Of a stretch of DNA of 64,000 nt, positions 1 through 64,000 are shown in pieces. The translations under genes were made by a program, and so were the position numbers. How positions within the stretch are numbered: the stretch's first letter is position 1; the number at the start of each line of letters is the position of its first letter. This stretch comes from Saprospiraceae bacterium (GTDB lineage Bacteria > Bacteroidota > Bacteroidia > Chitinophagales > Saprospiraceae). The DNA lies in the NCBI GenBank assembly GCA_013001975.1, contig JABDKX010000140.1, forward strand, positions 1 to 64,000, given 5' to 3'. The notes beneath the pieces are model-generated. The model made no database searches. It worked only from the letters and a program-made list of their open reading frames with translations, and had not been told where the DNA came from.

Positions 1-683
1 AAAATAAAGGTTTGGTAGTCTTGAATGAAGATGAACCCCTTTCAATCAAAGCTCAAGATATTCAGTTTGGCTTTCCAGATGAAAGAAACAATATAATTGA
101 TGAATTATCATTTGATATTAAATCAAATGAGAAAGTCCTTTTGATAGGAAAATCAGGTAGTGGAAAAACATTACTTCTTCAAATATTATCAGGAGTCCAT
201 AAAATTAAAGAAGGAGAATTATACATTAATGACATTCCATTTAATAATTATAATATAAACAAACTCCATGATAATATTGGTGTCGCATTTCCAACCAATC
301 AGATTTTTGAAGGAACATTGAAGGAAAATATTACACTAGGTAGAACTGTTTCAGAAAAGGAATTGTCTAACGTTATTCATGTTTTAAGACTATCAGAATT
401 TTTTAGCCACCAAACAAAAGGTATAGAAAGTTTTGTTGATAGCGGCGGCAGAAGATTGCCAAGAAGTATTATTCAGAAGTTACTTATAGCAAGGATAATT
501 ATTTCAAAACCGCGATTACTATTACTTGAAGATCCACTGCAGTTTGTTGAAGAAGAAGAAAAAATAAGAATCATCAATTACTTAATGAGTCCTGAAAGAA
601 ATTGGACCGTCATTGTAATTTCTGATTTTTATTATTGGAAAGAAAAATGTTCGCAAATTATTAACTTAAATAAAAAAAGTTAA
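1..683 (+). CDS. ABC transporter ATP-binding domain, C-terminal part of an exporter-type ABC protein truncated at the left window edge
   Basis: Walker A GKSGSGKT, Walker B-like PRLLLLEDPL and degenerate signature DSGGRRLPRS. The frame stays open upstream of the listed TTG to the window edge (…NKGLVVLNEDEP), so the true start is probably outside the window. Followed at once by HlyD and TolC genes. Confidence 0.8.
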   Translation, partial: NKGLVVLNEDEPLSIKAQDIQFGFPDERNNIIDELSFDIKSNEKVLLIGKSGSGKTLLLQILSGVHKIKEGELYINDIPFNNYNINKLHDNIGVAFPTNQIFEGTLKENITLGRTVSEKELSNVIHVLRLSEFFSHQTKGIESFVDSGGRRLPRSIIQKLLIARIIISKPRLLLLEDPLQFVEEEEKIRIINYLMSPERNWTVIVISDFYYWKEKCSQIINLNKKS

Positions 684-685
684 CA

Positions 686-2062
686 ATGTTGAATATAACT
701 GAAAATAGTATATCAAAGGAAATAAAAATTGAAGACTTTAGATCTTATTCATTATTAAGAAAAAGTAGAAAACAAAAGTTGACTTTGTACATCATTTCAT
801 CATTATTAATTGGCATATTCATTTTCTTATTTTTACCATGGACTCAAAACATATATTCTAAAGGACATATAACAACCAGGCTTCCTGAGCAAAGACCACA
901 AGCCATTCAATCAGTTATTCCAGGCAGAATTGAGAAATGGTATGTTAAAGAAGGAGACTTTGTTGAGAAAGGAGACACCATAGTTTTTTTAAGTGAAATT
1001 AAAAGTGAATACTTTGATCCCAACTTAATCAAAAGAACAAATGATCAAGTAAACGCTAAATCTCAAAGTATAGAATCGTATAAGGATAAGGCCAAAGCGT
1101 TAGAAAGTCAATTCATCGCACTTAAACAAGGATTAAAGTTAAAAAAACAACAGATCAATAATAAAATTATTCAATGGAAGAATAAGATTAAAATGGACAG
1201 TATTGATTTGGTTGCTTTTAAAACGAATTTTGAAGTAGCTAAAAATCAACTTTCAAGAAATAAGGAATTGTATGAAAAAGGACTAAAAACATTATCACAA
1301 TTACAGGAAAAAGAGTTAAAACTTCAGGAAGCCAGTGCAAAGGTAACTGTACAAGAAAACAAACTACTTAATCAAAGAAATGAATTAGTTAATCTAAATA
1401 TTGAATTGCTTTCGACTGAAAGAGAATATTCAGATAAAATGGCAAAGTCAAGATCTGAGAAACAATCTGCTATTTCAAATCAATTGGAAAGCGTAGTTGC
1501 AACATCTAAACTTGAAAACAAACTGAGTAATTATAGTGCTCGTCAAAAATTATATTATATTTCAGCTCCACAATCTGGTTATATTACGAAAACCATCAAA
1601 AAAGGATTCGGTGAGACAATAAAAGAAGGCGCAGATATCGCAATTATAGTTCCTGACAAGTACGACTTAGCAGTAGAAGTATATGTAAAACCACAAGATT
1701 TGCCACTCCTTTCTGTTGGTAACCGCGCAAGATTAAGATTTGATGGGTGGCCTGCGATTGTAATCAGCGGTTGGCCAGAATCGTCTACAGGAATTTTTTC
1801 TGGCAATGTCGTCGCTATCGATAGATTTATAAGTGACAATGGTAAATATCGACTTTTGATAAGTCCTGACAACTCTGAAAAAAAATGGCCAGAAGCACTT
1901 CGCGTAGGAACTGGAACGAACGCATTTATTCTTTTAAAAAATGTGCCTATTTGGTATGAAATCTGGAGGCAGCTTAATGGCTTTCCTCCTGAGTATTATC
2001 AAAATTTAGAAAAAAATAAGCCCGAAGTAAAAAGGAAGGCTCCTATAAAAACCATTAAATAA
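686..2062 (+). CDS. HlyD-family membrane fusion / periplasmic adaptor protein
   Basis: N-terminal TM, biotinyl-lipoyl-like segment (IPGRIEKWYVKEGDFVEKGDTIVFL), long coiled coil and a second lipoyl half (YYISAPQSGYITKTIKKGFGETIKEG). Confidence 0.9.
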   Translation: MLNITENSISKEIKIEDFRSYSLLRKSRKQKLTLYIISSLLIGIFIFLFLPWTQNIYSKGHITTRLPEQRPQAIQSVIPGRIEKWYVKEGDFVEKGDTIVFLSEIKSEYFDPNLIKRTNDQVNAKSQSIESYKDKAKALESQFIALKQGLKLKKQQINNKIIQWKNKIKMDSIDLVAFKTNFEVAKNQLSRNKELYEKGLKTLSQLQEKELKLQEASAKVTVQENKLLNQRNELVNLNIELLSTEREYSDKMAKSRSEKQSAISNQLESVVATSKLENKLSNYSARQKLYYISAPQSGYITKTIKKGFGETIKEGADIAIIVPDKYDLAVEVYVKPQDLPLLSVGNRARLRFDGWPAIVISGWPESSTGIFSGNVVAIDRFISDNGKYRLLISPDNSEKKWPEALRVGTGTNAFILLKNVPIWYEIWRQLNGFPPEYYQNLEKNKPEVKRKAPIKTIK

Positions 2063-2063
2063 T

Positions 2064-2450
2064 ATGAAGTTTTATTCCAGAAAGTTAATCAAACCAGAAG
2101 ATTTAAATGCAAGAAACACACTTTTTGGTGGTGCATTATTGAGGTGGATAGATGAAGAAGCAGGAATCTATGCTATGACAAAACTGGACACTAATCAAGT
2201 AGTCACAAAATACATTTCAGAAATAAATTTTATAAGTTCTGCAAATCAAGGAGATGTCATTGAAATAGGACTAGGTTTTAAAAAAATCGGGAGAACATCC
2301 ATTACATTTTCTTGTGAAGTAAGAAATATATTTTCTAAACAAAGCATTATTAAAATCGAAAATATAGTATTTGTTCATGTTGATACTCATGGCAAACCTA
2401 AGCCTCATGGAATAACCTTGGACAACATAAAACCAATATCAAATATTTAA
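2064..2450 (+). CDS. Hotdog-fold acyl-CoA thioesterase (YciA/BFIT-like)
   Basis: 128 aa; N-A-R-N-T-L-F-G-G-A-L-L-R-W-I-D-E hotdog thioesterase motif. Confidence 0.85.
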   Translation: MKFYSRKLIKPEDLNARNTLFGGALLRWIDEEAGIYAMTKLDTNQVVTKYISEINFISSANQGDVIEIGLGFKKIGRTSITFSCEVRNIFSKQSIIKIENIVFVHVDTHGKPKPHGITLDNIKPISNI

Positions 2451-3839
2451 ATGAATATTAATTTTCTAAATATTCTATTAGTTCTGATTTTGGTTCCATT
2501 GAAAAATATGGCACAGGTTGATTCTACTACTATAACTTATCAAGAGTATATCGCTGCGGTTCTAAAGTTTCATCCCATAGCAAAAAAAGCGGAATTAAAA
2601 ATTAGACAAGGGGACAATGCGCTACTTTCTGCCAAAGGCAATCTTGACCCTACAATAAGCGCAAATTGGGATGAAAAAGATTTTGATGATAAATTATACT
2701 ATAGAAGATATAATGGCAAATTTATTATCCCTACCAAAACTGGAGTTGATTTTGTCGGTGGGTATGAAAATACAGATGGTACATTTTTAAATCCCGAAAA
2801 TAATACTGATGATTATGGTCTTTGGAATTTAGGCATTGAAGTAAATCTCCTACAAGGCTTACTTTATAACGACAGAAGAGCAGCATTGGACAGAGCGGCT
2901 GAATTTCAATCACTCACCATCAATGAGCAAAACATAATCTTAAATGAATTAGTTTACTTTGCATCAAAAGCATATCACGAATGGCAAATGTGGTATTTTT
3001 TTGAAAATGTATTACTTGAAAATATAAGCATAGCAAACACTTATTATGAAAATACATTGGCTTCTTATCAAGGAGGAGAAAAAACAACGCTTGATACCTT
3101 AGAAGCTTTCATTATTTATCAGGATGCTCAAAATATATACAACAAAAATAAAACGTCCCTTACGCGTGCAAAACAAAATGTCGAAAATTATTTATGGTTT
3201 GATTTCCTTCCCATTAAACTAAGTTCGCTATCAAAGCCAGAAAACTATGCAAACAACTTTTATGATCTTTCTAATGCTTTGGATTTAACTCAGCTTGTAG
3301 AAAACCATCCTATCATAAAATCGTACAACAATAAAAAAACAATCGTAGAAATTAGTCAACGATTGAAACGAGAAAAACTAAAGCCAAAATTAAAAGCTAA
3401 GTATAATCCACTTCTTTCAACAGGTGATAATTTGATTCCAGAATTTGCCGGATATAATCAAAAATTTGGAATTGATTTTTCAATGCCATTATTATTTAGA
3501 AGTGAAAAGGCAGATGTTGAAAGTGATCAAATTAAACTTGAAGAAATCGATTATGATCTCCAAAATAAGAGAAATGATTTGACCAATAAACTTGAAGGAA
3601 GTCTTGAAAATCAAATGACTATTCAAGATCAAATTGAAATTGGGAAAGATGTTTTACAAGGGTATGCTTTATTATTAGAAGGAGAAAACGAAAAATTTAA
3701 ATTCGGTGAGAGCTCTGTTTTTATGCTCAACAAAAGGCAAGAGAAATATATCAATTCACAACTAAAATTAATAGAACTGAATATCAAGTTACAAAAAGAA
3801 ATTCTCTTCTTTTTATTCTATTCAAATAGTTTGCTTTGA
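2451..3839 (+). CDS. TolC-family outer membrane efflux protein
   Basis: Signal peptide, 462 aa, helical OEP-like repeats, position after ABC/HlyD genes. Confidence 0.85.
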   Translation: MNINFLNILLVLILVPLKNMAQVDSTTITYQEYIAAVLKFHPIAKKAELKIRQGDNALLSAKGNLDPTISANWDEKDFDDKLYYRRYNGKFIIPTKTGVDFVGGYENTDGTFLNPENNTDDYGLWNLGIEVNLLQGLLYNDRRAALDRAAEFQSLTINEQNIILNELVYFASKAYHEWQMWYFFENVLLENISIANTYYENTLASYQGGEKTTLDTLEAFIIYQDAQNIYNKNKTSLTRAKQNVENYLWFDFLPIKLSSLSKPENYANNFYDLSNALDLTQLVENHPIIKSYNNKKTIVEISQRLKREKLKPKLKAKYNPLLSTGDNLIPEFAGYNQKFGIDFSMPLLFRSEKADVESDQIKLEEIDYDLQNKRNDLTNKLEGSLENQMTIQDQIEIGKDVLQGYALLLEGENEKFKFGESSVFMLNKRQEKYINSQLKLIELNIKLQKEILFFLFYSNSLL

Positions 3840-3955
3840 TAGACATTGGCAGCCAATTAAAATCTTAATAATCTTTAACTGCTGTCATTTAAGAAATTAT
3901 TGTTAGCTTGTTGAATATTTATTCCTAATTATAAGTGTAAGCTAAAATTTAATAA

Positions 3956-5104
3956 ATGCATAAGATTATTTTTTCAATTATTATTCTTATGATTTTCTCA
4001 TGTACCAATTCTGAAGTAAATAAATCATCGAATTTGGATAAATCAAAAAACTGGACAATAACAAATTTTGTAAAAGCTGATAGTATAAATCCGATTTTAC
4101 AACCTTCTACTGAGTTATCTTTTCAATGTCCATTAAATCAAATAGAAATAAAATGGGAAGAACGAAATGTATTTAACCCTTCAGCTATTGTTAAAGATGA
4201 CAAGGTTTACTTGCTCTACCGAGCACAAGATAAAACTGGTACATCAAGAATCGGAATGGCTATCAGTTCTGACGGTCTCAACTTTAAAAAGGAAGCTCAC
4301 CCCGTTTTCTATCCTGACAACGACGAAATGACACAATACGAATGGCATCATAAGAAACAGTCATTTCGAAAATATTTTGGGAATTGTGAAAATTGTTTTG
4401 ATGGTGTTGAAGATCCCAGAATAATTGAAGATGAAAACGGAAGATACATCATGACATATACATCATATGATGGCAAAACCGCCAGACTCTGTTTAGCTTC
4501 ATCAAAAAACTTAACAAAATGGACAAAACATGGATTAGTACTTAAAGATGATAAATTCAAAAATCTGTGGTCAAAAGCAGGTGCCATTGTTGTAGAAGTT
4601 ATTGAAGGAAAAAATATTGCAAAGAAAATAGATGGTAAATATTGGATGTACTTTGGGGATACAAATATTTTCCTTGCCAAATCAGATGATCTGATTCATT
4701 GGGAAGCTTGCACCAATAATGAAAGTCAAAAGATTATTTCTGTCTTACATCCAAGGATGGGACATTTTGATTCCAGACTTGTTGAACCAGGACCATATGC
4801 TATTTATAAAGATGAAGGCATCTTGCTCATCTACAATGCCAGTAATGCCGCGAATTTTAACGATCCTAATTTGCCAAAATATACTTATGCTGCAGGTCAA
4901 GCTTTATTTGACAAAGACAAACCTTACAAGTTACTAGACAGAACAAATGGTTACTTTATTTATCCTGATAAAGAATATGAAAAAGTTGGTGAAGTCAATG
5001 AGGTTTGTTTTGTTGAAGGCCTAGTCAATTTTAAAGACAAGTGGTTTTTATATTATGGTACTGCTGATTCAAAAATTGCAGTTGCAGTTAGTGAGCATAA
5101 TTAG
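3956..5104 (+). CDS. Lipoprotein glycosidase/phosphorylase, GH130-like five-bladed propeller
   Basis: Lipobox MIFSCTN; NPSAIVKDDKVYLLYRAQDKTG…RIGMAISSDG; GVEDPRI motif and repeated propeller strands. Confidence 0.75.
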   Translation: MHKIIFSIIILMIFSCTNSEVNKSSNLDKSKNWTITNFVKADSINPILQPSTELSFQCPLNQIEIKWEERNVFNPSAIVKDDKVYLLYRAQDKTGTSRIGMAISSDGLNFKKEAHPVFYPDNDEMTQYEWHHKKQSFRKYFGNCENCFDGVEDPRIIEDENGRYIMTYTSYDGKTARLCLASSKNLTKWTKHGLVLKDDKFKNLWSKAGAIVVEVIEGKNIAKKIDGKYWMYFGDTNIFLAKSDDLIHWEACTNNESQKIISVLHPRMGHFDSRLVEPGPYAIYKDEGILLIYNASNAANFNDPNLPKYTYAAGQALFDKDKPYKLLDRTNGYFIYPDKEYEKVGEVNEVCFVEGLVNFKDKWFLYYGTADSKIAVAVSEHN

Positions 5105-5207
5105 TCATTCTAGATATTTTTTTAATTTTCATATTATTGGAACCTTTGTTAATCAACTTAGAACGATTCGCCATGAATAAGGATTAATATTCTAAAGAAA
5201 TTTTATT

Positions 5208-6263
5208 ATGCATATTAAGAGAAATTATACTGCCAAAGAAATGGTTTGGTGGACAAGATTTGAAACTTTATTATTTATTATAATAATCACAGTTTTTGTA
5301 ACAGCCTATCATTTTCTTGATATCAATTGGTTGAAAATTCCGTGGACGCCACTTGGATTAATTGGTACGGCAGTAGCTTTTGTGATCGGATTCCAAAACA
5401 ACTCTGCTTACGGAAGAATTTGGGAAGCTCGTAAGATTTGGGGTGGCATCGTAAATACCTCAAGAACATTAGGAATGTTTGTTCAAGATATGTTTACCAA
5501 TGAATATGCAAAAGACAAAAAAACAGATGAATATATTTGGTCTCAAGTTAAAGCTGTCACCTACAGACACGTAGCTTGGATGAATGCTTTACGTCATGCT
5601 ATGAGAATGCCTAAACCTTGGGAGACAACATCAAATCACAAAACTAATGTAGAATGGGGCATCAGACCTCCAGAATTAGATTCAACATTGGAAGCGGATT
5701 TAAAACCATATATATCAAATAACGATTTTGATTATGTGATGTCAAAAAATAATAAACAAACCGCCCTTTTGTATTTGCAGTCTAAACATTTGAAAGCATT
5801 AAAAGAAGAAGGAATCATATGGGAGTTTTCATTTCTTGAATTAGAAGGCGTACTTCAAGAATTATTTAATCTGCAGGGTAAAAGTGAGCGGATCAAGAAC
5901 TTTCCTTACCCACGTCAATTTGCAACTTTAAATCATTTTTTTATGTGGATTTTTATATTGCTCCTTCCTTTGGCATTGGTACCTCAATTTGCAGAAATTG
6001 GTAGTGGATTTGAAAGTACTTATCCTATAATAAGCAAGATATTTATTTGGCTAAGCATCCCCATGTATGTAATTATTGCCTGGATATTTCATACTATGGA
6101 ACGGATTGGACGAACGGGTGACAATCCATTCGAAGGAACAGCCAATGACGTTCCCATTTCTACAATTGCACGTGGAATCGAAATTGACTTGAGACAGAAT
6201 TTAGGAGAAGCTGATAAAGATATACCCAAGCAATATCCGATAAAATATCATACGCAATTTTAG
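5208..6263 (+). CDS. Bestrophin family (UPF0187) ion channel
   Basis: Multi-TM; FQNNSAYGRIWEARKIWGGIVNTSR and NPFEGTANDVP are bestrophin-family signatures. Confidence 0.9.
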   Translation: MHIKRNYTAKEMVWWTRFETLLFIIIITVFVTAYHFLDINWLKIPWTPLGLIGTAVAFVIGFQNNSAYGRIWEARKIWGGIVNTSRTLGMFVQDMFTNEYAKDKKTDEYIWSQVKAVTYRHVAWMNALRHAMRMPKPWETTSNHKTNVEWGIRPPELDSTLEADLKPYISNNDFDYVMSKNNKQTALLYLQSKHLKALKEEGIIWEFSFLELEGVLQELFNLQGKSERIKNFPYPRQFATLNHFFMWIFILLLPLALVPQFAEIGSGFESTYPIISKIFIWLSIPMYVIIAWIFHTMERIGRTGDNPFEGTANDVPISTIARGIEIDLRQNLGEADKDIPKQYPIKYHTQF

Positions 6264-6385
6264 AGTTTAAAAATTAAAAGGCAAAAGGTAAAATAAATTT
6301 CTTACGACTTCTAAAACACAAATTATATTATCTTAGAATCGATTCAATAAATGAAACAGGAATAATTGAATGTAAAATAAGAACT

Positions 6386-6622
6386 ATGAAAGAAATGACA
6401 TGCAAACAATTAGGTGGTGCTTGTGATAAAGTATTTACAGCTGAAACATTTGAAGAAATGGCAGAACAAAGCAAACAACATGGCATGGAAATGTATAAAT
6501 TACAAGACAAGGATCATTTAAACGCTATAGCAAAAATGAAAACTTTAATGACCTCACCGGCTGATATTCAAAAATGGTTTGAGAATAAAAGAAAAGAATT
6601 TGATGCCTTAAGTAATCTCTAA
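6386..6622 (+). CDS. DUF1059-like small protein
   Basis: 78 aa; MTCKQLGGACDKVFTAETFEEMAEQSKQHGMEM. Confidence 0.75.
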   Translation: MKEMTCKQLGGACDKVFTAETFEEMAEQSKQHGMEMYKLQDKDHLNAIAKMKTLMTSPADIQKWFENKRKEFDALSNL

Positions 6623-6639
6623 TAAGACTAATTTGTGCA

Positions 6640-7242
6640 TCACCTATCTTTAGGAATGTCATCCAAAATTGAAAGATCCTCTTCTCTATCAATATCTACT
6701 CCACCCTTTTCGAAGTCTATATATTGAACTATAGATTTGTTATTCCTTATAATTTCTTTAGCCCCGATATCTGTCTTTAAAGCCATCAAATCTTCGAAAT
6801 GAGATTTATCAAAAAATACTGGTGGTCCTGAACTGGTTGAATATTTACTTACGATAATCGAAGGAGATTTCGTCTCTCTCAAAGCTAATATTTTTCGCAA
6901 TATATTCCGATCAAAATATGGCTGGTCAACTAAAACATTAATAACACCATCTGAGTCTTTTTTGACAATTTCCTTTACGCCTGTTGCAATAGATGTACCC
7001 AAACCGTCAGTGTAATTTCTATTGTACAAAACATTACAATCTAAGCTTTTGATTTGTTCTTTTAATTTTTCATAATGTGCTCCCAAAACTACAGACACAT
7101 TTCCGATCGAACTTTCTATGCACTCCTGTACGACGTATGTAAGTAGGTTAGTTCCCTTGAATGGCAACAATTGTTTTGGTTGACCTAATCGAGACGAGGA
7201 ACCTGCAGCTAAAACAAGAATATGTATTTTTTTTCTTTCCAC
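6640..7242 (-). CDS. MobA/MocA-like nucleotidyltransferase
   Basis: LAAGSSSRLGQPKQLLPFKGTNLLTYVV; VLVDQPYF; GGVDIDREEDL near the C-terminus. Confidence 0.88.
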   Translation of the reverse strand: MERKKIHILVLAAGSSSRLGQPKQLLPFKGTNLLTYVVQECIESSIGNVSVVLGAHYEKLKEQIKSLDCNVLYNRNYTDGLGTSIATGVKEIVKKDSDGVINVLVDQPYFDRNILRKILALRETKSPSIIVSKYSTSSGPPVFFDKSHFEDLMALKTDIGAKEIIRNNKSIVQYIDFEKGGVDIDREEDLSILDDIPKDR

Positions 7243-7659
7243 ACTTGAAAAATAATCACTTTAAAACTGAAAATTAAGGTTTCTAATATATATACTTAAA
7301 TAAAAGTAATTCGAAAAAAGTAAGAAAGTAAATAATTTATGAAACCATGACTTGTCAGAATACTAGAACACATTAGGGGTATTCCACATATTTTGGTATA
7401 TAATATGCATATAACTTAGTAAAGTATTCATTAGTTACCAAATTGATATAAATTATTATTGAAAAGAACACTAATTAAAAAAGTCATTTTATGATCAACC
7501 TGAAGTTTTATTTCGCTAAGCAGTAATAAATTAACGAACCTCAATTAACAATCCTCTAAAACTTTTTCAAAATTTTGGTTTCAAAGTTTGACCTTACCAT
7601 GGTAAGACCAGATCTCTATTGACCAAATAATTATTAAATAATTTTATAAATTATTTATT

Positions 7660-8088
7660 ACGAAAAAGAATACTTTTTTTAAAAACGTCAGTCTATTAAT
7701 GGTTTTTAGTTTTATAACCCTTGGACTGCAATAATCCGCTGATGCTCAATTGACCATTAGAAATTTATCAGGTTGTGATCTTTGGGTATATGCAGGTGAA
7801 GCACAAGCACCATGTTCACTGTGTAATGTAACAACTACTATTTCAGTGCCCGCGAATACGCAAGTAGTTATTAACGCGGACCCAAATTGTGCTCCAGAAT
7901 ACTGGAAAGGATTTGTGTATAGTACTTCTCCATTTTTCCCATCAGGATCTGGTTATGCCTACAATCCGATTCCAATAGGATCATGTAATGCTGGATTTAA
8001 TACAGGAACAAATTGTGGAAGCGGGACGATAAATGCGACTTGGGTCAGTGCCGGTGGTGGCGGAGCTCAACAAGCTTACATACAGTAG
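7660..8088 (+). pseudogene. Small cysteine-containing secreted protein gene with disrupted signal peptide (mature domain intact, 7750..8088)
   Basis: The listed ORF starts at TTG 7750, but the same frame upstream reads T(acg)KKNTFFKNVSLLMVFSFITLGLQ-TAA(7732-7734)-SADAQLTIRN, a signal peptide with an in-frame stop and ACG where ATG is expected. Confidence 0.6.
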
Positions 8089-8150
8089 ACATATCAGACA
8101 CGAAGTCTATCAATAAATAACATTTTTACTTGAGCAAATAAAGTTTGGCT

Positions 8151-8189
8151 CTTAACAAGACAGTTCTAATTCTTAATTGTCTTGTTAAG
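8151..8189. terminator. Stable hairpin, possible terminator, between the secreted-protein pseudogene and dinB-like gene
   Basis: 12-bp perfect inverted repeat CTTAACAAGACA…TGTCTTGTTAAG; no clear T-tract follows. Confidence 0.4.
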
Positions 8190-8268
8190 GCTAAATTTAT
8201 GTTTTATTAATCCTCTAAATCAGTTTGCTTTTCTAATCTATTTGTGACTTTGACTAACAACCCTTAAT

Positions 8269-8811
8269 TTGTCTTTGACTAAAGACAAAATTATGACCGA
8301 AAGACAACTATGGGTTGATCATATTTTCAATTTAGATATTCATCCAGGATGGGCTCAGAATATCATGAGTAGAATCGAAGACTGCCCTCTCAGGCTCTCC
8401 AATATTATCAAAGGACTTTCTGACTATGAGCTATCAAAGAATATTGATGGAGCCTATAGTATAAAAGAACACATTGGCCACCTTATAGATTTAGAATCTC
8501 TTTGGATAAATCGGTTTGATCAATTTGAAAAAGGCCTTCCAGAATTGGTTCATGCAGATATGTCAAACCAAAAAACAAAAGAAGCCAATCACAACGAATC
8601 GAATATCGACAATTTGTTAGAAAAATTCAAACACGAAAGGGACCAACTAATTTCAACTTTCAAAAACTTGAGTGAAAAAGCTTTGAACCACAAATCTCTT
8701 CACCCTAGATTAAAGGTCATTATGCAACCAGTTGATTTACTATTTTTTGTTGCAGAACACGATGATCATCATATCACATCAATGAAATTATTAGCAAATG
8801 AGAAGGATTAA
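8269..8811 (+). CDS. DinB-like family protein
   Basis: YSIKEHIGHLIDLESLWINRF and AEHDDHHITSM metal-binding His pattern of the DinB/YfiT superfamily. Confidence 0.8.
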   Translation: MSLTKDKIMTERQLWVDHIFNLDIHPGWAQNIMSRIEDCPLRLSNIIKGLSDYELSKNIDGAYSIKEHIGHLIDLESLWINRFDQFEKGLPELVHADMSNQKTKEANHNESNIDNLLEKFKHERDQLISTFKNLSEKALNHKSLHPRLKVIMQPVDLLFFVAEHDDHHITSMKLLANEKD

Positions 8812-8897
8812 TTTTGTTATAAATGAACTTTAAGCTAATCATAAACTATCAGTAATAATTTATAAAATATCTTTTACCTTTATGAAAAATATAAGCA

Positions 8898-11132
8898 TTG
8901 ATTAAGATATTAAAGGTCATTATTCTTACTGCAATTATCTCTTCTTTTTTTACCTGCACAAGTGATTCTGGAAATGTGGAAAAAACAGAAGATTATAATC
9001 CAAACAAAGTTATGGCGGAGACTTTACTTGCTCTTCATAACGATATCAATTTTATGAATTCATTATATGAGAATTCTGATAGAGCGGACTATCTTCTTGC
9101 TCAACCACAATCGGGAAATTTAATGAATAATTTAAAAATAAAAATGAGAGCAGGATATGAACTCATGAATTCTAATAAAAACGAACAAGCTTTAGAAGTT
9201 TTCAATGAAATTGAAAAAGAATTAGAAACATTAAATACAAATCAGGGAGGACGATATCGGCTTTTAAAATTAAGAGCAGTCAATTATTTTAGAATGGGAG
9301 AATTAGAAAACTGTATTAATAATCACAATGAAGATTCTTGCATTTTACCATTTAATGACAACAGCTTTCATAGAGTTAAAACTGGAAGTCAAGCAGCTAT
9401 AGATGATATTTTGGAATTGCTGAAAATGAAAAGTGATAAAAACTATATCTGGCTTCTAAATTTAGCTTATATGACGCTTGGACAATATCCTGATAATGTT
9501 CCACCAGAATACTTGGTACCTCTATATCCAAAAGAAGAACCTAATTTAGTTGAACCATTTATTAACATAGGTTCAACAATTGGTGTGGATGATAATAAAT
9601 TAAGTGGTGGCAGTATTATAGATGATTTTACTGGCGATGGTTACTACGATATTATTTCTAGCTCGTGGAGTTTGGCAGATCAGATTTTCTTCTACGTAAA
9701 CAATGGAGACGGAAGTTTTACGGAATCCCACAAAAAAGCAGGATTAGAAGGCATCACAGGAGGCTTAAATATTACACATACAGATTATAACAATGATGGT
9801 CATTTGGATTTCATGATCTTAAGAGGCGCTTGGCTCCAAGAAGGGCAATATCCTAATTCTCTATTAAGAAATAATGGTGATGGTACTTTCAGGGATGTTA
9901 CGGTAGAGTCAGAAATATTATCCAAAAATCCAACACTGGCTGCAGCATGGGCTGATTTTAATAATGATGGATTTCTAGATTGCTTTGTAGCTAATGAATC
10001 CTTTAAAGATGCACCACCTAATCCATGTGAACTTTTTATAAATCTGAAAAATGGTAAATTTAAAAACATAGCCCCTGATGTAAATAGCAATATCTCAGGA
10101 CTTTTTAAAGGTGTAACTATTGGAGATATTGATAATGACTTGGATCAAGATATTTATATTTCCAATTTAAAAGGTCCCAATATTTTATTGCGAAATGATG
10201 CTACAGAAAGCGTATATGGATTCTCATTTACTGATGTATCTCAATCTAGTAAAACATCTGGAAACGAACAAAGCTTTCCATGCTGGTTTTTCGACTATGA
10301 CAACGACGGATGGTTAGATATTTTTTCAGCCAGTTATTCTTGGGATTTCTCTAACAACATGGCAAAAGAATATTTAAATGAAATGGCTGGTGATCCTTCT
10401 GGCGCCGCACCTCCTGCTTTATATAAAAATAACAAAAAAGGATCATTCTCTAATGTCTCAAAAAATATAGGCCTAGACAAAATATGTTTTGCAATGGGTG
10501 CAGGATTTGGAGATTTTGATAATGATGGATTTCAAGACATTTATCTGGGTACTGGGGAACCTGATTTTAAAGCTGTCATTCCGAACAGGGCCTTTAAAAA
10601 TGAAAATGGCGTTGAATTTAAAGAAGTAACATCACAATCACGATTGGGACATTTACAAAAAGGCCATGGCATTTCTTTTGCAGATCTTGATTTTGATGGA
10701 GACCAAGACATTTACGCCGTAATGGGCGGTGCCTTTGAAGGTGATAATTTTTTCAACGCGCTTTTTGAAAATACGAATAATTCTAATAATTGGATAAAGA
10801 TAAAACTACAAGGTGTACAATCAAACAGACCGGCGATTGGCGCCAGATTAGAATTGGTAGTTTCAACTAATAATTCACATCGGAGTATCCATCGGTTTGT
10901 AAGCAACGGATCTAGCTTTGGAGAGAATCCATTTACACAAGAGATTGGTTTTTTAATTAATGAAACTATAGATAAGCTAAATATTATTTGGCCCTCAGGA
11001 CAACAAAGTACGTTTTCAAACCTTCAATCCAACAAATACTATTTAATCACAGAAGATCAACTAACCCCACAGGAATTAAACCACACTACAACTAAATTTA
11101 AAAAGGATAAAAACCATCACCACCAACATTAA
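8898..11132 (+). CDS. CRTAC1-like FG-GAP/VCBS repeat lipoprotein with ASPIC/UnbV C-terminal domain
   Basis: Lipobox SFFTCTS; multiple D-x-D/N-x-DG repeats (DYNNDGHLDFM, DFNNDGFLDCF, DFDNDGFQDIY); C-terminal AIGARLELV…INWPSGQ-like segment (NIIWPSGQQSTF). Confidence 0.88.
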   Translation: MIKILKVIILTAIISSFFTCTSDSGNVEKTEDYNPNKVMAETLLALHNDINFMNSLYENSDRADYLLAQPQSGNLMNNLKIKMRAGYELMNSNKNEQALEVFNEIEKELETLNTNQGGRYRLLKLRAVNYFRMGELENCINNHNEDSCILPFNDNSFHRVKTGSQAAIDDILELLKMKSDKNYIWLLNLAYMTLGQYPDNVPPEYLVPLYPKEEPNLVEPFINIGSTIGVDDNKLSGGSIIDDFTGDGYYDIISSSWSLADQIFFYVNNGDGSFTESHKKAGLEGITGGLNITHTDYNNDGHLDFMILRGAWLQEGQYPNSLLRNNGDGTFRDVTVESEILSKNPTLAAAWADFNNDGFLDCFVANESFKDAPPNPCELFINLKNGKFKNIAPDVNSNISGLFKGVTIGDIDNDLDQDIYISNLKGPNILLRNDATESVYGFSFTDVSQSSKTSGNEQSFPCWFFDYDNDGWLDIFSASYSWDFSNNMAKEYLNEMAGDPSGAAPPALYKNNKKGSFSNVSKNIGLDKICFAMGAGFGDFDNDGFQDIYLGTGEPDFKAVIPNRAFKNENGVEFKEVTSQSRLGHLQKGHGISFADLDFDGDQDIYAVMGGAFEGDNFFNALFENTNNSNNWIKIKLQGVQSNRPAIGARLELVVSTNNSHRSIHRFVSNGSSFGENPFTQEIGFLINETIDKLNIIWPSGQQSTFSNLQSNKYYLITEDQLTPQELNHTTTKFKKDKNHHHQH

Positions 11133-11146
11133 TTAAATTTAATCTT

Positions 11147-11668
11147 ATGGTGTTTAATAGTTTTAATATATCACAATCAACATTAGATGATTTAGATGTG
11201 GCTTGTTGGTTGTATCAGGATGCAATCAAATATCAAAAAGAAAAAGGCTTCCCATTATACAAAACAGATGACAGACATAATCAGGAAAGACATATCAAAA
11301 ATGGTTGTCATTTTAAAGTGACTTCAAATAATAAAATCATAGCCATTTTTAATATCCAACATCAAGATCCCCTTGTTTGGGGTATCAGAGATAAAGGAGA
11401 TGCATTTTACTTACATGGCGTCTTAGTTCATTCTCAATTTAAAGGAAAAAAAATATTTAAATTTATTCTTGATTGGGTTATTAATTATGCCAAATCTAAC
11501 AATCGTCAAATAATCAGATTGGATACTTGGGCAGACAATCCTCCTTTGGAAAATTATTATAAAAAACATGAATTTAAAGTCATCGGACATGTACATATTC
11601 CTGATGCTGAGGAAATATCTCCGAATTGTAGGAATAACCGTGTCGTATTAATGGAATACACGATATAA
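11147..11668 (+). CDS. GNAT-family N-acetyltransferase
   Basis: AFYLHGVLVHSQFKGKKIFKFILDWVINYA and RLDTWADNPPLENYYKKHEFKVIG. Confidence 0.82.
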   Translation: MVFNSFNISQSTLDDLDVACWLYQDAIKYQKEKGFPLYKTDDRHNQERHIKNGCHFKVTSNNKIIAIFNIQHQDPLVWGIRDKGDAFYLHGVLVHSQFKGKKIFKFILDWVINYAKSNNRQIIRLDTWADNPPLENYYKKHEFKVIGHVHIPDAEEISPNCRNNRVVLMEYTI

Positions 11669-11771
11669 ATTTTAACCAAGACAATCTATTTGGTCTAAAT
11701 TCTTTTGAATCAATAATAAAGTTCGACGGGCGATTATCTAAAGAAGCTAAGTTAAAAGCACTCAAATAAAA

Positions 11772-11799
11772 AAAGAAGGCAAATGATTTTACCTTCTTT
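11772..11799 (-). terminator. Intrinsic terminator for the TPR gene (minus strand)
   Basis: Inverted repeat AAAGAAGG…CCTTCTTT; on the minus strand it is followed by TTTTTTTATTT. Confidence 0.65.
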
Positions 11800-11833
11800 A
11801 AACGTTCAAAATAACAAAAAAACCCTTTTATTT

Positions 11834-13069
11834 TTATATCTTATTTAAGGCCAATAACTCTGGATATTTAGCATTGGTCACATTTGCCTGCTTCAAGTAT
11901 GTTTGAGCAATATCTTTATCACCTATCTCATCATAAATTTTCGCAAGCATCAAATTCACATCAATGTTTTTTGGTCTCTTATCATATTCCAATTGAGCAT
12001 ATGAAAGCGCTGATCTCGGATCATCTAGGAGTTCTAAATACAGATCAGCAAATTCCAAATTCATATTATGCCCACTGTCTGTATCTTCTTTCAGCATCAC
12101 TTTAATTTCTTGTACCAATGAATTCATCTCATTTACTCTATTTTCTTTTTTATATAAATGTGCCAAAGAAATATAGAAGCCTACTTCTGGAATAATATCC
12201 ATAGCTTTTTTTAATTCTTTTTCTGAAAGTTGATTTTTACCTTGCTCCATTAACACATCACCAATGGCACCGACAGCAAATGGATAATTTGGTCGTGTCT
12301 CTAGAATGGATTCATAGATCATTTTTGCCGTATCCAAGGCGCCATATCTTTGATAGATTTCTCCAAGTGTTAACATAGCCCATGCTGTTTCTTCTAATCC
12401 CGGAAAACCAGCCTGTACAGCCATGTTCATAGCTTGTTTTGCACCTTTGACATCGCCATGAATTTCTCTTAAATAAGAAGCTCTACTATACGATCTGATA
12501 TCTGGTTTGATTGTCAACATTCTATCTGTAAGCGCAATTGCTTTTTCATAATTACCCATTTCTACATTGGCATCTATCAATACACCATGAATTTGAGCAT
12601 TCGTAGGATTAAGTAAAGCTGCTTGATTTCCTGTAGTCAAAGCATCTTGAAAATCATGCAAGGAAAGTTGAACACCCGCTTTTGTTGTCATGGCTAGAAA
12701 AGTTAAATCATCATCTATGGATTCATTATTAATAGCATCATCTAAAACTTCCAATGCAGATGGATAATAATGGCCATGTTCGCCAGTTACACGTGCTTCC
12801 TTTATATAAAGTTGTGCCAATAAGATTTTAGACTTATTGTCGTCAACATCATTTTTTATAGCATTTTTATAACTTGCATATTGATTTTGAACTTCATCCC
12901 ATTCTTTTCCCATCTGAATCTTTTCCCCTCTTTGAAGTAAATCGCCAACAGAAATGCTTGAAGTTGAATGATTTGCATCTTTTTGTCCTTTAAAAGCCAA
13001 AAATGCGACTATAACAATAGCTGAAAAACATATACTAAATATGTAAATTAATTTTTTAGATGAAAACAT
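11834..13069 (-). CDS. Tetratricopeptide repeat protein, membrane anchored
   Basis: N-terminal TM; repeated TPR helices (…YEKAIALTDRMLTIKPDIRSYSRASYLREIHGD…). Confidence 0.85.
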   Translation of the reverse strand: MFSSKKLIYIFSICFSAIVIVAFLAFKGQKDANHSTSSISVGDLLQRGEKIQMGKEWDEVQNQYASYKNAIKNDVDDNKSKILLAQLYIKEARVTGEHGHYYPSALEVLDDAINNESIDDDLTFLAMTTKAGVQLSLHDFQDALTTGNQAALLNPTNAQIHGVLIDANVEMGNYEKAIALTDRMLTIKPDIRSYSRASYLREIHGDVKGAKQAMNMAVQAGFPGLEETAWAMLTLGEIYQRYGALDTAKMIYESILETRPNYPFAVGAIGDVLMEQGKNQLSEKELKKAMDIIPEVGFYISLAHLYKKENRVNEMNSLVQEIKVMLKEDTDSGHNMNLEFADLYLELLDDPRSALSYAQLEYDKRPKNIDVNLMLAKIYDEIGDKDIAQTYLKQANVTNAKYPELLALNKI

Positions 13070-13180
13070 AATATAATTTTTAAAATTTTAGGAATATGAG
13101 CAGTTCTCCTACTCTATTTTAAACTACGAGAGTTAAAGTCGTTTTGGATTTATAAAGTCTTATTTTTTTTAAAATAAAAA

Positions 13181-13206
13181 GGAGGCTGCTTCTGTAAGCA
13201 ACCTCC
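13181..13206 (-). terminator. Intrinsic terminator for the long DUF4331 gene (minus strand)
   Basis: GGAGGcTGCTT-ctgt-AAGCAaCCTCC stem; minus strand continues with TTTTTATTTT. Confidence 0.7.
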
Positions 13207-13248
13207 AGTCCCTAAAAATTAAATTACTATCTAAAATTAATTTACTTT

Positions 13249-16200
13249 TTAATCAATCTTCGAAAACCTAATTGTTTGCGATGATTTCGAATTTCCAATA
13301 GTTAGTAGGTAAACACCTGTCTCTAAAGTCGAAACATCTATTGAACTAAGTGATTTTCTTAATCTATTTTGCATTATCAATCTTCCTGATACATCAGTAA
13401 GTGTCATATTTAAAGCTTCATTTGCTTCAAATAATTCATCTAATTCAACATAAAGTCGATCACTTGCTGGATTTGGATAAACAGTTAAACTTGAAACTTC
13501 AAGATTAACATCCTCAACATTAACCGTTCCCGTTTTCATATTATCAAAAAATATCGCTGAAACGCCTGCTTGTAATCTGTCAAATACAGGACGGGCATTG
13601 TCGGATGCATCAAAACTAAATCCAAGTACTTTACCACCTTCCTTGGCTCTTTCTGCAACATAAATCATTTTCGTATTTTCATCTATAGCTACATCAACTG
13701 GATTTCCTAATTCTGTAGCATCTCCTCCAATTCTTACTTGCTCAGCAAATGATATCATTCCATCATCAATCTTAGAACTGAAAGCAGAAATTTTCACAAT
13801 TCCGCCATCACTATCTGATGATGCTTCACCAATATCAGTTAAGATCATCATATCAGATGATTTGTCATATGTCAAGCCATGCGTTCTTACCAATCCTTCT
13901 ACTGTAACTTCAACGTCTGGTGTTATCAAACCTTCAGGTTGACCATAGAAATTATTCATGATAGCCAATCTATTGGTATTATCCATTATGGCATACAACG
14001 CATCTTCTTCTGCATGAATACCCCATAAATTAAATTGAGTAGTAAATGATTTTTCTAACATGATTTGCTCTCCATTCAATCTGTATACAAACAACATGTT
14101 CATCATTCCATTGGCATCATTTGCATCTTGAGCAACTACCAATCTATCATCTATAACGGCTATTTCTCTACCATTGATAAAGTCAGAAGTTGACGAACCG
14201 ATATATCTTAAAGATGAACCATTATCAATACTGTCCTTTACACTTCCATAAATATTTACAACATTATTGGTTCTGTCTAATTCATACAATAAGTCATTTG
14301 TAAAATCATAATGTATACCATCAGAATCCATAGCTTGACCTTCAAGATTGACTCTTCCAATTGATCTGTCCTCTCGTACTTGATAGACTCCTATCTCATT
14401 ACTTGTATTTGATGAAGTATAAAATTGTGCAAGATTATTTAATACAACTTCTTCTTCATTATAGTCAGAATAAAATACAGCAGAAGCTCCTGCGAATAAT
14501 CTACTATAACTTGGATTGGCATCACCATTCATTGAATTTAATGGGAATCCCAAAATTCTACCACCACCGTTAGCTCTTTCTGCTACGTAAATTGTTTCTG
14601 TTAAATTATCAAATGCCACATCAACAGGATTTCCAAGAAGTGTACTATTACCTTCAATTCTAATTTGTTCTGATTCAGAAATCACATCATCTGATATAGC
14701 ACTTTCAAAATCATTCACGATGATAACAGCGCCATCATCTGCACTACTTGCTTCACCAACATCAGTTAAAATCATCAGGCCATTATTATCAATGGTTAAA
14801 CCATGTGTTCTGACCATGTTTTCAATTGATATTGTTTTAGAAGGTATTGCATCTGATCCTGTATTGCTTAAAAAGTTTTCGAAAACAACTAAGTTTTCAG
14901 AATTATCTTCTATAGCAAACAATGAAGATCCTACAAACTGTATTCCCCATAAATTTATTGGAGATGAATATTCTGTTGAATAAGTTATTCGATTCGGTGA
15001 TATATCATACACAACAAATTTGTTGGTCATTCCATTAGCATCATTTGCATCTTGTGCGACAACTAATTTGTCAGCGCGTACTGCAATTTCACGTCCATTT
15101 ATAAAATCAGAACTTGAAGTAGCTGTTAATGATGCTGATGTTCCAGAATTTACAGAAGCTAAAACTTTATCATAAGCATTGATAACATTGTTTGATCTGT
15201 TTAATTGGTAAATAACATCATTTTGACTATCGTAATGTACACCATCAGCATCCATCGCTGCTACATCAATTAAATTTAACTTGATATCTCTTGTGTTATC
15301 AGTATTCAATACACCTAACTGTCCTGTAGTATTTGAAGAAATAAACAATGAACTTTCGGAATCTGGACTTTCTGGTGTTCCTTCATATATCTCTCCACTA
15401 CAATCACCTGTTCCACTAAATGGCATAGCTACATAAGGAAAAGAATTTCTAAATGGCTTATCATTTGCTTCAACTCCAGTTGTATAAGTTAATACGCCTA
15501 ATAAATCATCCGTCACAGGACTAGCTGAAGTATTAGGATCATAATCATCATACCATAATCCAATGGCAGCCAAAACAACACCAGAAACTGCCTGTAATTC
15601 AATTCGTGTTACGTCATCTTCAAGTCTTCTTCCATTTGGAAAACCATCCATATTTGGAATAAATTCTAAGTCTGCAGTTGTATTAAAAGGAGCTACCGTT
15701 AAGCCAATAGCTGCTGCTTGCACCAATCCTAATGAACTATAATTTGCATCATCTCTTGGTGTCGGAGGTACCGCCATATTTAATCTCAACATATCACCAC
15801 CATTAGGTAAAAAGTTATTTATAAATGGCTTTCCTGCTGCAACAGGATTTCCACCTTTACCAGTAGCTAATTGATAAGGAATAGCATTTGGAACACCTGT
15901 ATGAAATATAGGCCATAAATCTACAGACCTTGGTTTCCCAGGTATCAAAAGTAGGTCACCGAAAGTTTCAAAAGCAGTTCCAGTTAAATCCCCACCTTTA
16001 AGCGCACTAACGCCATCAGCACCATTTGTAAAATCAAATGCACCTAATGAAGCTTCTTGAATTCTCAATGCTGAAAATGCAGGTACTGCGCCACCAAATA
16101 GATCATCATCCATATATAATGCTAATTCAGGATTATAAAAGAATTCATCCATTTCTGTCTCAGCTAATTCATCATAAGGCGTAATAGAATTCCAAAAATC

Positions 16201-17109
16201 TTTATACCCGATTGGAATAACGGCTTCATTAGTCAAAGGCATACCTAGTCTCGAAACTTGTACCCAGTCACCTGAATACGAAGGATTTGCATCCGAGCTT
16301 AATGTTGTCATTGAAGGTCTTGAAGCTGATGCCCAAACACCTATTACATAATCTGGGTCTAAAATATCAGAAGGTGTTGATGATGCTCCACTCTTTAAAA
16401 GTGTTGAAATCGGTACTTGAATAGCCAATGTACTTACATTGTAACAAGCTACCCCATCTCTAGGGTTTCCATTCTGTCTAGAAGCATCTCCCAGATCAAA
16501 AATACCACCAAGGTCAACAAAGAAAGGATCATCAGTTGGACCGGCAAAAACAGTTTCTCCTGTTGATGCTGTCGTAATGGCATTTCCCCATATTTCAGCG
16601 TAATCTCCACCTAATCCAGCGCCTCCGCCTATACTTCTTTCACCAATATTATTGGGAGGTACAATACCATTACTTATAATAGTTTCAAATGTTACACCAC
16701 CATCCAGACTTCTTTCTAAAGTATAAGTGGCTTTTTGATTTTGCTTACCTAATCGTATATTAAAAAACGTTGTTGGATCTTCGTTTTCAAGATTAAAGGT
16801 AAAACGATAAGTTACTTCATCGCCAACAACACTAGCATCATTGTCTACATGAATCTCATACCTTATGTTTTCTCCAAACGTATAATAGTTAGGTCCTCCA
16901 TGAGGTAATTGAAAAGGAATATAAGTGGCTATTAATGTAACCGTATTTGGATTATCTGGACTTCTAAATGCATAGACATCCACATTGTCAGCCAAGGGGT
17001 CATTAGAAATCAATGGCGCTTCTCTATGACTAGAGGCAAATGTTGTGATTGCTGTTATGGTCATCAAAACCATTGTCAGCAAAATATTTTTTATGTTAAA
17101 ATTTTTCAT
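13249..17109 (-). CDS. DUF4331 family protein with two internal propeller-like repeats and type A T9SS sorting domain
   Basis: SSHREAPLISNDPLADNVDVYAFRSPDNPNTVTLIATYIP (DUF4331 N-terminus); two ~300-aa homologous units; C-terminal LTVYPNPASDRLYVELD…TGVYLLTI…SKID. Confidence 0.9.
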   Translation of the reverse strand: MKNFNIKNILLTMVLMTITAITTFASSHREAPLISNDPLADNVDVYAFRSPDNPNTVTLIATYIPFQLPHGGPNYYTFGENIRYEIHVDNDASVVGDEVTYRFTFNLENEDPTTFFNIRLGKQNQKATYTLERSLDGGVTFETIISNGIVPPNNIGERSIGGGAGLGGDYAEIWGNAITTASTGETVFAGPTDDPFFVDLGGIFDLGDASRQNGNPRDGVACYNVSTLAIQVPISTLLKSGASSTPSDILDPDYVIGVWASASRPSMTTLSSDANPSYSGDWVQVSRLGMPLTNEAVIPIGYKDFWNSITPYDELAETEMDEFFYNPELALYMDDDLFGGAVPAFSALRIQEASLGAFDFTNGADGVSALKGGDLTGTAFETFGDLLLIPGKPRSVDLWPIFHTGVPNAIPYQLATGKGGNPVAAGKPFINNFLPNGGDMLRLNMAVPPTPRDDANYSSLGLVQAAAIGLTVAPFNTTADLEFIPNMDGFPNGRRLEDDVTRIELQAVSGVVLAAIGLWYDDYDPNTSASPVTDDLLGVLTYTTGVEANDKPFRNSFPYVAMPFSGTGDCSGEIYEGTPESPDSESSLFISSNTTGQLGVLNTDNTRDIKLNLIDVAAMDADGVHYDSQNDVIYQLNRSNNVINAYDKVLASVNSGTSASLTATSSSDFINGREIAVRADKLVVAQDANDANGMTNKFVVYDISPNRITYSTEYSSPINLWGIQFVGSSLFAIEDNSENLVVFENFLSNTGSDAIPSKTISIENMVRTHGLTIDNNGLMILTDVGEASSADDGAVIIVNDFESAISDDVISESEQIRIEGNSTLLGNPVDVAFDNLTETIYVAERANGGGRILGFPLNSMNGDANPSYSRLFAGASAVFYSDYNEEEVVLNNLAQFYTSSNTSNEIGVYQVREDRSIGRVNLEGQAMDSDGIHYDFTNDLLYELDRTNNVVNIYGSVKDSIDNGSSLRYIGSSTSDFINGREIAVIDDRLVVAQDANDANGMMNMLFVYRLNGEQIMLEKSFTTQFNLWGIHAEEDALYAIMDNTNRLAIMNNFYGQPEGLITPDVEVTVEGLVRTHGLTYDKSSDMMILTDIGEASSDSDGGIVKISAFSSKIDDGMISFAEQVRIGGDATELGNPVDVAIDENTKMIYVAERAKEGGKVLGFSFDASDNARPVFDRLQAGVSAIFFDNMKTGTVNVEDVNLEVSSLTVYPNPASDRLYVELDELFEANEALNMTLTDVSGRLIMQNRLRKSLSSIDVSTLETGVYLLTIGNSKSSQTIRFSKID

Positions 17110-17139
17110 GTTTTTCTTTTTAATTGTGTAAATAAATAA

Positions 17140-18837
17140 TTACTCTACTTCTGTTCCACGCCAAGGAGTAGCGACATATGGAAAAGAATTTCTAAAAGGT
17201 TTATCATTAGAATCTACACCTGTTGAATACGTTAATACACCTAATAAATCATCGGTAACTGGACTTGGCGAACTATTAGGATCATAGTCATCATACCACA
17301 AACCAATGGCTGCTAAGACAACACCTGAAACAGCTTGAAGCTCAATTCTTGTCACATCGTCTTCTAATCTTCTGCCATTTGGAAATCCATCCATATTCGG
17401 AATAAATTCTAAGTTTGCATTAGTATTAAAAGGCGCGGCAGTTAATCCTATCGCAGCAGCTTGTACCAATCCTAATGGACTAAAAAATTCGCTGTCTCTT
17501 GAAGTTGGTGGCACTGCCATATTTAATCTTAACATGTCACCACCGTTAGGTAAAAAGTTATTTATAAATGGCTTACCCATTGCTAATGGATTACCTGCTT
17601 TTCCTGTAGCTAATTGGTACGGAATTGCATTAGGCACACCTGTATGGAAAATAGGCCACAGATCTACAGAACGTGGTTTTCCTGGAATTAATAATAAATC
17701 ACCAAACGCTTCGAAGGCAGTTCCTGATAAATCAGTGCCTTTAAGTCCACTTACACCGTCAGCACCATTTCTAAAATCAAAGGCTCCTAATGAAGCTGTT
17801 TGAATTCTCAAAGCTGATAATGAAGGAACAGCTGTTCCAAATTGGCTGTCATCCATATATAAAGCCAATTCAGGATTATAAAAATACTCGTCCCATGTTG
17901 TCTCTGAAATTTCAGCATATGGTGACATTCTGTTCCAAGCGTCCTTATCTCCAATTGGTATTACGGCCTCATTGGTTAAAGGCATTCCAATTCGTGAAAC
18001 TTGAATCCAATCTCCACTATAACTTATTTCTCCATCAGCTCCTAATGTTTTCATAGCTGGTCTTGATGCAGATGCCCAAACACCAATAACATAATCAGGA
18101 TCTAGAATATTCGTTGGTGTTGTTGAAGCACCAGTCTTTAATAAAGTCAAAATAGGCACTTGAATCGCTATTGTATGTACATTATACTTAGCCAAACCAT
18201 CTCTTGATGGTCCATTTTGTCTTGGTGCGTCTCCTAAATCGAAAACAGAACCTAAGTCAACAAAGAAAGGATCATCAATCGGTCCAGCAAATACTTTTTC
18301 ACCTGTGCTGGCATTAGTAATGGCATTTGTAAATAACGTTGGATAGTCTGAATTCATTCCAACACCACTTTCAATAGACCTAGGTCCAATATTATTAGGT
18401 GGTACGACCCCATCAGTAATGATTGTTATAAATGTTGCTCCTCCATCAGTACTTCTTTCTAAAGTATAAGTCGTTTTTAAGTTTTGCTTTCCTAAGCGAA
18501 TATTAAAAAACGTTGTAGGGTCTTCATTAACTTGGTTAAATGTAAACCTATAAGTTACTTCATCACCTGGAACACTGGCATCGTTATCCACATGGATTTC
18601 ATACCTAATATTTTCTCCAAATGTGTAATAATTGGGACCTCCAAATGGTAATTCCCCTGGGATATAATTTGCAATAATCGTAATTGTGTTTGGGTTATCC
18701 GGACTTCTAAAAGCATACAAGTCTGTATTATCAGCCAAAGGGTCATTGGCGATTAGCGGCGCCTCTCGATGTGAAGAAGCATTTAAAAATGCGGTCACAG
18801 TAAATAAAAATGAGAGTAAAAAAATTGCTTTCCTCAT
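17140..18837 (-). CDS. DUF4331 family protein (paralogue lacking the C-terminal extension)
   Basis: 565 aa; strongly similar along its length to the N-terminal ~560 aa of the 13249..17109 product. Confidence 0.9.
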   Translation of the reverse strand: MRKAIFLLSFLFTVTAFLNASSHREAPLIANDPLADNTDLYAFRSPDNPNTITIIANYIPGELPFGGPNYYTFGENIRYEIHVDNDASVPGDEVTYRFTFNQVNEDPTTFFNIRLGKQNLKTTYTLERSTDGGATFITIITDGVVPPNNIGPRSIESGVGMNSDYPTLFTNAITNASTGEKVFAGPIDDPFFVDLGSVFDLGDAPRQNGPSRDGLAKYNVHTIAIQVPILTLLKTGASTTPTNILDPDYVIGVWASASRPAMKTLGADGEISYSGDWIQVSRIGMPLTNEAVIPIGDKDAWNRMSPYAEISETTWDEYFYNPELALYMDDSQFGTAVPSLSALRIQTASLGAFDFRNGADGVSGLKGTDLSGTAFEAFGDLLLIPGKPRSVDLWPIFHTGVPNAIPYQLATGKAGNPLAMGKPFINNFLPNGGDMLRLNMAVPPTSRDSEFFSPLGLVQAAAIGLTAAPFNTNANLEFIPNMDGFPNGRRLEDDVTRIELQAVSGVVLAAIGLWYDDYDPNSSPSPVTDDLLGVLTYSTGVDSNDKPFRNSFPYVATPWRGTEVE

Positions 18838-18942
18838 AGTTCGTAATTAATTTAATTTTTAAAAATTGCTAAAAGCTCATGCTTTAGCTACAATATTAAT
18901 TACGAGAGACTATTTGATTTTGGATTTATTAAGTAAGAATTA

Positions 18943-19725
18943 TTATACGTTGACTGTTCCTATCAGTCGTGTGAGCGTAGGTACTTGACTACCGCCAGCT
19001 TGCTCAATTGTAATAGCATACGTTTTTGTTCCTTCTTCAAAATCTAAAGGAATAAAAATTTCACCTTCCAAAGTAAAGACATTCATTGGAATAGGATTTT
19101 GACCGTCTTTTAAAGACCAAAGTTGAAATGCTTGATCTCTATTGATAGTAGGCAATTCATTAACTTGAAGGAAATTCCTTCGTGTATTTGGGTTGGAATG
19201 TAAAATCAATTTCGTATTGGAATAATTATCAGTTGGTGTAATTTCCAACGAATTATTATCGGGATTATTTAAAAATTCTAATACTGACAGCTTTTCATTT
19301 TGTGCATTAACAGTTGAGTCACAGTCGCTTTGGTAAACGGCATACTCATTTTGTATCTCTTTAATTTGATTGTCTTTTTGAAAAGCAAACCAAAGTGCAC
19401 CAACACTAACCAAGCCTAAAATTCCAGTTAAAAATTTAAACAAGTTTGAAGAGGATCCAGATTTGCCACCACCTCCTTTATTTATTTTATTGGCCGAATT
19501 TTCGTTAATGTAATTCGTAATATCATTACTTAACCCTTTTCTAGGTATGATATTTTGTGACTGGGCATACGATTGCATTGCTGCTTGGATCTCCAAGTAG
19601 TCTTTTTGCAACTCAGGAAATTGAATCAAATATTTTTCTACCTGACTTCTCTCTTCTTTAGAAAGAATATCAAGTACATAATATTCAATTAAACCTGATT
19701 CTCGTATGTCTTTTACAGTTTCCAA
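18943..19725 (-). CDS. Anti-sigma factor, RskA/anti-sigma-K-like
   Basis: N-terminal anti-sigma helices (IEYYVLDILSKEERSQVEKYL), single TM, C-terminal RskA-like segment (LPTINRDQAFQLWSLKDGQNPIPMNVFTLEG). Overlaps the sigma gene by 13 bp. Confidence 0.87.
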   Translation of the reverse strand: METVKDIRESGLIEYYVLDILSKEERSQVEKYLIQFPELQKDYLEIQAAMQSYAQSQNIIPRKGLSNDITNYINENSANKINKGGGGKSGSSSNLFKFLTGILGLVSVGALWFAFQKDNQIKEIQNEYAVYQSDCDSTVNAQNEKLSVLEFLNNPDNNSLEITPTDNYSNTKLILHSNPNTRRNFLQVNELPTINRDQAFQLWSLKDGQNPIPMNVFTLEGEIFIPLDFEEGTKTYAITIEQAGGSQVPTLTRLIGTVNV

Positions 19726-20306
19726 AAATTAAATAATAATGTTAATAATAACAATGACAAAAATCCCAAAAATATTTTCTGTTCTTTCGACAATGTGTTT
19801 CTTAATATCGCAATGCCTTTTTTTACTCTGGTTTTGATAGTTCCTAATGGAATATCCAACTCATCAGACAATTGCTGTTGCGAATAACCTCTCATATATA
19901 AATAATCGATTACTATCGCATATTTATCATCCAAATGTTCTAAAAGATTCTTTACATCTATTGAATCTTCATTAATTTGCGATGTTCCTACCTTATGTAC
20001 GAGTGGATCTAAAGTATCAGATGTGTTCTCTACATGAAAAGATTTCAACCTACTGATATCAATGGCTGTGTTGCGCACAATTCTTGACATCCAAGTAAAT
20101 AAAGTTGATTTCTGTGCGTTGAATTGCCCGATGTTATCCCATATCTTTAAGAATGATTTTTGAATGGCATCTTCGCTGTGATCATGATTTCTCAATACTT
20201 TAAAGGCAAACCCATAAAGAGAGTTCAAATAGTTGTCATACAATAGTTGCAACCCACCTTGGTCTCTTCTGAGAATCTTGTCATGTATTTGTTGATCGAG
20301 TTGCAA
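19713..20306 (-). CDS. ECF RNA polymerase sigma factor with hydrophobic C-terminal tail
   Basis: Sigma-70 region 2 (HSEDAIQKSFLKIWDNIGQFNAQKSTLFTWMSRIVRNTAIDISR) and region 4 (YMRGYSQQQLSDELDIPLGTIKTRVKKGIAILR); ends FLGFLSLLLLTLLFNFWKL. Confidence 0.9.
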   Translation of the reverse strand: MQLDQQIHDKILRRDQGGLQLLYDNYLNSLYGFAFKVLRNHDHSEDAIQKSFLKIWDNIGQFNAQKSTLFTWMSRIVRNTAIDISRLKSFHVENTSDTLDPLVHKVGTSQINEDSIDVKNLLEHLDDKYAIVIDYLYMRGYSQQQLSDELDIPLGTIKTRVKKGIAILRNTLSKEQKIFLGFLSLLLLTLLFNFWKL

Positions 20307-20476
20307 TATAAGTTATACTAAAAGATGAATAATAAAATCTATGACTTGCAAAATAGTAATAAAAAGTAAATTGGTATGAATATTTTTATAAAGTTGATTT
20401 CAAACAAATTGATAAATGTATTGAACTATAAAATTTTAATCACTATATCTGAGATTATTCAGATTAGTTATCATCT

Positions 20477-21361
20477 TTGACAAAAATATTAATCATGGAT
20501 ATTATAAATGACCTAAAAGAACAATTTTGGATTTATTATGATTCAATTATAAGTTATATCCCACGTATAATTATAGCTACTATTATTAGCCTCATATTTC
20601 TGAGAGTTGTAAAAGCCATGCAAAAAAAACTTACAGCTTTTCTGACGCATAAAGCAGATGACCAATTACTCAATAATTTTATGAACAGCTTTCTTCCGAT
20701 ACTCAGCGGATTGATTGCCTTGCTCTTATTTTTATACATTGTTGGTTTGGGAGGTATAACCAAAAGTATCATGGGAACAGCTGGAGTTTCAGCAATCGTT
20801 ATAGGATTTGCATTCAAAGATATTGGAGAGAATTTTCTTGCCGGTGTCATGATGGCTTTCAACAGACCTTTCAGATTAGGAGATACTGTAAAATCAGGCG
20901 ATGTTGAAGGTAAAATAGTTGAATTAAGTTTGAGAGACACCCATATTAAAACTTTTGATGGTAAAGATGTATACGTACCTAATGGCCAAATTTTAAAAAA
21001 CCCTGTCTATAATTATACCATAGATGGATTTTTAAGACATCAGTTTTCGATTGGCATTGATTACGATTCTGATATCAAAGAAGCGCGTGACATTATAATG
21101 AACATATTAGAAAATGAACCAGGCATTATACAAGATGAAAAAAAACCAGCCACAATGATTGGTGAGTTGGGATCTAGTTCAATAAATATAACGTCCCAAT
21201 ACTGGATCAATACTTTTGATAGTAAATTTTCAGGCGTTGAAATCAAAACACAAGCCATTAAAAAATCACTTACAGCCTTGGAAAACGCAGGAATTAATAT
21301 GCCTGGTAACATTTTGGAACTAAAAAATTATAATCAAGTTCCAGTGAAACTAGAAAATTGA
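20477..21361 (+). CDS. MscS-family small-conductance mechanosensitive channel
   Basis: GTAGVSAIVIGFAFKDIGENFLAGVMMAFNRPFRLGDTVKSG pore helix and beta domain. Confidence 0.92.
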   Translation: MTKILIMDIINDLKEQFWIYYDSIISYIPRIIIATIISLIFLRVVKAMQKKLTAFLTHKADDQLLNNFMNSFLPILSGLIALLLFLYIVGLGGITKSIMGTAGVSAIVIGFAFKDIGENFLAGVMMAFNRPFRLGDTVKSGDVEGKIVELSLRDTHIKTFDGKDVYVPNGQILKNPVYNYTIDGFLRHQFSIGIDYDSDIKEARDIIMNILENEPGIIQDEKKPATMIGELGSSSINITSQYWINTFDSKFSGVEIKTQAIKKSLTALENAGINMPGNILELKNYNQVPVKLEN

Positions 21362-21431
21362 TAACTTCTCTTCAATTTAATTATTTTTTATCTACCTTTT
21401 AGTCAATAATTTATTTATTAAAATAATTTAA

Positions 21432-22484
21432 GTGCGTAAGAAAAAAAATATTGGTCTTCCTCCTGGTTCAATAATTTACACTGGTAAACTTACAGGTGAC
21501 CCCGTTCAGGTAAATTATATAGAATATAATCTGGAAACCTTTAGAGAAGATGACAACACTGATGGAAAAGGTGTCATTTTACACGCTTCAAATCCTACAA
21601 TCACACAGTGGTATGATGTCAGAGGGCTTCATGAGGAAAATCTCATTCAAAGTATCAGTGAAAGATTTCAAATGCACCCTATTGCCATCGAAGATGCTGT
21701 TGATGTCTTTCAAAGGCCAACCTTTACTGAGTATACTAACGGACTATTTTTTTCTCTAAAAGTATTGCGGTTCGACGCCGAAAAAAGCGAAGTAAAAAAG
21801 GAATCATTAGCTATCTATTTTGGTGATGGATTCGTTTTAAGTTTTCAAGAACTTGTTGATGACACTTTCAGTGAAGTTCGTAAAAGAATCACCTTTGACA
21901 GAGGAAGAATAAGAGGAAAAAGAGCAGACTATTTGGCGTATGCATTAATAGATTATACTGTCGATCAATATTATCATGTTATTGATCAATTAGAGAGTAA
22001 AGTTGAAGATTTAGAAGAAACGATTAGTCTTGATCCTGACCTTGTTAATAAAAATGAAATCTATAACTTAAAAAAACAAATATTAAAAATTCGTAAATCT
22101 GTTTCTCCAATACGAGAAGCCATTAATCTTTTTTCAAGATCAGAATCTAAACTTATTGATAAAAGTACTATTAATTATATCAGAGATGTTTATGATCATA
22201 CCATACATATCGTTGATAATATTGATTCTTTGAGAGATATTCTATCTGGACTATACGACCTCTACCTTTCGGAACTGAGTATGAAAATGAATAGGACTAT
22301 GCAGTTCTTAACCATCATCACTTCTATCTTTGTTCCTATATCTTTTTTAGCAGGCTTGTATGGAATGAATTTTGAATATATTCCTGAGCTTGGATATAAA
22401 TATGGCTATTTTATTTTATTGACCGCCATGGTTTTAATTGCTATTGTCATGTTGTTTATATTCAAGAAAAAAAATTGGCTTTAA
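21432..22484 (+). CDS. corA: CorA-family magnesium/cobalt transporter
   Basis: GTG start; C-terminal YGMNFEYIPELGYKYGY (GMN motif) plus two TMs. Confidence 0.93.
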   Translation: MRKKKNIGLPPGSIIYTGKLTGDPVQVNYIEYNLETFREDDNTDGKGVILHASNPTITQWYDVRGLHEENLIQSISERFQMHPIAIEDAVDVFQRPTFTEYTNGLFFSLKVLRFDAEKSEVKKESLAIYFGDGFVLSFQELVDDTFSEVRKRITFDRGRIRGKRADYLAYALIDYTVDQYYHVIDQLESKVEDLEETISLDPDLVNKNEIYNLKKQILKIRKSVSPIREAINLFSRSESKLIDKSTINYIRDVYDHTIHIVDNIDSLRDILSGLYDLYLSELSMKMNRTMQFLTIITSIFVPISFLAGLYGMNFEYIPELGYKYGYFILLTAMVLIAIVMLFIFKKKNWL

Positions 22485-22489
22485 AATCG

Positions 22490-23131
22490 ATGAAAGAAAA
22501 GTATTTATCGGAAACTTATTATCTTGATTTTAGTCATCCTAACATCCAAGAAATAATTAAGTCTATAGATCATGATAATGAAAACCAAATGTCTGTATTG
22601 ACTAATGTATTTTTAAAAGTAAGAGAGGAATGGAAATACAATCCCTATCATATTAATTTAAATCAACAATCATTTAAAGCCAGCCAAATTGCCCAATTAG
22701 ATCAGGGACATTGCATCGACAAATCAACCTTACTCATCGCTTGCCTTAGAGCTTTAGGCATTCCAGCAAGAATTCATTTAGCAAAAGTTAAAAACCATAT
22801 TGCTGTTGAGAAGCTTGTAGAAAAATTTGGTACAAATGAATTAACCCCTCATGGTTATGTAGGTGTTTTTATAAATGAAAAATGGATGAAAATTTCACCC
22901 GCTTTTAACCAATCGCTGTGTGATAAATTTAATGTGGAAGTTTTAGGGGTCAATGAAAATGAAGACGCGATATTTCAACAATATAATAATGATGGGAACC
23001 AATTTATGGAATACTTAGAAGACTATGGTCATTTTGATGATATTCCATTTAACTTCATTATCAATAATTTAAATCAAAATTACCCTACATTAACCGAAAT
23101 TGTCAATGAGCATAACATTCTAAAATTTTAA
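22490..23131 (+). CDS. Transglutaminase-like domain protein
   Basis: QLDQGHCIDKSTLLIACLRALGIPARIHLAKVKNHI…TPHGYVGVFINEKW gives a Cys/His pattern. The ORF track starts at 22475; ATG at 22490 is a likelier start. Confidence 0.85.
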   Translation: MKEKYLSETYYLDFSHPNIQEIIKSIDHDNENQMSVLTNVFLKVREEWKYNPYHINLNQQSFKASQIAQLDQGHCIDKSTLLIACLRALGIPARIHLAKVKNHIAVEKLVEKFGTNELTPHGYVGVFINEKWMKISPAFNQSLCDKFNVEVLGVNENEDAIFQQYNNDGNQFMEYLEDYGHFDDIPFNFIINNLNQNYPTLTEIVNEHNILKF

Positions 23132-23140
23132 TTTTGGTTT

Positions 23141-23677
23141 ATGTTTAACGTAAGAGAAATAACAACTGAAGATGTTGAGTTATTACTTGATTATTGGTAC
23201 TCAAGATCAGATGACCAATTGATTAAGATGGGAGCTAATCCAAGCAAAATGCCTTCACGTGAAGTATTTCGTATAAATATTCTGAACCAATTATCATTAA
23301 ACTATAAACTCAAAAAAGCATATGCAACGATTTGGTTGTATAATGGCATTCCCATTGGTCATAATAATATTAATAAGATTATATTTGGCCAAGAAGCATA
23401 TATGCACTTACACATTTGGGATGTTGAGAATAGGCTAAAAGGATTAGGTCAAAAATTAATTAAAAAATCAATCGCGCTGTTCTTTAAAAATTTCAATTTG
23501 CAAATCCTTTTTTGTGAACCCTATTCTAAAAATCCAGCACCAAATAAATTACTAAGAAAACTTGGATTTACATTTATGAAAAAATATTCAACCATTCCTG
23601 GTTCAATAAATTTTAAGCAAGAAGTTAACAGATGGGCACTTTCAAAAGAAAAATTTGATACATTAAAATGGATCTAA
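23141..23677 (+). CDS. GNAT-family N-acetyltransferase
   Basis: LHIWDVENRLKGLGQKLIKKSIALFF, CEPYSKNPAPNKLLRKLGF. Confidence 0.75.
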   Translation: MFNVREITTEDVELLLDYWYSRSDDQLIKMGANPSKMPSREVFRINILNQLSLNYKLKKAYATIWLYNGIPIGHNNINKIIFGQEAYMHLHIWDVENRLKGLGQKLIKKSIALFFKNFNLQILFCEPYSKNPAPNKLLRKLGFTFMKKYSTIPGSINFKQEVNRWALSKEKFDTLKWI

Positions 23678-24165
23678 AAGAAAAAATAAATATTCTAGTT
23701 TTGATGGGTGTTTCTGGGGTTGGTAAAACATACCTTGGTCAGAAAATATCTGATTTTTATAATGTGCCATTTTATGATGGTGATGATTTCCACCCTAAAG
23801 CCAACGTAGAAAAAATGTCATCAGGGCATCCTCTTGATGATGAAGATCGATGGCCTTGGCTAGAAGATCTTAACCAACATATGCAGAAACAAACCACATC
23901 ATGTGTTTACGCTTGCTCCGCACTCAAAGAAAAATATCGTTCTATCCTTTCAAAAAACATTGAAAGTAAAATCAAATTTATATTTCTAAACGGAAGCCCT
24001 GAATTTATAAATGAAAGACTTTCAAAAAGAAAAAATCATTTCATGCCCCCTGGATTATTAAAATCACAATTTGATACTTTAGAAAATCCAGAGAATGCTA
24101 TAGAAATAGATGTCTCACAAAATGAGGAAGAAATTCTCAAAATGCTTCATAGATTTTTTAATTAA
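23668..24165 (+). CDS. gntK: Gluconokinase
   Basis: VLMGVSGVGKTYLGQ Walker A; DGDDFHPKANVEKMSSGHPLDDEDRWPWL is diagnostic. Confidence 0.93.
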   Translation: MDLKEKINILVLMGVSGVGKTYLGQKISDFYNVPFYDGDDFHPKANVEKMSSGHPLDDEDRWPWLEDLNQHMQKQTTSCVYACSALKEKYRSILSKNIESKIKFIFLNGSPEFINERLSKRKNHFMPPGLLKSQFDTLENPENAIEIDVSQNEEEILKMLHRFFN

Positions 24166-24202
24166 AAATTTAAATTAATTTAGCTAACTTAAAAGATATA
24201 GA

Positions 24203-25612
24203 ATGTACCAGACTTTTGGGATTATTGGCATGGGTGTTATGGGTAAAAGTTTAGCTAGAAATTTAGCTTCGAAAGGATATAAGCTTTCTCTTTATAACAG
24301 ATATAGCAAAGGTATTGAAGAAAATATAGCCATCGATTTTATAAATTCATTCGAGGAATTAAGCGAAGCTAAAGGATTTGAAGATTTAAATGCATTCGTA
24401 CAATCATTAGAAAAGCCTAGGAAAATTCTCTTGATGGTAAAAGCAGGTGATGTAGTGGATCACTTGATCGAAAAGCTTATTCCAATTCTCAATCAAAATG
24501 ATATTATTATAGACGGTGGAAACTCCCATTATAAAGATACGGAGCGTAGAATGGAATATCTTGACACAAAAGGTATTGGATATATCGGTAGTGGGGTTTC
24601 AGGAGGAGAAGAAGGCGCATTAAAAGGTCCATCAATTATGCCCGGTGGAAAGTCAAGTTCTTATAATGAAATCAGTAAGATATTAGAAAGCATTGCAGCA
24701 AAAGATAATCAAGGGTCGCCTTGTTGTGCGTTCATTGGTTCAGGTGGGGCTGGCCACTTTGTAAAAATGGTTCACAACGGTATTGAATATGCAGAAATGC
24801 AGTTGATTGCTGAGGTTTATAGTTTAATGAGATTTGGCCTTCTACTTGACCCTTTGGAAATATCCGCTATATTCAAAGAATGGAACAATGGAACTTTGTC
24901 TAGTTACTTACTTGGCATAACAGCTGATATTTTAACTAAAAAAGAGGGAGACAATTATCTTATAGATCTTATTCTCGACAAAGCAGGCAACAAAGGAACG
25001 GGAAGTTGGACAAGCATAGCTGCTGCTGAATTAGGCGTTTCTATTTCTATGATAAATGAAGCTCTTTTTGCCAGATATATTTCGGCATTCAAAGAAGAAA
25101 GAGTAAAATCCGATGCCATTTATAATAAAGTAAATAGAAAAGAAATATTTGATTTGAATGTAGATCAAATTAGAAATGCTTACACCGTTGCCAGAATAGT
25201 TAATCATCATCAGGGCATGCATTTAATGAGTGCTGCTTCTGAAACTTATAAATGGTCACTCAATTTATCAGAAATCGCACGTATTTGGACAAATGGTTGT
25301 ATTATCAGATCTCAATTAATGCAAAATCTTATCAGCATTTTAAATGCGACTGATAGAATTCTACATTTTCCTGATATTGTAACTCTGGTCAACAATTTAG
25401 ATGACGACATAAAAGAAGTCACTGCCATAGCCATAACCAACAACCATAGTGTACCTTGTTTTTCAGCTGCTTGTAATTACTTATCAGCATATACCAATAA
25501 ATTTGTTTCTGCAAACATCATTCAAGCGCAAAGAGATTATTTTGGTGCACATACTTACAAACGAGTTGATGACGAATCAGATACTTCCTATCATACGAAT
25601 TGGAACGAATAA
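24203..25612 (+). CDS. gnd: 6-phosphogluconate dehydrogenase, decarboxylating
   Basis: IIGMGVMGKSLARNLASKGY; SGVSGGEEGALKGPSIMPGG; FVKMVHNGIEYAEMQLIAE. Confidence 0.95.
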   Translation: MYQTFGIIGMGVMGKSLARNLASKGYKLSLYNRYSKGIEENIAIDFINSFEELSEAKGFEDLNAFVQSLEKPRKILLMVKAGDVVDHLIEKLIPILNQNDIIIDGGNSHYKDTERRMEYLDTKGIGYIGSGVSGGEEGALKGPSIMPGGKSSSYNEISKILESIAAKDNQGSPCCAFIGSGGAGHFVKMVHNGIEYAEMQLIAEVYSLMRFGLLLDPLEISAIFKEWNNGTLSSYLLGITADILTKKEGDNYLIDLILDKAGNKGTGSWTSIAAAELGVSISMINEALFARYISAFKEERVKSDAIYNKVNRKEIFDLNVDQIRNAYTVARIVNHHQGMHLMSAASETYKWSLNLSEIARIWTNGCIIRSQLMQNLISILNATDRILHFPDIVTLVNNLDDDIKEVTAIAITNNHSVPCFSAACNYLSAYTNKFVSANIIQAQRDYFGAHTYKRVDDESDTSYHTNWNE

Positions 25613-25629
25613 CATAAAATAATACAACT

Positions 25630-26970
25630 ATGTTGACTTTAATTTTAGCATTTCTCATAGCTGTAATTCTTCTGTTAATATTAATTTTAAAATTTAAAAT
25701 TCCTGCTTTTATTGCCTTACTGATTGCCAGTATTACTGCTGGATTAATTGGAGGCATTGAGCCTTTAGCTCTAATTGATACCATACAAAAAGGGATGGGA
25801 GGCACTTTGGGATTCGTAGCCACAGTTGTTGGACTAGGCGCCATTTTTGGTGCCATATTAGAATATTCAGGTGGTGCACAAAGCATTGTTAATTTCCTTC
25901 TTACTAAATCAGGAGAAAAGCGAGCACCTATAGCCATTGCGATAGCTGGCTTTATCATAGCCATTCCTGTTTTTTTTGATGTCGCGTTTATAATAATAAT
26001 TCCAGTGATTTATTCGATTCAAAGAAAGACTAAAAAATCACTTCTTCTTTATGCAATTCCGCTTTTAACAGGATTGGCAATAACGCATGCTTTTATTCCA
26101 CCAACCCCAGGACCAGTGGCCGTTGCTGAAATAATTAATGTCGAACTTGGCATGGTGATAATTGTAGGATTGATATGTGGCATTCCTACACTCATATTAT
26201 CTGGATTGGTTTTCGGAAAATACATTGCTAGTAAAATATACATCGAAGCACCACCAGAAAATAAGAACCAGATCAATTTTGAGAATGACAAACCGATTCC
26301 TTTTTATTCTGTTCTTACCATTATTCTTGTACCCATTTTTCTTATTGTACTCAGCACATTGGTAACAAGTGAAATAATTAATGTTAATAGTAATCCAGCA
26401 TTGAAGTCTTTTTTGCAGTTAATAGGACATCCATTTATCGCACTCATTATAGCCAACTTATTGGCTTGGTATTTCTTAGGCATAAAAAGAGACTACTCAA
26501 AAAATGAATTAAATAAAATTACAGCGAAATCACTTGCTCCAGCAGGAACAATAATTCTTTTAACAGGAGCTGGCGGTGTATTCAAACAAGTTCTGGTTGA
26601 TACAGGTGCTGGAAGTATGTTTGCTGAGTCCATGTCAAACATTGGATTTCCAGTTTTACTTTTTGCCTTTCTTGCAGCATGCGCCATCAGATTAATTCAA
26701 GGATCTGCAACTGTAGCCATGATAACAGCAGCGGGATTGGTGGCTCCATTACTAAACATAGATTCTATGTCATCTTGGTTTTTAGCATGCGTTGTTATTG
26801 CTATTGCTTCTGGCTCTTCAATTTTATCACATGTTAATGACAGTGGTTTTTGGCTCGTCAATCAATATTTAGGTATGGATGAAAAAGACACCTTCAAATC
26901 CTGGTCAGTCATGACCGTCATTTTAGCATTGACAGGGTTCGGTATGGCTTCCATTTTATCATTATTCTAA
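25630..26970 (+). CDS. gntP: Gluconate:H+ symporter, GntP family
   Basis: 446 aa, multi-TM; GLGAIFGAILEYSGGAQSI, HAFIPPTPGPVAVA, LSHVNDSGFWLVNQY. Confidence 0.92.
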   Translation: MLTLILAFLIAVILLLILILKFKIPAFIALLIASITAGLIGGIEPLALIDTIQKGMGGTLGFVATVVGLGAIFGAILEYSGGAQSIVNFLLTKSGEKRAPIAIAIAGFIIAIPVFFDVAFIIIIPVIYSIQRKTKKSLLLYAIPLLTGLAITHAFIPPTPGPVAVAEIINVELGMVIIVGLICGIPTLILSGLVFGKYIASKIYIEAPPENKNQINFENDKPIPFYSVLTIILVPIFLIVLSTLVTSEIINVNSNPALKSFLQLIGHPFIALIIANLLAWYFLGIKRDYSKNELNKITAKSLAPAGTIILLTGAGGVFKQVLVDTGAGSMFAESMSNIGFPVLLFAFLAACAIRLIQGSATVAMITAAGLVAPLLNIDSMSSWFLACVVIAIASGSSILSHVNDSGFWLVNQYLGMDEKDTFKSWSVMTVILALTGFGMASILSLF

Positions 26971-27096
26971 AATAACTTTTAAATAAAAAGTAGGACGAAC
27001 AAACTTGATAAATAATATAATCTACATTTTAACAAGAATTGTCGATATTCCTCCCCTTTCAGCGCAACTTTACTTTACTTGCAATAAACATTAAAC

Positions 27097-27477
27097 ATGG
27101 AAGGTCAAAAAACATTAGGATTAAGAACTTGTATTTACAAAGTTCCTAATCTCGAAGAAGCAAAACAATGGTATACCAAGGCATTTAATCAAACACCATA
27201 CTTTGATGAACCATTCTATATAGGGTTTAACATTGCAGGTTACGAATTAGGATTACTTCTTGAAGAAGCCACTAATGATAAAAAAACAAAAAACGTATTA
27301 ACCTATTGGGGGGTTGAAGACATTGACCAAATTTATAATCATTTTTTATCCTGTGATGCAAAGGCATTTGAAGCACCAAATAATGTTGGCGGAGACATTA
27401 TGGTAGCAGGAGTCGAAGATCCGTGGGGAAATCTGATCGGCCTTATTTATAATCCCCATTTTACTTTAGCAAAGTAG
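27097..27477 (+). CDS. VOC (glyoxalase/bleomycin resistance) family protein
   Basis: TCIYKVPNLEEAKQWYTKAFNQTPYFDEPFYIGFNIAGYELGL…EDPWGNLIGLIYNP. Confidence 0.87.
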   Translation: MEGQKTLGLRTCIYKVPNLEEAKQWYTKAFNQTPYFDEPFYIGFNIAGYELGLLLEEATNDKKTKNVLTYWGVEDIDQIYNHFLSCDAKAFEAPNNVGGDIMVAGVEDPWGNLIGLIYNPHFTLAK

Positions 27478-27482
27478 ATCTC

Positions 27483-28409
27483 ATGGTTTTTTATTGGACA
27501 TTGCAATTAGAAAGATTTAAGAGAATCTTGAAATATCTTGGCATTAATCCTCTTGCCTTTTTTATCCTATCGCCACCTCTTCTGTTCATCCTGGTAAAAG
27601 CAGTTTATCTTCAATCAGAATATGCTTCATTAATAATCTCCGGCTTAGCTATTTACCTATTTGTAGTTCTAGCTGACAATAATCGAAATGCTTTTCTAAA
27701 GCAACATTTTGGAAAAATAAACCTTTACAAAATAAGGGTTTTTGAAAATATTATCATTTCAATTCCAATCTCATTAATGATGCTGATAAATGAAATTTCA
27801 ACAAGCGCTATCATACCCATCTTAGCAGGTTTCTTTTTTTCATTCTTTGATATTAATACTCAAGGTTCAATCAAAATACCAACACCATTTGGTAAGTCAC
27901 CTTTTGAATTTACCAGTGGCTTCAGACAATATATTCTGTTGTTTATTTTTGAATACGTCCTGTTTGCAATTGGATTAATCGTTGACAATTACAATTTGGC
28001 ATTGGTATGCATGGGCAGCATGTTTTTTATTATTATTCACTTTTATAGATTCAGTGAAACTTACTTCTTTGTTTGGGCTCACGACAAATCAAATCATCAA
28101 TTCTTAAAAACCAAAATAATGACAGGCATAAAATATGCATTCATTATCATTCTTCCCGCATTAATTACATTACTATTTTGCTATCCTCATTTTATTTTCA
28201 TTACCAGTTTAGTGCTGGCATGGGGGTTTGCAATTGTCATAATGTCCATTTTATTTAAGTATGCTTTTTATCCAAGAACAAATAATATTGTTACATACTT
28301 AATTTATTTCGGAAGTATGTTTTTACCATTTCTCATGATTATCACAATTCCATTTTATACTAAAAAATCATTGATGAATCTTAAACTTTTATTAAATGAT
28401 AGAAATTAA
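27483..28409 (+). CDS. Multi-spanning membrane protein, probable ABC transporter permease subunit
   Basis: Several hydrophobic TM segments; overlaps the following ABC ATPase gene by 14 bp. Confidence 0.65.
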   Translation: MVFYWTLQLERFKRILKYLGINPLAFFILSPPLLFILVKAVYLQSEYASLIISGLAIYLFVVLADNNRNAFLKQHFGKINLYKIRVFENIIISIPISLMMLINEISTSAIIPILAGFFFSFFDINTQGSIKIPTPFGKSPFEFTSGFRQYILLFIFEYVLFAIGLIVDNYNLALVCMGSMFFIIIHFYRFSETYFFVWAHDKSNHQFLKTKIMTGIKYAFIIILPALITLLFCYPHFIFITSLVLAWGFAIVIMSILFKYAFYPRTNNIVTYLIYFGSMFLPFLMIITIPFYTKKSLMNLKLLLNDRN

Positions 28410-29067
28410 AAATCTTCGTAAAACATATGGTGCAAACATAGTTTTGAATGACATTGATCTGACATTTAAACCTTCCAAATTAATAGGTTTAGTTGGTAAA
28501 AATGGAGCTGGAAAAACAACGCTTTTTAAATGTGTTTCAGGATTAGAAACTTATGATGGCGTAATACATTTAAAACCTAAAGAATCAATTCATAAGATTG
28601 GTTACCTGCCAACCAATCCTTATATTATGTCGAGAATTACTGGTCAAGAATATCTTCAACTTCTATGTAATGCAAGAAACAAATCATTGCCCAAAAAAGG
28701 AGCTAACATTTTCAATTTACCTTTAGATGAGTACGCTGAAAACTACTCAACTGGCATGTTAAAAAAACTCGCATTAACAGGAATACTATTACAAGGCAAT
28801 GCGATATTTTTACTTGATGAGCCTTTCAACGGATTAGATTTAGAGTCTAATATCAAGGTTAATTTGATTTTAGAAAAATTAAAAGCAAAAAATAAAACCA
28901 TTATTATCTCATCTCATATTTTGGATAGTCTTTTTAAGATATGCGACGAAATAAACTTATTAGTAAACGGTAAAATTGAACGCTTCAATCAAGGAGATGG
29001 CTACTCCAAGATTGAAGATGTTTTAGCTGATTCTAATTTTAAACAAAACTTAGATTCTATTCTTTAA
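28396..29067 (+). CDS. ABC transporter ATP-binding protein
   Basis: GLVGKNGAGKTTLFK Walker A, YSTGMLKKLALTGILL signature-like, IFLLDEPFNGLD Walker B. Confidence 0.9.
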   Translation: MIEIKNLRKTYGANIVLNDIDLTFKPSKLIGLVGKNGAGKTTLFKCVSGLETYDGVIHLKPKESIHKIGYLPTNPYIMSRITGQEYLQLLCNARNKSLPKKGANIFNLPLDEYAENYSTGMLKKLALTGILLQGNAIFLLDEPFNGLDLESNIKVNLILEKLKAKNKTIIISSHILDSLFKICDEINLLVNGKIERFNQGDGYSKIEDVLADSNFKQNLDSIL

Positions 29068-30107
29068 TCAAAGTTTTTCCAAGTAGTAGGTTCTTTTGAA
29101 ACTTCGTTATTTCGCTTATGCCTAAATTTCGACATTGTACTATAAATAGCCTTTCTGCCTCGATTAATACCACCTAACGGTCTGTGCTCTGGTAATGAAT
29201 GCCAAGGTGTAAATGAAAGTTGATCACCATAAAGTTGCTGAGCAGGTGTATCAAAAACCTGTTTCATTATTTTAACTGTAGCTACTTTAATAAAAGGCGA
29301 TTTATTCTTATCCCAGATTACTCTTGGATCTTCGATTGGCATTGTCTTAGCATCGACTTGCAATTGAATACAAAAATCAAAATAGACATCTCCCTTTGAT
29401 AAATTCTCAACCATTCTTTCCCTCAAATAATTATCAGAAATATCATCTCCTGTCGGTATTGTAGCTGTTGGTTTTTGTTTCGGTATTAAAGCATACTTAA
29501 CCGCCCTGTCTCCATAAAGATAAGGCGTTGTGCTTCCCCAAGGAATTTGAAACAAATTAGATACTTGAATATTAATGCCTGTAAATAATTTGAAGAGCTT
29601 TAAATGTGTTGCAAAATATAGAATAGCTTTTAACTTGCCGCCATTCACAGCTTTAAGCAATCTGGCAAAACCTGCCACATCTTTAGTTACAAAATGGTCA
29701 GTACTCATGAAAACGAAATCTTGAGTCGTTGCATTCAATTCATCTTCCAATAATTTAGTGCCTGGGACGCCCATAAGCTTAATGGCAAGACCTCTAGAAT
29801 CTTTGCTTATATCTGGACTTCCGCCGCCATTAAGATTAGAAAGTCTGATCCATGATTTATACGTTTCAGGCTTTGCAAATAAACCAACTTTTAATTCTGG
29901 TGCAATATTATCAGAAACTGTAAATTCTGCTTTTACTAATCCATGTTGCTTTGGATGCGCATCTCTTCTTGTTCGCTTAGGTGGTGGATAATCTTTTTCC
30001 AACCGTTCTTTTAGGAGTCCAATTATTTTATCTATAGCTTCTTTTTCTCCTTTTGGGGGATACTCTGTTGCCAATAATGGATCTCCATTAAGTACTTCGT
30101 CTGCCAT
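29064..30107 (-). CDS. Catalase-like family protein (small, atypical)
   Basis: 347 aa; KAEFTVSDNIAPELKVGLFAKPETYKSWIRLSN; SRGLAIKLMGVPG; FTPWHSLPEHRPLGGINRGRKAIY. Confidence 0.8.
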   Translation of the reverse strand: MADEVLNGDPLLATEYPPKGEKEAIDKIIGLLKERLEKDYPPPKRTRRDAHPKQHGLVKAEFTVSDNIAPELKVGLFAKPETYKSWIRLSNLNGGGSPDISKDSRGLAIKLMGVPGTKLLEDELNATTQDFVFMSTDHFVTKDVAGFARLLKAVNGGKLKAILYFATHLKLFKLFTGINIQVSNLFQIPWGSTTPYLYGDRAVKYALIPKQKPTATIPTGDDISDNYLRERMVENLSKGDVYFDFCIQLQVDAKTMPIEDPRVIWDKNKSPFIKVATVKIMKQVFDTPAQQLYGDQLSFTPWHSLPEHRPLGGINRGRKAIYSTMSKFRHKRNNEVSKEPTTWKNFD

Positions 30108-30149
30108 ATTTTGAGCTGTAATATTTAAATCTGGAATACCCGATGACCT

Positions 30150-31982
30150 TCACAAGGTCTTCATGTACTCAATCAACGCCCATTTATCATCATCACTTAA
30201 GTCGGTCCCGTAACCATGACCTAAATTAGAATTACCTTTCATGATTGCACCATTATTCATTACTTTGAATCGTGATTTTCCACTTGATGTGTCGAAACCT
30301 ACATTCTCTGGATCAAACTCATATGAACCAACCCAGAATTTTTTTACTCTATCTTTAGGTTTCTGAAGAAGCTGCCATAAGTTAGGTACTGAGCCATTAT
30401 GCAAGTAAGGTGCTGTAGCCCAAATTCCATTCAATGGTCTCGCTTTGTAAACCAAACTGTCAAGATCAAGGCCCTCTGGATTATTTTCATTGACTTCATA
30501 AACTCGAGAAACAATATCATCGTCATTTCTACTTTCAGCTATCGAGTCCAAAGTTTCCTGATGCTCTTTAACATAATCTTTCCATGATGCCGTTTCTTTA
30601 ATTCCAGCTGTTTCAAATCCAGCTTCTAAAGCTTTTATTGGATTCTTTAACGCCAATCCAACAACACCATTTAATGAAATATTTAATGAACGTGTCGTAG
30701 GTCCAAATTTTTCACCTACAACAATGTCGGCTTTAAATCCTTCTAATATTAATGTTTTAGATTCATGGTTTTCTATTTCCCATGCTGTATATGGGTCAGT
30801 ACCAACATTTACTAAAGGAGTTTTAGTCGCTTTATAATGATTCCCCTCATCAGCTCTATGAATCACCTGGTGGCAACCCTGGCAATTACTACTAAATATC
30901 TCAGATCCCCTTTCTGCTTTTGCAGCATCAATTTTAGGTAAAATATTTTCTGGCCATTCCGGAGATCTCAATATTTTGACATAACCTTCCAAAGCACCTA
31001 AGCCATGAAAGTCCACTGTTGAACTGTAAGTATGATCTTTCCCAAATAACTTACTTATAAATCCAGCTTCTTTAATTTCTAATCCTCCAAAAACACCAAC
31101 GACTTCTCCCATATTTCTGATAACTGGACCTACTAGCGGTGTATTAGGTGCTGAAGCATTCCATTGGACAACATCTGATTGATGTGTTCCCCATAAAAAT
31201 GGATATGACACAGGTGCTGTAGGTGGGTTTCCATTTGACAAATCTCCTAATCCAAATGCAGCACCAGCATTTTCTATATTTCCAAAGGCATCCAATCTTG
31301 CCCAACTTGTGAAGTCTTCTGGATAATCATCAGGTAACGCATTGACATCTCTTCTTTGTCCTGCAGCAATTGCCGTTGCCAATAAATCACTTTGTAATTT
31401 AGCTTTGGTTTTTGCGTTATAACTACCCCCTAAAACTCTTCTAGCAAATCTTTCAAATTTGTCCGGTTCACTATGTGTCTTATTTAATGCATCAACTATA
31501 TTATCCCAAAAAAGAACAAAGTTAGCTAAGGTTGGTGCACCATCAATAAGCATATTTTTTCCCCTATAGCTTATTTGATTAGTATGACAAGCAGCACAGG
31601 TCAATCCCATATAAGAATCCTTAGCTGATTTTGCTCTGGTCATGGCAAAACCGATTGGCAATCCAGAAGGATTATCCTTTGAGGTTTTCATAGGAAGATA
31701 TCCTAAGTGTGACATAAAGTATGAGTCCCTAAAAAACTTTTTATTGTCTGGTTGTTCTAACCATGTAAACCAATCATAAGGCATAATTTGAGATCCTTGG
31801 CTCGTAAACCAAAATTTATTTTTAGTTGCAGGATCCCAGGCTTGATCTAAATCAATGCGATCTGGCACTGGTCCGACTTCTGAAACATACCTAACATCAG
31901 GAGGCAATATGAGCGCATCATTAATTGAACAAGCAATGCCTATAATGCCTAAAACAAATGTCATTAAAATTACTTTTTTCAT
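30150..31982 (-). CDS. Di-heme cytochrome c lipoprotein, RoxA-like / di-heme cytochrome c peroxidase-like
   Basis: Two heme motifs, CAACH and CQGCH; lipobox LGIIGIACS; C-terminal APYLHNGSVPNLWQLL typical of cytochrome c peroxidase-like folds. The ORF track starts at 32021; ATG at 31982 fits the signal peptide better. Confidence 0.83.
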   Translation of the reverse strand: MKKVILMTFVLGIIGIACSINDALILPPDVRYVSEVGPVPDRIDLDQAWDPATKNKFWFTSQGSQIMPYDWFTWLEQPDNKKFFRDSYFMSHLGYLPMKTSKDNPSGLPIGFAMTRAKSAKDSYMGLTCAACHTNQISYRGKNMLIDGAPTLANFVLFWDNIVDALNKTHSEPDKFERFARRVLGGSYNAKTKAKLQSDLLATAIAAGQRRDVNALPDDYPEDFTSWARLDAFGNIENAGAAFGLGDLSNGNPPTAPVSYPFLWGTHQSDVVQWNASAPNTPLVGPVIRNMGEVVGVFGGLEIKEAGFISKLFGKDHTYSSTVDFHGLGALEGYVKILRSPEWPENILPKIDAAKAERGSEIFSSNCQGCHQVIHRADEGNHYKATKTPLVNVGTDPYTAWEIENHESKTLILEGFKADIVVGEKFGPTTRSLNISLNGVVGLALKNPIKALEAGFETAGIKETASWKDYVKEHQETLDSIAESRNDDDIVSRVYEVNENNPEGLDLDSLVYKARPLNGIWATAPYLHNGSVPNLWQLLQKPKDRVKKFWVGSYEFDPENVGFDTSSGKSRFKVMNNGAIMKGNSNLGHGYGTDLSDDDKWALIEYMKTL

Positions 31983-32369
31983 AGTGTTACAATGGTTGTT
32001 ATTAACACCCACACAATACAATGCTTAAGCACCAAAGTGAGGTTGCTAAAGAGGTATTCAAATTGAATTTAGAGTTTAATTAACCAATTATAATTAAGAT
32101 GTTTTAGGGTTACATTGGCAATTAAATTGAAACAATATCAATATAAATAATAATTTTTATTCTAACTAAGATTTCATCTCCAGACTTATCATTCAGCTTA
32201 ATTTCAGGTATTTATACCTGCTTTTATTTCGGAGAAGGTACTCATATTGAATCATTAAATCATTAATTCTTCGAATACCCTCGTTTAACGGAAAATTACA
32301 CCCGTTTATCTTTTTAACCTTATTCTTTTGTTAGCTAGTAGATATCTTTAAGGTACAAAAAGAATTATA

Positions 32370-34766
32370 ATGAAAAACATTGCGCTACCTACCATTTTTA
32401 CAATCTTTTCGCTCTCTCTAATTGCCCAAAACACAATTACTGGAATAGTTACAGAAGATAATGGCAAACCAATATTTTACGCTACCGTTGCTATTTATAA
32501 TGCAAGCGATTCAAGTTTGGTTAAGGCAGAATCTTCAGATGATTCTGGCTATTACATTATAAATAACATTGAAGAAGGAGAATATTATTTAACAGCCAGC
32601 ATGCTCAGCTTCACAGATCAAACAATCAATAATATATCATTTCCTTCGGCTCAAAATAATTATGACTTTATCCTTTCTCAAGACGCTGTCATGATGTCAA
32701 CAGTAGAAATTAAAAGCAAGGTGCCACTATTGGAACAAAGAGCAGATAAACTGATCGTAAATGTGGCTGATAATATGACAAATACAAATGGAAGTCTGTT
32801 AGATGTTATGAAAAAAGTACCTGGAATGTTAGTCGTAAATGATAATTTAAAAATGGCTGGATCTGGCACCCCAACCATTCTTATTAATGGTAAAGGCACT
32901 CAATATATGGATGTCCAATCGCTTCTCAGAGATATGCCAGGTGACAATATCAAGAAAGTAGAAATAATACATCAACCGGGAGCAGAGTATGAAGCATCAG
33001 GAAGTGGACCAATTTTAAATATCATACTTAAGAAAAATGCATTGGTAGGTACCAATGGATCATTAACTTTAGGCGTTGGTAAAGGAGAATTATGGGACTA
33101 TACTTCAGGCTTAAACCTCAGCCACTATGCAGGCAAGCTTAATATATTTGGAGGTCTAGGGTATAGTAAAAACGCTTGGGTTGAAACCCTCTCCCTTACA
33201 AGAAGATTAACCAACATTGCACCTCAAATCGATGGTGTTTATGATCAAGTCAACGACGATAAGGCGACTCCGAAAACATATCGAGGAAATATCAGATTAG
33301 ACTACGATTTAACTGATAAACATCGCTTTGGTCTTGAATCGAGGTACTTCAACAATACCAATGAACGGATCGCTAACAATTTCACTGAAGTAGATTTATA
33401 TGATGCTTCTATACAAGATTATAATTTAATTACAACTAACGACATCGACAGAGGATGGACATATACATCAATTAACCCTTATTACATTTTCGAAATAGAT
33501 ACCTCAGGTCAAAAATTGGAATTAGACGCAAACTTCGCTTCTTATCAACTTGAAGGAGAAAACACCTTAAGTACTGTTAATTCAGTTACAAACAATATGG
33601 ATCAAGAAAGGTACTCCCAACCTGGAGATACTAAAATTTTCGCAGTGTCATTAGATTACGCAAAACCTTTTAATGATGCCTTAGTATTTAAATCAGGACT
33701 TAAATACAGCCACGCTGACTTAGACAATAACTTAATCGCTGAAAACTTTATTGATAACAATTGGGTAAGCAATGATTTACAAAGCAATCATTATTTATTT
33801 GATGAAAAGATCTATGCAGGCTATGGAAAATTACAATACAATAAAGATGTCTGGTCAGGAACATTAGGATTAAGATATGAAAACAGTATGTCAAGAGGTG
33901 AGTCACTCACGATAGATTCAACTTTGAGCAGAGACATTTCAAAATTATTTCCAAGTTTCAGCCTATCAAATAAACTCAACAGCATATTAACAGCAACTGT
34001 GTCATATAGCTACCGTATTGATAGACCACGATACTCGACATTAAATCCATTCGTATATTATTTAGATCCTTTTACATTTGAACAAGGCAATCAAAATTTG
34101 AGACCAGAATTAACACACAGTGGAAAATTTACTTTGAGTTACGAAGGTCAACCTTTCTTTAATATTGAGTATAAAAAATCTAACGATGCTATAGTTGAAG
34201 TGACAAGACAAGAACCAAACTCAGAAGAAGCCTCCAAAACAGATGTCAATTTTGATACGGAGACAACACTCAGCGGAAGTTTATTCTTCCCACTTTCATT
34301 TATTCCTGGACTTGATGGCTATGGTGGTGTGATTGTAGCAAAAAATGCATACAACTCATTTTATGGCGATGGCATTTTTGAAAGATCGCGTTGGTCAACT
34401 ACTGCATTTTTACAAGCACAATTTAAACTTCCAGGTGATATTAATGCAGAAATTGGAGGTTGGTATAATAGCGGAGGTCAAGAAGGCATTTTTAATTCAG
34501 AACATATATATGGTACTAGTTTTGGCATGTCGAAAAAGTTCCTAGATGATAAAGCAAAATTAAGTATTGGTGTAGAAGATTTTGTCAATAGATTTTGGTA
34601 CGCTAGTGTAGACTACGAACAAGATCTTGATTTAGAAGTAAAATGGCAAGCACCAGTTGTAAATATGAGATTTAGTTATAAATTTGGAAACCAACATTTA
34701 AAATCTAAAAGAAAAAAAGCTGGAAGCGCATCTGAAGAAATCAGAAGAGCAAGACAGGATAACTAA
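32370..34766 (+). CDS. TonB-dependent receptor-like outer membrane beta-barrel protein with carboxypeptidase-regulatory-like N-terminal domain
   Basis: ITGIVTEDNGKPIFYATVAIYNASDSSLVKAESSDDSGYYIINNIEEGEYYL; plug VNDNLKMAGSGTPTILINGKGTQYMDVQSLLRDMPGDNIKKVEIIHQPGAEYEASGSGPILNIIL. Confidence 0.9.
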   Translation: MKNIALPTIFTIFSLSLIAQNTITGIVTEDNGKPIFYATVAIYNASDSSLVKAESSDDSGYYIINNIEEGEYYLTASMLSFTDQTINNISFPSAQNNYDFILSQDAVMMSTVEIKSKVPLLEQRADKLIVNVADNMTNTNGSLLDVMKKVPGMLVVNDNLKMAGSGTPTILINGKGTQYMDVQSLLRDMPGDNIKKVEIIHQPGAEYEASGSGPILNIILKKNALVGTNGSLTLGVGKGELWDYTSGLNLSHYAGKLNIFGGLGYSKNAWVETLSLTRRLTNIAPQIDGVYDQVNDDKATPKTYRGNIRLDYDLTDKHRFGLESRYFNNTNERIANNFTEVDLYDASIQDYNLITTNDIDRGWTYTSINPYYIFEIDTSGQKLELDANFASYQLEGENTLSTVNSVTNNMDQERYSQPGDTKIFAVSLDYAKPFNDALVFKSGLKYSHADLDNNLIAENFIDNNWVSNDLQSNHYLFDEKIYAGYGKLQYNKDVWSGTLGLRYENSMSRGESLTIDSTLSRDISKLFPSFSLSNKLNSILTATVSYSYRIDRPRYSTLNPFVYYLDPFTFEQGNQNLRPELTHSGKFTLSYEGQPFFNIEYKKSNDAIVEVTRQEPNSEEASKTDVNFDTETTLSGSLFFPLSFIPGLDGYGGVIVAKNAYNSFYGDGIFERSRWSTTAFLQAQFKLPGDINAEIGGWYNSGGQEGIFNSEHIYGTSFGMSKKFLDDKAKLSIGVEDFVNRFWYASVDYEQDLDLEVKWQAPVVNMRFSYKFGNQHLKSKRKKAGSASEEIRRARQDN

Positions 34767-34771
34767 ATTAA

Positions 34772-35356
34772 ATGAAAATAAAATTCAATAAATCAGATGT
34801 AAAAATACTTGTGTTATTTTACATGGTTGCTATTCCAATTATTTTGTATAGCAGCAATTATGATGCAGGCATTTTTCGTCCGATTGCTGAAACAGCAATA
34901 TACATCCTTTTCAGTCTGATTGCACTTTATGGCATCGTTTACCAGCTTTTCCCCAGGTACTTTCCAAAGAATCAAATCATAAGATTATTTATCTACATCC
35001 TACTATTTATGGCGACGATTGGCTTGATCGAAATTTATTTATATCAAATCGTCAACTCATGGGTTTGGAAAGACCCTTCCCCTTTGAGAATGTTTATGGC
35101 AGGATTGGATTCAACACTTGAAAATGCTGGCATTTTATTAGGCATATTTCTTGGTAAAAAATTCTTTGACACAAAACTAGATTTAGAAAAAAGAGAGAAA
35201 GAAAAAAGAGAAAATGAATTGAGATTATTGAAATCTCAAATAGATCCCCATTTTCTTTTTAAAAACAGATTACATATCAAATTAATTCACAGCGATAATT
35301 CATTTTTAACCAGTTCTGGTAAGACGCCCACATTTAGGCAATGGCTAGAAAAATAA
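34772..35356 (+). pseudogene. LytS/YehU-type sensor histidine kinase, truncated just after the phospho-acceptor motif
   Basis: TM N-terminus then LRLLKSQIDPHFLFK; the conserved continuation and HATPase domain are absent, replaced by ~30 unrelated residues and a stop. Confidence 0.65.
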
Positions 35357-35374
35357 AAGCATTGTAAATAAATG

Positions 35375-35399
35375 TACTTTTGTCTCTCAATTAAGAGAC
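35375..35399 (+). promoter_or_regulatory. Candidate promoter element TACTTTTG with leader inverted repeat GTCTCT…AGAGAC upstream of rlmF
   Basis: TAnnTTTG at 35375-35382; inverted repeat 35382-35387 / 35394-35399 just before the rlmF start at 35409. Confidence 0.35.
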
Positions 35400-35408
35400 G
35401 TCAAGAAA

Positions 35409-36284
35409 ATGTCTGAAAAAACCAAACATAAGTTACACAAAAGAAATATTCACAATAAGGAATATGATTTTGACATTTTAGTTAATAATTATCCTGCATT
35501 AAAAACTTTTGTAATTCTAAATAAGAATAATAAACAGACAATAAATTTCTTTGATCCTGACGCTGTCAAAGCACTTAACAAAGCTTTATTGAAGTCTTAT
35601 TACAATATTGAATTTTGGGATATCCCACATGGTTACCTATGTCCTCCTGTTCCCGGACGTGCAGATTACATTCACTACTTAGCTGACTTGTTAGATAAAC
35701 CACAAGCCAAAATTTTAGATATTGGTATTGGCGCTAATTGTATTTACCCTATTGTAGGCGTTCATCTATACGGTTGGACTTTTGTAGGATCTGAAATTGA
35801 TCCCATTGCAATAGAAAATGCAAAATCGATTGTTAGTAACAATCCTATCTTAAAAAATAAAGTTGTAATAAAAAAGCAAACCAATCGCAATGAAATGCTG
35901 TTCGGCATAATTGATAGGAGTGACTTCTTTGACGCTGTAATTTGCAATCCACCATTTCATAACTCAAAGGAAGAAGCTGATAAAGCCAGTAAGCGCAAAC
36001 TGAAAAATCTAACAGGTAAAAGCAATCCTGAATTAATCAAAAATTTCAAAGGATCTAATAATGAACTTTGGTATAAAGGAGGCGAAAAAAAGTTTATCAA
36101 AAAAATAATTAGAGAAAGCATTGTCTTTAAAGATAACGTAGAATGGTTTACGGTATTGGTATCCGCAGGAAAACACTTAACTGCTTTTCAACAAGCATTA
36201 AAAAACATCGATGTCAAAGAAATTAAAATAATTGAGATGGCTCAAGGTCAAAAAAGCAGCCGTATATTAGCTTGGAAATTTTAA
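35409..36284 (+). CDS. rlmF: 23S rRNA (adenine(1618)-N(6))-methyltransferase
   Basis: LHKRNIHNKEYDFDILVNNYPALKTFV; WDIPHGYLCPPVPGRADYIHYLADLL; CNPPFHNSKEEA. Confidence 0.95.
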   Translation: MSEKTKHKLHKRNIHNKEYDFDILVNNYPALKTFVILNKNNKQTINFFDPDAVKALNKALLKSYYNIEFWDIPHGYLCPPVPGRADYIHYLADLLDKPQAKILDIGIGANCIYPIVGVHLYGWTFVGSEIDPIAIENAKSIVSNNPILKNKVVIKKQTNRNEMLFGIIDRSDFFDAVICNPPFHNSKEEADKASKRKLKNLTGKSNPELIKNFKGSNNELWYKGGEKKFIKKIIRESIVFKDNVEWFTVLVSAGKHLTAFQQALKNIDVKEIKIIEMAQGQKSSRILAWKF

Positions 36285-36288
36285 TACA

Positions 36289-37149
36289 TTGAAAAGAACA
36301 TTTTATCTGTATCTTATCTCGTTTTCTTTTATCATCCTATTTGGTTGTAAGCATGAGGAATTGCTTATTGAAGATGAGTCCTATTCTTTCTTTGTTGCTG
36401 GTCACACTTATGGCAATCCAGTCAATTATCAAGAAGGGCTTTATCCAGCATTTGTTAATCAAATTCCAGAATTAAATACGCAATACGATTTTGAGTTTGG
36501 TGTTTTTGCCGGTGATTTCGTTCCATCTCCGACTCAAAATTACATCGATGCCGCATTAACAGATATAGCTAAATTTGACCACCCCATTCATATCGCTGCC
36601 GGTAATCATGATAGAGGGGATCTTTATTTAGAATATTTCAAAGAATACTACTATACTTTTAAAAAAGACAGAACTCAATTTATATTCCTATCACCTACAG
36701 ATTGGAATATAGAGGGTGATCAACTTATTTTCCTCAAAGAAGTGCTTAATGGACTTTCCACGGATGTCGATTATGTTTTTATTATAGTACATGAATTAAT
36801 ATGGTGGTCGCCTGAAAATAAATTTGGCAAGATTAAAATTAATTGGATAGGAAATTATCCAGGAAGTTCAAACTATGAAGAAGAAGTAAAGCCATTACTT
36901 ACTGGTTTAAATCAATCCATTTATTTTATTGCAGGAGATCTAGGTGCGGGTCATACTGTGTCTCCATATATGTATCACAAGGAAGATAACATTACATATA
37001 TTGCAACAGGGATGGGTGGTGGTAAAGAAGATAATTTTCTTATCATTGATTTCTTAGATAATAAGAATTTTACATTCTCATTAAAAGGTTTTAATGATCA
37101 AGGCATTTATGACTTAGCAGTTTTGGAAGATTTCAAATTGCCCGAATGA
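36289..37149 (+). CDS. Calcineurin-like metallophosphoesterase, lipoprotein
   Basis: TTG start, lipobox ILFGC; GVFAGDFVPS, HIAAGNHDRGD, VHELIWW. Confidence 0.85.
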   Translation: MKRTFYLYLISFSFIILFGCKHEELLIEDESYSFFVAGHTYGNPVNYQEGLYPAFVNQIPELNTQYDFEFGVFAGDFVPSPTQNYIDAALTDIAKFDHPIHIAAGNHDRGDLYLEYFKEYYYTFKKDRTQFIFLSPTDWNIEGDQLIFLKEVLNGLSTDVDYVFIIVHELIWWSPENKFGKIKINWIGNYPGSSNYEEEVKPLLTGLNQSIYFIAGDLGAGHTVSPYMYHKEDNITYIATGMGGGKEDNFLIIDFLDNKNFTFSLKGFNDQGIYDLAVLEDFKLPE

Positions 37150-37250
37150 TTATATTATTAAGTTTTAGATACCCAATTAATTTTAAACATATTTACACTA
37201 AAATATAATTATTTTAGACCCAACATCGTTTAAGTCCAATTAATCAAAAT

Positions 37251-38066
37251 ATGAAAACATTACGATTACTTTTTGCTTTTGTGTGCTTCTCAAGCTCAGT
37301 ACAAAGTCAAAGTCATATTGATCATCATTTCCATATTTATAATTGGGATTGGCAAAAAGATGGATATATATTAACAGGATCATTATTTGCCTGGGGAGGC
37401 AGTCAACTTTTAAAAGCCAGCGCTGATAAAATAACATTATCTGACCTTCCTACCAGAGACCCAATGAATCTTTGGGGTATTGATCGAGGCGCTACAGAAA
37501 ATTATTCTCTGGATGCACAGAAATGGAGCGACGTGTTTTTATACAGCTCGTTTCTTTTACCATTTACGCATTACACAGGGCTTAAGTGTAGAAAGCAAGG
37601 ATTTATAGTAGCAGGAATGGCATTCGAAACTTTCTTAATAAATGATGCTATAACGAATACATTAAAAGCATTAACTAAGAGATTCAGGCCATTCACCTAC
37701 AATTCAGAAGTTTCCAATGAAATCAAACTTAGTAATGGAGCACGATATTCGTTCGCATCGGGACACGCTTCAAATACTGCAGCTTTAGGTTTCTTTTCTG
37801 CTAAAGTATTTAGTGACTTATATCCACATAGTAAATGGAAACCAGTAATTTGGACATTGGGTGTGACACTTCCTGCGATGACAGGCTACCTGAGATATCG
37901 TGCAGGTAAACATTTTCCTACTGATATTATTGCTGGATATGCCCTTGGCGCAACCATCGGTTATTTAGTACCTCATTTTCATAAGGTTTCAAATGATGAC
38001 CTTTCATTAAATCTTATTCCTGTGCAAAATGGTATGATGCTTTCATTTACCAAGACTTTGAAGTAG
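37251..38066 (+). CDS. PAP2-family phosphatase
   Basis: KALTKRFRPF, YSFASGHASNTAALGFF, RYRAGKHFPTDIIAGYALG (PAP2 motifs 1-3). Confidence 0.92.
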   Translation: MKTLRLLFAFVCFSSSVQSQSHIDHHFHIYNWDWQKDGYILTGSLFAWGGSQLLKASADKITLSDLPTRDPMNLWGIDRGATENYSLDAQKWSDVFLYSSFLLPFTHYTGLKCRKQGFIVAGMAFETFLINDAITNTLKALTKRFRPFTYNSEVSNEIKLSNGARYSFASGHASNTAALGFFSAKVFSDLYPHSKWKPVIWTLGVTLPAMTGYLRYRAGKHFPTDIIAGYALGATIGYLVPHFHKVSNDDLSLNLIPVQNGMMLSFTKTLK

Positions 38067-38188
38067 AATATCGCCTGCTAAATTAATAGTCCATGACAGT
38101 ATTAGAAAAAATATTTCCTTGGTTAAAAAAAATCAAATTGAGACTATTAAAATTATTAACTACCTTGCTTCAAATTAAATAATTAGCA

Positions 38189-39388
38189 TTGAAAAAGTGG
38201 TTTAAATTTCTGAGCATTATCTTAATAATTTTTCTAGCTTTTAATATTACCAAGATTAAAAGACTACATAAAACAATATGTTTATTTGATGAAGATCAAA
38301 TTGTACAAAACTTCCAGAATATGGAAACATTGTACCCGTCAACTAAACTATCTAAATCAACCAATCCTCTTAAACTTATAGAAAATAAAACCTATAAACT
38401 CAATGGTCAATTTACTTTTAAAAACCATACTTATGATATTAATCAATATCTAGAAGATACCAGAACTGAAGGGTTATTGATTATTCACAGAGATACCATA
38501 ATTTATGAAAACTACTGGAATGATTTAAAGCAAAATGAAAACCACATATCATGGTCAATGGCTAAGTCGTTTATGGGAACTTTAATCGGTATATATTTTG
38601 AAAAAGGACTTTTTAAACTCGATGAGACGGTGACAAAATATTTACCTTCATTGAATGGTTCAGGCTATGAAGATGTCACCATAAAAAACCTACTTGAAAT
38701 GAGTTCAGGTGTTAGGTTTGATGAAGATTATGGCGCATTTAACTCAGATATAAACAGATTTGGAAGAGCCTTCGCATTAGGTTCTTCATTAGAAGCTTTT
38801 GCAAAGACACTTACTAAAGAAAAAGAACAAGGTCAATTCAATCATTATGTCAGTATAGATACTCAAGTATTAGGACTTTTACTTTCTGAAATCACTGGCA
38901 AATCCATAACCGAATTAACACAAGAGCATATTTGGGAACCGTTAGGTATGGAACATGATGGATATTGGTTGGTTGATAATGAAAATATGGAAGTTGTCTT
39001 AGGTGGCTTAAACGCCAGCCTAAGAGATTTTGCCAAATTAGGGTTGCTGTATAAAAATTATGGTAAGCTTAACAATCACCATGTTATTGATTCAAATTGG
39101 GTAGCTGATGCAACAACACCTAGTGCGCCTCATCTTATGCCAGGAGAAATTCCTTTTTCATCAAACATTCATGGCTATGGTTACCAATGGTGGATCCCAC
39201 AAAATAATACCACCTGTTTTGCTATGGGAGGCATTTATAATCAATATGTTTATGTTGATCCTGTTCACGATGTTGTAATAACTAAATTATCAGCAAATCA
39301 TAAATTTAAAAAAGAAGGGACCATAACAAAAGATATACACTTTGTTATGTTTGATGAAATCATAAAAAACATAGTTAATAACAGATAA
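38189..39388 (+). CDS. Serine hydrolase, class C beta-lactamase fold
   Basis: SxxK motif ISWSMAKSFMGTLIG; YVSIDTQVLGLLLSEITGKSI; GYGYQWWIP. Confidence 0.9.
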   Translation: MKKWFKFLSIILIIFLAFNITKIKRLHKTICLFDEDQIVQNFQNMETLYPSTKLSKSTNPLKLIENKTYKLNGQFTFKNHTYDINQYLEDTRTEGLLIIHRDTIIYENYWNDLKQNENHISWSMAKSFMGTLIGIYFEKGLFKLDETVTKYLPSLNGSGYEDVTIKNLLEMSSGVRFDEDYGAFNSDINRFGRAFALGSSLEAFAKTLTKEKEQGQFNHYVSIDTQVLGLLLSEITGKSITELTQEHIWEPLGMEHDGYWLVDNENMEVVLGGLNASLRDFAKLGLLYKNYGKLNNHHVIDSNWVADATTPSAPHLMPGEIPFSSNIHGYGYQWWIPQNNTTCFAMGGIYNQYVYVDPVHDVVITKLSANHKFKKEGTITKDIHFVMFDEIIKNIVNNR

Positions 39389-39426
39389 TCTTATAAACTT
39401 TGTGACAATTATACTGTTTCAATAAC

Positions 39427-40206
39427 ATGCTGCATTACACAACACATAAACACAAAACTTCGGAAGAATGGGTGACATTTATCCATGGTGCAGGTGGCAG
39501 CAGTTCTATTTGGTATAAGCAAATAAGAGAATTTAAAAAGCACTTTAATGTCTTGCTTGTTGATTTAAGAGGGCATGGAAAATCTAAAGCTCCAATTTAT
39601 CAAAAACTAAAACAATATAGTTTTAATGTTATTGGCAACGATATTATTGAAGTATTAGATCATTTAAAAATTAAGTCTACTCACTTTGTAGGCATTTCTT
39701 TAGGAACGATCATCATCAGAGAAATAACAGAAAGATTTCCTGAACGCTCTAAAAGCTTGATCATGGGTGGTGCTATAATGAAAATGAATTTGAGAGGTCA
39801 AATACTAATGAGATTGGGTGTCTTGCTCAAGTCTGTAATTCCATATCTATTGCTTTATAAATTATTCGCGTTTATTATAATGCCTAAAAGTAAGCACAAA
39901 GAATCAAGGTCATTATTTATTAATGAAGCTAAAAAGCTTTACCAAAAAGAATTTAAACGTTGGTTTACTTTGGTATCGCAAGTCAATCCTTTATTATCAC
40001 TATTTAGATTTAAAGATAGTGGCATTCCTACCTTATATGTTATGGGCTCAGAAGATTATATGTTTCTCCCCTCCATTTCAAAACTCGTAAAAGATCATTT
40101 GTCCTCTACCCTTCTTGTTATCCCAGATTGTGGTCATGTTGTTAATGTTGATGCGCCAAAAGTTTTTAATAAGGAAACAATCAGTTTCATTCAAAACTTA
40201 AAATAG
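39427..40206 (+). CDS. Alpha/beta hydrolase
   Basis: FIHGAGGSSSIWYKQ; DLRGHGKSKAP; FVGISLGTIIIRE nucleophile elbow; DCGHVVNVDAPKVF. Confidence 0.92.
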   Translation: MLHYTTHKHKTSEEWVTFIHGAGGSSSIWYKQIREFKKHFNVLLVDLRGHGKSKAPIYQKLKQYSFNVIGNDIIEVLDHLKIKSTHFVGISLGTIIIREITERFPERSKSLIMGGAIMKMNLRGQILMRLGVLLKSVIPYLLLYKLFAFIIMPKSKHKESRSLFINEAKKLYQKEFKRWFTLVSQVNPLLSLFRFKDSGIPTLYVMGSEDYMFLPSISKLVKDHLSSTLLVIPDCGHVVNVDAPKVFNKETISFIQNLK

Positions 40207-40243
40207 ATTACTTTTAAAGTTTAATTCAATATTTCTTAATCGA

Positions 40244-41719
40244 ATGAGTACATCAGCCATTTCAGCTGGCCACGAAGTCACCTTACAACTTGCCCAAGAA
40301 ATATTAAAAATGGGAGGCAATGCATTTGATGCAGCTATAACGGCACATCTGGCAATGTATATAACAGAACCTTGCATGGCTTCCGCGGGAGCTGGTGGAT
40401 TTGCGTTATGTCATACCCCCAATTCAAGAGTTCAAATGTTGGATTTCTTTACCCAAACACCATTGGAAAAGAGAAAAATTAAAGATCTCGACTTTTATCC
40501 GATCCAAGTAAACTTTGGTAACGAAAATGAGGAATTTCATGTTGGTGCAGCGTCTATGGCAACCCCAGGTTCGATAGCCGCCATTTTTGAACTTCACAGA
40601 AAATTGGGTTCATTGCCTATGGATGTTCTCATAGATCCTGTTTTAGATTTGGCCAAAAACGGTGTCATCTTAAATACTTTTCAAAAGATTGATTTGGACT
40701 TACTTGAGCCTATTTTTAAAAACGATCCGTCCGTTAGAAACATTTTTTTTAAAGAAGGTAAACTTTTAAATGAAGGTGATCTGTTATACTTTCCACATTT
40801 TGCAGATTTTTTAGAATTTTTGAAAAAAGAAAAAGACGAAGGATTTTATAAAGGTGAGATCGGTAAAAAAATCGCAGATTATGCGCAAGAACAAGGTGGT
40901 TTTTTACAACGAAAAGATTTTGAAAATTATAAAGCTTATTGGCGACCAACAATAACTGCAAAGCACTTTGGTCATGAAGTACATCTACCTAACGGTCCGT
41001 CTATAGGTGGCGCAATCATGTTCGTACTTTTGTCTAATTTCGAAAAATTTGATGGCAATTGGCTCAAGGCTATTTCTCAAACACTTCAAGAATGCAAAAG
41101 TATTTCTGGAATCGAATTCCAAATAAGAAACAGATACCCTTCAATGGCTTTTGATTTACACGGTAAAACTAACGCTACTAAAGGAACGTCCCATTTTAAC
41201 ATTATTGACAAATGGAATAATGCCATAAGTTTGACATGTTCTTTAGGAGAAGGTGCAGGATATTTTATTCCAGGCACTGATATGCAAATGAACAATATGC
41301 TGGGTGAATCCTTTCTTTTACCGAATGGCTTTCACAGCTGGGTTCCAAATACCAGATTAAATTCGATGATGACGCCAACAATGGTGTTAGATCAACAACA
41401 TCAAATAAAATATATAGGTGGTTCAGGCGGTGCTGGCAGAATCCCTTACATGATCGCACAAGTCTTAGAAAAAATATTTAACTTAAACTTTTCATTAGAT
41501 AATGCGACCGAAGCACCTAGAATATATGTTCACGACAGTACCGTACATTTTGAACAGGGCTTTAATATTGATAGAAAGATGTTAGATATGCACCACAATG
41601 AATGGAATGAAAAATCATTGTTTTTTGGCGGTGTCCATTCCATATTTATGGATGAAAGAATGAATAAAATTGCAAAGGGTGACTCGAGAAGATATGGTGT
41701 TGGTCACTCAATTAAATAA
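40244..41719 (+). CDS. ggt: Gamma-glutamyltransferase family protein
   Basis: GGNAFDAAITAHLAMYITEPCMASAGAGGFAL; GTSHFNIIDKWNNAISLTCSLGEGAG (Thr nucleophile region). Confidence 0.9.
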   Translation: MSTSAISAGHEVTLQLAQEILKMGGNAFDAAITAHLAMYITEPCMASAGAGGFALCHTPNSRVQMLDFFTQTPLEKRKIKDLDFYPIQVNFGNENEEFHVGAASMATPGSIAAIFELHRKLGSLPMDVLIDPVLDLAKNGVILNTFQKIDLDLLEPIFKNDPSVRNIFFKEGKLLNEGDLLYFPHFADFLEFLKKEKDEGFYKGEIGKKIADYAQEQGGFLQRKDFENYKAYWRPTITAKHFGHEVHLPNGPSIGGAIMFVLLSNFEKFDGNWLKAISQTLQECKSISGIEFQIRNRYPSMAFDLHGKTNATKGTSHFNIIDKWNNAISLTCSLGEGAGYFIPGTDMQMNNMLGESFLLPNGFHSWVPNTRLNSMMTPTMVLDQQHQIKYIGGSGGAGRIPYMIAQVLEKIFNLNFSLDNATEAPRIYVHDSTVHFEQGFNIDRKMLDMHHNEWNEKSLFFGGVHSIFMDERMNKIAKGDSRRYGVGHSIK

Positions 41720-41726
41720 AGATTAA

Positions 41727-42905
41727 ATGATTACTGGAATCTTTTATGCTTTAATAGGAATTGCAATCATAATCTTGATGCGATCTGTAACGACCTTTGT
41801 TCATGAAATGGGTCATGCTATTCCAGCACTTTTATTCACAAAAGACGATGTGATTGTGTGCCTTGGATCGTATGCAGATGTTTCAGGAAGCAAGGCTATA
41901 AAAATTGGTCGACTCATTATTTATTTTAGGCTGAATGTTTTTGGTTGGAAAATTGGTTTATGTAGTCACAAACCAATCAATAATTACCTCCATGAAATGA
42001 TCGTTATTTTGGGTGGACCATTTGCAAGCCTTTGCTTAGCAATCGTTACTTTGATTTTAGTTTTAGGAAATAATTTAAATGATGGATTAATGTCACTAGC
42101 GACTTTATTTATCTTATCAACTGGATTTGATTTCTTCACAAATATTATCCCAACAAATAATGCATTATATCTTTTTAATGGAAACATAACTTATAATGAT
42201 GGTCAACAATTTGTTAACCTTTGGCGAAAATCAAATTTACCTGAAGCTTTTTTTAAAGCTAAAGAAGCATTCAATAATGAAGACTATAAAACTGCAAAAG
42301 ATTTACTTGAATCGCTTATAGATCAGAATTATATTAAAGACAATATCAACAGATTATTGATCGACACATATATTAAGCTTGGGGAGTTCGATAACGCCAT
42401 CGATAACATGACTAAATATAGTTCTGAGAAAAAACTAAAAACTGAAGACAATGCAAAAATTGCTTATATTTTTTATGAATTAGGAGCCTATGAAAAAGCA
42501 TTAAATTATATTGACAATGCCATTCATTATGATTATAAAAATGCATTTCATTTGTATCAAAGAGGGCTGATAAAAGAAAAACTTGAAGATTATAATGGTG
42601 CTGTAATTGATTATCGAGCCGCTGCCACATACAATGAAGGATATGCTGATCCTTATGCCAGTATGGGTAGAGTTTATTTTGCGATGGGAGAAAAAGCAAC
42701 CGCGAAAGAATTTTTAGATATCGCCATTCAGTTAGATAACAATCAGCCTGATGCTCATTACTACCTTGGCAAATATTATGATGATAAAAATGAGACACAA
42801 TCTGCTTATGATCATTTCTTACAAGCTGAAAAACTAGGGTGTAAAGAACATGGCTTAGAATTTTATCTTGCTAACTTAGATTCAGATTTAAAAAACAAAT
42901 CATGA
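41727..42905 (+). CDS. M50-like site-2-protease membrane domain fused to TPR repeats
   Basis: TTFVHEMGHAIPALLF (HExGH) in a TM; NIIPTN…YNDG second motif; C-terminal TPR array. Confidence 0.75.
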   Translation: MITGIFYALIGIAIIILMRSVTTFVHEMGHAIPALLFTKDDVIVCLGSYADVSGSKAIKIGRLIIYFRLNVFGWKIGLCSHKPINNYLHEMIVILGGPFASLCLAIVTLILVLGNNLNDGLMSLATLFILSTGFDFFTNIIPTNNALYLFNGNITYNDGQQFVNLWRKSNLPEAFFKAKEAFNNEDYKTAKDLLESLIDQNYIKDNINRLLIDTYIKLGEFDNAIDNMTKYSSEKKLKTEDNAKIAYIFYELGAYEKALNYIDNAIHYDYKNAFHLYQRGLIKEKLEDYNGAVIDYRAAATYNEGYADPYASMGRVYFAMGEKATAKEFLDIAIQLDNNQPDAHYYLGKYYDDKNETQSAYDHFLQAEKLGCKEHGLEFYLANLDSDLKNKS

Positions 42906-43309
42906 GTGAAGCAGAAGAAGTTCTTGACAAACTTAAAATCATGGTTCTGGAAGGAAAAGAATCTCATGAGATTGACAAGGCGCTAACTTCATTTAGACTA
43001 AAAGAAGAAGACAGAAAAATAGTTTTTAAGCAAATTCAAGAATTTCAAGTTGATCAGCTTCTTGAAAAGCAACAAAATGAAAAAGCTTTTAATCTAAAAC
43101 TAATTGGATATCTGTTTTTAGGGGTTGGCATTTTAATTACTTTGATCAGTGCATCTTTTATGGAAGGCAAAATTCTTCTAGCTTATGGTCTTATTTTAAC
43201 TGGTGTCTGGATTATTTTAAAAAGACAGACCAAACCTTTTACAGGTCATGACGAGGAGAATGGTAAAAAGAAATCACTCTTTGAAAAAGGATTATTTAAA
43301 AAATTCTGA
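42902..43309 (+). CDS. Hypothetical small membrane protein
   Basis: 135 aa, two TMs; overlaps the upstream stop by 4 bp. Confidence 0.65.
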   Translation: MSEAEEVLDKLKIMVLEGKESHEIDKALTSFRLKEEDRKIVFKQIQEFQVDQLLEKQQNEKAFNLKLIGYLFLGVGILITLISASFMEGKILLAYGLILTGVWIILKRQTKPFTGHDEENGKKKSLFEKGLFKKF

Positions 43310-43839
43310 TGAACATTCAAATAAGACAGGAAATACAACAAGATATTCCTTTCGTACAACATGTGATTAGAGAAGCTTTCACAAATGAACCATTTAGTGA
43401 CCAAAGTGAACACTTGTTAGTTTCAAGGTTACGGAATTCAAAAGAATTTATTCCTAAACTATCATTGGTTGCTGTGGTCAATGATGATATAGTCGGACAT
43501 ATTCTTTTTTCAAAATTATCTGTCATTCAAAATGAAAATAAAATACACGAAGGTCTTGCTTTAGCACCGGTTTCTGTTTCTCCCGCCTATCAAAAAATGG
43601 GCGTAGGTACAGCGCTGATTAAAAAAGGTCATTCAATTGCCAGAAGCCTTGGATTCCCTTTTGTGATCTTGGTAGGACATGAACATTATTATTTAAAATT
43701 TGGATATAAACATCTGAAAGAAAATATTTCATTTCCTTTCGATGTACCCAGACAAAATTGCTTTGGTATTTCCTTCTTCAACGATGCTCTTACACATATT
43801 AGTGGCACTATTCAATATGATGAAGCCTTTCTTTTGTAA
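43309..43839 (+). CDS. GNAT N-acetyltransferase, YhbS-like
   Basis: LAPVSVSPAYQKMGVGTALIKKGHSIARSLGFPFVILVGHEHYYLKFGY. Confidence 0.92.
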   Translation: MNIQIRQEIQQDIPFVQHVIREAFTNEPFSDQSEHLLVSRLRNSKEFIPKLSLVAVVNDDIVGHILFSKLSVIQNENKIHEGLALAPVSVSPAYQKMGVGTALIKKGHSIARSLGFPFVILVGHEHYYLKFGYKHLKENISFPFDVPRQNCFGISFFNDALTHISGTIQYDEAFLL

Positions 43840-43928
43840 AGAGGCCATCATCAATGTTTCTAATCATCAACAATCACATACTTAGTTGTTAACAATATGA
43901 TTACGAGTAGATTTTATATTTTTGAGCT

Positions 43929-44930
43929 GTGGATTATAAAAAAATATTAGCCAACCTAAAAAAGAAAGATTACGCTCCAGTATATTTTCTTCAAGGCGAA
44001 GAATCTTACTTCATTGATCAAATTGTTGATTATATAGATAAAGAGATTTTAACTGAAGGGGAGAAATCATTTAATCAAGTGGTGCTTTATGGCAAAGAAA
44101 CTGACTTCAAACAAGTTGTTGATCAAGCCATGCAGTTTCCAATGATGGCTGCTTATCGGGTTGTCATAGTTAAAGAAGCCCAATCCATGTCAAGTTTGGA
44201 AAAATTATCAAGCTATATTGATAATCCTTCAACTCAAACAATTTTGGTTTTAGCCCATAAGCATAAAAAGTTCGATAAACGAAAAAAAGCATTCTGGGCA
44301 GCACTTAAAAAGAATGCTGTAGTTCTCGAAACTAAAAAACTGTATGACAACCAAGTTCCGGCTCACATCATAGCCAAGTCTAAAGAAAACAACTTAAGGA
44401 TTGATAATAAAACTGCTTTCATTCTTTCTGAACACTTAGGCAATGATCTGAGTAAAATTGCAAACGAAATTGAAAAATTAGCACTTAACATTCCAGCAGG
44501 TTCAACCATTGACTTGAACCACATTCAACAATTTGTTGGGATAAGTAAAGACTATAATGTTTTTGAATTGCAAAAAGCTATCGGAGCAAAAAATAAAAAG
44601 AAGGCTTATGCCATAGTAAAATACTTTGCTCAAAACAGTAAAGCAAACCCGATTCAAAGAAATATCGGTAGTTTTTACAATTACTTCAGCACGCTTTTTT
44701 TATCCAAGAAATTCGAAAAAGCAGATGATCGCACTTTTGCATCCAAGGTTAGAGTCAACCCTTACTTTGCTAAAGACTATAAAGCTGCAGCATCCAATTA
44801 TACCTTACCACAAATAAAAAGGGCATTCAAACTTATTCATGCGATGGATAAAGCATCAAAAGGTGTTGAAACAAGACGCTCAAATGAAATGGGTATTTAC
44901 CAAGAATTCCTGTTCAAACTATTTGCGTAA
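43929..44930 (+). CDS. holA: DNA polymerase III subunit delta
   Basis: GTG start; APVYFLQGEESYFIDQIVDYI; LGNDLSKIANEIEKLAL; overall HolA architecture. Confidence 0.92.
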   Translation: MDYKKILANLKKKDYAPVYFLQGEESYFIDQIVDYIDKEILTEGEKSFNQVVLYGKETDFKQVVDQAMQFPMMAAYRVVIVKEAQSMSSLEKLSSYIDNPSTQTILVLAHKHKKFDKRKKAFWAALKKNAVVLETKKLYDNQVPAHIIAKSKENNLRIDNKTAFILSEHLGNDLSKIANEIEKLALNIPAGSTIDLNHIQQFVGISKDYNVFELQKAIGAKNKKKAYAIVKYFAQNSKANPIQRNIGSFYNYFSTLFLSKKFEKADDRTFASKVRVNPYFAKDYKAAASNYTLPQIKRAFKLIHAMDKASKGVETRRSNEMGIYQEFLFKLFA

Positions 44931-45335
44931 ACCGAATTTCGTACCAAAATAAACAGCTATTATTATAGAAATCGGTGCCGCAATAAGCATCCAACCTGGC
45001 GTAGGTACTGTTGCAATAAAGCTTATGGATGCTATAAAAAACATACCACCAACCAAGAGCCCCATATATAAATTGTATTTATCAGCAATCTTTGTTGTCA
45101 CAAAAGATGCAAATAAAGCTGTCAATGCTTGTGCTAAGAGTATATAAATGAAAAACTTATCTGGTAAAGACCTAAAATAGCGCGTTAATGCTTCTTTATC
45201 ATGAGCATTTATCTCAAATTCGGGAGGAAATTGAAGAGCAATCTGTCTTTGGATCAAAATATAAAGTGCAAAACCAACTAAAAATCCACAAATTACAGCT
45301 CCAATACGTCTTAACATCAGTTCAAATTTTAGCAA
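44919..45335 (-). CDS. Hypothetical membrane protein (four TMs)
   Basis: 138 aa with several hydrophobic helices; tail-to-tail overlap with holA. Confidence 0.65.
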   Translation of the reverse strand: MLKFELMLRRIGAVICGFLVGFALYILIQRQIALQFPPEFEINAHDKEALTRYFRSLPDKFFIYILLAQALTALFASFVTTKIADKYNLYMGLLVGGMFFIASISFIATVPTPGWMLIAAPISIIIAVYFGTKFGLRK

Positions 45336-45427
45336 ATATGTTTAATTAGCTACTTTCATATCTAATTATTGACAATTTTAACATATAGAACGATATTTCA
45401 ACCAATACGAATGAATACTATTCGTTA

Positions 45428-45435
45428 TAATTTTG
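45428..45435 (+). promoter_or_regulatory. Candidate Bacteroidota -7 promoter element (TAATTTTG)
   Basis: Matches TAnnTTTG ~55 bp upstream of the PorV/PorQ-like CDS. Confidence 0.35.
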
Positions 45436-45489
45436 TCTTAATAGTGTAGTGTTATAACTACACATATATTATATATTAATATAAGCAAA

Positions 45490-46584
45490 ATGAAAACCAT
45501 CCGATCTAATAAATTTAGTTTAATTCTTGCCGCTTTTATGGCGCTACCATTCTTTACAAATGGACAATCTGATGTCAAATTTGTAAATGAATTTTTAAAT
45601 ATTGGCGTCGGTGCCAGGGCACATGGCATGTTTGGAAGTGTAACTGCAACAACCAATGACATTACCTCAGCATATTGGAATCCAGCAGGATTATCTCAAG
45701 TCAATGAAGAGGCTCAATTTTCAGCGATGCATGCCTCTTGGTTTGGTGGGATAGCGAATTATGATTATTTAGGATATGGTAAACTTTTCTCAGAAAAAAA
45801 TCAAAGCTTTGGATCTATTACCTTAATAAGAATGGGTATTGATAATATTCCAAACACCTTAAATTTAATAGGTCCTGATGGTACAATCAATTACGATAAT
45901 GTGTTAGAGTTTTCGGCCGCTGATTATGCCTTGTTTTTATCTTACGGTCAAAACTTAGGGACCAGCGGACTATCCATAGGTGGTTCTGCAAAAGTAATTT
46001 CACGATCAATAGGTAGTTTCGGTTCAGCTTTAGGTTTTGGTTTTGACTTTGGCCTCATGTATAAAAAAGGAAGGTTCGAATTTGGTTTGATGGGACGAGA
46101 CATTACAACGACGCTTAACAATTGGAGTTTTACATTTACACCTGAAGAACAACTTGTATTTGAAAGAACTGGCAATGAAATTCCTATATCATCTACAGAG
46201 TTGGCTTTACCAAAAATAATATTAGGAGGAGCCTATCGTTTAGGCAATAGTGAAAACATTTCATACTTGATAGAAGCAGATGTAAGACTTTCAACTGACG
46301 GAACAGAATCAGGGATTTTTAGTGGAGACAAAATTGCTGTCGATCCAAGTATTGGTTTTGAACTCGGGTATAATCAAAGACTTTTTATCAGAGTAGGTGT
46401 AGGCAATTTACAAAGAACAATTAATGAAACAAGTACAACAGAACGCAGTCTGGAATTCCAACCCAATATTGGGCTTGGTTTGAAATTAGGGAAGGCACAT
46501 ATCGATTATGCTCTTACCAATATTGGAAGTGTTTCTGGTGTTTTAGTTTCTCATATTTTTAGTTTAAAAATAGATTTTAATTAA
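45490..46584 (+). CDS. PorV/PorQ-family protein (T9SS-associated outer membrane barrel)
   Basis: FVNEFLNIGVGARAHGMFGSVTATTNDITSAYWNPAGLSQV. Confidence 0.88.
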   Translation: MKTIRSNKFSLILAAFMALPFFTNGQSDVKFVNEFLNIGVGARAHGMFGSVTATTNDITSAYWNPAGLSQVNEEAQFSAMHASWFGGIANYDYLGYGKLFSEKNQSFGSITLIRMGIDNIPNTLNLIGPDGTINYDNVLEFSAADYALFLSYGQNLGTSGLSIGGSAKVISRSIGSFGSALGFGFDFGLMYKKGRFEFGLMGRDITTTLNNWSFTFTPEEQLVFERTGNEIPISSTELALPKIILGGAYRLGNSENISYLIEADVRLSTDGTESGIFSGDKIAVDPSIGFELGYNQRLFIRVGVGNLQRTINETSTTERSLEFQPNIGLGLKLGKAHIDYALTNIGSVSGVLVSHIFSLKIDFN

Positions 46585-46703
46585 TCAATTTTTTCATTAT
46601 TAATAAAAGGCTTAAACGCAAATTCTATTCCTTATAGATATTGATAAAATAAAAATTAACTATTAAGATCAATTCCACTAACTTTAGTCTTTAATTTTAT
46701 TCA

Positions 46704-47990
46704 ATGTTAAACATACCAGACAGTCCGCATCCAAGAATCGTTATTATTGGAGCTGGATTTGCAGGCTTTAATTTGGCAAAAAAACTGCGCAAGAAAGACT
46801 TCCAGGTTGTCTTGATAGATAAATTCAATTATCATCAATTTCAACCATTGTTTTATCAAGTTGCAATGGCTGGTTTGGAACCTACTTCAATTATTTTTCC
46901 ATTAAGAAAAGCATTTCAAGGGAGTCCCAATGTTCATATCAGGATTGCTAAAGTCACAAAAATTAAAGACGAAGAAAAACGAATAGATACGACTTTAGGA
47001 GAAATATATTACGACCAATTAATTATCGCAACAGGAGCAACAACTAATTATTTTGGAAACGAAGATTTTAAAAAATTTACTTCACCGCTGAAGTCGCTTT
47101 CTGAAGCATTAGCATTAAGAAATGAAATACTTTCAGATTTCGAACAAGCTTTAATGACGCCAGAATATGAAGAGCGTCAAGGATTTATAGACATTGTTAT
47201 AGTTGGTGGCGGTCCAACTGGTGTTGAACTGGCTGGTTCATTAGCAGAAATGCGTAAGTACATATTACCTAAAGATTATCCAGAGTTAGACGAAAAAGAA
47301 GTTGATATTTATTTGTTTCAAGGTGGGAGTCGATTGTTAATGGGTATGTCAGATCATGCTGGAAAAAAGGCCCTAAGTTTTTTGAGAAAATTAGGCGTTA
47401 AAGTAGAATTAAATAAACGGGTAACTGGTTTTGATGGTACTTTTGTTACTACAAAAGACGGGCAAAAAATAAGAGCTCATAAAGTTATTTGGGCAGCAGG
47501 CATTAAGGGAAATTGCTTGGATGGATTATCAAACTGTGAAATTGCACGAGGCAACAGATATCTTGTTGACGAGCAACATAAACTTAAAGATTTTAAGGAC
47601 ATTTTTGCTTTAGGAGATATTGCCTATATGAAAACAGAAAAATATCCAAACGGTCATCCTCAAGTAGCACAAGTAGCTATTCAACAATCCAATAACTTGG
47701 CGAAAAATTTAATAAAAAATAAATCCAATGCTTTTGTTTATAAGGATCTTGGATCAATGGCGACAATAGGAAGGAACAAGGCCGTTTGCGATTTACCCAG
47801 AATGAAATTCTCTGGTTTTTTTGCTTGGCTTTTATGGCTATTTGTCCATCTTATGTCCTTGATTGGCTTTAAAAACAAAATATTTGTAATGCTGAATTGG
47901 ATGTGGAATTACATGACTTATGACCAATCATTACGCGTCATTATCAATACCAAGGAAAAACCAAATAGCACAAGAATTCAAAAAACTTAA
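46704..47990 (+). CDS. ndh: Type II NADH:quinone oxidoreductase / NAD(P)-FAD oxidoreductase
   Basis: VIIGAGFAGFNLAKKL; NYHQFQPLFYQVAMAGLEP; VGGGPTGVELAGSLAEM; IFALGDIA. Confidence 0.93.
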   Translation: MLNIPDSPHPRIVIIGAGFAGFNLAKKLRKKDFQVVLIDKFNYHQFQPLFYQVAMAGLEPTSIIFPLRKAFQGSPNVHIRIAKVTKIKDEEKRIDTTLGEIYYDQLIIATGATTNYFGNEDFKKFTSPLKSLSEALALRNEILSDFEQALMTPEYEERQGFIDIVIVGGGPTGVELAGSLAEMRKYILPKDYPELDEKEVDIYLFQGGSRLLMGMSDHAGKKALSFLRKLGVKVELNKRVTGFDGTFVTTKDGQKIRAHKVIWAAGIKGNCLDGLSNCEIARGNRYLVDEQHKLKDFKDIFALGDIAYMKTEKYPNGHPQVAQVAIQQSNNLAKNLIKNKSNAFVYKDLGSMATIGRNKAVCDLPRMKFSGFFAWLLWLFVHLMSLIGFKNKIFVMLNWMWNYMTYDQSLRVIINTKEKPNSTRIQKT

Positions 47991-49754
47991 TTAGTGGATA
48001 CTTAATGGCAATCTTGCCATTGGCTCTTTATAATTTAAATATGGTTTTAATTCTTTAACCCTGTCCATTATTTGAGATTCAATAGTTGGCATTCTTACTT
48101 GTGCTTCAGCATCGCTTGATTGAGCCAAATCCGCAATTAATTGCTCCCACACATCTTTTTTAATGATTGGATAATTGACAATTTTATAGTCATCGCCTAA
48201 TTCTGCTTTTTCAATTGCAATGTCAATGGCTTTATCCAGTCCGCCTAACTCATCTACCAATCCCTTATCAACAGCTCGTTGTCCAGTCCACACACGACCT
48301 TGAGCAACTTCATGAACTTCTTCTATTGTCATATTTCTACCTTGAGCAACTCTAGACAAAAACTTTTGATAAAGATTATCTGTCCAGTTTTGCAAGGTTT
48401 CTTTTTCTTCTTCATTAAAATCATAAAATGGGGTCAAAGAGATGGCATGCGGACTCGTTTTTATTGTATCAAAATGAATTCCCATTTTATCTTCAAAAAG
48501 TTTAGTTACGTTAGGTAACATGGAAAACACGCCAATTGATCCAGTTAATGTCTTAGGATGAGAAACTATTACATCGGCACCCGCTGCTATATAATAACCT
48601 CCAGAAGCTGCATAATCACCAAATGATGCGATTACAGGAATGCCTTTCGATTTCAACTCTTCCATTTCTCTCCAAATCACGTCTGATGAAAAAGCACTTC
48701 CCCCTGGTGAGTTGACTCTTAAAACAACAGCTTTAACTTTTTTATCTTTTCGGATTTTGTCGAAAATTTCGTGATATTTCACTTCACTAACAACGCCTCT
48801 TTGATTGGCATCATATAAGATATCTCCTTCCGCGTATATTACTGCAATTCTATTTTTTGATGTTTTCTTTTTTATAAATGTCTTTGATTCATATTCTGCT
48901 AAGTCAATATAATTGATTTCTTTACCTTCAGATATTTCTAATTGATTTCTGATCATATCTTCCACTTCATACCAATATGCTTTTTTATCAATGAGGCCTA
49001 AGTCAATGGCTGCGTCTATATTTTCAAAATTGAAATCATTGATGAATGCTTTTAAATCGGCAAGAGAAATATTTCTTGATTCACTCACTTCTTTTAAAAA
49101 CAAATTATAATTATCTGTTAGAAATTCTCTTGTTTGAACTCTGTTAGAAGGACTCATATCATTTCTTCTAAATGGTTCTGTGGCACTTTTAAAGTTGCCT
49201 GCGTAAAACACATTCATTTTCACTCCTATTCGGTCCAGCATATCTTTGAAAAATGGTATCATCGCAGCGTAGCCTTTTATTTCTAACATGCCATTCGGAT
49301 TTACAAAAATACTGTCTGATGGTGTTGACATCAAATAAGTAGCATTACTCAAAAAGTCTGCATAAGTGTAAATAAATTTATCAGTCGAGTCTTTGAAGTT
49401 TTGAAGGGCTTCCTTTATGATGGCATGCTTCACCATCCCTCCCTGTGTTTGCAGACCAGGCTTATAAACTATGCCTACGATATTATTATCATTTTGAGCT
49501 TTCTTGATTAAGTCTTTAATGTGGTGTACGCCAATCGCTGATTGAGGCTCAAAATCGAATTGTGTCTTTTGAACATTATCGGTTTTTTCAGGCATCAAAT
49601 CATTGAACTGTAGCATTAAGACTGATTTGCTTTTAACTTGGGTATCCTTTGAAGAGAAGCTTGAACCTATGATCATGAATATAAAAATCAATGCACCAAT
49701 AGCCAAAAGAGTGCCTAAACAAGAAGCAAATAAAAATTTAAAAAATTGTTTCAT
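47991..49754 (-). CDS. sppA: Signal peptide peptidase SppA, 67K type
   Basis: VVLRVNSPGGSAFSSDVIWREM; PVIASFGDYAASGGYYIAAGADVIVSHPKTLTGSIGVF. Confidence 0.95.
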   Translation of the reverse strand: MKQFFKFLFASCLGTLLAIGALIFIFMIIGSSFSSKDTQVKSKSVLMLQFNDLMPEKTDNVQKTQFDFEPQSAIGVHHIKDLIKKAQNDNNIVGIVYKPGLQTQGGMVKHAIIKEALQNFKDSTDKFIYTYADFLSNATYLMSTPSDSIFVNPNGMLEIKGYAAMIPFFKDMLDRIGVKMNVFYAGNFKSATEPFRRNDMSPSNRVQTREFLTDNYNLFLKEVSESRNISLADLKAFINDFNFENIDAAIDLGLIDKKAYWYEVEDMIRNQLEISEGKEINYIDLAEYESKTFIKKKTSKNRIAVIYAEGDILYDANQRGVVSEVKYHEIFDKIRKDKKVKAVVLRVNSPGGSAFSSDVIWREMEELKSKGIPVIASFGDYAASGGYYIAAGADVIVSHPKTLTGSIGVFSMLPNVTKLFEDKMGIHFDTIKTSPHAISLTPFYDFNEEEKETLQNWTDNLYQKFLSRVAQGRNMTIEEVHEVAQGRVWTGQRAVDKGLVDELGGLDKAIDIAIEKAELGDDYKIVNYPIIKKDVWEQLIADLAQSSDAEAQVRMPTIESQIMDRVKELKPYLNYKEPMARLPLSIH

Positions 49755-49943
49755 AATAACATCTTAATGATAGTAAAACCCAGATATCGGGTTGATAACT
49801 TTTCCAATTTGTAAAAAAGCCTCGAAAATAAGTGAATTTACCTTGATTTCCCCTTTTGACTGCAAGTTATAGATAAACGTTAAAATGCAGTCGACATAAA
49901 GACATCACATATTATAGTTTTCTTTAATTTGAAAAGGAATTGC

Positions 49944-49963
49944 TACCTTTGTAACGTTACAAA
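49944..49963 (+). promoter_or_regulatory. Candidate promoter -7 element TACCTTTG overlapping the perfect palindrome TTTGTAACGTTACAAA
   Basis: TAnnTTTG at 49944-49951; 16-bp palindrome at 49948-49963, 20 bp before the adhesin start. Confidence 0.5.
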
Positions 49964-49983
49964 CCAAGTTATATCGCAACATC

Positions 49984-52900
49984 TTGATCAAAACAATAAT
50001 TTCAATTGCATTTTTTTGTTTTGTGCCATTTATTATAAATGCACAGCTTATAATTAAAACTGTAGGTGATAATAATACATCACCCTCAAATATTGTCGAT
50101 AATGTCTTTTTGGGTACTGGTGTTGAAGTAACAAATATTAATTATTTTGGTTCAGATTCAGCCATTGGCATTTTTGAAAATGGCAAAGAATTCATAGGGT
50201 TGAATCGAGGTATTGTACTATCTACTGGCCTGATCAGTTCGGTAAATCAAAATGCGGAGGCATTTGCAGATACAGGGATTCAAAATGATATGACAGAAGA
50301 TGAGGATCTGGAAGCATTAGCTGGAATAAATATAAATGATGTTGCAAAAGTTGAAATAAGTTTTATCCCAACTTCAGACACTTTAAACTTCAGATATGTT
50401 TTTGCTTCTGAGGAATACCCGCAATTTAATTGTGAACTGACAAATGATGCATTTGCATTTTTCATTGAAGGGCCCAATCCATCTGGTGGAAATTATAACT
50501 TTGAAAATTTAGCTTTAATTCCTGATCCAAATAACCTAGGCAACTTCCTTAATATTCCCGTGTCTATTAATACTGTAAATGATGGCACAAACTTATCAGG
50601 AGACTCAACGAATTGTAATTTAACTTTTGATCAATATTACAATAAAACACCTCAAAATTTACCTCCAGTTTTTAATGGCTACTTAGATGTCTTTATTGCA
50701 CAAGCCAATGTTATACCTTGTGAAGAATACACCATTAAAATTGTAATCGCAGATGGCAAAGATGATCAATTCGACTCTGCTGTATTTTTAGAAGAAAAGA
50801 GCTTTAGCACAAATAACTTGACTATTGCAAATAATAACCCTGGGCTGGATGGGGGGATTTCTGAAGGATGTCAAGATGGACAAATTACCTTGTCAATTAA
50901 TGGCATAAGAACAAATCAATATGTGATTGGTTTAAGAGCGCTTAGTGATTTAAATCTTGATCAAATCGCTATTCCTGGAATCGACTTTGTTGACCTTCCA
51001 CCTGAACTTATAATCCCTCAAGGAAGCAATAGTGCTGTTTTAGATTTAATTGCATTAACTGACGGTGAAATCGAAGACACGGAACTTATTTATATAGAAA
51101 TCACAACCGATGCTTGTAATGTTGATACGATTACAATTCCTATAACAGAAAACAGTTTAAGTAATTTAGAAATACCAGACACTATAAGTATTTGTTATAA
51201 TATTAAAGATACCATAAGAGCATCTTTTGGAGATGAAATGCCTTTGTCAGGAGTCAGGAAGTTTGTCAGTACATCTGCTCAAACAATTAACAGCACAGAT
51301 ACCATCGTTTCTTCAATTTTGGTTGATGGGCTTCAAAAAACAGATCTCACACCTGATATCATAAGTGAAATTTGCATTGACTCTTTGGTTCATACACAAC
51401 TTAACGACTTAAATATATTTATACAAGCACCACAGGGCCAATTATTAGAATTGTCTTCTAACAATGGTGACAGACCAGATAATGAAACGCAACAGGATAG
51501 CTTTATTAATACATGCTTTAATGTCAATGCTAATATTAATATAAATGGCGGAAACGCATTGATAGGACAAATGGATTTATCAAACACGACCTATACAGAA
51601 ACCTATTTGCCAGAAGGCACCTGGAATTCTTGGTTGATTCCCAACTCTTCTGTCTCTAATGGAATTTATAATCTAATCATCATTAATGAAAGCGGAATTT
51701 TTGAAGGTAAACTTCTCAGTTGGTCAATCGCTTTTGAATCAGAATATGATTTATCATATAATTGGTTTCCAACTAACGGTTTAATACCATGTGATTGCGA
51801 TTCTGTTATTTTTAAACTAAAAGATTCGCAGTATTATTATCTTTCGGTAACCGACAGTTATGGTTGCTCAAAACTTGATTCCACATGGATAGATGTTGAC
51901 CCATTGCCAATGACGCCTGATATTATTAGTTGTGAATCCAATTCTACTTCTACTGTCACTTTTTCATGGGAACCGACAGTAGACTATCATGAATATGAAA
52001 TTAGAATAAAGACAGCAAATCTTTGGATTCCTACAAATACAGGCGAAGTTAATTTGTATAATGGTTACCAAACCGAAGCCACCTTAGACAACGAATTTAT
52101 AATTAGTGGCCTTTTTCCAGAAGAAGAAATATTTGTCGTTTTTCACGCATTAAATGAAAATGGGTGTACCAGCAATTTTGACACTATATATTGTCAATCT
52201 CAACCGTGCCTGGGAAATATTCCAGTGATAGACAGTATTATTGTAGATCAACCTTTATGTGACAATATTACACGTGTCCCAGTTCGCATCTTTGCAACAG
52301 ATCCTGATATGCCATTGACATACAGAATCAATCTTAATAATGCTTATACGATTGAAAATACTACAGGAGTATTTGACCAAATTCCTCAAGGGACTTGGCC
52401 AGTTAGGATAATTGATAGCTCTGGTTGTGTTATTTTAGACAGCATCCGTGTTAATGACCCGCTACCCTTTTCATTCCAAACTCATGTTCAAAACATAGTA
52501 TGTCACAACGAAAGCAATGGGTCAATCTCGGTTACACCAAATGGGGTTTTCCCTCCTTTTACTTATTTATGGGATAACATCAATTCAACCGATAGTTTAA
52601 TAAACAATTTGCCTGCAAGCATTTATACAGTGACTGTTACAGATGGTGTGGGATGTACTGAAACTTTGACTTTCAACTTAGATAATCCAGATCCAATAAC
52701 TTATAATTATTTACAGGTTGATACGATAAATTGCTTAGGAACGAATCAAGGTTCTGCTTTTTTAAATGTCAATGGTGGTTGGGAGCCATATAATATTTTA
52801 TGGTCAGATGGTACTTCAGGACCAGAAGTTTTTAATCAGGGAATAGGAACTGCACATTTTACAATTACAGATTTTGAAGGATGCGCAATTTCAGACAGCA

Positions 52901-54861
52901 GTCTGATTGTGCAATTCGAAACATTCGATGTCAGCTCAACAACAAGTCCAATTGAGTGTTTTACCGATACTATTGGAGTAGCTAGTGTCGATGCAACAAA
53001 TGGTTTTCCTCCTTATCAATATAACTGGGATAATGGAGAAACAGGAAGCCAAGCCTTTGAGTTACATGCAGGAATAAATTTGGTTTCTGTAACTGATGAA
53101 GAAGGTTGTGTTGTCGTTCACGAAGTGTTAATAGATTCCCCAGAAAAATTAGAAATATATTTTTCACCAACTATTCCATCATGCATTGGCGCTAGTGACG
53201 GTGGTGTGGCAATAGAAATCACAGGTGGTATAGGCACACCATATGACATCAATTGGTTTGACGGCAGCTTTAGTACTAATGTACAAAACTTGGCTGCTGG
53301 AGAATACTGTGTCACTGTAACGGATGGTACAGGATGTGATGAAAGTGCTTGTTTTAACCTGCCAGATGCTCAACGAATAAATTTAAACGCCAATATTACA
53401 TTTGCAGATTGCTTTGGTAATTGTAACGGTGCAATATCCGTTAATCCATTTGGCGGAAGTGGATCATTCAATTATGCTTGGTCTGGACCCAATAACTTCA
53501 GCTCACTTTCAAAAGACATAGATAACCTTTGTGTAGGCACTTATTTCTTAACCGTATCAGAATCGGCTGAACCAAGTTGTTTTGAGGTTTTCGAATATGA
53601 GGTTGATCTGATAAGTGAATTACAAGCATTTATTCAAACAAATAGGTTTATATCATGTTTTGGTGGGAATGATGGTATATTATTAGCGGTTCCTTCAGGT
53701 GGCATTGCTGATTATGAATATGAATGGTCTTCAAATGTCATCAGTCAAAACGAAAATGCGGCGTTAAATTTAAGTGCAGGCATTTATGATCTCACCATTA
53801 CAGACGCCAATGGCTGCACAAATATTGCAAGTCAAACACTCGTAGAACCTGACAGTTTAACATTAAACTTTAGTAATGTTGATGTTATCTGCTTTGGTGA
53901 AAACTCAGGCAGCAGCATGCTAAATATAGAAGGAGGAACACCTGAGTATATCACCTTATGGGAAACGGGAGAAGAAACAACTTTTTTAAATAATTTACCC
54001 GCTGGTAATTATTCCGTAACTGTGACAGATCGGTTGGGATGTCAGACAATCGATAAAACATTAATCAATGAGCCGCCAGACAGTATTAAAATTATTCCTG
54101 AGATTAGTACTGTCACATGCTTTGATGGAAATGATGGCCAAATTTCTATTTTCACTGAAAATACAATAGAACCAGTAAGCTACAGTTTAGATAATATAGA
54201 TTATAAATTTGATAGAACTTTTGTAGGCTTATTTTCTGATTTTTATACAACTTACATTATTGATGATAATGGATGTACAGCAGAACTTGAAGTTTTTATT
54301 GATCAATCACCTCAATTGGAATTAGATCTGGGTCCATCAATTGTTGTCTTTTTTGGAGAAGAAGCCAATTTAAATGTCACAGTACAAAATAATAAAGGAG
54401 ATCTATCATATATCTGGAGTTCTCCTAATGGTGATATTGATTTTAGCTGTCAAGAATGTCCAAACCCTATTGTTTCAAATATTACAAGTTCTTTTGTTGC
54501 AAATGTCGTGGTTACAGATGAAAATGAATGTACTGGAAAACAGTCAATAAATATTTTTGTTGACCAAGAAGATCAAATTGATGTACCAAAAATATTTACT
54601 CCTAATAATGATAATATCAACGATAGACTCAATATTTTTGGAAGTCCCGATATCGTTATTTTATCATTTAAGGTCTATTCTAGAACTGGTAATTTGATTT
54701 TTGAAGGCAATAATATGGTACCTAACGATCTACAAAATGGATGGGATGGAACATTTAAAAATGAAATCGCCCCAAATGGCACTTACACTTGGACAGCTGA
54801 ATACCTCCTTGAAAATGGCACAACTGCTTTTAAATCTGATCAAACGACTCTCTTAAAATAA
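49984..54861 (+). CDS. Giant T9SS-secreted adhesin: choice-of-anchor L, P-domain-like segment, SprB-like repeats, type B C-terminal domain
   Basis: N-terminal …GIVLSTGLISSVN…FRYVFASEEYPQFNC; repeated CxGxxxGxxxxxxxGGxxPYxxxWxxG / AGxYxxTVTDxxGC units; C-terminal VPKIFTPNNDNINDRLNIFG…NGWDGTFKNEIAPNGTYTW. Confidence 0.93.
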   Translation: MIKTIISIAFFCFVPFIINAQLIIKTVGDNNTSPSNIVDNVFLGTGVEVTNINYFGSDSAIGIFENGKEFIGLNRGIVLSTGLISSVNQNAEAFADTGIQNDMTEDEDLEALAGININDVAKVEISFIPTSDTLNFRYVFASEEYPQFNCELTNDAFAFFIEGPNPSGGNYNFENLALIPDPNNLGNFLNIPVSINTVNDGTNLSGDSTNCNLTFDQYYNKTPQNLPPVFNGYLDVFIAQANVIPCEEYTIKIVIADGKDDQFDSAVFLEEKSFSTNNLTIANNNPGLDGGISEGCQDGQITLSINGIRTNQYVIGLRALSDLNLDQIAIPGIDFVDLPPELIIPQGSNSAVLDLIALTDGEIEDTELIYIEITTDACNVDTITIPITENSLSNLEIPDTISICYNIKDTIRASFGDEMPLSGVRKFVSTSAQTINSTDTIVSSILVDGLQKTDLTPDIISEICIDSLVHTQLNDLNIFIQAPQGQLLELSSNNGDRPDNETQQDSFINTCFNVNANININGGNALIGQMDLSNTTYTETYLPEGTWNSWLIPNSSVSNGIYNLIIINESGIFEGKLLSWSIAFESEYDLSYNWFPTNGLIPCDCDSVIFKLKDSQYYYLSVTDSYGCSKLDSTWIDVDPLPMTPDIISCESNSTSTVTFSWEPTVDYHEYEIRIKTANLWIPTNTGEVNLYNGYQTEATLDNEFIISGLFPEEEIFVVFHALNENGCTSNFDTIYCQSQPCLGNIPVIDSIIVDQPLCDNITRVPVRIFATDPDMPLTYRINLNNAYTIENTTGVFDQIPQGTWPVRIIDSSGCVILDSIRVNDPLPFSFQTHVQNIVCHNESNGSISVTPNGVFPPFTYLWDNINSTDSLINNLPASIYTVTVTDGVGCTETLTFNLDNPDPITYNYLQVDTINCLGTNQGSAFLNVNGGWEPYNILWSDGTSGPEVFNQGIGTAHFTITDFEGCAISDSSLIVQFETFDVSSTTSPIECFTDTIGVASVDATNGFPPYQYNWDNGETGSQAFELHAGINLVSVTDEEGCVVVHEVLIDSPEKLEIYFSPTIPSCIGASDGGVAIEITGGIGTPYDINWFDGSFSTNVQNLAAGEYCVTVTDGTGCDESACFNLPDAQRINLNANITFADCFGNCNGAISVNPFGGSGSFNYAWSGPNNFSSLSKDIDNLCVGTYFLTVSESAEPSCFEVFEYEVDLISELQAFIQTNRFISCFGGNDGILLAVPSGGIADYEYEWSSNVISQNENAALNLSAGIYDLTITDANGCTNIASQTLVEPDSLTLNFSNVDVICFGENSGSSMLNIEGGTPEYITLWETGEETTFLNNLPAGNYSVTVTDRLGCQTIDKTLINEPPDSIKIIPEISTVTCFDGNDGQISIFTENTIEPVSYSLDNIDYKFDRTFVGLFSDFYTTYIIDDNGCTAELEVFIDQSPQLELDLGPSIVVFFGEEANLNVTVQNNKGDLSYIWSSPNGDIDFSCQECPNPIVSNITSSFVANVVVTDENECTGKQSINIFVDQEDQIDVPKIFTPNNDNINDRLNIFGSPDIVILSFKVYSRTGNLIFEGNNMVPNDLQNGWDGTFKNEIAPNGTYTWTAEYLLENGTTAFKSDQTTLLK

Positions 54862-54925
54862 ATTACATATTATAATAATATGTAATATGTAATTCGTATC
54901 TTTAACGTTTATTTTACATTATCCT

Positions 54926-55963
54926 TTGAATTTTAAATCTCAAATATCATTCGTTTTAATCTTTTCAGCTTTATTTGTAAGCTTACATATTAAAGCACAG
55001 GATCCTTTTTTTTCATACACAAGTGAAGAGGATACTTATTTTAATCCGGCGAATTCATTCAATGCATTGTTAAGCACAACCAAGGCTAATTTTGATTTAC
55101 AATTTAGAGATCAATGGAGTTCAATTACCAGTAACAATACCTATGCAACAATTAGATTGCAGGGTGATTATAACATTTACCAATCAAATGAAGACAGTTG
55201 GAATGGAGGTCTTTTATTCCTATCTGATAATACGAATGAAGGATTTTACAAACAAACATCTGTCAGATTTATAATGTCATATACGCGCAGATTAACAGGC
55301 CGCAGTTTTACAAATACAAATGCACATTTTATCAGTGGCGGGTTTTCATATGGCTTTACTCAAACCAATATTGATTTCAATAGCTTGTGGTTCGGTCGTC
55401 AATTTGATACCAATTTGTTAATTATTGACCCCAGTATTTCATCAGGAGAAAATCTTAATACTGACAGCAATAAATTTAATGATTTAGCATTTGGTCTCAA
55501 GTGGATGTTTTTACCCAGCGATGAAAGCCTTTACAGTGCAAGTTTGGGATTTGACCATATTAACAAGCCATCTAACAGTAATAATTCCTCCGCAATTACA
55601 TTATCGACGCGTATCAATTTACAATTATATGCTAAGATGCCTATTGATGATTTGTTATCCCATGAAGCAAAAATAACTTTGATTTCTCAAGAGCCATTTT
55701 ATCAAATTGTACCATCTTATCAATTAAGCGTTGGTATTGATAATTTAGAAAATGACCTAGCTGTGGGTGTCGGCATAGGAAGCAGATTGGTCAATGCAGC
55801 AAACGGTTTAGGAATGGATGCTGTTATTTTCAATGTCGGACTCTCTGCTGATAATTGGAATATGAATTTTAGTTTCGATTTAACAATGTCAAACCTGAAT
55901 ACTTATGTCAATGGCAATGGTGCAATAGAACTTACGCTGGGATATAGGATATTGAATGACTAA
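54926..55963 (+). CDS. PorP/SprF-family type IX secretion membrane protein
   Basis: QDPFFSYTSEEDTYFNPANSFN; FNDLAFGLKWMF; directly downstream of a type B CTD adhesin. Confidence 0.9.
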   Translation: MNFKSQISFVLIFSALFVSLHIKAQDPFFSYTSEEDTYFNPANSFNALLSTTKANFDLQFRDQWSSITSNNTYATIRLQGDYNIYQSNEDSWNGGLLFLSDNTNEGFYKQTSVRFIMSYTRRLTGRSFTNTNAHFISGGFSYGFTQTNIDFNSLWFGRQFDTNLLIIDPSISSGENLNTDSNKFNDLAFGLKWMFLPSDESLYSASLGFDHINKPSNSNNSSAITLSTRINLQLYAKMPIDDLLSHEAKITLISQEPFYQIVPSYQLSVGIDNLENDLAVGVGIGSRLVNAANGLGMDAVIFNVGLSADNWNMNFSFDLTMSNLNTYVNGNGAIELTLGYRILND

Positions 55964-56022
55964 GCGCTTCCATTCGTTAATTATTATTTTTTATATTATT
56001 TTGGGCTAACAATTTTTATGAA

Positions 56023-56790
56023 TTGATGCTACTCAAGCCATTCTTATATCTTATTGCATTCATTCGTGCAATTCTATTGATAATACCAATGGCCATTTTT
56101 TTAGGCGCCTACTCAATATTGTCAAGTTTCCTATTTAAAAATACGGTTGATCGTGCATTTGCTCTTCGACGGTTATATGTTCGATATGCATGTTTTGTGA
56201 TGGGCATCATCATTGAAAAAGAAGGTAATCCCACTGTCAAACCAGCAGTCTATGTTTCAAATCATCGCAGTTTATCTGATCCATTAATTACAAGTCCTTT
56301 TCTCAATGCTTTTATAATTGCTAAAGCAGAGGTAGAAAATATTCCTTTGATTTCTACAGGTGCAAAATTGACAGGGATATTATTTGTAGAGAGAGAAAGT
56401 AAAGATAGTCGGTCTGCTGTCAGAGAAAAAATGGTTGAAACATTGGAAGAAGGCCAAAATGTGTTGGTTTACCCAGAAGGAACAGTAAATCATTTGAAAA
56501 CACCACTACCATATCGACCCGGCACCTTTAAAACTGCAGCTAAAATGGGTCTACCAGTCATACCGATCGTTTTAGAATATAAACATGAAAAAGATTTGTG
56601 GTATAACAGACAAATGGTAAGCCATTTTTTCCATCAGTTTGGATGGCCACTAACTAAGGCCAAACTTGCATTTGGTCCACCTATCTCAAACACTGATGGT
56701 GAACTTTTAAAAAAAGAAGTAGAAGTTTGGACTATCAATAAAATAAATGAAATGCACTCAAATTGGAAAAGTGTTTTCTCAAATCAGTAA
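56023..56790 (+). CDS. plsC: 1-acyl-sn-glycerol-3-phosphate acyltransferase
   Basis: VSNHRSLSDPLI (HxxxxD-type), ILFVERESKDSR, VLVYPEGTVNH. Confidence 0.9.
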   Translation: MMLLKPFLYLIAFIRAILLIIPMAIFLGAYSILSSFLFKNTVDRAFALRRLYVRYACFVMGIIIEKEGNPTVKPAVYVSNHRSLSDPLITSPFLNAFIIAKAEVENIPLISTGAKLTGILFVERESKDSRSAVREKMVETLEEGQNVLVYPEGTVNHLKTPLPYRPGTFKTAAKMGLPVIPIVLEYKHEKDLWYNRQMVSHFFHQFGWPLTKAKLAFGPPISNTDGELLKKEVEVWTINKINEMHSNWKSVFSNQ

Positions 56791-56796
56791 GGCTAT

Positions 56797-57171
56797 CTAT
56801 TTATCGCTGATAAATTTTAACGATAATGAATTTACGCAATGTCTGGTGTTCTTTTCAGTCAACCTTTCTCCTTCAAAAACATGTCCTAAGTGACCATCAC
56901 AATTGTTACATACTATTTCAATTCTTCGGCCATCAGCGTCAGGAACTCTTTTAACAGCACCTTCAATCTCGTCATCAAAAGCAGGCCATCCACACCCTGA
57001 ATTAAATTTATCCTTGGAACGATATAATGAAGCATCACACTTTCTGCACTTGTAAGTACCACTTAAATAATGATCATTATATTCTCCTGTAAACGGTCTT
57101 TCTGTCCCTTTATTTTCAATGACAGCTGCTTCTTCTGGTGTGAGGTCATTAAACTTTTTCTCGTTCATCAT
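56797..57171 (-). CDS. msrB: Peptide-methionine (R)-S-oxide reductase
   Basis: CRKCDASLYRSKDKFNSGCGWPAFDDEI; CNNCDGHLGHVF; RHCVNSLSL catalytic Cys. Confidence 0.95.
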   Translation of the reverse strand: MMNEKKFNDLTPEEAAVIENKGTERPFTGEYNDHYLSGTYKCRKCDASLYRSKDKFNSGCGWPAFDDEIEGAVKRVPDADGRRIEIVCNNCDGHLGHVFEGERLTEKNTRHCVNSLSLKFISDK

Positions 57172-57739
57172 TTAATAAGTGTTTGAATTTTTCTTTTACT
57201 TTATTCACTTTAGGTTCTATAATTATTCTACAATAACCTTGCTCCTGATTATTATTAAAATAATCTTGATGATAATCTTCAGCTGGATAAAACTTACTAG
57301 CAGATTTTACTTCTGTAACAATATTATTATCCCAAATTTCTGCGGCTTCATTTTGAATAAAACTTTTAGACATTTCTTTTTGATCATCGGAGGTCGCATA
57401 AATGCCTGACCTGTATTGAGTACCAATATCATTGCCTTGCCTATTTAAAGTTGTCGGATCATGACTTGTAAAAAATACATAAAGCAAGTTTTTCAAGGTA
57501 ATGATGTTCGGATCAAACGATATTTCTACGACTTCATTATGCCCAGAAAAGCCAGTACAAACATCTCTGTATGTTGGATTTACAAGATGTCCATCCATAA
57601 ATCCTGATACAACGCTTTTTACACCTTTTAAATTTTGAAAGACTGCTTCTACACACCAAAAACATCCTCCTCCTAAATAAATTTTCTCTAAATTATCCAT
57701 ATTAATATATGAAATAACCAATGCTATGGTTTTGTTCAA
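57149..57739 (-). CDS. msrA: Peptide-methionine (S)-S-oxide reductase
   Basis: YLGGGCFWCVEAVF; GHNEVVEISFDP; DIGTQYRSGIYA. Real start probably the internal ATG at 57700 (MDNLEKIYLGG). Confidence 0.95.
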   Translation of the reverse strand: MNKTIALVISYINMDNLEKIYLGGGCFWCVEAVFQNLKGVKSVVSGFMDGHLVNPTYRDVCTGFSGHNEVVEISFDPNIITLKNLLYVFFTSHDPTTLNRQGNDIGTQYRSGIYATSDDQKEMSKSFIQNEAAEIWDNNIVTEVKSASKFYPAEDYHQDYFNNNQEQGYCRIIIEPKVNKVKEKFKHLLNDEREKV

Positions 57740-57777
57740 TTTCGTACTAAAATTAATCAGATTTCTTTAATAAAAAA

Positions 57778-57799
57778 GAGCTGTAATAAATTACAGCTC
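57778..57799 (-). terminator. Intrinsic terminator (minus strand) downstream of the HhH gene
   Basis: Perfect GAGCTGTAAT-AA-ATTACAGCTC repeat; minus strand followed by TTTTTTATT. Confidence 0.8.
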
Positions 57800-57826
57800 C
57801 TCATTTTTAGTTAGTTAATATTATTA

Positions 57827-59044
57827 TTAATTGGGGTTTCTTCCTCCGTCTAGATAATTTTGATATTTTTCTAATCCATCCCAATCTGCATTTGCAGCAT
57901 ACTCAGCTTGTTTTGGCCAAGATCCTGGATCTGCTAATTGATATCTTGGTCCTGCAGCTTCTAGAATTCCATTCAAGCGCTCTACAGATGTTTGTGACAA
58001 AGCTCTCCAAGTATTAATTCCTGCGTCATGTAAAAGACCTTCAATTTTAGGACCGATGCCTTCAATTGCTTTCAAGTCATCTTGCTTATAACCTTTTAAA
58101 ATACCTAATTTTATAAATAGTTTTTCAGCCTTAGATTCCGACCCATCTGATTTTTGCGTTGCTATTAGACCATCAAAATTCCTATCTGCCGCAAGTGCAG
58201 CTTGTTCAGCCCAATTAGATGGATCAATTATCTTGTATTTATCACCATAACCATCAAGTATAGCTCTTAAATCACTCTCAGAGTTCCTCGACAACATTGC
58301 CAAAGTCGATATGCCATTTTCCTTTAAAACAGATTCCATTTTTGGTCCTATACCTTCAATGATCTGAAAATTATCAGATTTTACTTTAGCATACTTATCA
58401 GCATCACCCACACTGCCTCCTTGACTTCCACTATCACTTCCAGAAAATTGATTTGAAACAACGGCACCCAATCCTGCTCCTGATAATCCAGATGTAAATG
58501 AAGCTATATTACTTTTATCATCACCACCTGAATCATCACCGCTAGAATCATCACCGCCAGAATCATCAATTCCTGAATCATCACCGCTAGATTCATCACT
58601 TCCTGAATCATCACCGCCTTCTATATATGATCCAGAGTCGGCATTTGCATCCAAGCCTGAAACAATACCTGCATCAATATTTGTATCTAAATCAGCATCA
58701 GCATCAGAAATGCCCAAATTTAAATCAACATCGCCCACTTCTGAATCAGCACTTAATGCCTTCAACTCATCAAATGAAGCTTCTAATTCTTTATACCGTC
58801 CTTCACAAAGTGCCAGATCTCCTTTTAACCTAGAATTTTCTTTTCCACAATTTAAAAGTTCCTCCTCTAATCTTGCAATTTCTTTTCTAAGATCAGCAGC
58901 TGTGGCTTCCATGTCATGAAACATTTTTTTCCACTTTGACCAAATAGCCCACCCTAAAGCAAGCCCTAATAAAAATGGTAGAAGCCAAGCTAACCACCAG
59001 TATTCACAAAAATTAAATATATTTAGCATTAACATAATTATCAT
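57827..59044 (-). CDS. Membrane-anchored protein with coiled coil, D/S/G-rich linker and two helix-hairpin-helix units
   Basis: N-terminal TM LAWLLPFLLGLALGWAIWSKW; heptad-like region; IEGIGPKMESVLKENGI and IEGIGPKIEGLLHDAGI HhH motifs. ATG at 59044 is preferred over the 59113 start because it avoids the 65-bp overlap with the ompA-like gene. Confidence 0.85.
   Translation of the reverse strand: MIIMLMLNIFNFCEYWWLAWLLPFLLGLALGWAIWSKWKKMFHDMEATAADLRKEIARLEEELLNCGKENSRLKGDLALCEGRYKELEASFDELKALSADSEVGDVDLNLGISDADADLDTNIDAGIVSGLDANADSGSYIEGGDDSGSDESSGDDSGIDDSGGDDSSGDDSGGDDKSNIASFTSGLSGAGLGAVVSNQFSGSDSGSQGGSVGDADKYAKVKSDNFQIIEGIGPKMESVLKENGISTLAMLSRNSESDLRAILDGYGDKYKIIDPSNWAEQAALAADRNFDGLIATQKSDGSESKAEKLFIKLGILKGYKQDDLKAIEGIGPKIEGLLHDAGINTWRALSQTSVERLNGILEAAGPRYQLADPGSWPKQAEYAANADWDGLEKYQNYLDGGRNPN
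58515..58619. repeat. 15-bp tandem repeat (about 7 copies) encoding the D/S/G linker
   Basis: Units GAATCATCACCGCTA / GAATCATCACCGCCA / GAATCATCAATTCCT / GAATCATCACCGCTA / GATTCATCACTTCCT / GAATCATCACCGCCT read directly from the + strand. Confidence 0.85.
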
Positions 59045-59048
59045 TTTA

Positions 59049-59858
59049 TTATTTAACAATCTGAAGTTCTGTTCTTCTATTCTTTGCTCTTCCTTCTTCA
59101 GTTTTATTATCACCTATTGGTTGACGTTCACCTTTAGATCTTATCATTATTTTATTTGGATTAACACCCCTTCTAATAAGATAATTTGATATAGCAGTCG
59201 CACGCTTTTCACCAAGTTCCATATTAAAAGCATCTGAATCAACATTATCAGTATGCCCCGTCAACCTAACTTTTTCACCTGAAGCAACAACGCGTTTTGC
59301 AACATCATTTAAGTAGGCTTCAATTTCCTTGTCGGCTATTTGTTTAGTAGAATTAAATGGAAAATAAATAAGCGTACGATCATCGATTTCCTTTATCTTT
59401 TTTGTATTTTTTAAATAGCGAAAAGCAATAAGGTTATTTAATTCTTCTTGAAGGCATTCATCCCCTTTGTTGCCACTTGACAATTTTACTCTATCAGATT
59501 CAAGGTTTTCAAAAAGCTTAAGTACGTTTTTTGCTCTTGCCATTCCTAAGTCCGTATCCCCAGAGAAAGATTCATCTTTTGAGTAAAGCCCTTGAATTTG
59601 CAATTGGCTATCATCTGAGAGATTACTTACCAACGAATCTCTAAAAGCTACCCAAGCTGGTTCTGCATTTGGTTGAGCATCAGAGCAAGCAAACTTTAAA
59701 GGAGTTAGCTTTTTGACAACTCGTTTTTCTATTGGTGTCACAGCTTCAATTTCAGAAACAGGGGCTCCCCCATTTCCATTTGCACAACATTTATCTTTAC
59801 AAAACCAATAAAAAATTCCAAGCAAGACCCACAGCACAATAATTAGTATTACACGCAT
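59049..59858 (-). CDS. OmpA-family peptidoglycan-binding protein
   Basis: LTGHTDNVDSDAFNMELGEKRATAISNYLIRRGVNPNKIMIRSKGERQPIGDNKTEEGRAKNRRTELQIVK. Confidence 0.92.
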   Translation of the reverse strand: MRVILIIVLWVLLGIFYWFCKDKCCANGNGGAPVSEIEAVTPIEKRVVKKLTPLKFACSDAQPNAEPAWVAFRDSLVSNLSDDSQLQIQGLYSKDESFSGDTDLGMARAKNVLKLFENLESDRVKLSSGNKGDECLQEELNNLIAFRYLKNTKKIKEIDDRTLIYFPFNSTKQIADKEIEAYLNDVAKRVVASGEKVRLTGHTDNVDSDAFNMELGEKRATAISNYLIRRGVNPNKIMIRSKGERQPIGDNKTEEGRAKNRRTELQIVK

Positions 59859-60120
59859 AGTCCGGTTTGTATTTAAATTAAAAAATTAATATTCGGAATA
59901 ATTCTAAGGATTATTGCATCACAGCAATATTTTATTTGTCCAAATTGATTATATAGGATGTGAACAGCAACTTACTGATTAAATATACAAATAAATGCTT
60001 CTTTTATAGAGTTTATGCAAAATAATTAATAGGCTCACTTATCTCATAAAATAAATTCATGCACCAAATAGATTAATGTAATACCTTTAGATTTCATACC
60101 GGAAGTTCTAATTATAGAAC

Positions 60121-62160
60121 ATGCCACCATTCATTAAGTTATCATTTTTCTTCATTTTAGGAATTTCGTTTTCAAGAGTACTTGGTATTCCTATTTCGTT
60201 ATCTGGTGATATTATAATATTATCAATTCTAACTTTTGTCTTGACTATACGCACAATTCATAAGAAGTATAAATGCACATCCCTCATTTTTTTGACAACC
60301 ATAATGATGGGAATCATTCAATCGCAGATCCAAATTTCAAATCACTTTTCTAAGAATTCCATTCTCGAAGAAATTACAAATCAGGAAGCTTTTTCAATAA
60401 TAAAAATAAACAGCGTTTCAAAAACGATGTTCGGATATAAATTTGATGCTGTTTTGAAAGCTTTCGAATCCGAAGCGCATGACTTAAAAGAGATTGGTTC
60501 TAAAATAATCTTATACAGTTCTGATAGTCTTCAGATCCAAGAAAATAAATATTACGCAGCTGTGATTAAAATTCGACTATTAGAAAATCCAAAAAATCCT
60601 TGCATGCCTAATTTTAAAAATATTTTAGCCAATAAAAATATTTTTTTTCAAGGCAACTTTGTTAAAACAAAGACTCCTATTGAATTAAAAAACAAAAAGC
60701 TTTCTATAAAGGAATGGTTTATAAAAATAAGACAGAAAGCCATAATTAAAATCAGTCGCCATTTACAATCTGACAAATCAAAAGCTATTGTCGCAGCACT
60801 CGTATTTGGAGATAAAACCCAACTATCAAAAAAGACTAAAGAGGCATTTACTGATTCTGGTTCCATACATATTCTGGCGGTTTCTGGTCTGCATGTTGGA
60901 TTAGTTTACTCAATCGTTTTGATGCTGACATTTTTCATTCAAGATAAAAATAAATATGCCATAATAATTCTTTTGATCAATGCATCATGCATATTAAGTT
61001 ATATGTTTATTACTGGCTTAAGTACCTCAGTAACCCGTGCTTCAATAATGATTATTCTATTTTTGATTGGAAGGTCATTCGGAAAATTTACCAGTCTGTT
61101 TAATTTCATTGGGCTTGCAGCTCTTATTATTTTATTTGAAAACCCAAATGAGCTTTTTGCAGTTTCATTTCAATTTTCCTTCCTCGCATTAATCAGTATC
61201 CTATTTTTCTACAAACGATTAGAATCTTTTTATTGTCCTACTAATAAAATATGCAGATACATATATCAGTTGATTCTTGTTTCAATATCAGCTCAAATTC
61301 TGGTATTTCCATTGGTCATTTTTTATTTCAATCAATTCCCAATGTATTTTTGGCTTAGTGGAATCATAGCAGTCCCCCTGTCATTTTTAACAATAGTCTT
61401 GACATTCAGTTTGTTGCTTTTTTCATTGCTAAATCTTGAATTTATAAATTTTACAATTGCAAGCTTAATGGATTTTTGTATTAACATAATGCATATATCT
61501 ATGGCAAAAATCAGTCAATTACCTTTATCTACTTTAGAACAAATTTCAATATCCCCATTTAATCTGCTTTCTGTTTATGCCCTTCTAATTATAATTATTA
61601 TTACGCTATCATTTAGAATTAAAAAAGTCATTTTTCTTCTGCCTTTAATTATCATCATAAACTCCGCTTTTACCGTTATCTTAAAAAATAAATCATGGAA
61701 GAAAAGTGAATTGGTTGTTTACCATTTTAATAAAAAATCATATATCCATATAAATGAAAACGGACAAGTTTATGAGTTATTTTCAAATGGTATGACAGAT
61801 AAAGTTATTGAAAACATAACATTTAAATACAATCATTGCCATTATATATGCAACCAAGATTCGGATGAAAAGCCATTTGAGCAAAAGAGTGGCCTCTTTA
61901 AATGGAAGGAAACAATTTTTAGTATAAATCCCATAAGACCCATTTATAATTGCTCAAGGCCTATAGCTTTTTTAATCCTTACAAAAAATGACATAGAGGA
62001 TATCTCTCATTTTATTTCAAATAATGAAGTAAATAAAATCATCCTTGATGGTTCATGGCATTATTCTAAGGAGAAGAAAGAAATATTAAAATTGGCGGAA
62101 AGACATGCTATTCCTGTACATGATACTTATTCGAAAGGTGCATTCATCTTTTCAAATTAA
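60121..62160 (+). CDS. comEC: ComEC/Rec2-family DNA uptake channel
   Basis: GDKTQLSKKTKEAFTDSGSIHILAVSGLHVGLVYSIV; TGLSTSVTRASIMIILFLIGR; no clear HxHxDH metallo-hydrolase motif at the C-terminus. Confidence 0.9.
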   Translation: MPPFIKLSFFFILGISFSRVLGIPISLSGDIIILSILTFVLTIRTIHKKYKCTSLIFLTTIMMGIIQSQIQISNHFSKNSILEEITNQEAFSIIKINSVSKTMFGYKFDAVLKAFESEAHDLKEIGSKIILYSSDSLQIQENKYYAAVIKIRLLENPKNPCMPNFKNILANKNIFFQGNFVKTKTPIELKNKKLSIKEWFIKIRQKAIIKISRHLQSDKSKAIVAALVFGDKTQLSKKTKEAFTDSGSIHILAVSGLHVGLVYSIVLMLTFFIQDKNKYAIIILLINASCILSYMFITGLSTSVTRASIMIILFLIGRSFGKFTSLFNFIGLAALIILFENPNELFAVSFQFSFLALISILFFYKRLESFYCPTNKICRYIYQLILVSISAQILVFPLVIFYFNQFPMYFWLSGIIAVPLSFLTIVLTFSLLLFSLLNLEFINFTIASLMDFCINIMHISMAKISQLPLSTLEQISISPFNLLSVYALLIIIIITLSFRIKKVIFLLPLIIIINSAFTVILKNKSWKKSELVVYHFNKKSYIHINENGQVYELFSNGMTDKVIENITFKYNHCHYICNQDSDEKPFEQKSGLFKWKETIFSINPIRPIYNCSRPIAFLILTKNDIEDISHFISNNEVNKIILDGSWHYSKEKKEILKLAERHAIPVHDTYSKGAFIFSN

Positions 62161-62168
62161 CCTATTAC

Positions 62169-63110
62169 ATGGAAAAGTTACTATTTACAAAAAGTGAACG
62201 AAGATCAATAATTTTTTTAATTGGTATTGGATTAGCATTTCAAACTTATTCCATCTATTTAAAACCAAATAATTCCCTAAGCATTCATCCAAGTCTAAAT
62301 GACTATTTAACCTCCGTAAATATCGAAACTATTGATAGTAGTGAACTTGTATTATTGAAACAACCAAAAAAAAATGAAAAGTCAAAAATCGGCAATGAAG
62401 ATTCAAAAGACAACACTGAATTTAATAATGTAATGCAAGAGCGAAACAGTAGTTTCCAATTATTTAATTTCGATCCTAATAGTTTAGACAGCATTGGCTT
62501 TATTAAGCTTGGTCTTAAACCATGGACAGTAAAAAATATTTTAAAATACCGTAATCACAATGGTGTATTTAAAAAATCAAGTGACTTACAAAAAATATAT
62601 AGCTTGGATTCTATAACCTTTGATAGAATAAAGGGATATTGCTCGATTGATTCAGAACGGTTAAAACCAAAAAAGTTATTATCTAAAGATAACCTTCCTA
62701 CCTCCTCCAAAACAAATTTTGTAAACATAAACTTAGCAGACACCAGTCTTTTAAAAACTATTTATGGGATAGGACCTAAGTTGGCGTCTCGTATAATAAA
62801 ATATAGAAAAAACATTGGCGGCTTTCATTCTGTCAATCAACTGACTGAAGTCTATGGCATAGAGAAAGAAATCATCGTCAAAAATTCATCAATATTGACT
62901 TGTACAGGACCTCTAAAAAAAGTATCTATAAATACGATTTCCAAAGACTCATTAGTGAAACATTTCTATTTCAATTTTAAAACAGCCAATGCTATTTTAA
63001 AATATAGAAAACAACATGGCAAAATAGAATCACCAGATGCATTAAATAAAATTATTGCTATTGATAGTCTGACTAAAACCAAAATCAAACCATATATTGA
63101 CTTTACTTAG
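62169..63110 (+). CDS. ComEA-like helix-hairpin-helix protein, three HhH units
   Basis: NINLADTSLLKTIYGIGPKLASRIIKYRKNIGGFHSVNQLTEVYGI plus flanking degenerate copies. Confidence 0.85.
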   Translation: MEKLLFTKSERRSIIFLIGIGLAFQTYSIYLKPNNSLSIHPSLNDYLTSVNIETIDSSELVLLKQPKKNEKSKIGNEDSKDNTEFNNVMQERNSSFQLFNFDPNSLDSIGFIKLGLKPWTVKNILKYRNHNGVFKKSSDLQKIYSLDSITFDRIKGYCSIDSERLKPKKLLSKDNLPTSSKTNFVNINLADTSLLKTIYGIGPKLASRIIKYRKNIGGFHSVNQLTEVYGIEKEIIVKNSSILTCTGPLKKVSINTISKDSLVKHFYFNFKTANAILKYRKQHGKIESPDALNKIIAIDSLTKTKIKPYIDFT

Positions 63111-63227
63111 CCAAATAAAATTAAATTCAAGGATACATTAATTTAACAAAAATCAGATTTCTTTGTTATCTCTTACGTTATGCTTCTAAAATAAAAGTCT
63201 ACATTTACATCAACAAATTTTGTCTTT

Positions 63228-64000
63228 TTGAAAAATCTAAAACACCTAAATAAATACTTTATTAAGTACAAATGGCACTTACTTCTAGGTACCATTTTCG
63301 TAGGTATTTCAAACTTTTTCATGGTATTAGTGCCTAGGGAGATAAGAAAATCCTTAGACTACATCATTGATAAAACACAATCTGTTGACTCAGGTGATAC
63401 AAGTGCAAGCTTTATGGAGACATTTGGCGGTGACATGATGAAATTTTCTGCCCTCGTTTTAGGATTGACAGTTGTCATGGGCTTCTTTTTATATCTTACT
63501 CGTAAAACAATCATTGTCATGTCTAGGCTAATGGAGTATGACATGCGGAAGGAAATTTATGAGAAATATCAAACATTAGACTTAGCATTTTATAAAATAA
63601 ACAAAACAGGTGATTTAATGTCACGTGTTTCTGAAGATGTATCCAAAGTCAGAATGTATTTAGGTCCTGGTGTCATGTACAGTATTCGTGTCGCATTATT
63701 ATTTGCTTTTGTCATCTATTCAATGTTTCAAGTAAATGTTAAACTATCTTATTATACACTTTTACCACTCCCCTTTCTATCAATTTCAATATACTATGTA
63801 AGTAGAATTATTCATCGGAGAAGTGATTTAATCCAGAGACAGATTTCAAAATTAAACAGTATTGCTCAAGAGGTTTATTCAGGAATTCGTGTGGTAAAAT
63901 CATATGCAAAAGAAGATCAGTTTTATGATCATTTTGATGAGCAGAGTGAGGATTATAAAGTTAAGGCTTTAAAACTTGCTCGCGTCAATGCTATGTTTTT
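63228..64000 (+). CDS. ABC transporter (MsbA-like) transmembrane domain, truncated at the right window edge
   Basis: Not in the ORF track because it has no stop in the window. TTG at 63228 opens LKNLKHLNKYFIKYKWHLLLGTIFVGISNFFMVLVPREIRKSLDYIID…, then YDMRKEIYEKYQTLDLAFYKINKTGDLMSRVSEDVSKVRMYLGPG, typical of ABC exporter TMDs. Confidence 0.88.
   Translation, partial: MKNLKHLNKYFIKYKWHLLLGTIFVGISNFFMVLVPREIRKSLDYIIDKTQSVDSGDTSASFMETFGGDMMKFSALVLGLTVVMGFFLYLTRKTIIVMSRLMEYDMRKEIYEKYQTLDLAFYKINKTGDLMSRVSEDVSKVRMYLGPGVMYSIRVALLFAFVIYSMFQVNVKLSYYTLLPLPFLSISIYYVSRIIHRRSDLIQRQISKLNSIAQEVYSGIRVVKSYAKEDQFYDHFDEQSEDYKVKALKLARVNAMF

Follow-up and report, generated by a model that had tools for sequence, protein, structure and literature searches.

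DUF4331 genes beside a SigK-like ECF sigma factor in Saprospiraceae: a probably sigma-controlled, secreted system that may handle metals

We argue that a five-gene locus in a Saprospiraceae bacterium may be best explained as an ECF-switched, secreted metal-handling system. We hold this reading as a whole with even confidence, and its parts differ in strength. An RskA-type anti-sigma factor would keep a SigK-like sigma factor at the membrane, perhaps with help from the sigma factor's own C-terminal helix. A signal that we infer to come from the envelope would release the sigma factor. The free sigma factor would then direct RNA polymerase to two promoters of the form TCCAAA-N11/12-CTCGTA, one driving a pair of DUF4331 genes and the other driving a TPR gene. 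It is highly likely that the ECF sigma factor encoded here controls both of these units. DUF4331 copy 1 would be exported, the T9SS would secrete copy 2, which would probably end up on display at the cell surface, and the TPR protein would be anchored in the envelope. Most likely, DUF4331 itself would acquire or buffer a transition metal by binding the metal (Ni, Co or Cu) or a chelate of it. The metal role is argued from association and we put it just short of an even chance. The gene content, the linkage, the motif, the ancient duplication and the secretion signals can all be read from the sequence.

The window is the whole 64,000-nucleotide stretch of contig JABDKX010000140.1 that was analysed, and the locus lies at 11834-20306 within it. 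All five open reading frames are on the minus strand. A preliminary description of this DNA gave their order as sigma, anti-sigma, short DUF4331, long DUF4331 and TPR, and the reading frames and Pfam agree with that. The sigma gene (19713..20306, 197 aa) and the anti-sigma gene (18943..19725, 260 aa) both have TTG starts, and the 13-bp overlap reported between them is borne out by the coordinates. Next come DUF4331 copy 1 (the short one, 17140..18837, 565 aa, with a signal peptide), DUF4331 copy 2 (the long one, 13249..17109, 1286 aa) and the TPR gene (11834..13069, 411 aa, Pfam TPR, with an N-terminal signal anchor at aa 7-25). The TPR gene is a conserved neighbour of DUF4331 in relatives.

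Here DUF4331, a domain of unknown function, was found in four phyla. Both copies are full-length matches to PF14224 (436 bits for copy 1 and 431 bits for copy 2, with a cut-off of 27). Copy 2 consists of the DUF4331 domain (15421..17034), two propeller-like repeats of about 300 aa (13546..15354; 47% identical to each other, with a weak Lactonase match) and a T9SS C-terminal sorting domain (13273..13482; PF18962, Por_Secre_tail, at E 9e-13, and TIGR04183), all on the minus strand. The paralogy proposed for the two copies holds, with 80% identity over 561 aa. Copy 1 is closest to the copy 2 of its own locus in only 5 of 59 loci, which means the duplication is ancient. By their sequences the two copies are an ancient, specialised pair. 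The T9SS tail is present in 20 of 20 copy-2 relatives tested, and in only 8 of 53 sequences of a set that is mostly copy 1 with nine copy 2.

The system is almost certainly exported, as judged from the signal peptides, the T9SS tail on copy 2 and the neighbours of DUF4331 in Rhodobacterales. On three Rhodobacterales plasmids (L224, L225 and L228) DUF4331 and a small gene adjoin a type II secretion cluster. The earlier suggestion of a regulated exported system draws support from all of these as well as from the conserved linkage and the shared motif described below. There is also a distant, split form of DUF4331, common in other Bacteroidota, whose halves are two adjacent genes of about 215 and 180 aa. 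A TPR gene adjoins the split form in L133 (385-1636) and L040 (18755-19987), and an RskA-type anti-sigma relative lies near it in several genomes. In the two cases examined, L133 and L135, the split form has its own TPR gene and there is a full-length DUF4331 gene on the same contig. L135 also encodes a 1819-aa fusion protein (7999-13455) that joins DUF4331 with three CHRD domains and a T9SS tail.

A PDB profile search found no solved DUF4331 structure. The AlphaFold model of the full domain has a pLDDT of 68 and a pTM of 0.75, and Foldseek found no significant fold match for it. Its top matches were weak, at E 0.1 or worse, and were set aside; they included a carbohydrate-binding protein, the ethylbenzene dehydrogenase gamma subunit and cellobiose dehydrogenase. 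The N-half of the split form modelled with a low pLDDT of 49. DUF4331 and PF14224 were not mentioned in the PMC full text searched, the locus had no match in PHROGs or Rfam, and no relative was found on viral contigs. With neither a solved structure nor a significant fold match, the metal-binding idea rests on context and on an N-terminal motif. The context is its association elsewhere with two kinds of partner, transporters of the HupE/NicO type and a TonB receptor. These transporter links, the possible N-terminus and the sigma tail discussed below all go beyond the preliminary description.

One argument is the N-terminal motif. In 137 of 137 intact DUF4331 proteins the predicted signal peptide ends in A, G or S just before a Ser-Ser-His-Arg-Glu-Ala-Pro stretch. 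The -1 and -3 residues before Ser-Ser-His fit signal peptidase I in all 137 relatives, the cleavage site being predicted by the -3/-1 rule alone. The mature N-terminus of copy 1 is therefore predicted, and probably is, Ser-Ser-His. NH2-Ser-Ser-His is an ATCUN pattern, and ATCUN sites bind Cu(II) and Ni(II). Cleavage before Ser-Ser-His would thus give a possible Cu/Ni-binding N-terminus. The Proteobacteria and Actinomycetota examined have the motif too, and Nostoc has Ser-Asp-His; in Lichenicola the start is annotated too far upstream for the N-terminus to be judged. When aligned, the split forms share this invariant His.

The other argument comes from gene neighbours. Elsewhere, DUF4331 and TPR genes have HupE/NicO (Ni/Co-type) transporter neighbours in four phyla. 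On annotated plasmids the order is ECF, RskA, DUF4331, Ig, TPR and HupE in Pseudoalteromonas, and DUF4331, TPR and NicO in both Streptomyces and Nostoc. Two other plasmids carry a gene of TPR-like length between DUF4331 and HupE. It is 426 aa with no Pfam hit in Lichenicola, and in Marinobacter it is 405 aa, assigned by length alone and preceded by a small gene. DUF4331 is followed by TPR on the plasmids of Miltoncostaea and Adhaeribacter, the latter with TonB receptors. Among 297 Bacteroidota genomes searched, 7 of the 39 that are DUF4331-positive have HupE about 3 kb or less downstream on the same strand. The second partner is a TonB receptor, found no more than 2.3 kb from DUF4331 in 11 family genomes. 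Across 199 family genomes it occurs in 54 of 71 DUF4331-positive and 40 of 128 DUF4331-negative genomes (p 1e-9). Its plug has a His/Met-rich stretch, VNMxSHAHGQGYADLHF.

Like the HupE/UreJ and NicO loci, the locus here has TPR beside DUF4331, but it also differs from them. Its DUF4331 pair sits beside an ECF gene, and a search of the window genome for HupE_UreJ_2 alone gave no match. We reject HupE as a local partner there for this reason. The orthologue of the TonB receptor is on another contig (C56). Together with the lack of the motif before the sigma gene, these points count against the whole reading.

One can imagine a scenario where no metal is involved. The ECF sigma factor would then control a surface or envelope-stress module. 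Its DUF4331, propeller and TPR proteins would serve to build the cell surface or to protect it, and the HupE and TonB neighbours would belong only to a subset of lineages. The missing HupE_UreJ_2 match fits this scenario, and so do the secreted, modular nature of the regulated proteins (the propeller repeats, and the CHRD fusion in L135) and the type II secretion genes beside DUF4331 in Rhodobacterales. It is also in keeping with this scenario that, where DUF4331 is missing from a genome, this ECF pair and motif precede an unrelated exported lipoprotein. However, the scenario must set aside the recurrence of DUF4331 with HupE/NicO in four phyla, and a TonB receptor that both co-occurs and clusters with DUF4331. 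We consider it a serious alternative but a somewhat unlikely one.

The metal-handling reading and the surface scenario share the same proposed regulation. The cluster is not one transcription unit, because a strong terminator-like hairpin (13181..13206, minus strand; an 11-bp stem then a T-run, folding z -3.2) lies 3' of the DUF4331 operon and separates the long DUF4331 gene from the TPR gene. Another (11772..11799, minus strand; a 12-bp stem then a T-run, folding z -3.5) lies 3' of TPR. Each unit has a promoter-like motif, TCCAAAA-N9-CTCTCGTA, on the minus strand. P1 (18901..18924) ends 63 nt 5' of the start codon of the short DUF4331 gene, and P2 (13125..13148) ends 55 nt 5' of the TPR start codon. 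These are the only two exact matches in the 4.23-Mb genome. The preliminary description had proposed looking for a shared motif upstream of 18837 and 20306. It is there at 18837 and absent upstream of the sigma gene at 20306; the second copy is upstream of 13069. When upstream pairs of matching composition are drawn at random, 0.6% of trials give some 7+8 gapped word in common, and our argument relies on the rarity of the motif across the genome and its conservation in relatives rather than on that figure.

The conservation was examined in 79 related loci, scanning for TCCAAA-N11/12-CTCGTA with up to 2 mismatches. It precedes 45 of 84 first genes of the DUF4331/TPR block, 7 of 119 internal genes and 14 of 523 other genes. 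The p value of 2e-32 overstates the independence of these loci, which are related, yet the 11-12 bases between the boxes vary widely. In the counted sites TCC and CGTA hardly vary. The motif tracks the head gene whatever the gene order: it is before TPR where TPR precedes two DUF4331 genes, and before the first DUF4331 gene where TPR comes last. Some near relatives with the latter order have it before TPR as well. When the exact 12-base pattern was sought in 20 whole genomes, most other matches examined were inside long reading frames. Outside the Saprospiraceae an oriented scan found the motif at 2 of 28 DUF4331 loci, and this near-absence implies that it belongs to the sigma factor of that lineage. 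Common regulation had been an inference in the preliminary description. It is now strongly supported by a shared promoter-like motif at both transcription units and across relatives.

It could still be that a different sigma factor or regulator binds the motif, and that the neighbouring ECF pair controls something else. Many ECF sigma factors are autoregulated, so a sigma gene without the motif upstream is a point for this idea, as is the presence of the motif at 22 of the 50 operon heads whose loci have no ECF gene close by. However, the motif resembles an ECF -35/-10 pair, and where there is a local ECF 33 of 34 heads carry it within 3 mismatches. Genomes without a local ECF nearly always hold an anti-sigma relative elsewhere; this is so in 19 of the 20 genomes where the DUF4331 locus that was retrieved had no such pair, some of these relatives being only weakly similar. 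Two genomes without DUF4331, G089 and G124, have the motif directly after the same ECF/anti-sigma genes. Binding by another regulator is improbable in light of this.

Since the same ECF pair and motif also occur where DUF4331 is missing, the regulon extends beyond the DUF4331 module. DUF4331 is probably one of several exported proteins under the control of the ECF sigma factor. In G124 a free propeller gene follows the ECF pair and lipoprotein. As a separate observation, the lipoprotein is exported, about 320 aa, lies beside the same ECF pair in L206 (2346-3317), L209 (448-1407) and L204 (2968-3759), and has the motif in front in L206 and L209. It belongs to no Pfam family and contains YxYxxHNGQTVPxAPY and TYHxHAHDxAD. 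Judged by eye, the free-standing gene of G124 (L209:1-378) is homologous to the propeller repeats of DUF4331 copy 2.

The linkage of DUF4331 with ECF/anti-sigma genes, on which the preliminary description depended, is conserved in the Saprospiraceae in several gene orders: collinear, divergent and with sigma downstream. An ECF-RskA-DUF4331-TPR-HupE arrangement recurs independently in Pseudoalteromonas. Up to 1.5 kb from the DUF4331/TPR core there are 14.1 anti-sigma genes per 100 kb, versus 0.5 per 100 kb at 4-10 kb, which makes them about 28-fold denser near the core. In the 199 family genomes an anti-sigma gene (E below 1e-14) is present in 61 of 71 DUF4331-positive genomes and 39 of 128 DUF4331-negative ones (Fisher p about 2e-14). 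The anti-sigma is within 1.5 kb of the core in only 26 of the 79 related loci, about a third, but a chance neighbourhood is hardly credible and is ruled out by the 28-fold proximity enrichment, the genome co-occurrence, the recurrence in Gammaproteobacteria and the shared motif.

The sigma factor itself is unusual. It has regions 2 and 4 and lacks region 3 (Pfam Sigma70_r2/r4). Its best PDB sequence match is SigK of M. tuberculosis (4nqw_A, E 4e-14), covering residues 10-172 of 197. Outside that match, and following region 4, is a hydrophobic tail of about 20 residues, a putative membrane anchor in the Kyte-Doolittle window (aa 177-195; 19722..19778, minus strand). We call the protein SigK-like rather than SigK since it does not end shortly after region 4, although such an ending is not a strict criterion of a SigK/RskA-type pair. 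The tail reaches the cut-off or more in 33 of 50 sigma factors paired with RskA-type anti-sigma relatives, a count that includes some duplicate loci, versus 0 of 24 other ECF-type sigma factors of the same genome. A smaller set, sigma factors beside DUF4331, has it in 13 of 32. The ratio of differences at codon positions 2 and 3 is 0.39 in the tail and 0.37 in the sigma body, so the tail evolves as constrained coding sequence.

The sigma factor may be tail-anchored in the membrane, a tentative proposal to which we give rather less than an even chance. There would then be an ECF clade in the Saprospiraceae that ends in a bare C-terminal transmembrane helix, has a separately encoded membrane anti-sigma factor and a release logic unlike the anti-sigma fusions described so far, and governs a widespread DUF4331 metal-handling module. 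If true, this would be an unusual regulatory design. Membrane-spanning extensions are known in IutY/ECF243, ECF48, ECF52 and ECF53, where the extension is a fused anti-sigma domain (PMC8999054). The likeness is that the sigma polypeptide bears a membrane segment, here a predicted one. The difference is that ours is a short bare tail with a separate anti-sigma gene. The tail is conserved: ECF sigma factors that have it, with separate RskA-type anti-sigma factors, were seen in the window (19722-19778) and in relatives L033-L111 and L166-L220.

Two known systems are worth comparing. SigK-RskA of M. tuberculosis supplies the closest solved structure, and it controls the exported proteins MPT70 and MPT83 (PMC7509140). 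The anti-sigma factor here likewise has RskA_C (45.5 bits against a cut-off of 29.4, E 1e-11) and a single predicted transmembrane helix (aa 95-113), and its system would also have exported targets. These targets would be DUF4331 and TPR proteins instead, and the sigma factor and many of its relatives have the hydrophobic tail. FecI/FecR/TonB cell-surface signalling also combines an ECF sigma factor, a membrane anti-sigma factor and a TonB receptor. However, Pfam reported RskA_C and no FecR domain in the anti-sigma factor. For the associated receptor, of which the one in relative L108 was tested, it reported CarboxypepD_reg and no signalling domain. We reject FecI/FecR-type signalling on this domain content.

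The function of DUF4331 is now directly testable. A candidate promoter and its regulator are at hand, together with a smallest set of partners (TPR, HupE/NicO and the TonB receptor) and a specific N-terminal metal-ligand hypothesis, and there are culturable relatives such as Portibacter, Neolewinella, Pseudoalteromonas and Streptomyces. The same genome has a second ECF/RskA-type pair on contig C47 (17571-18583), whose sigma tail is hydrophobic but weaker. On one side of the locus an FG-GAP/ASPIC_UnbV exported protein (8898-11132, plus strand) is convergent with the TPR gene and shows no signs of co-regulation. On the other side an MscS-type channel and CorA-like transporter gene (20477-22484, plus strand) lies divergent from sigma, and similar genes flank the clusters of some relatives.
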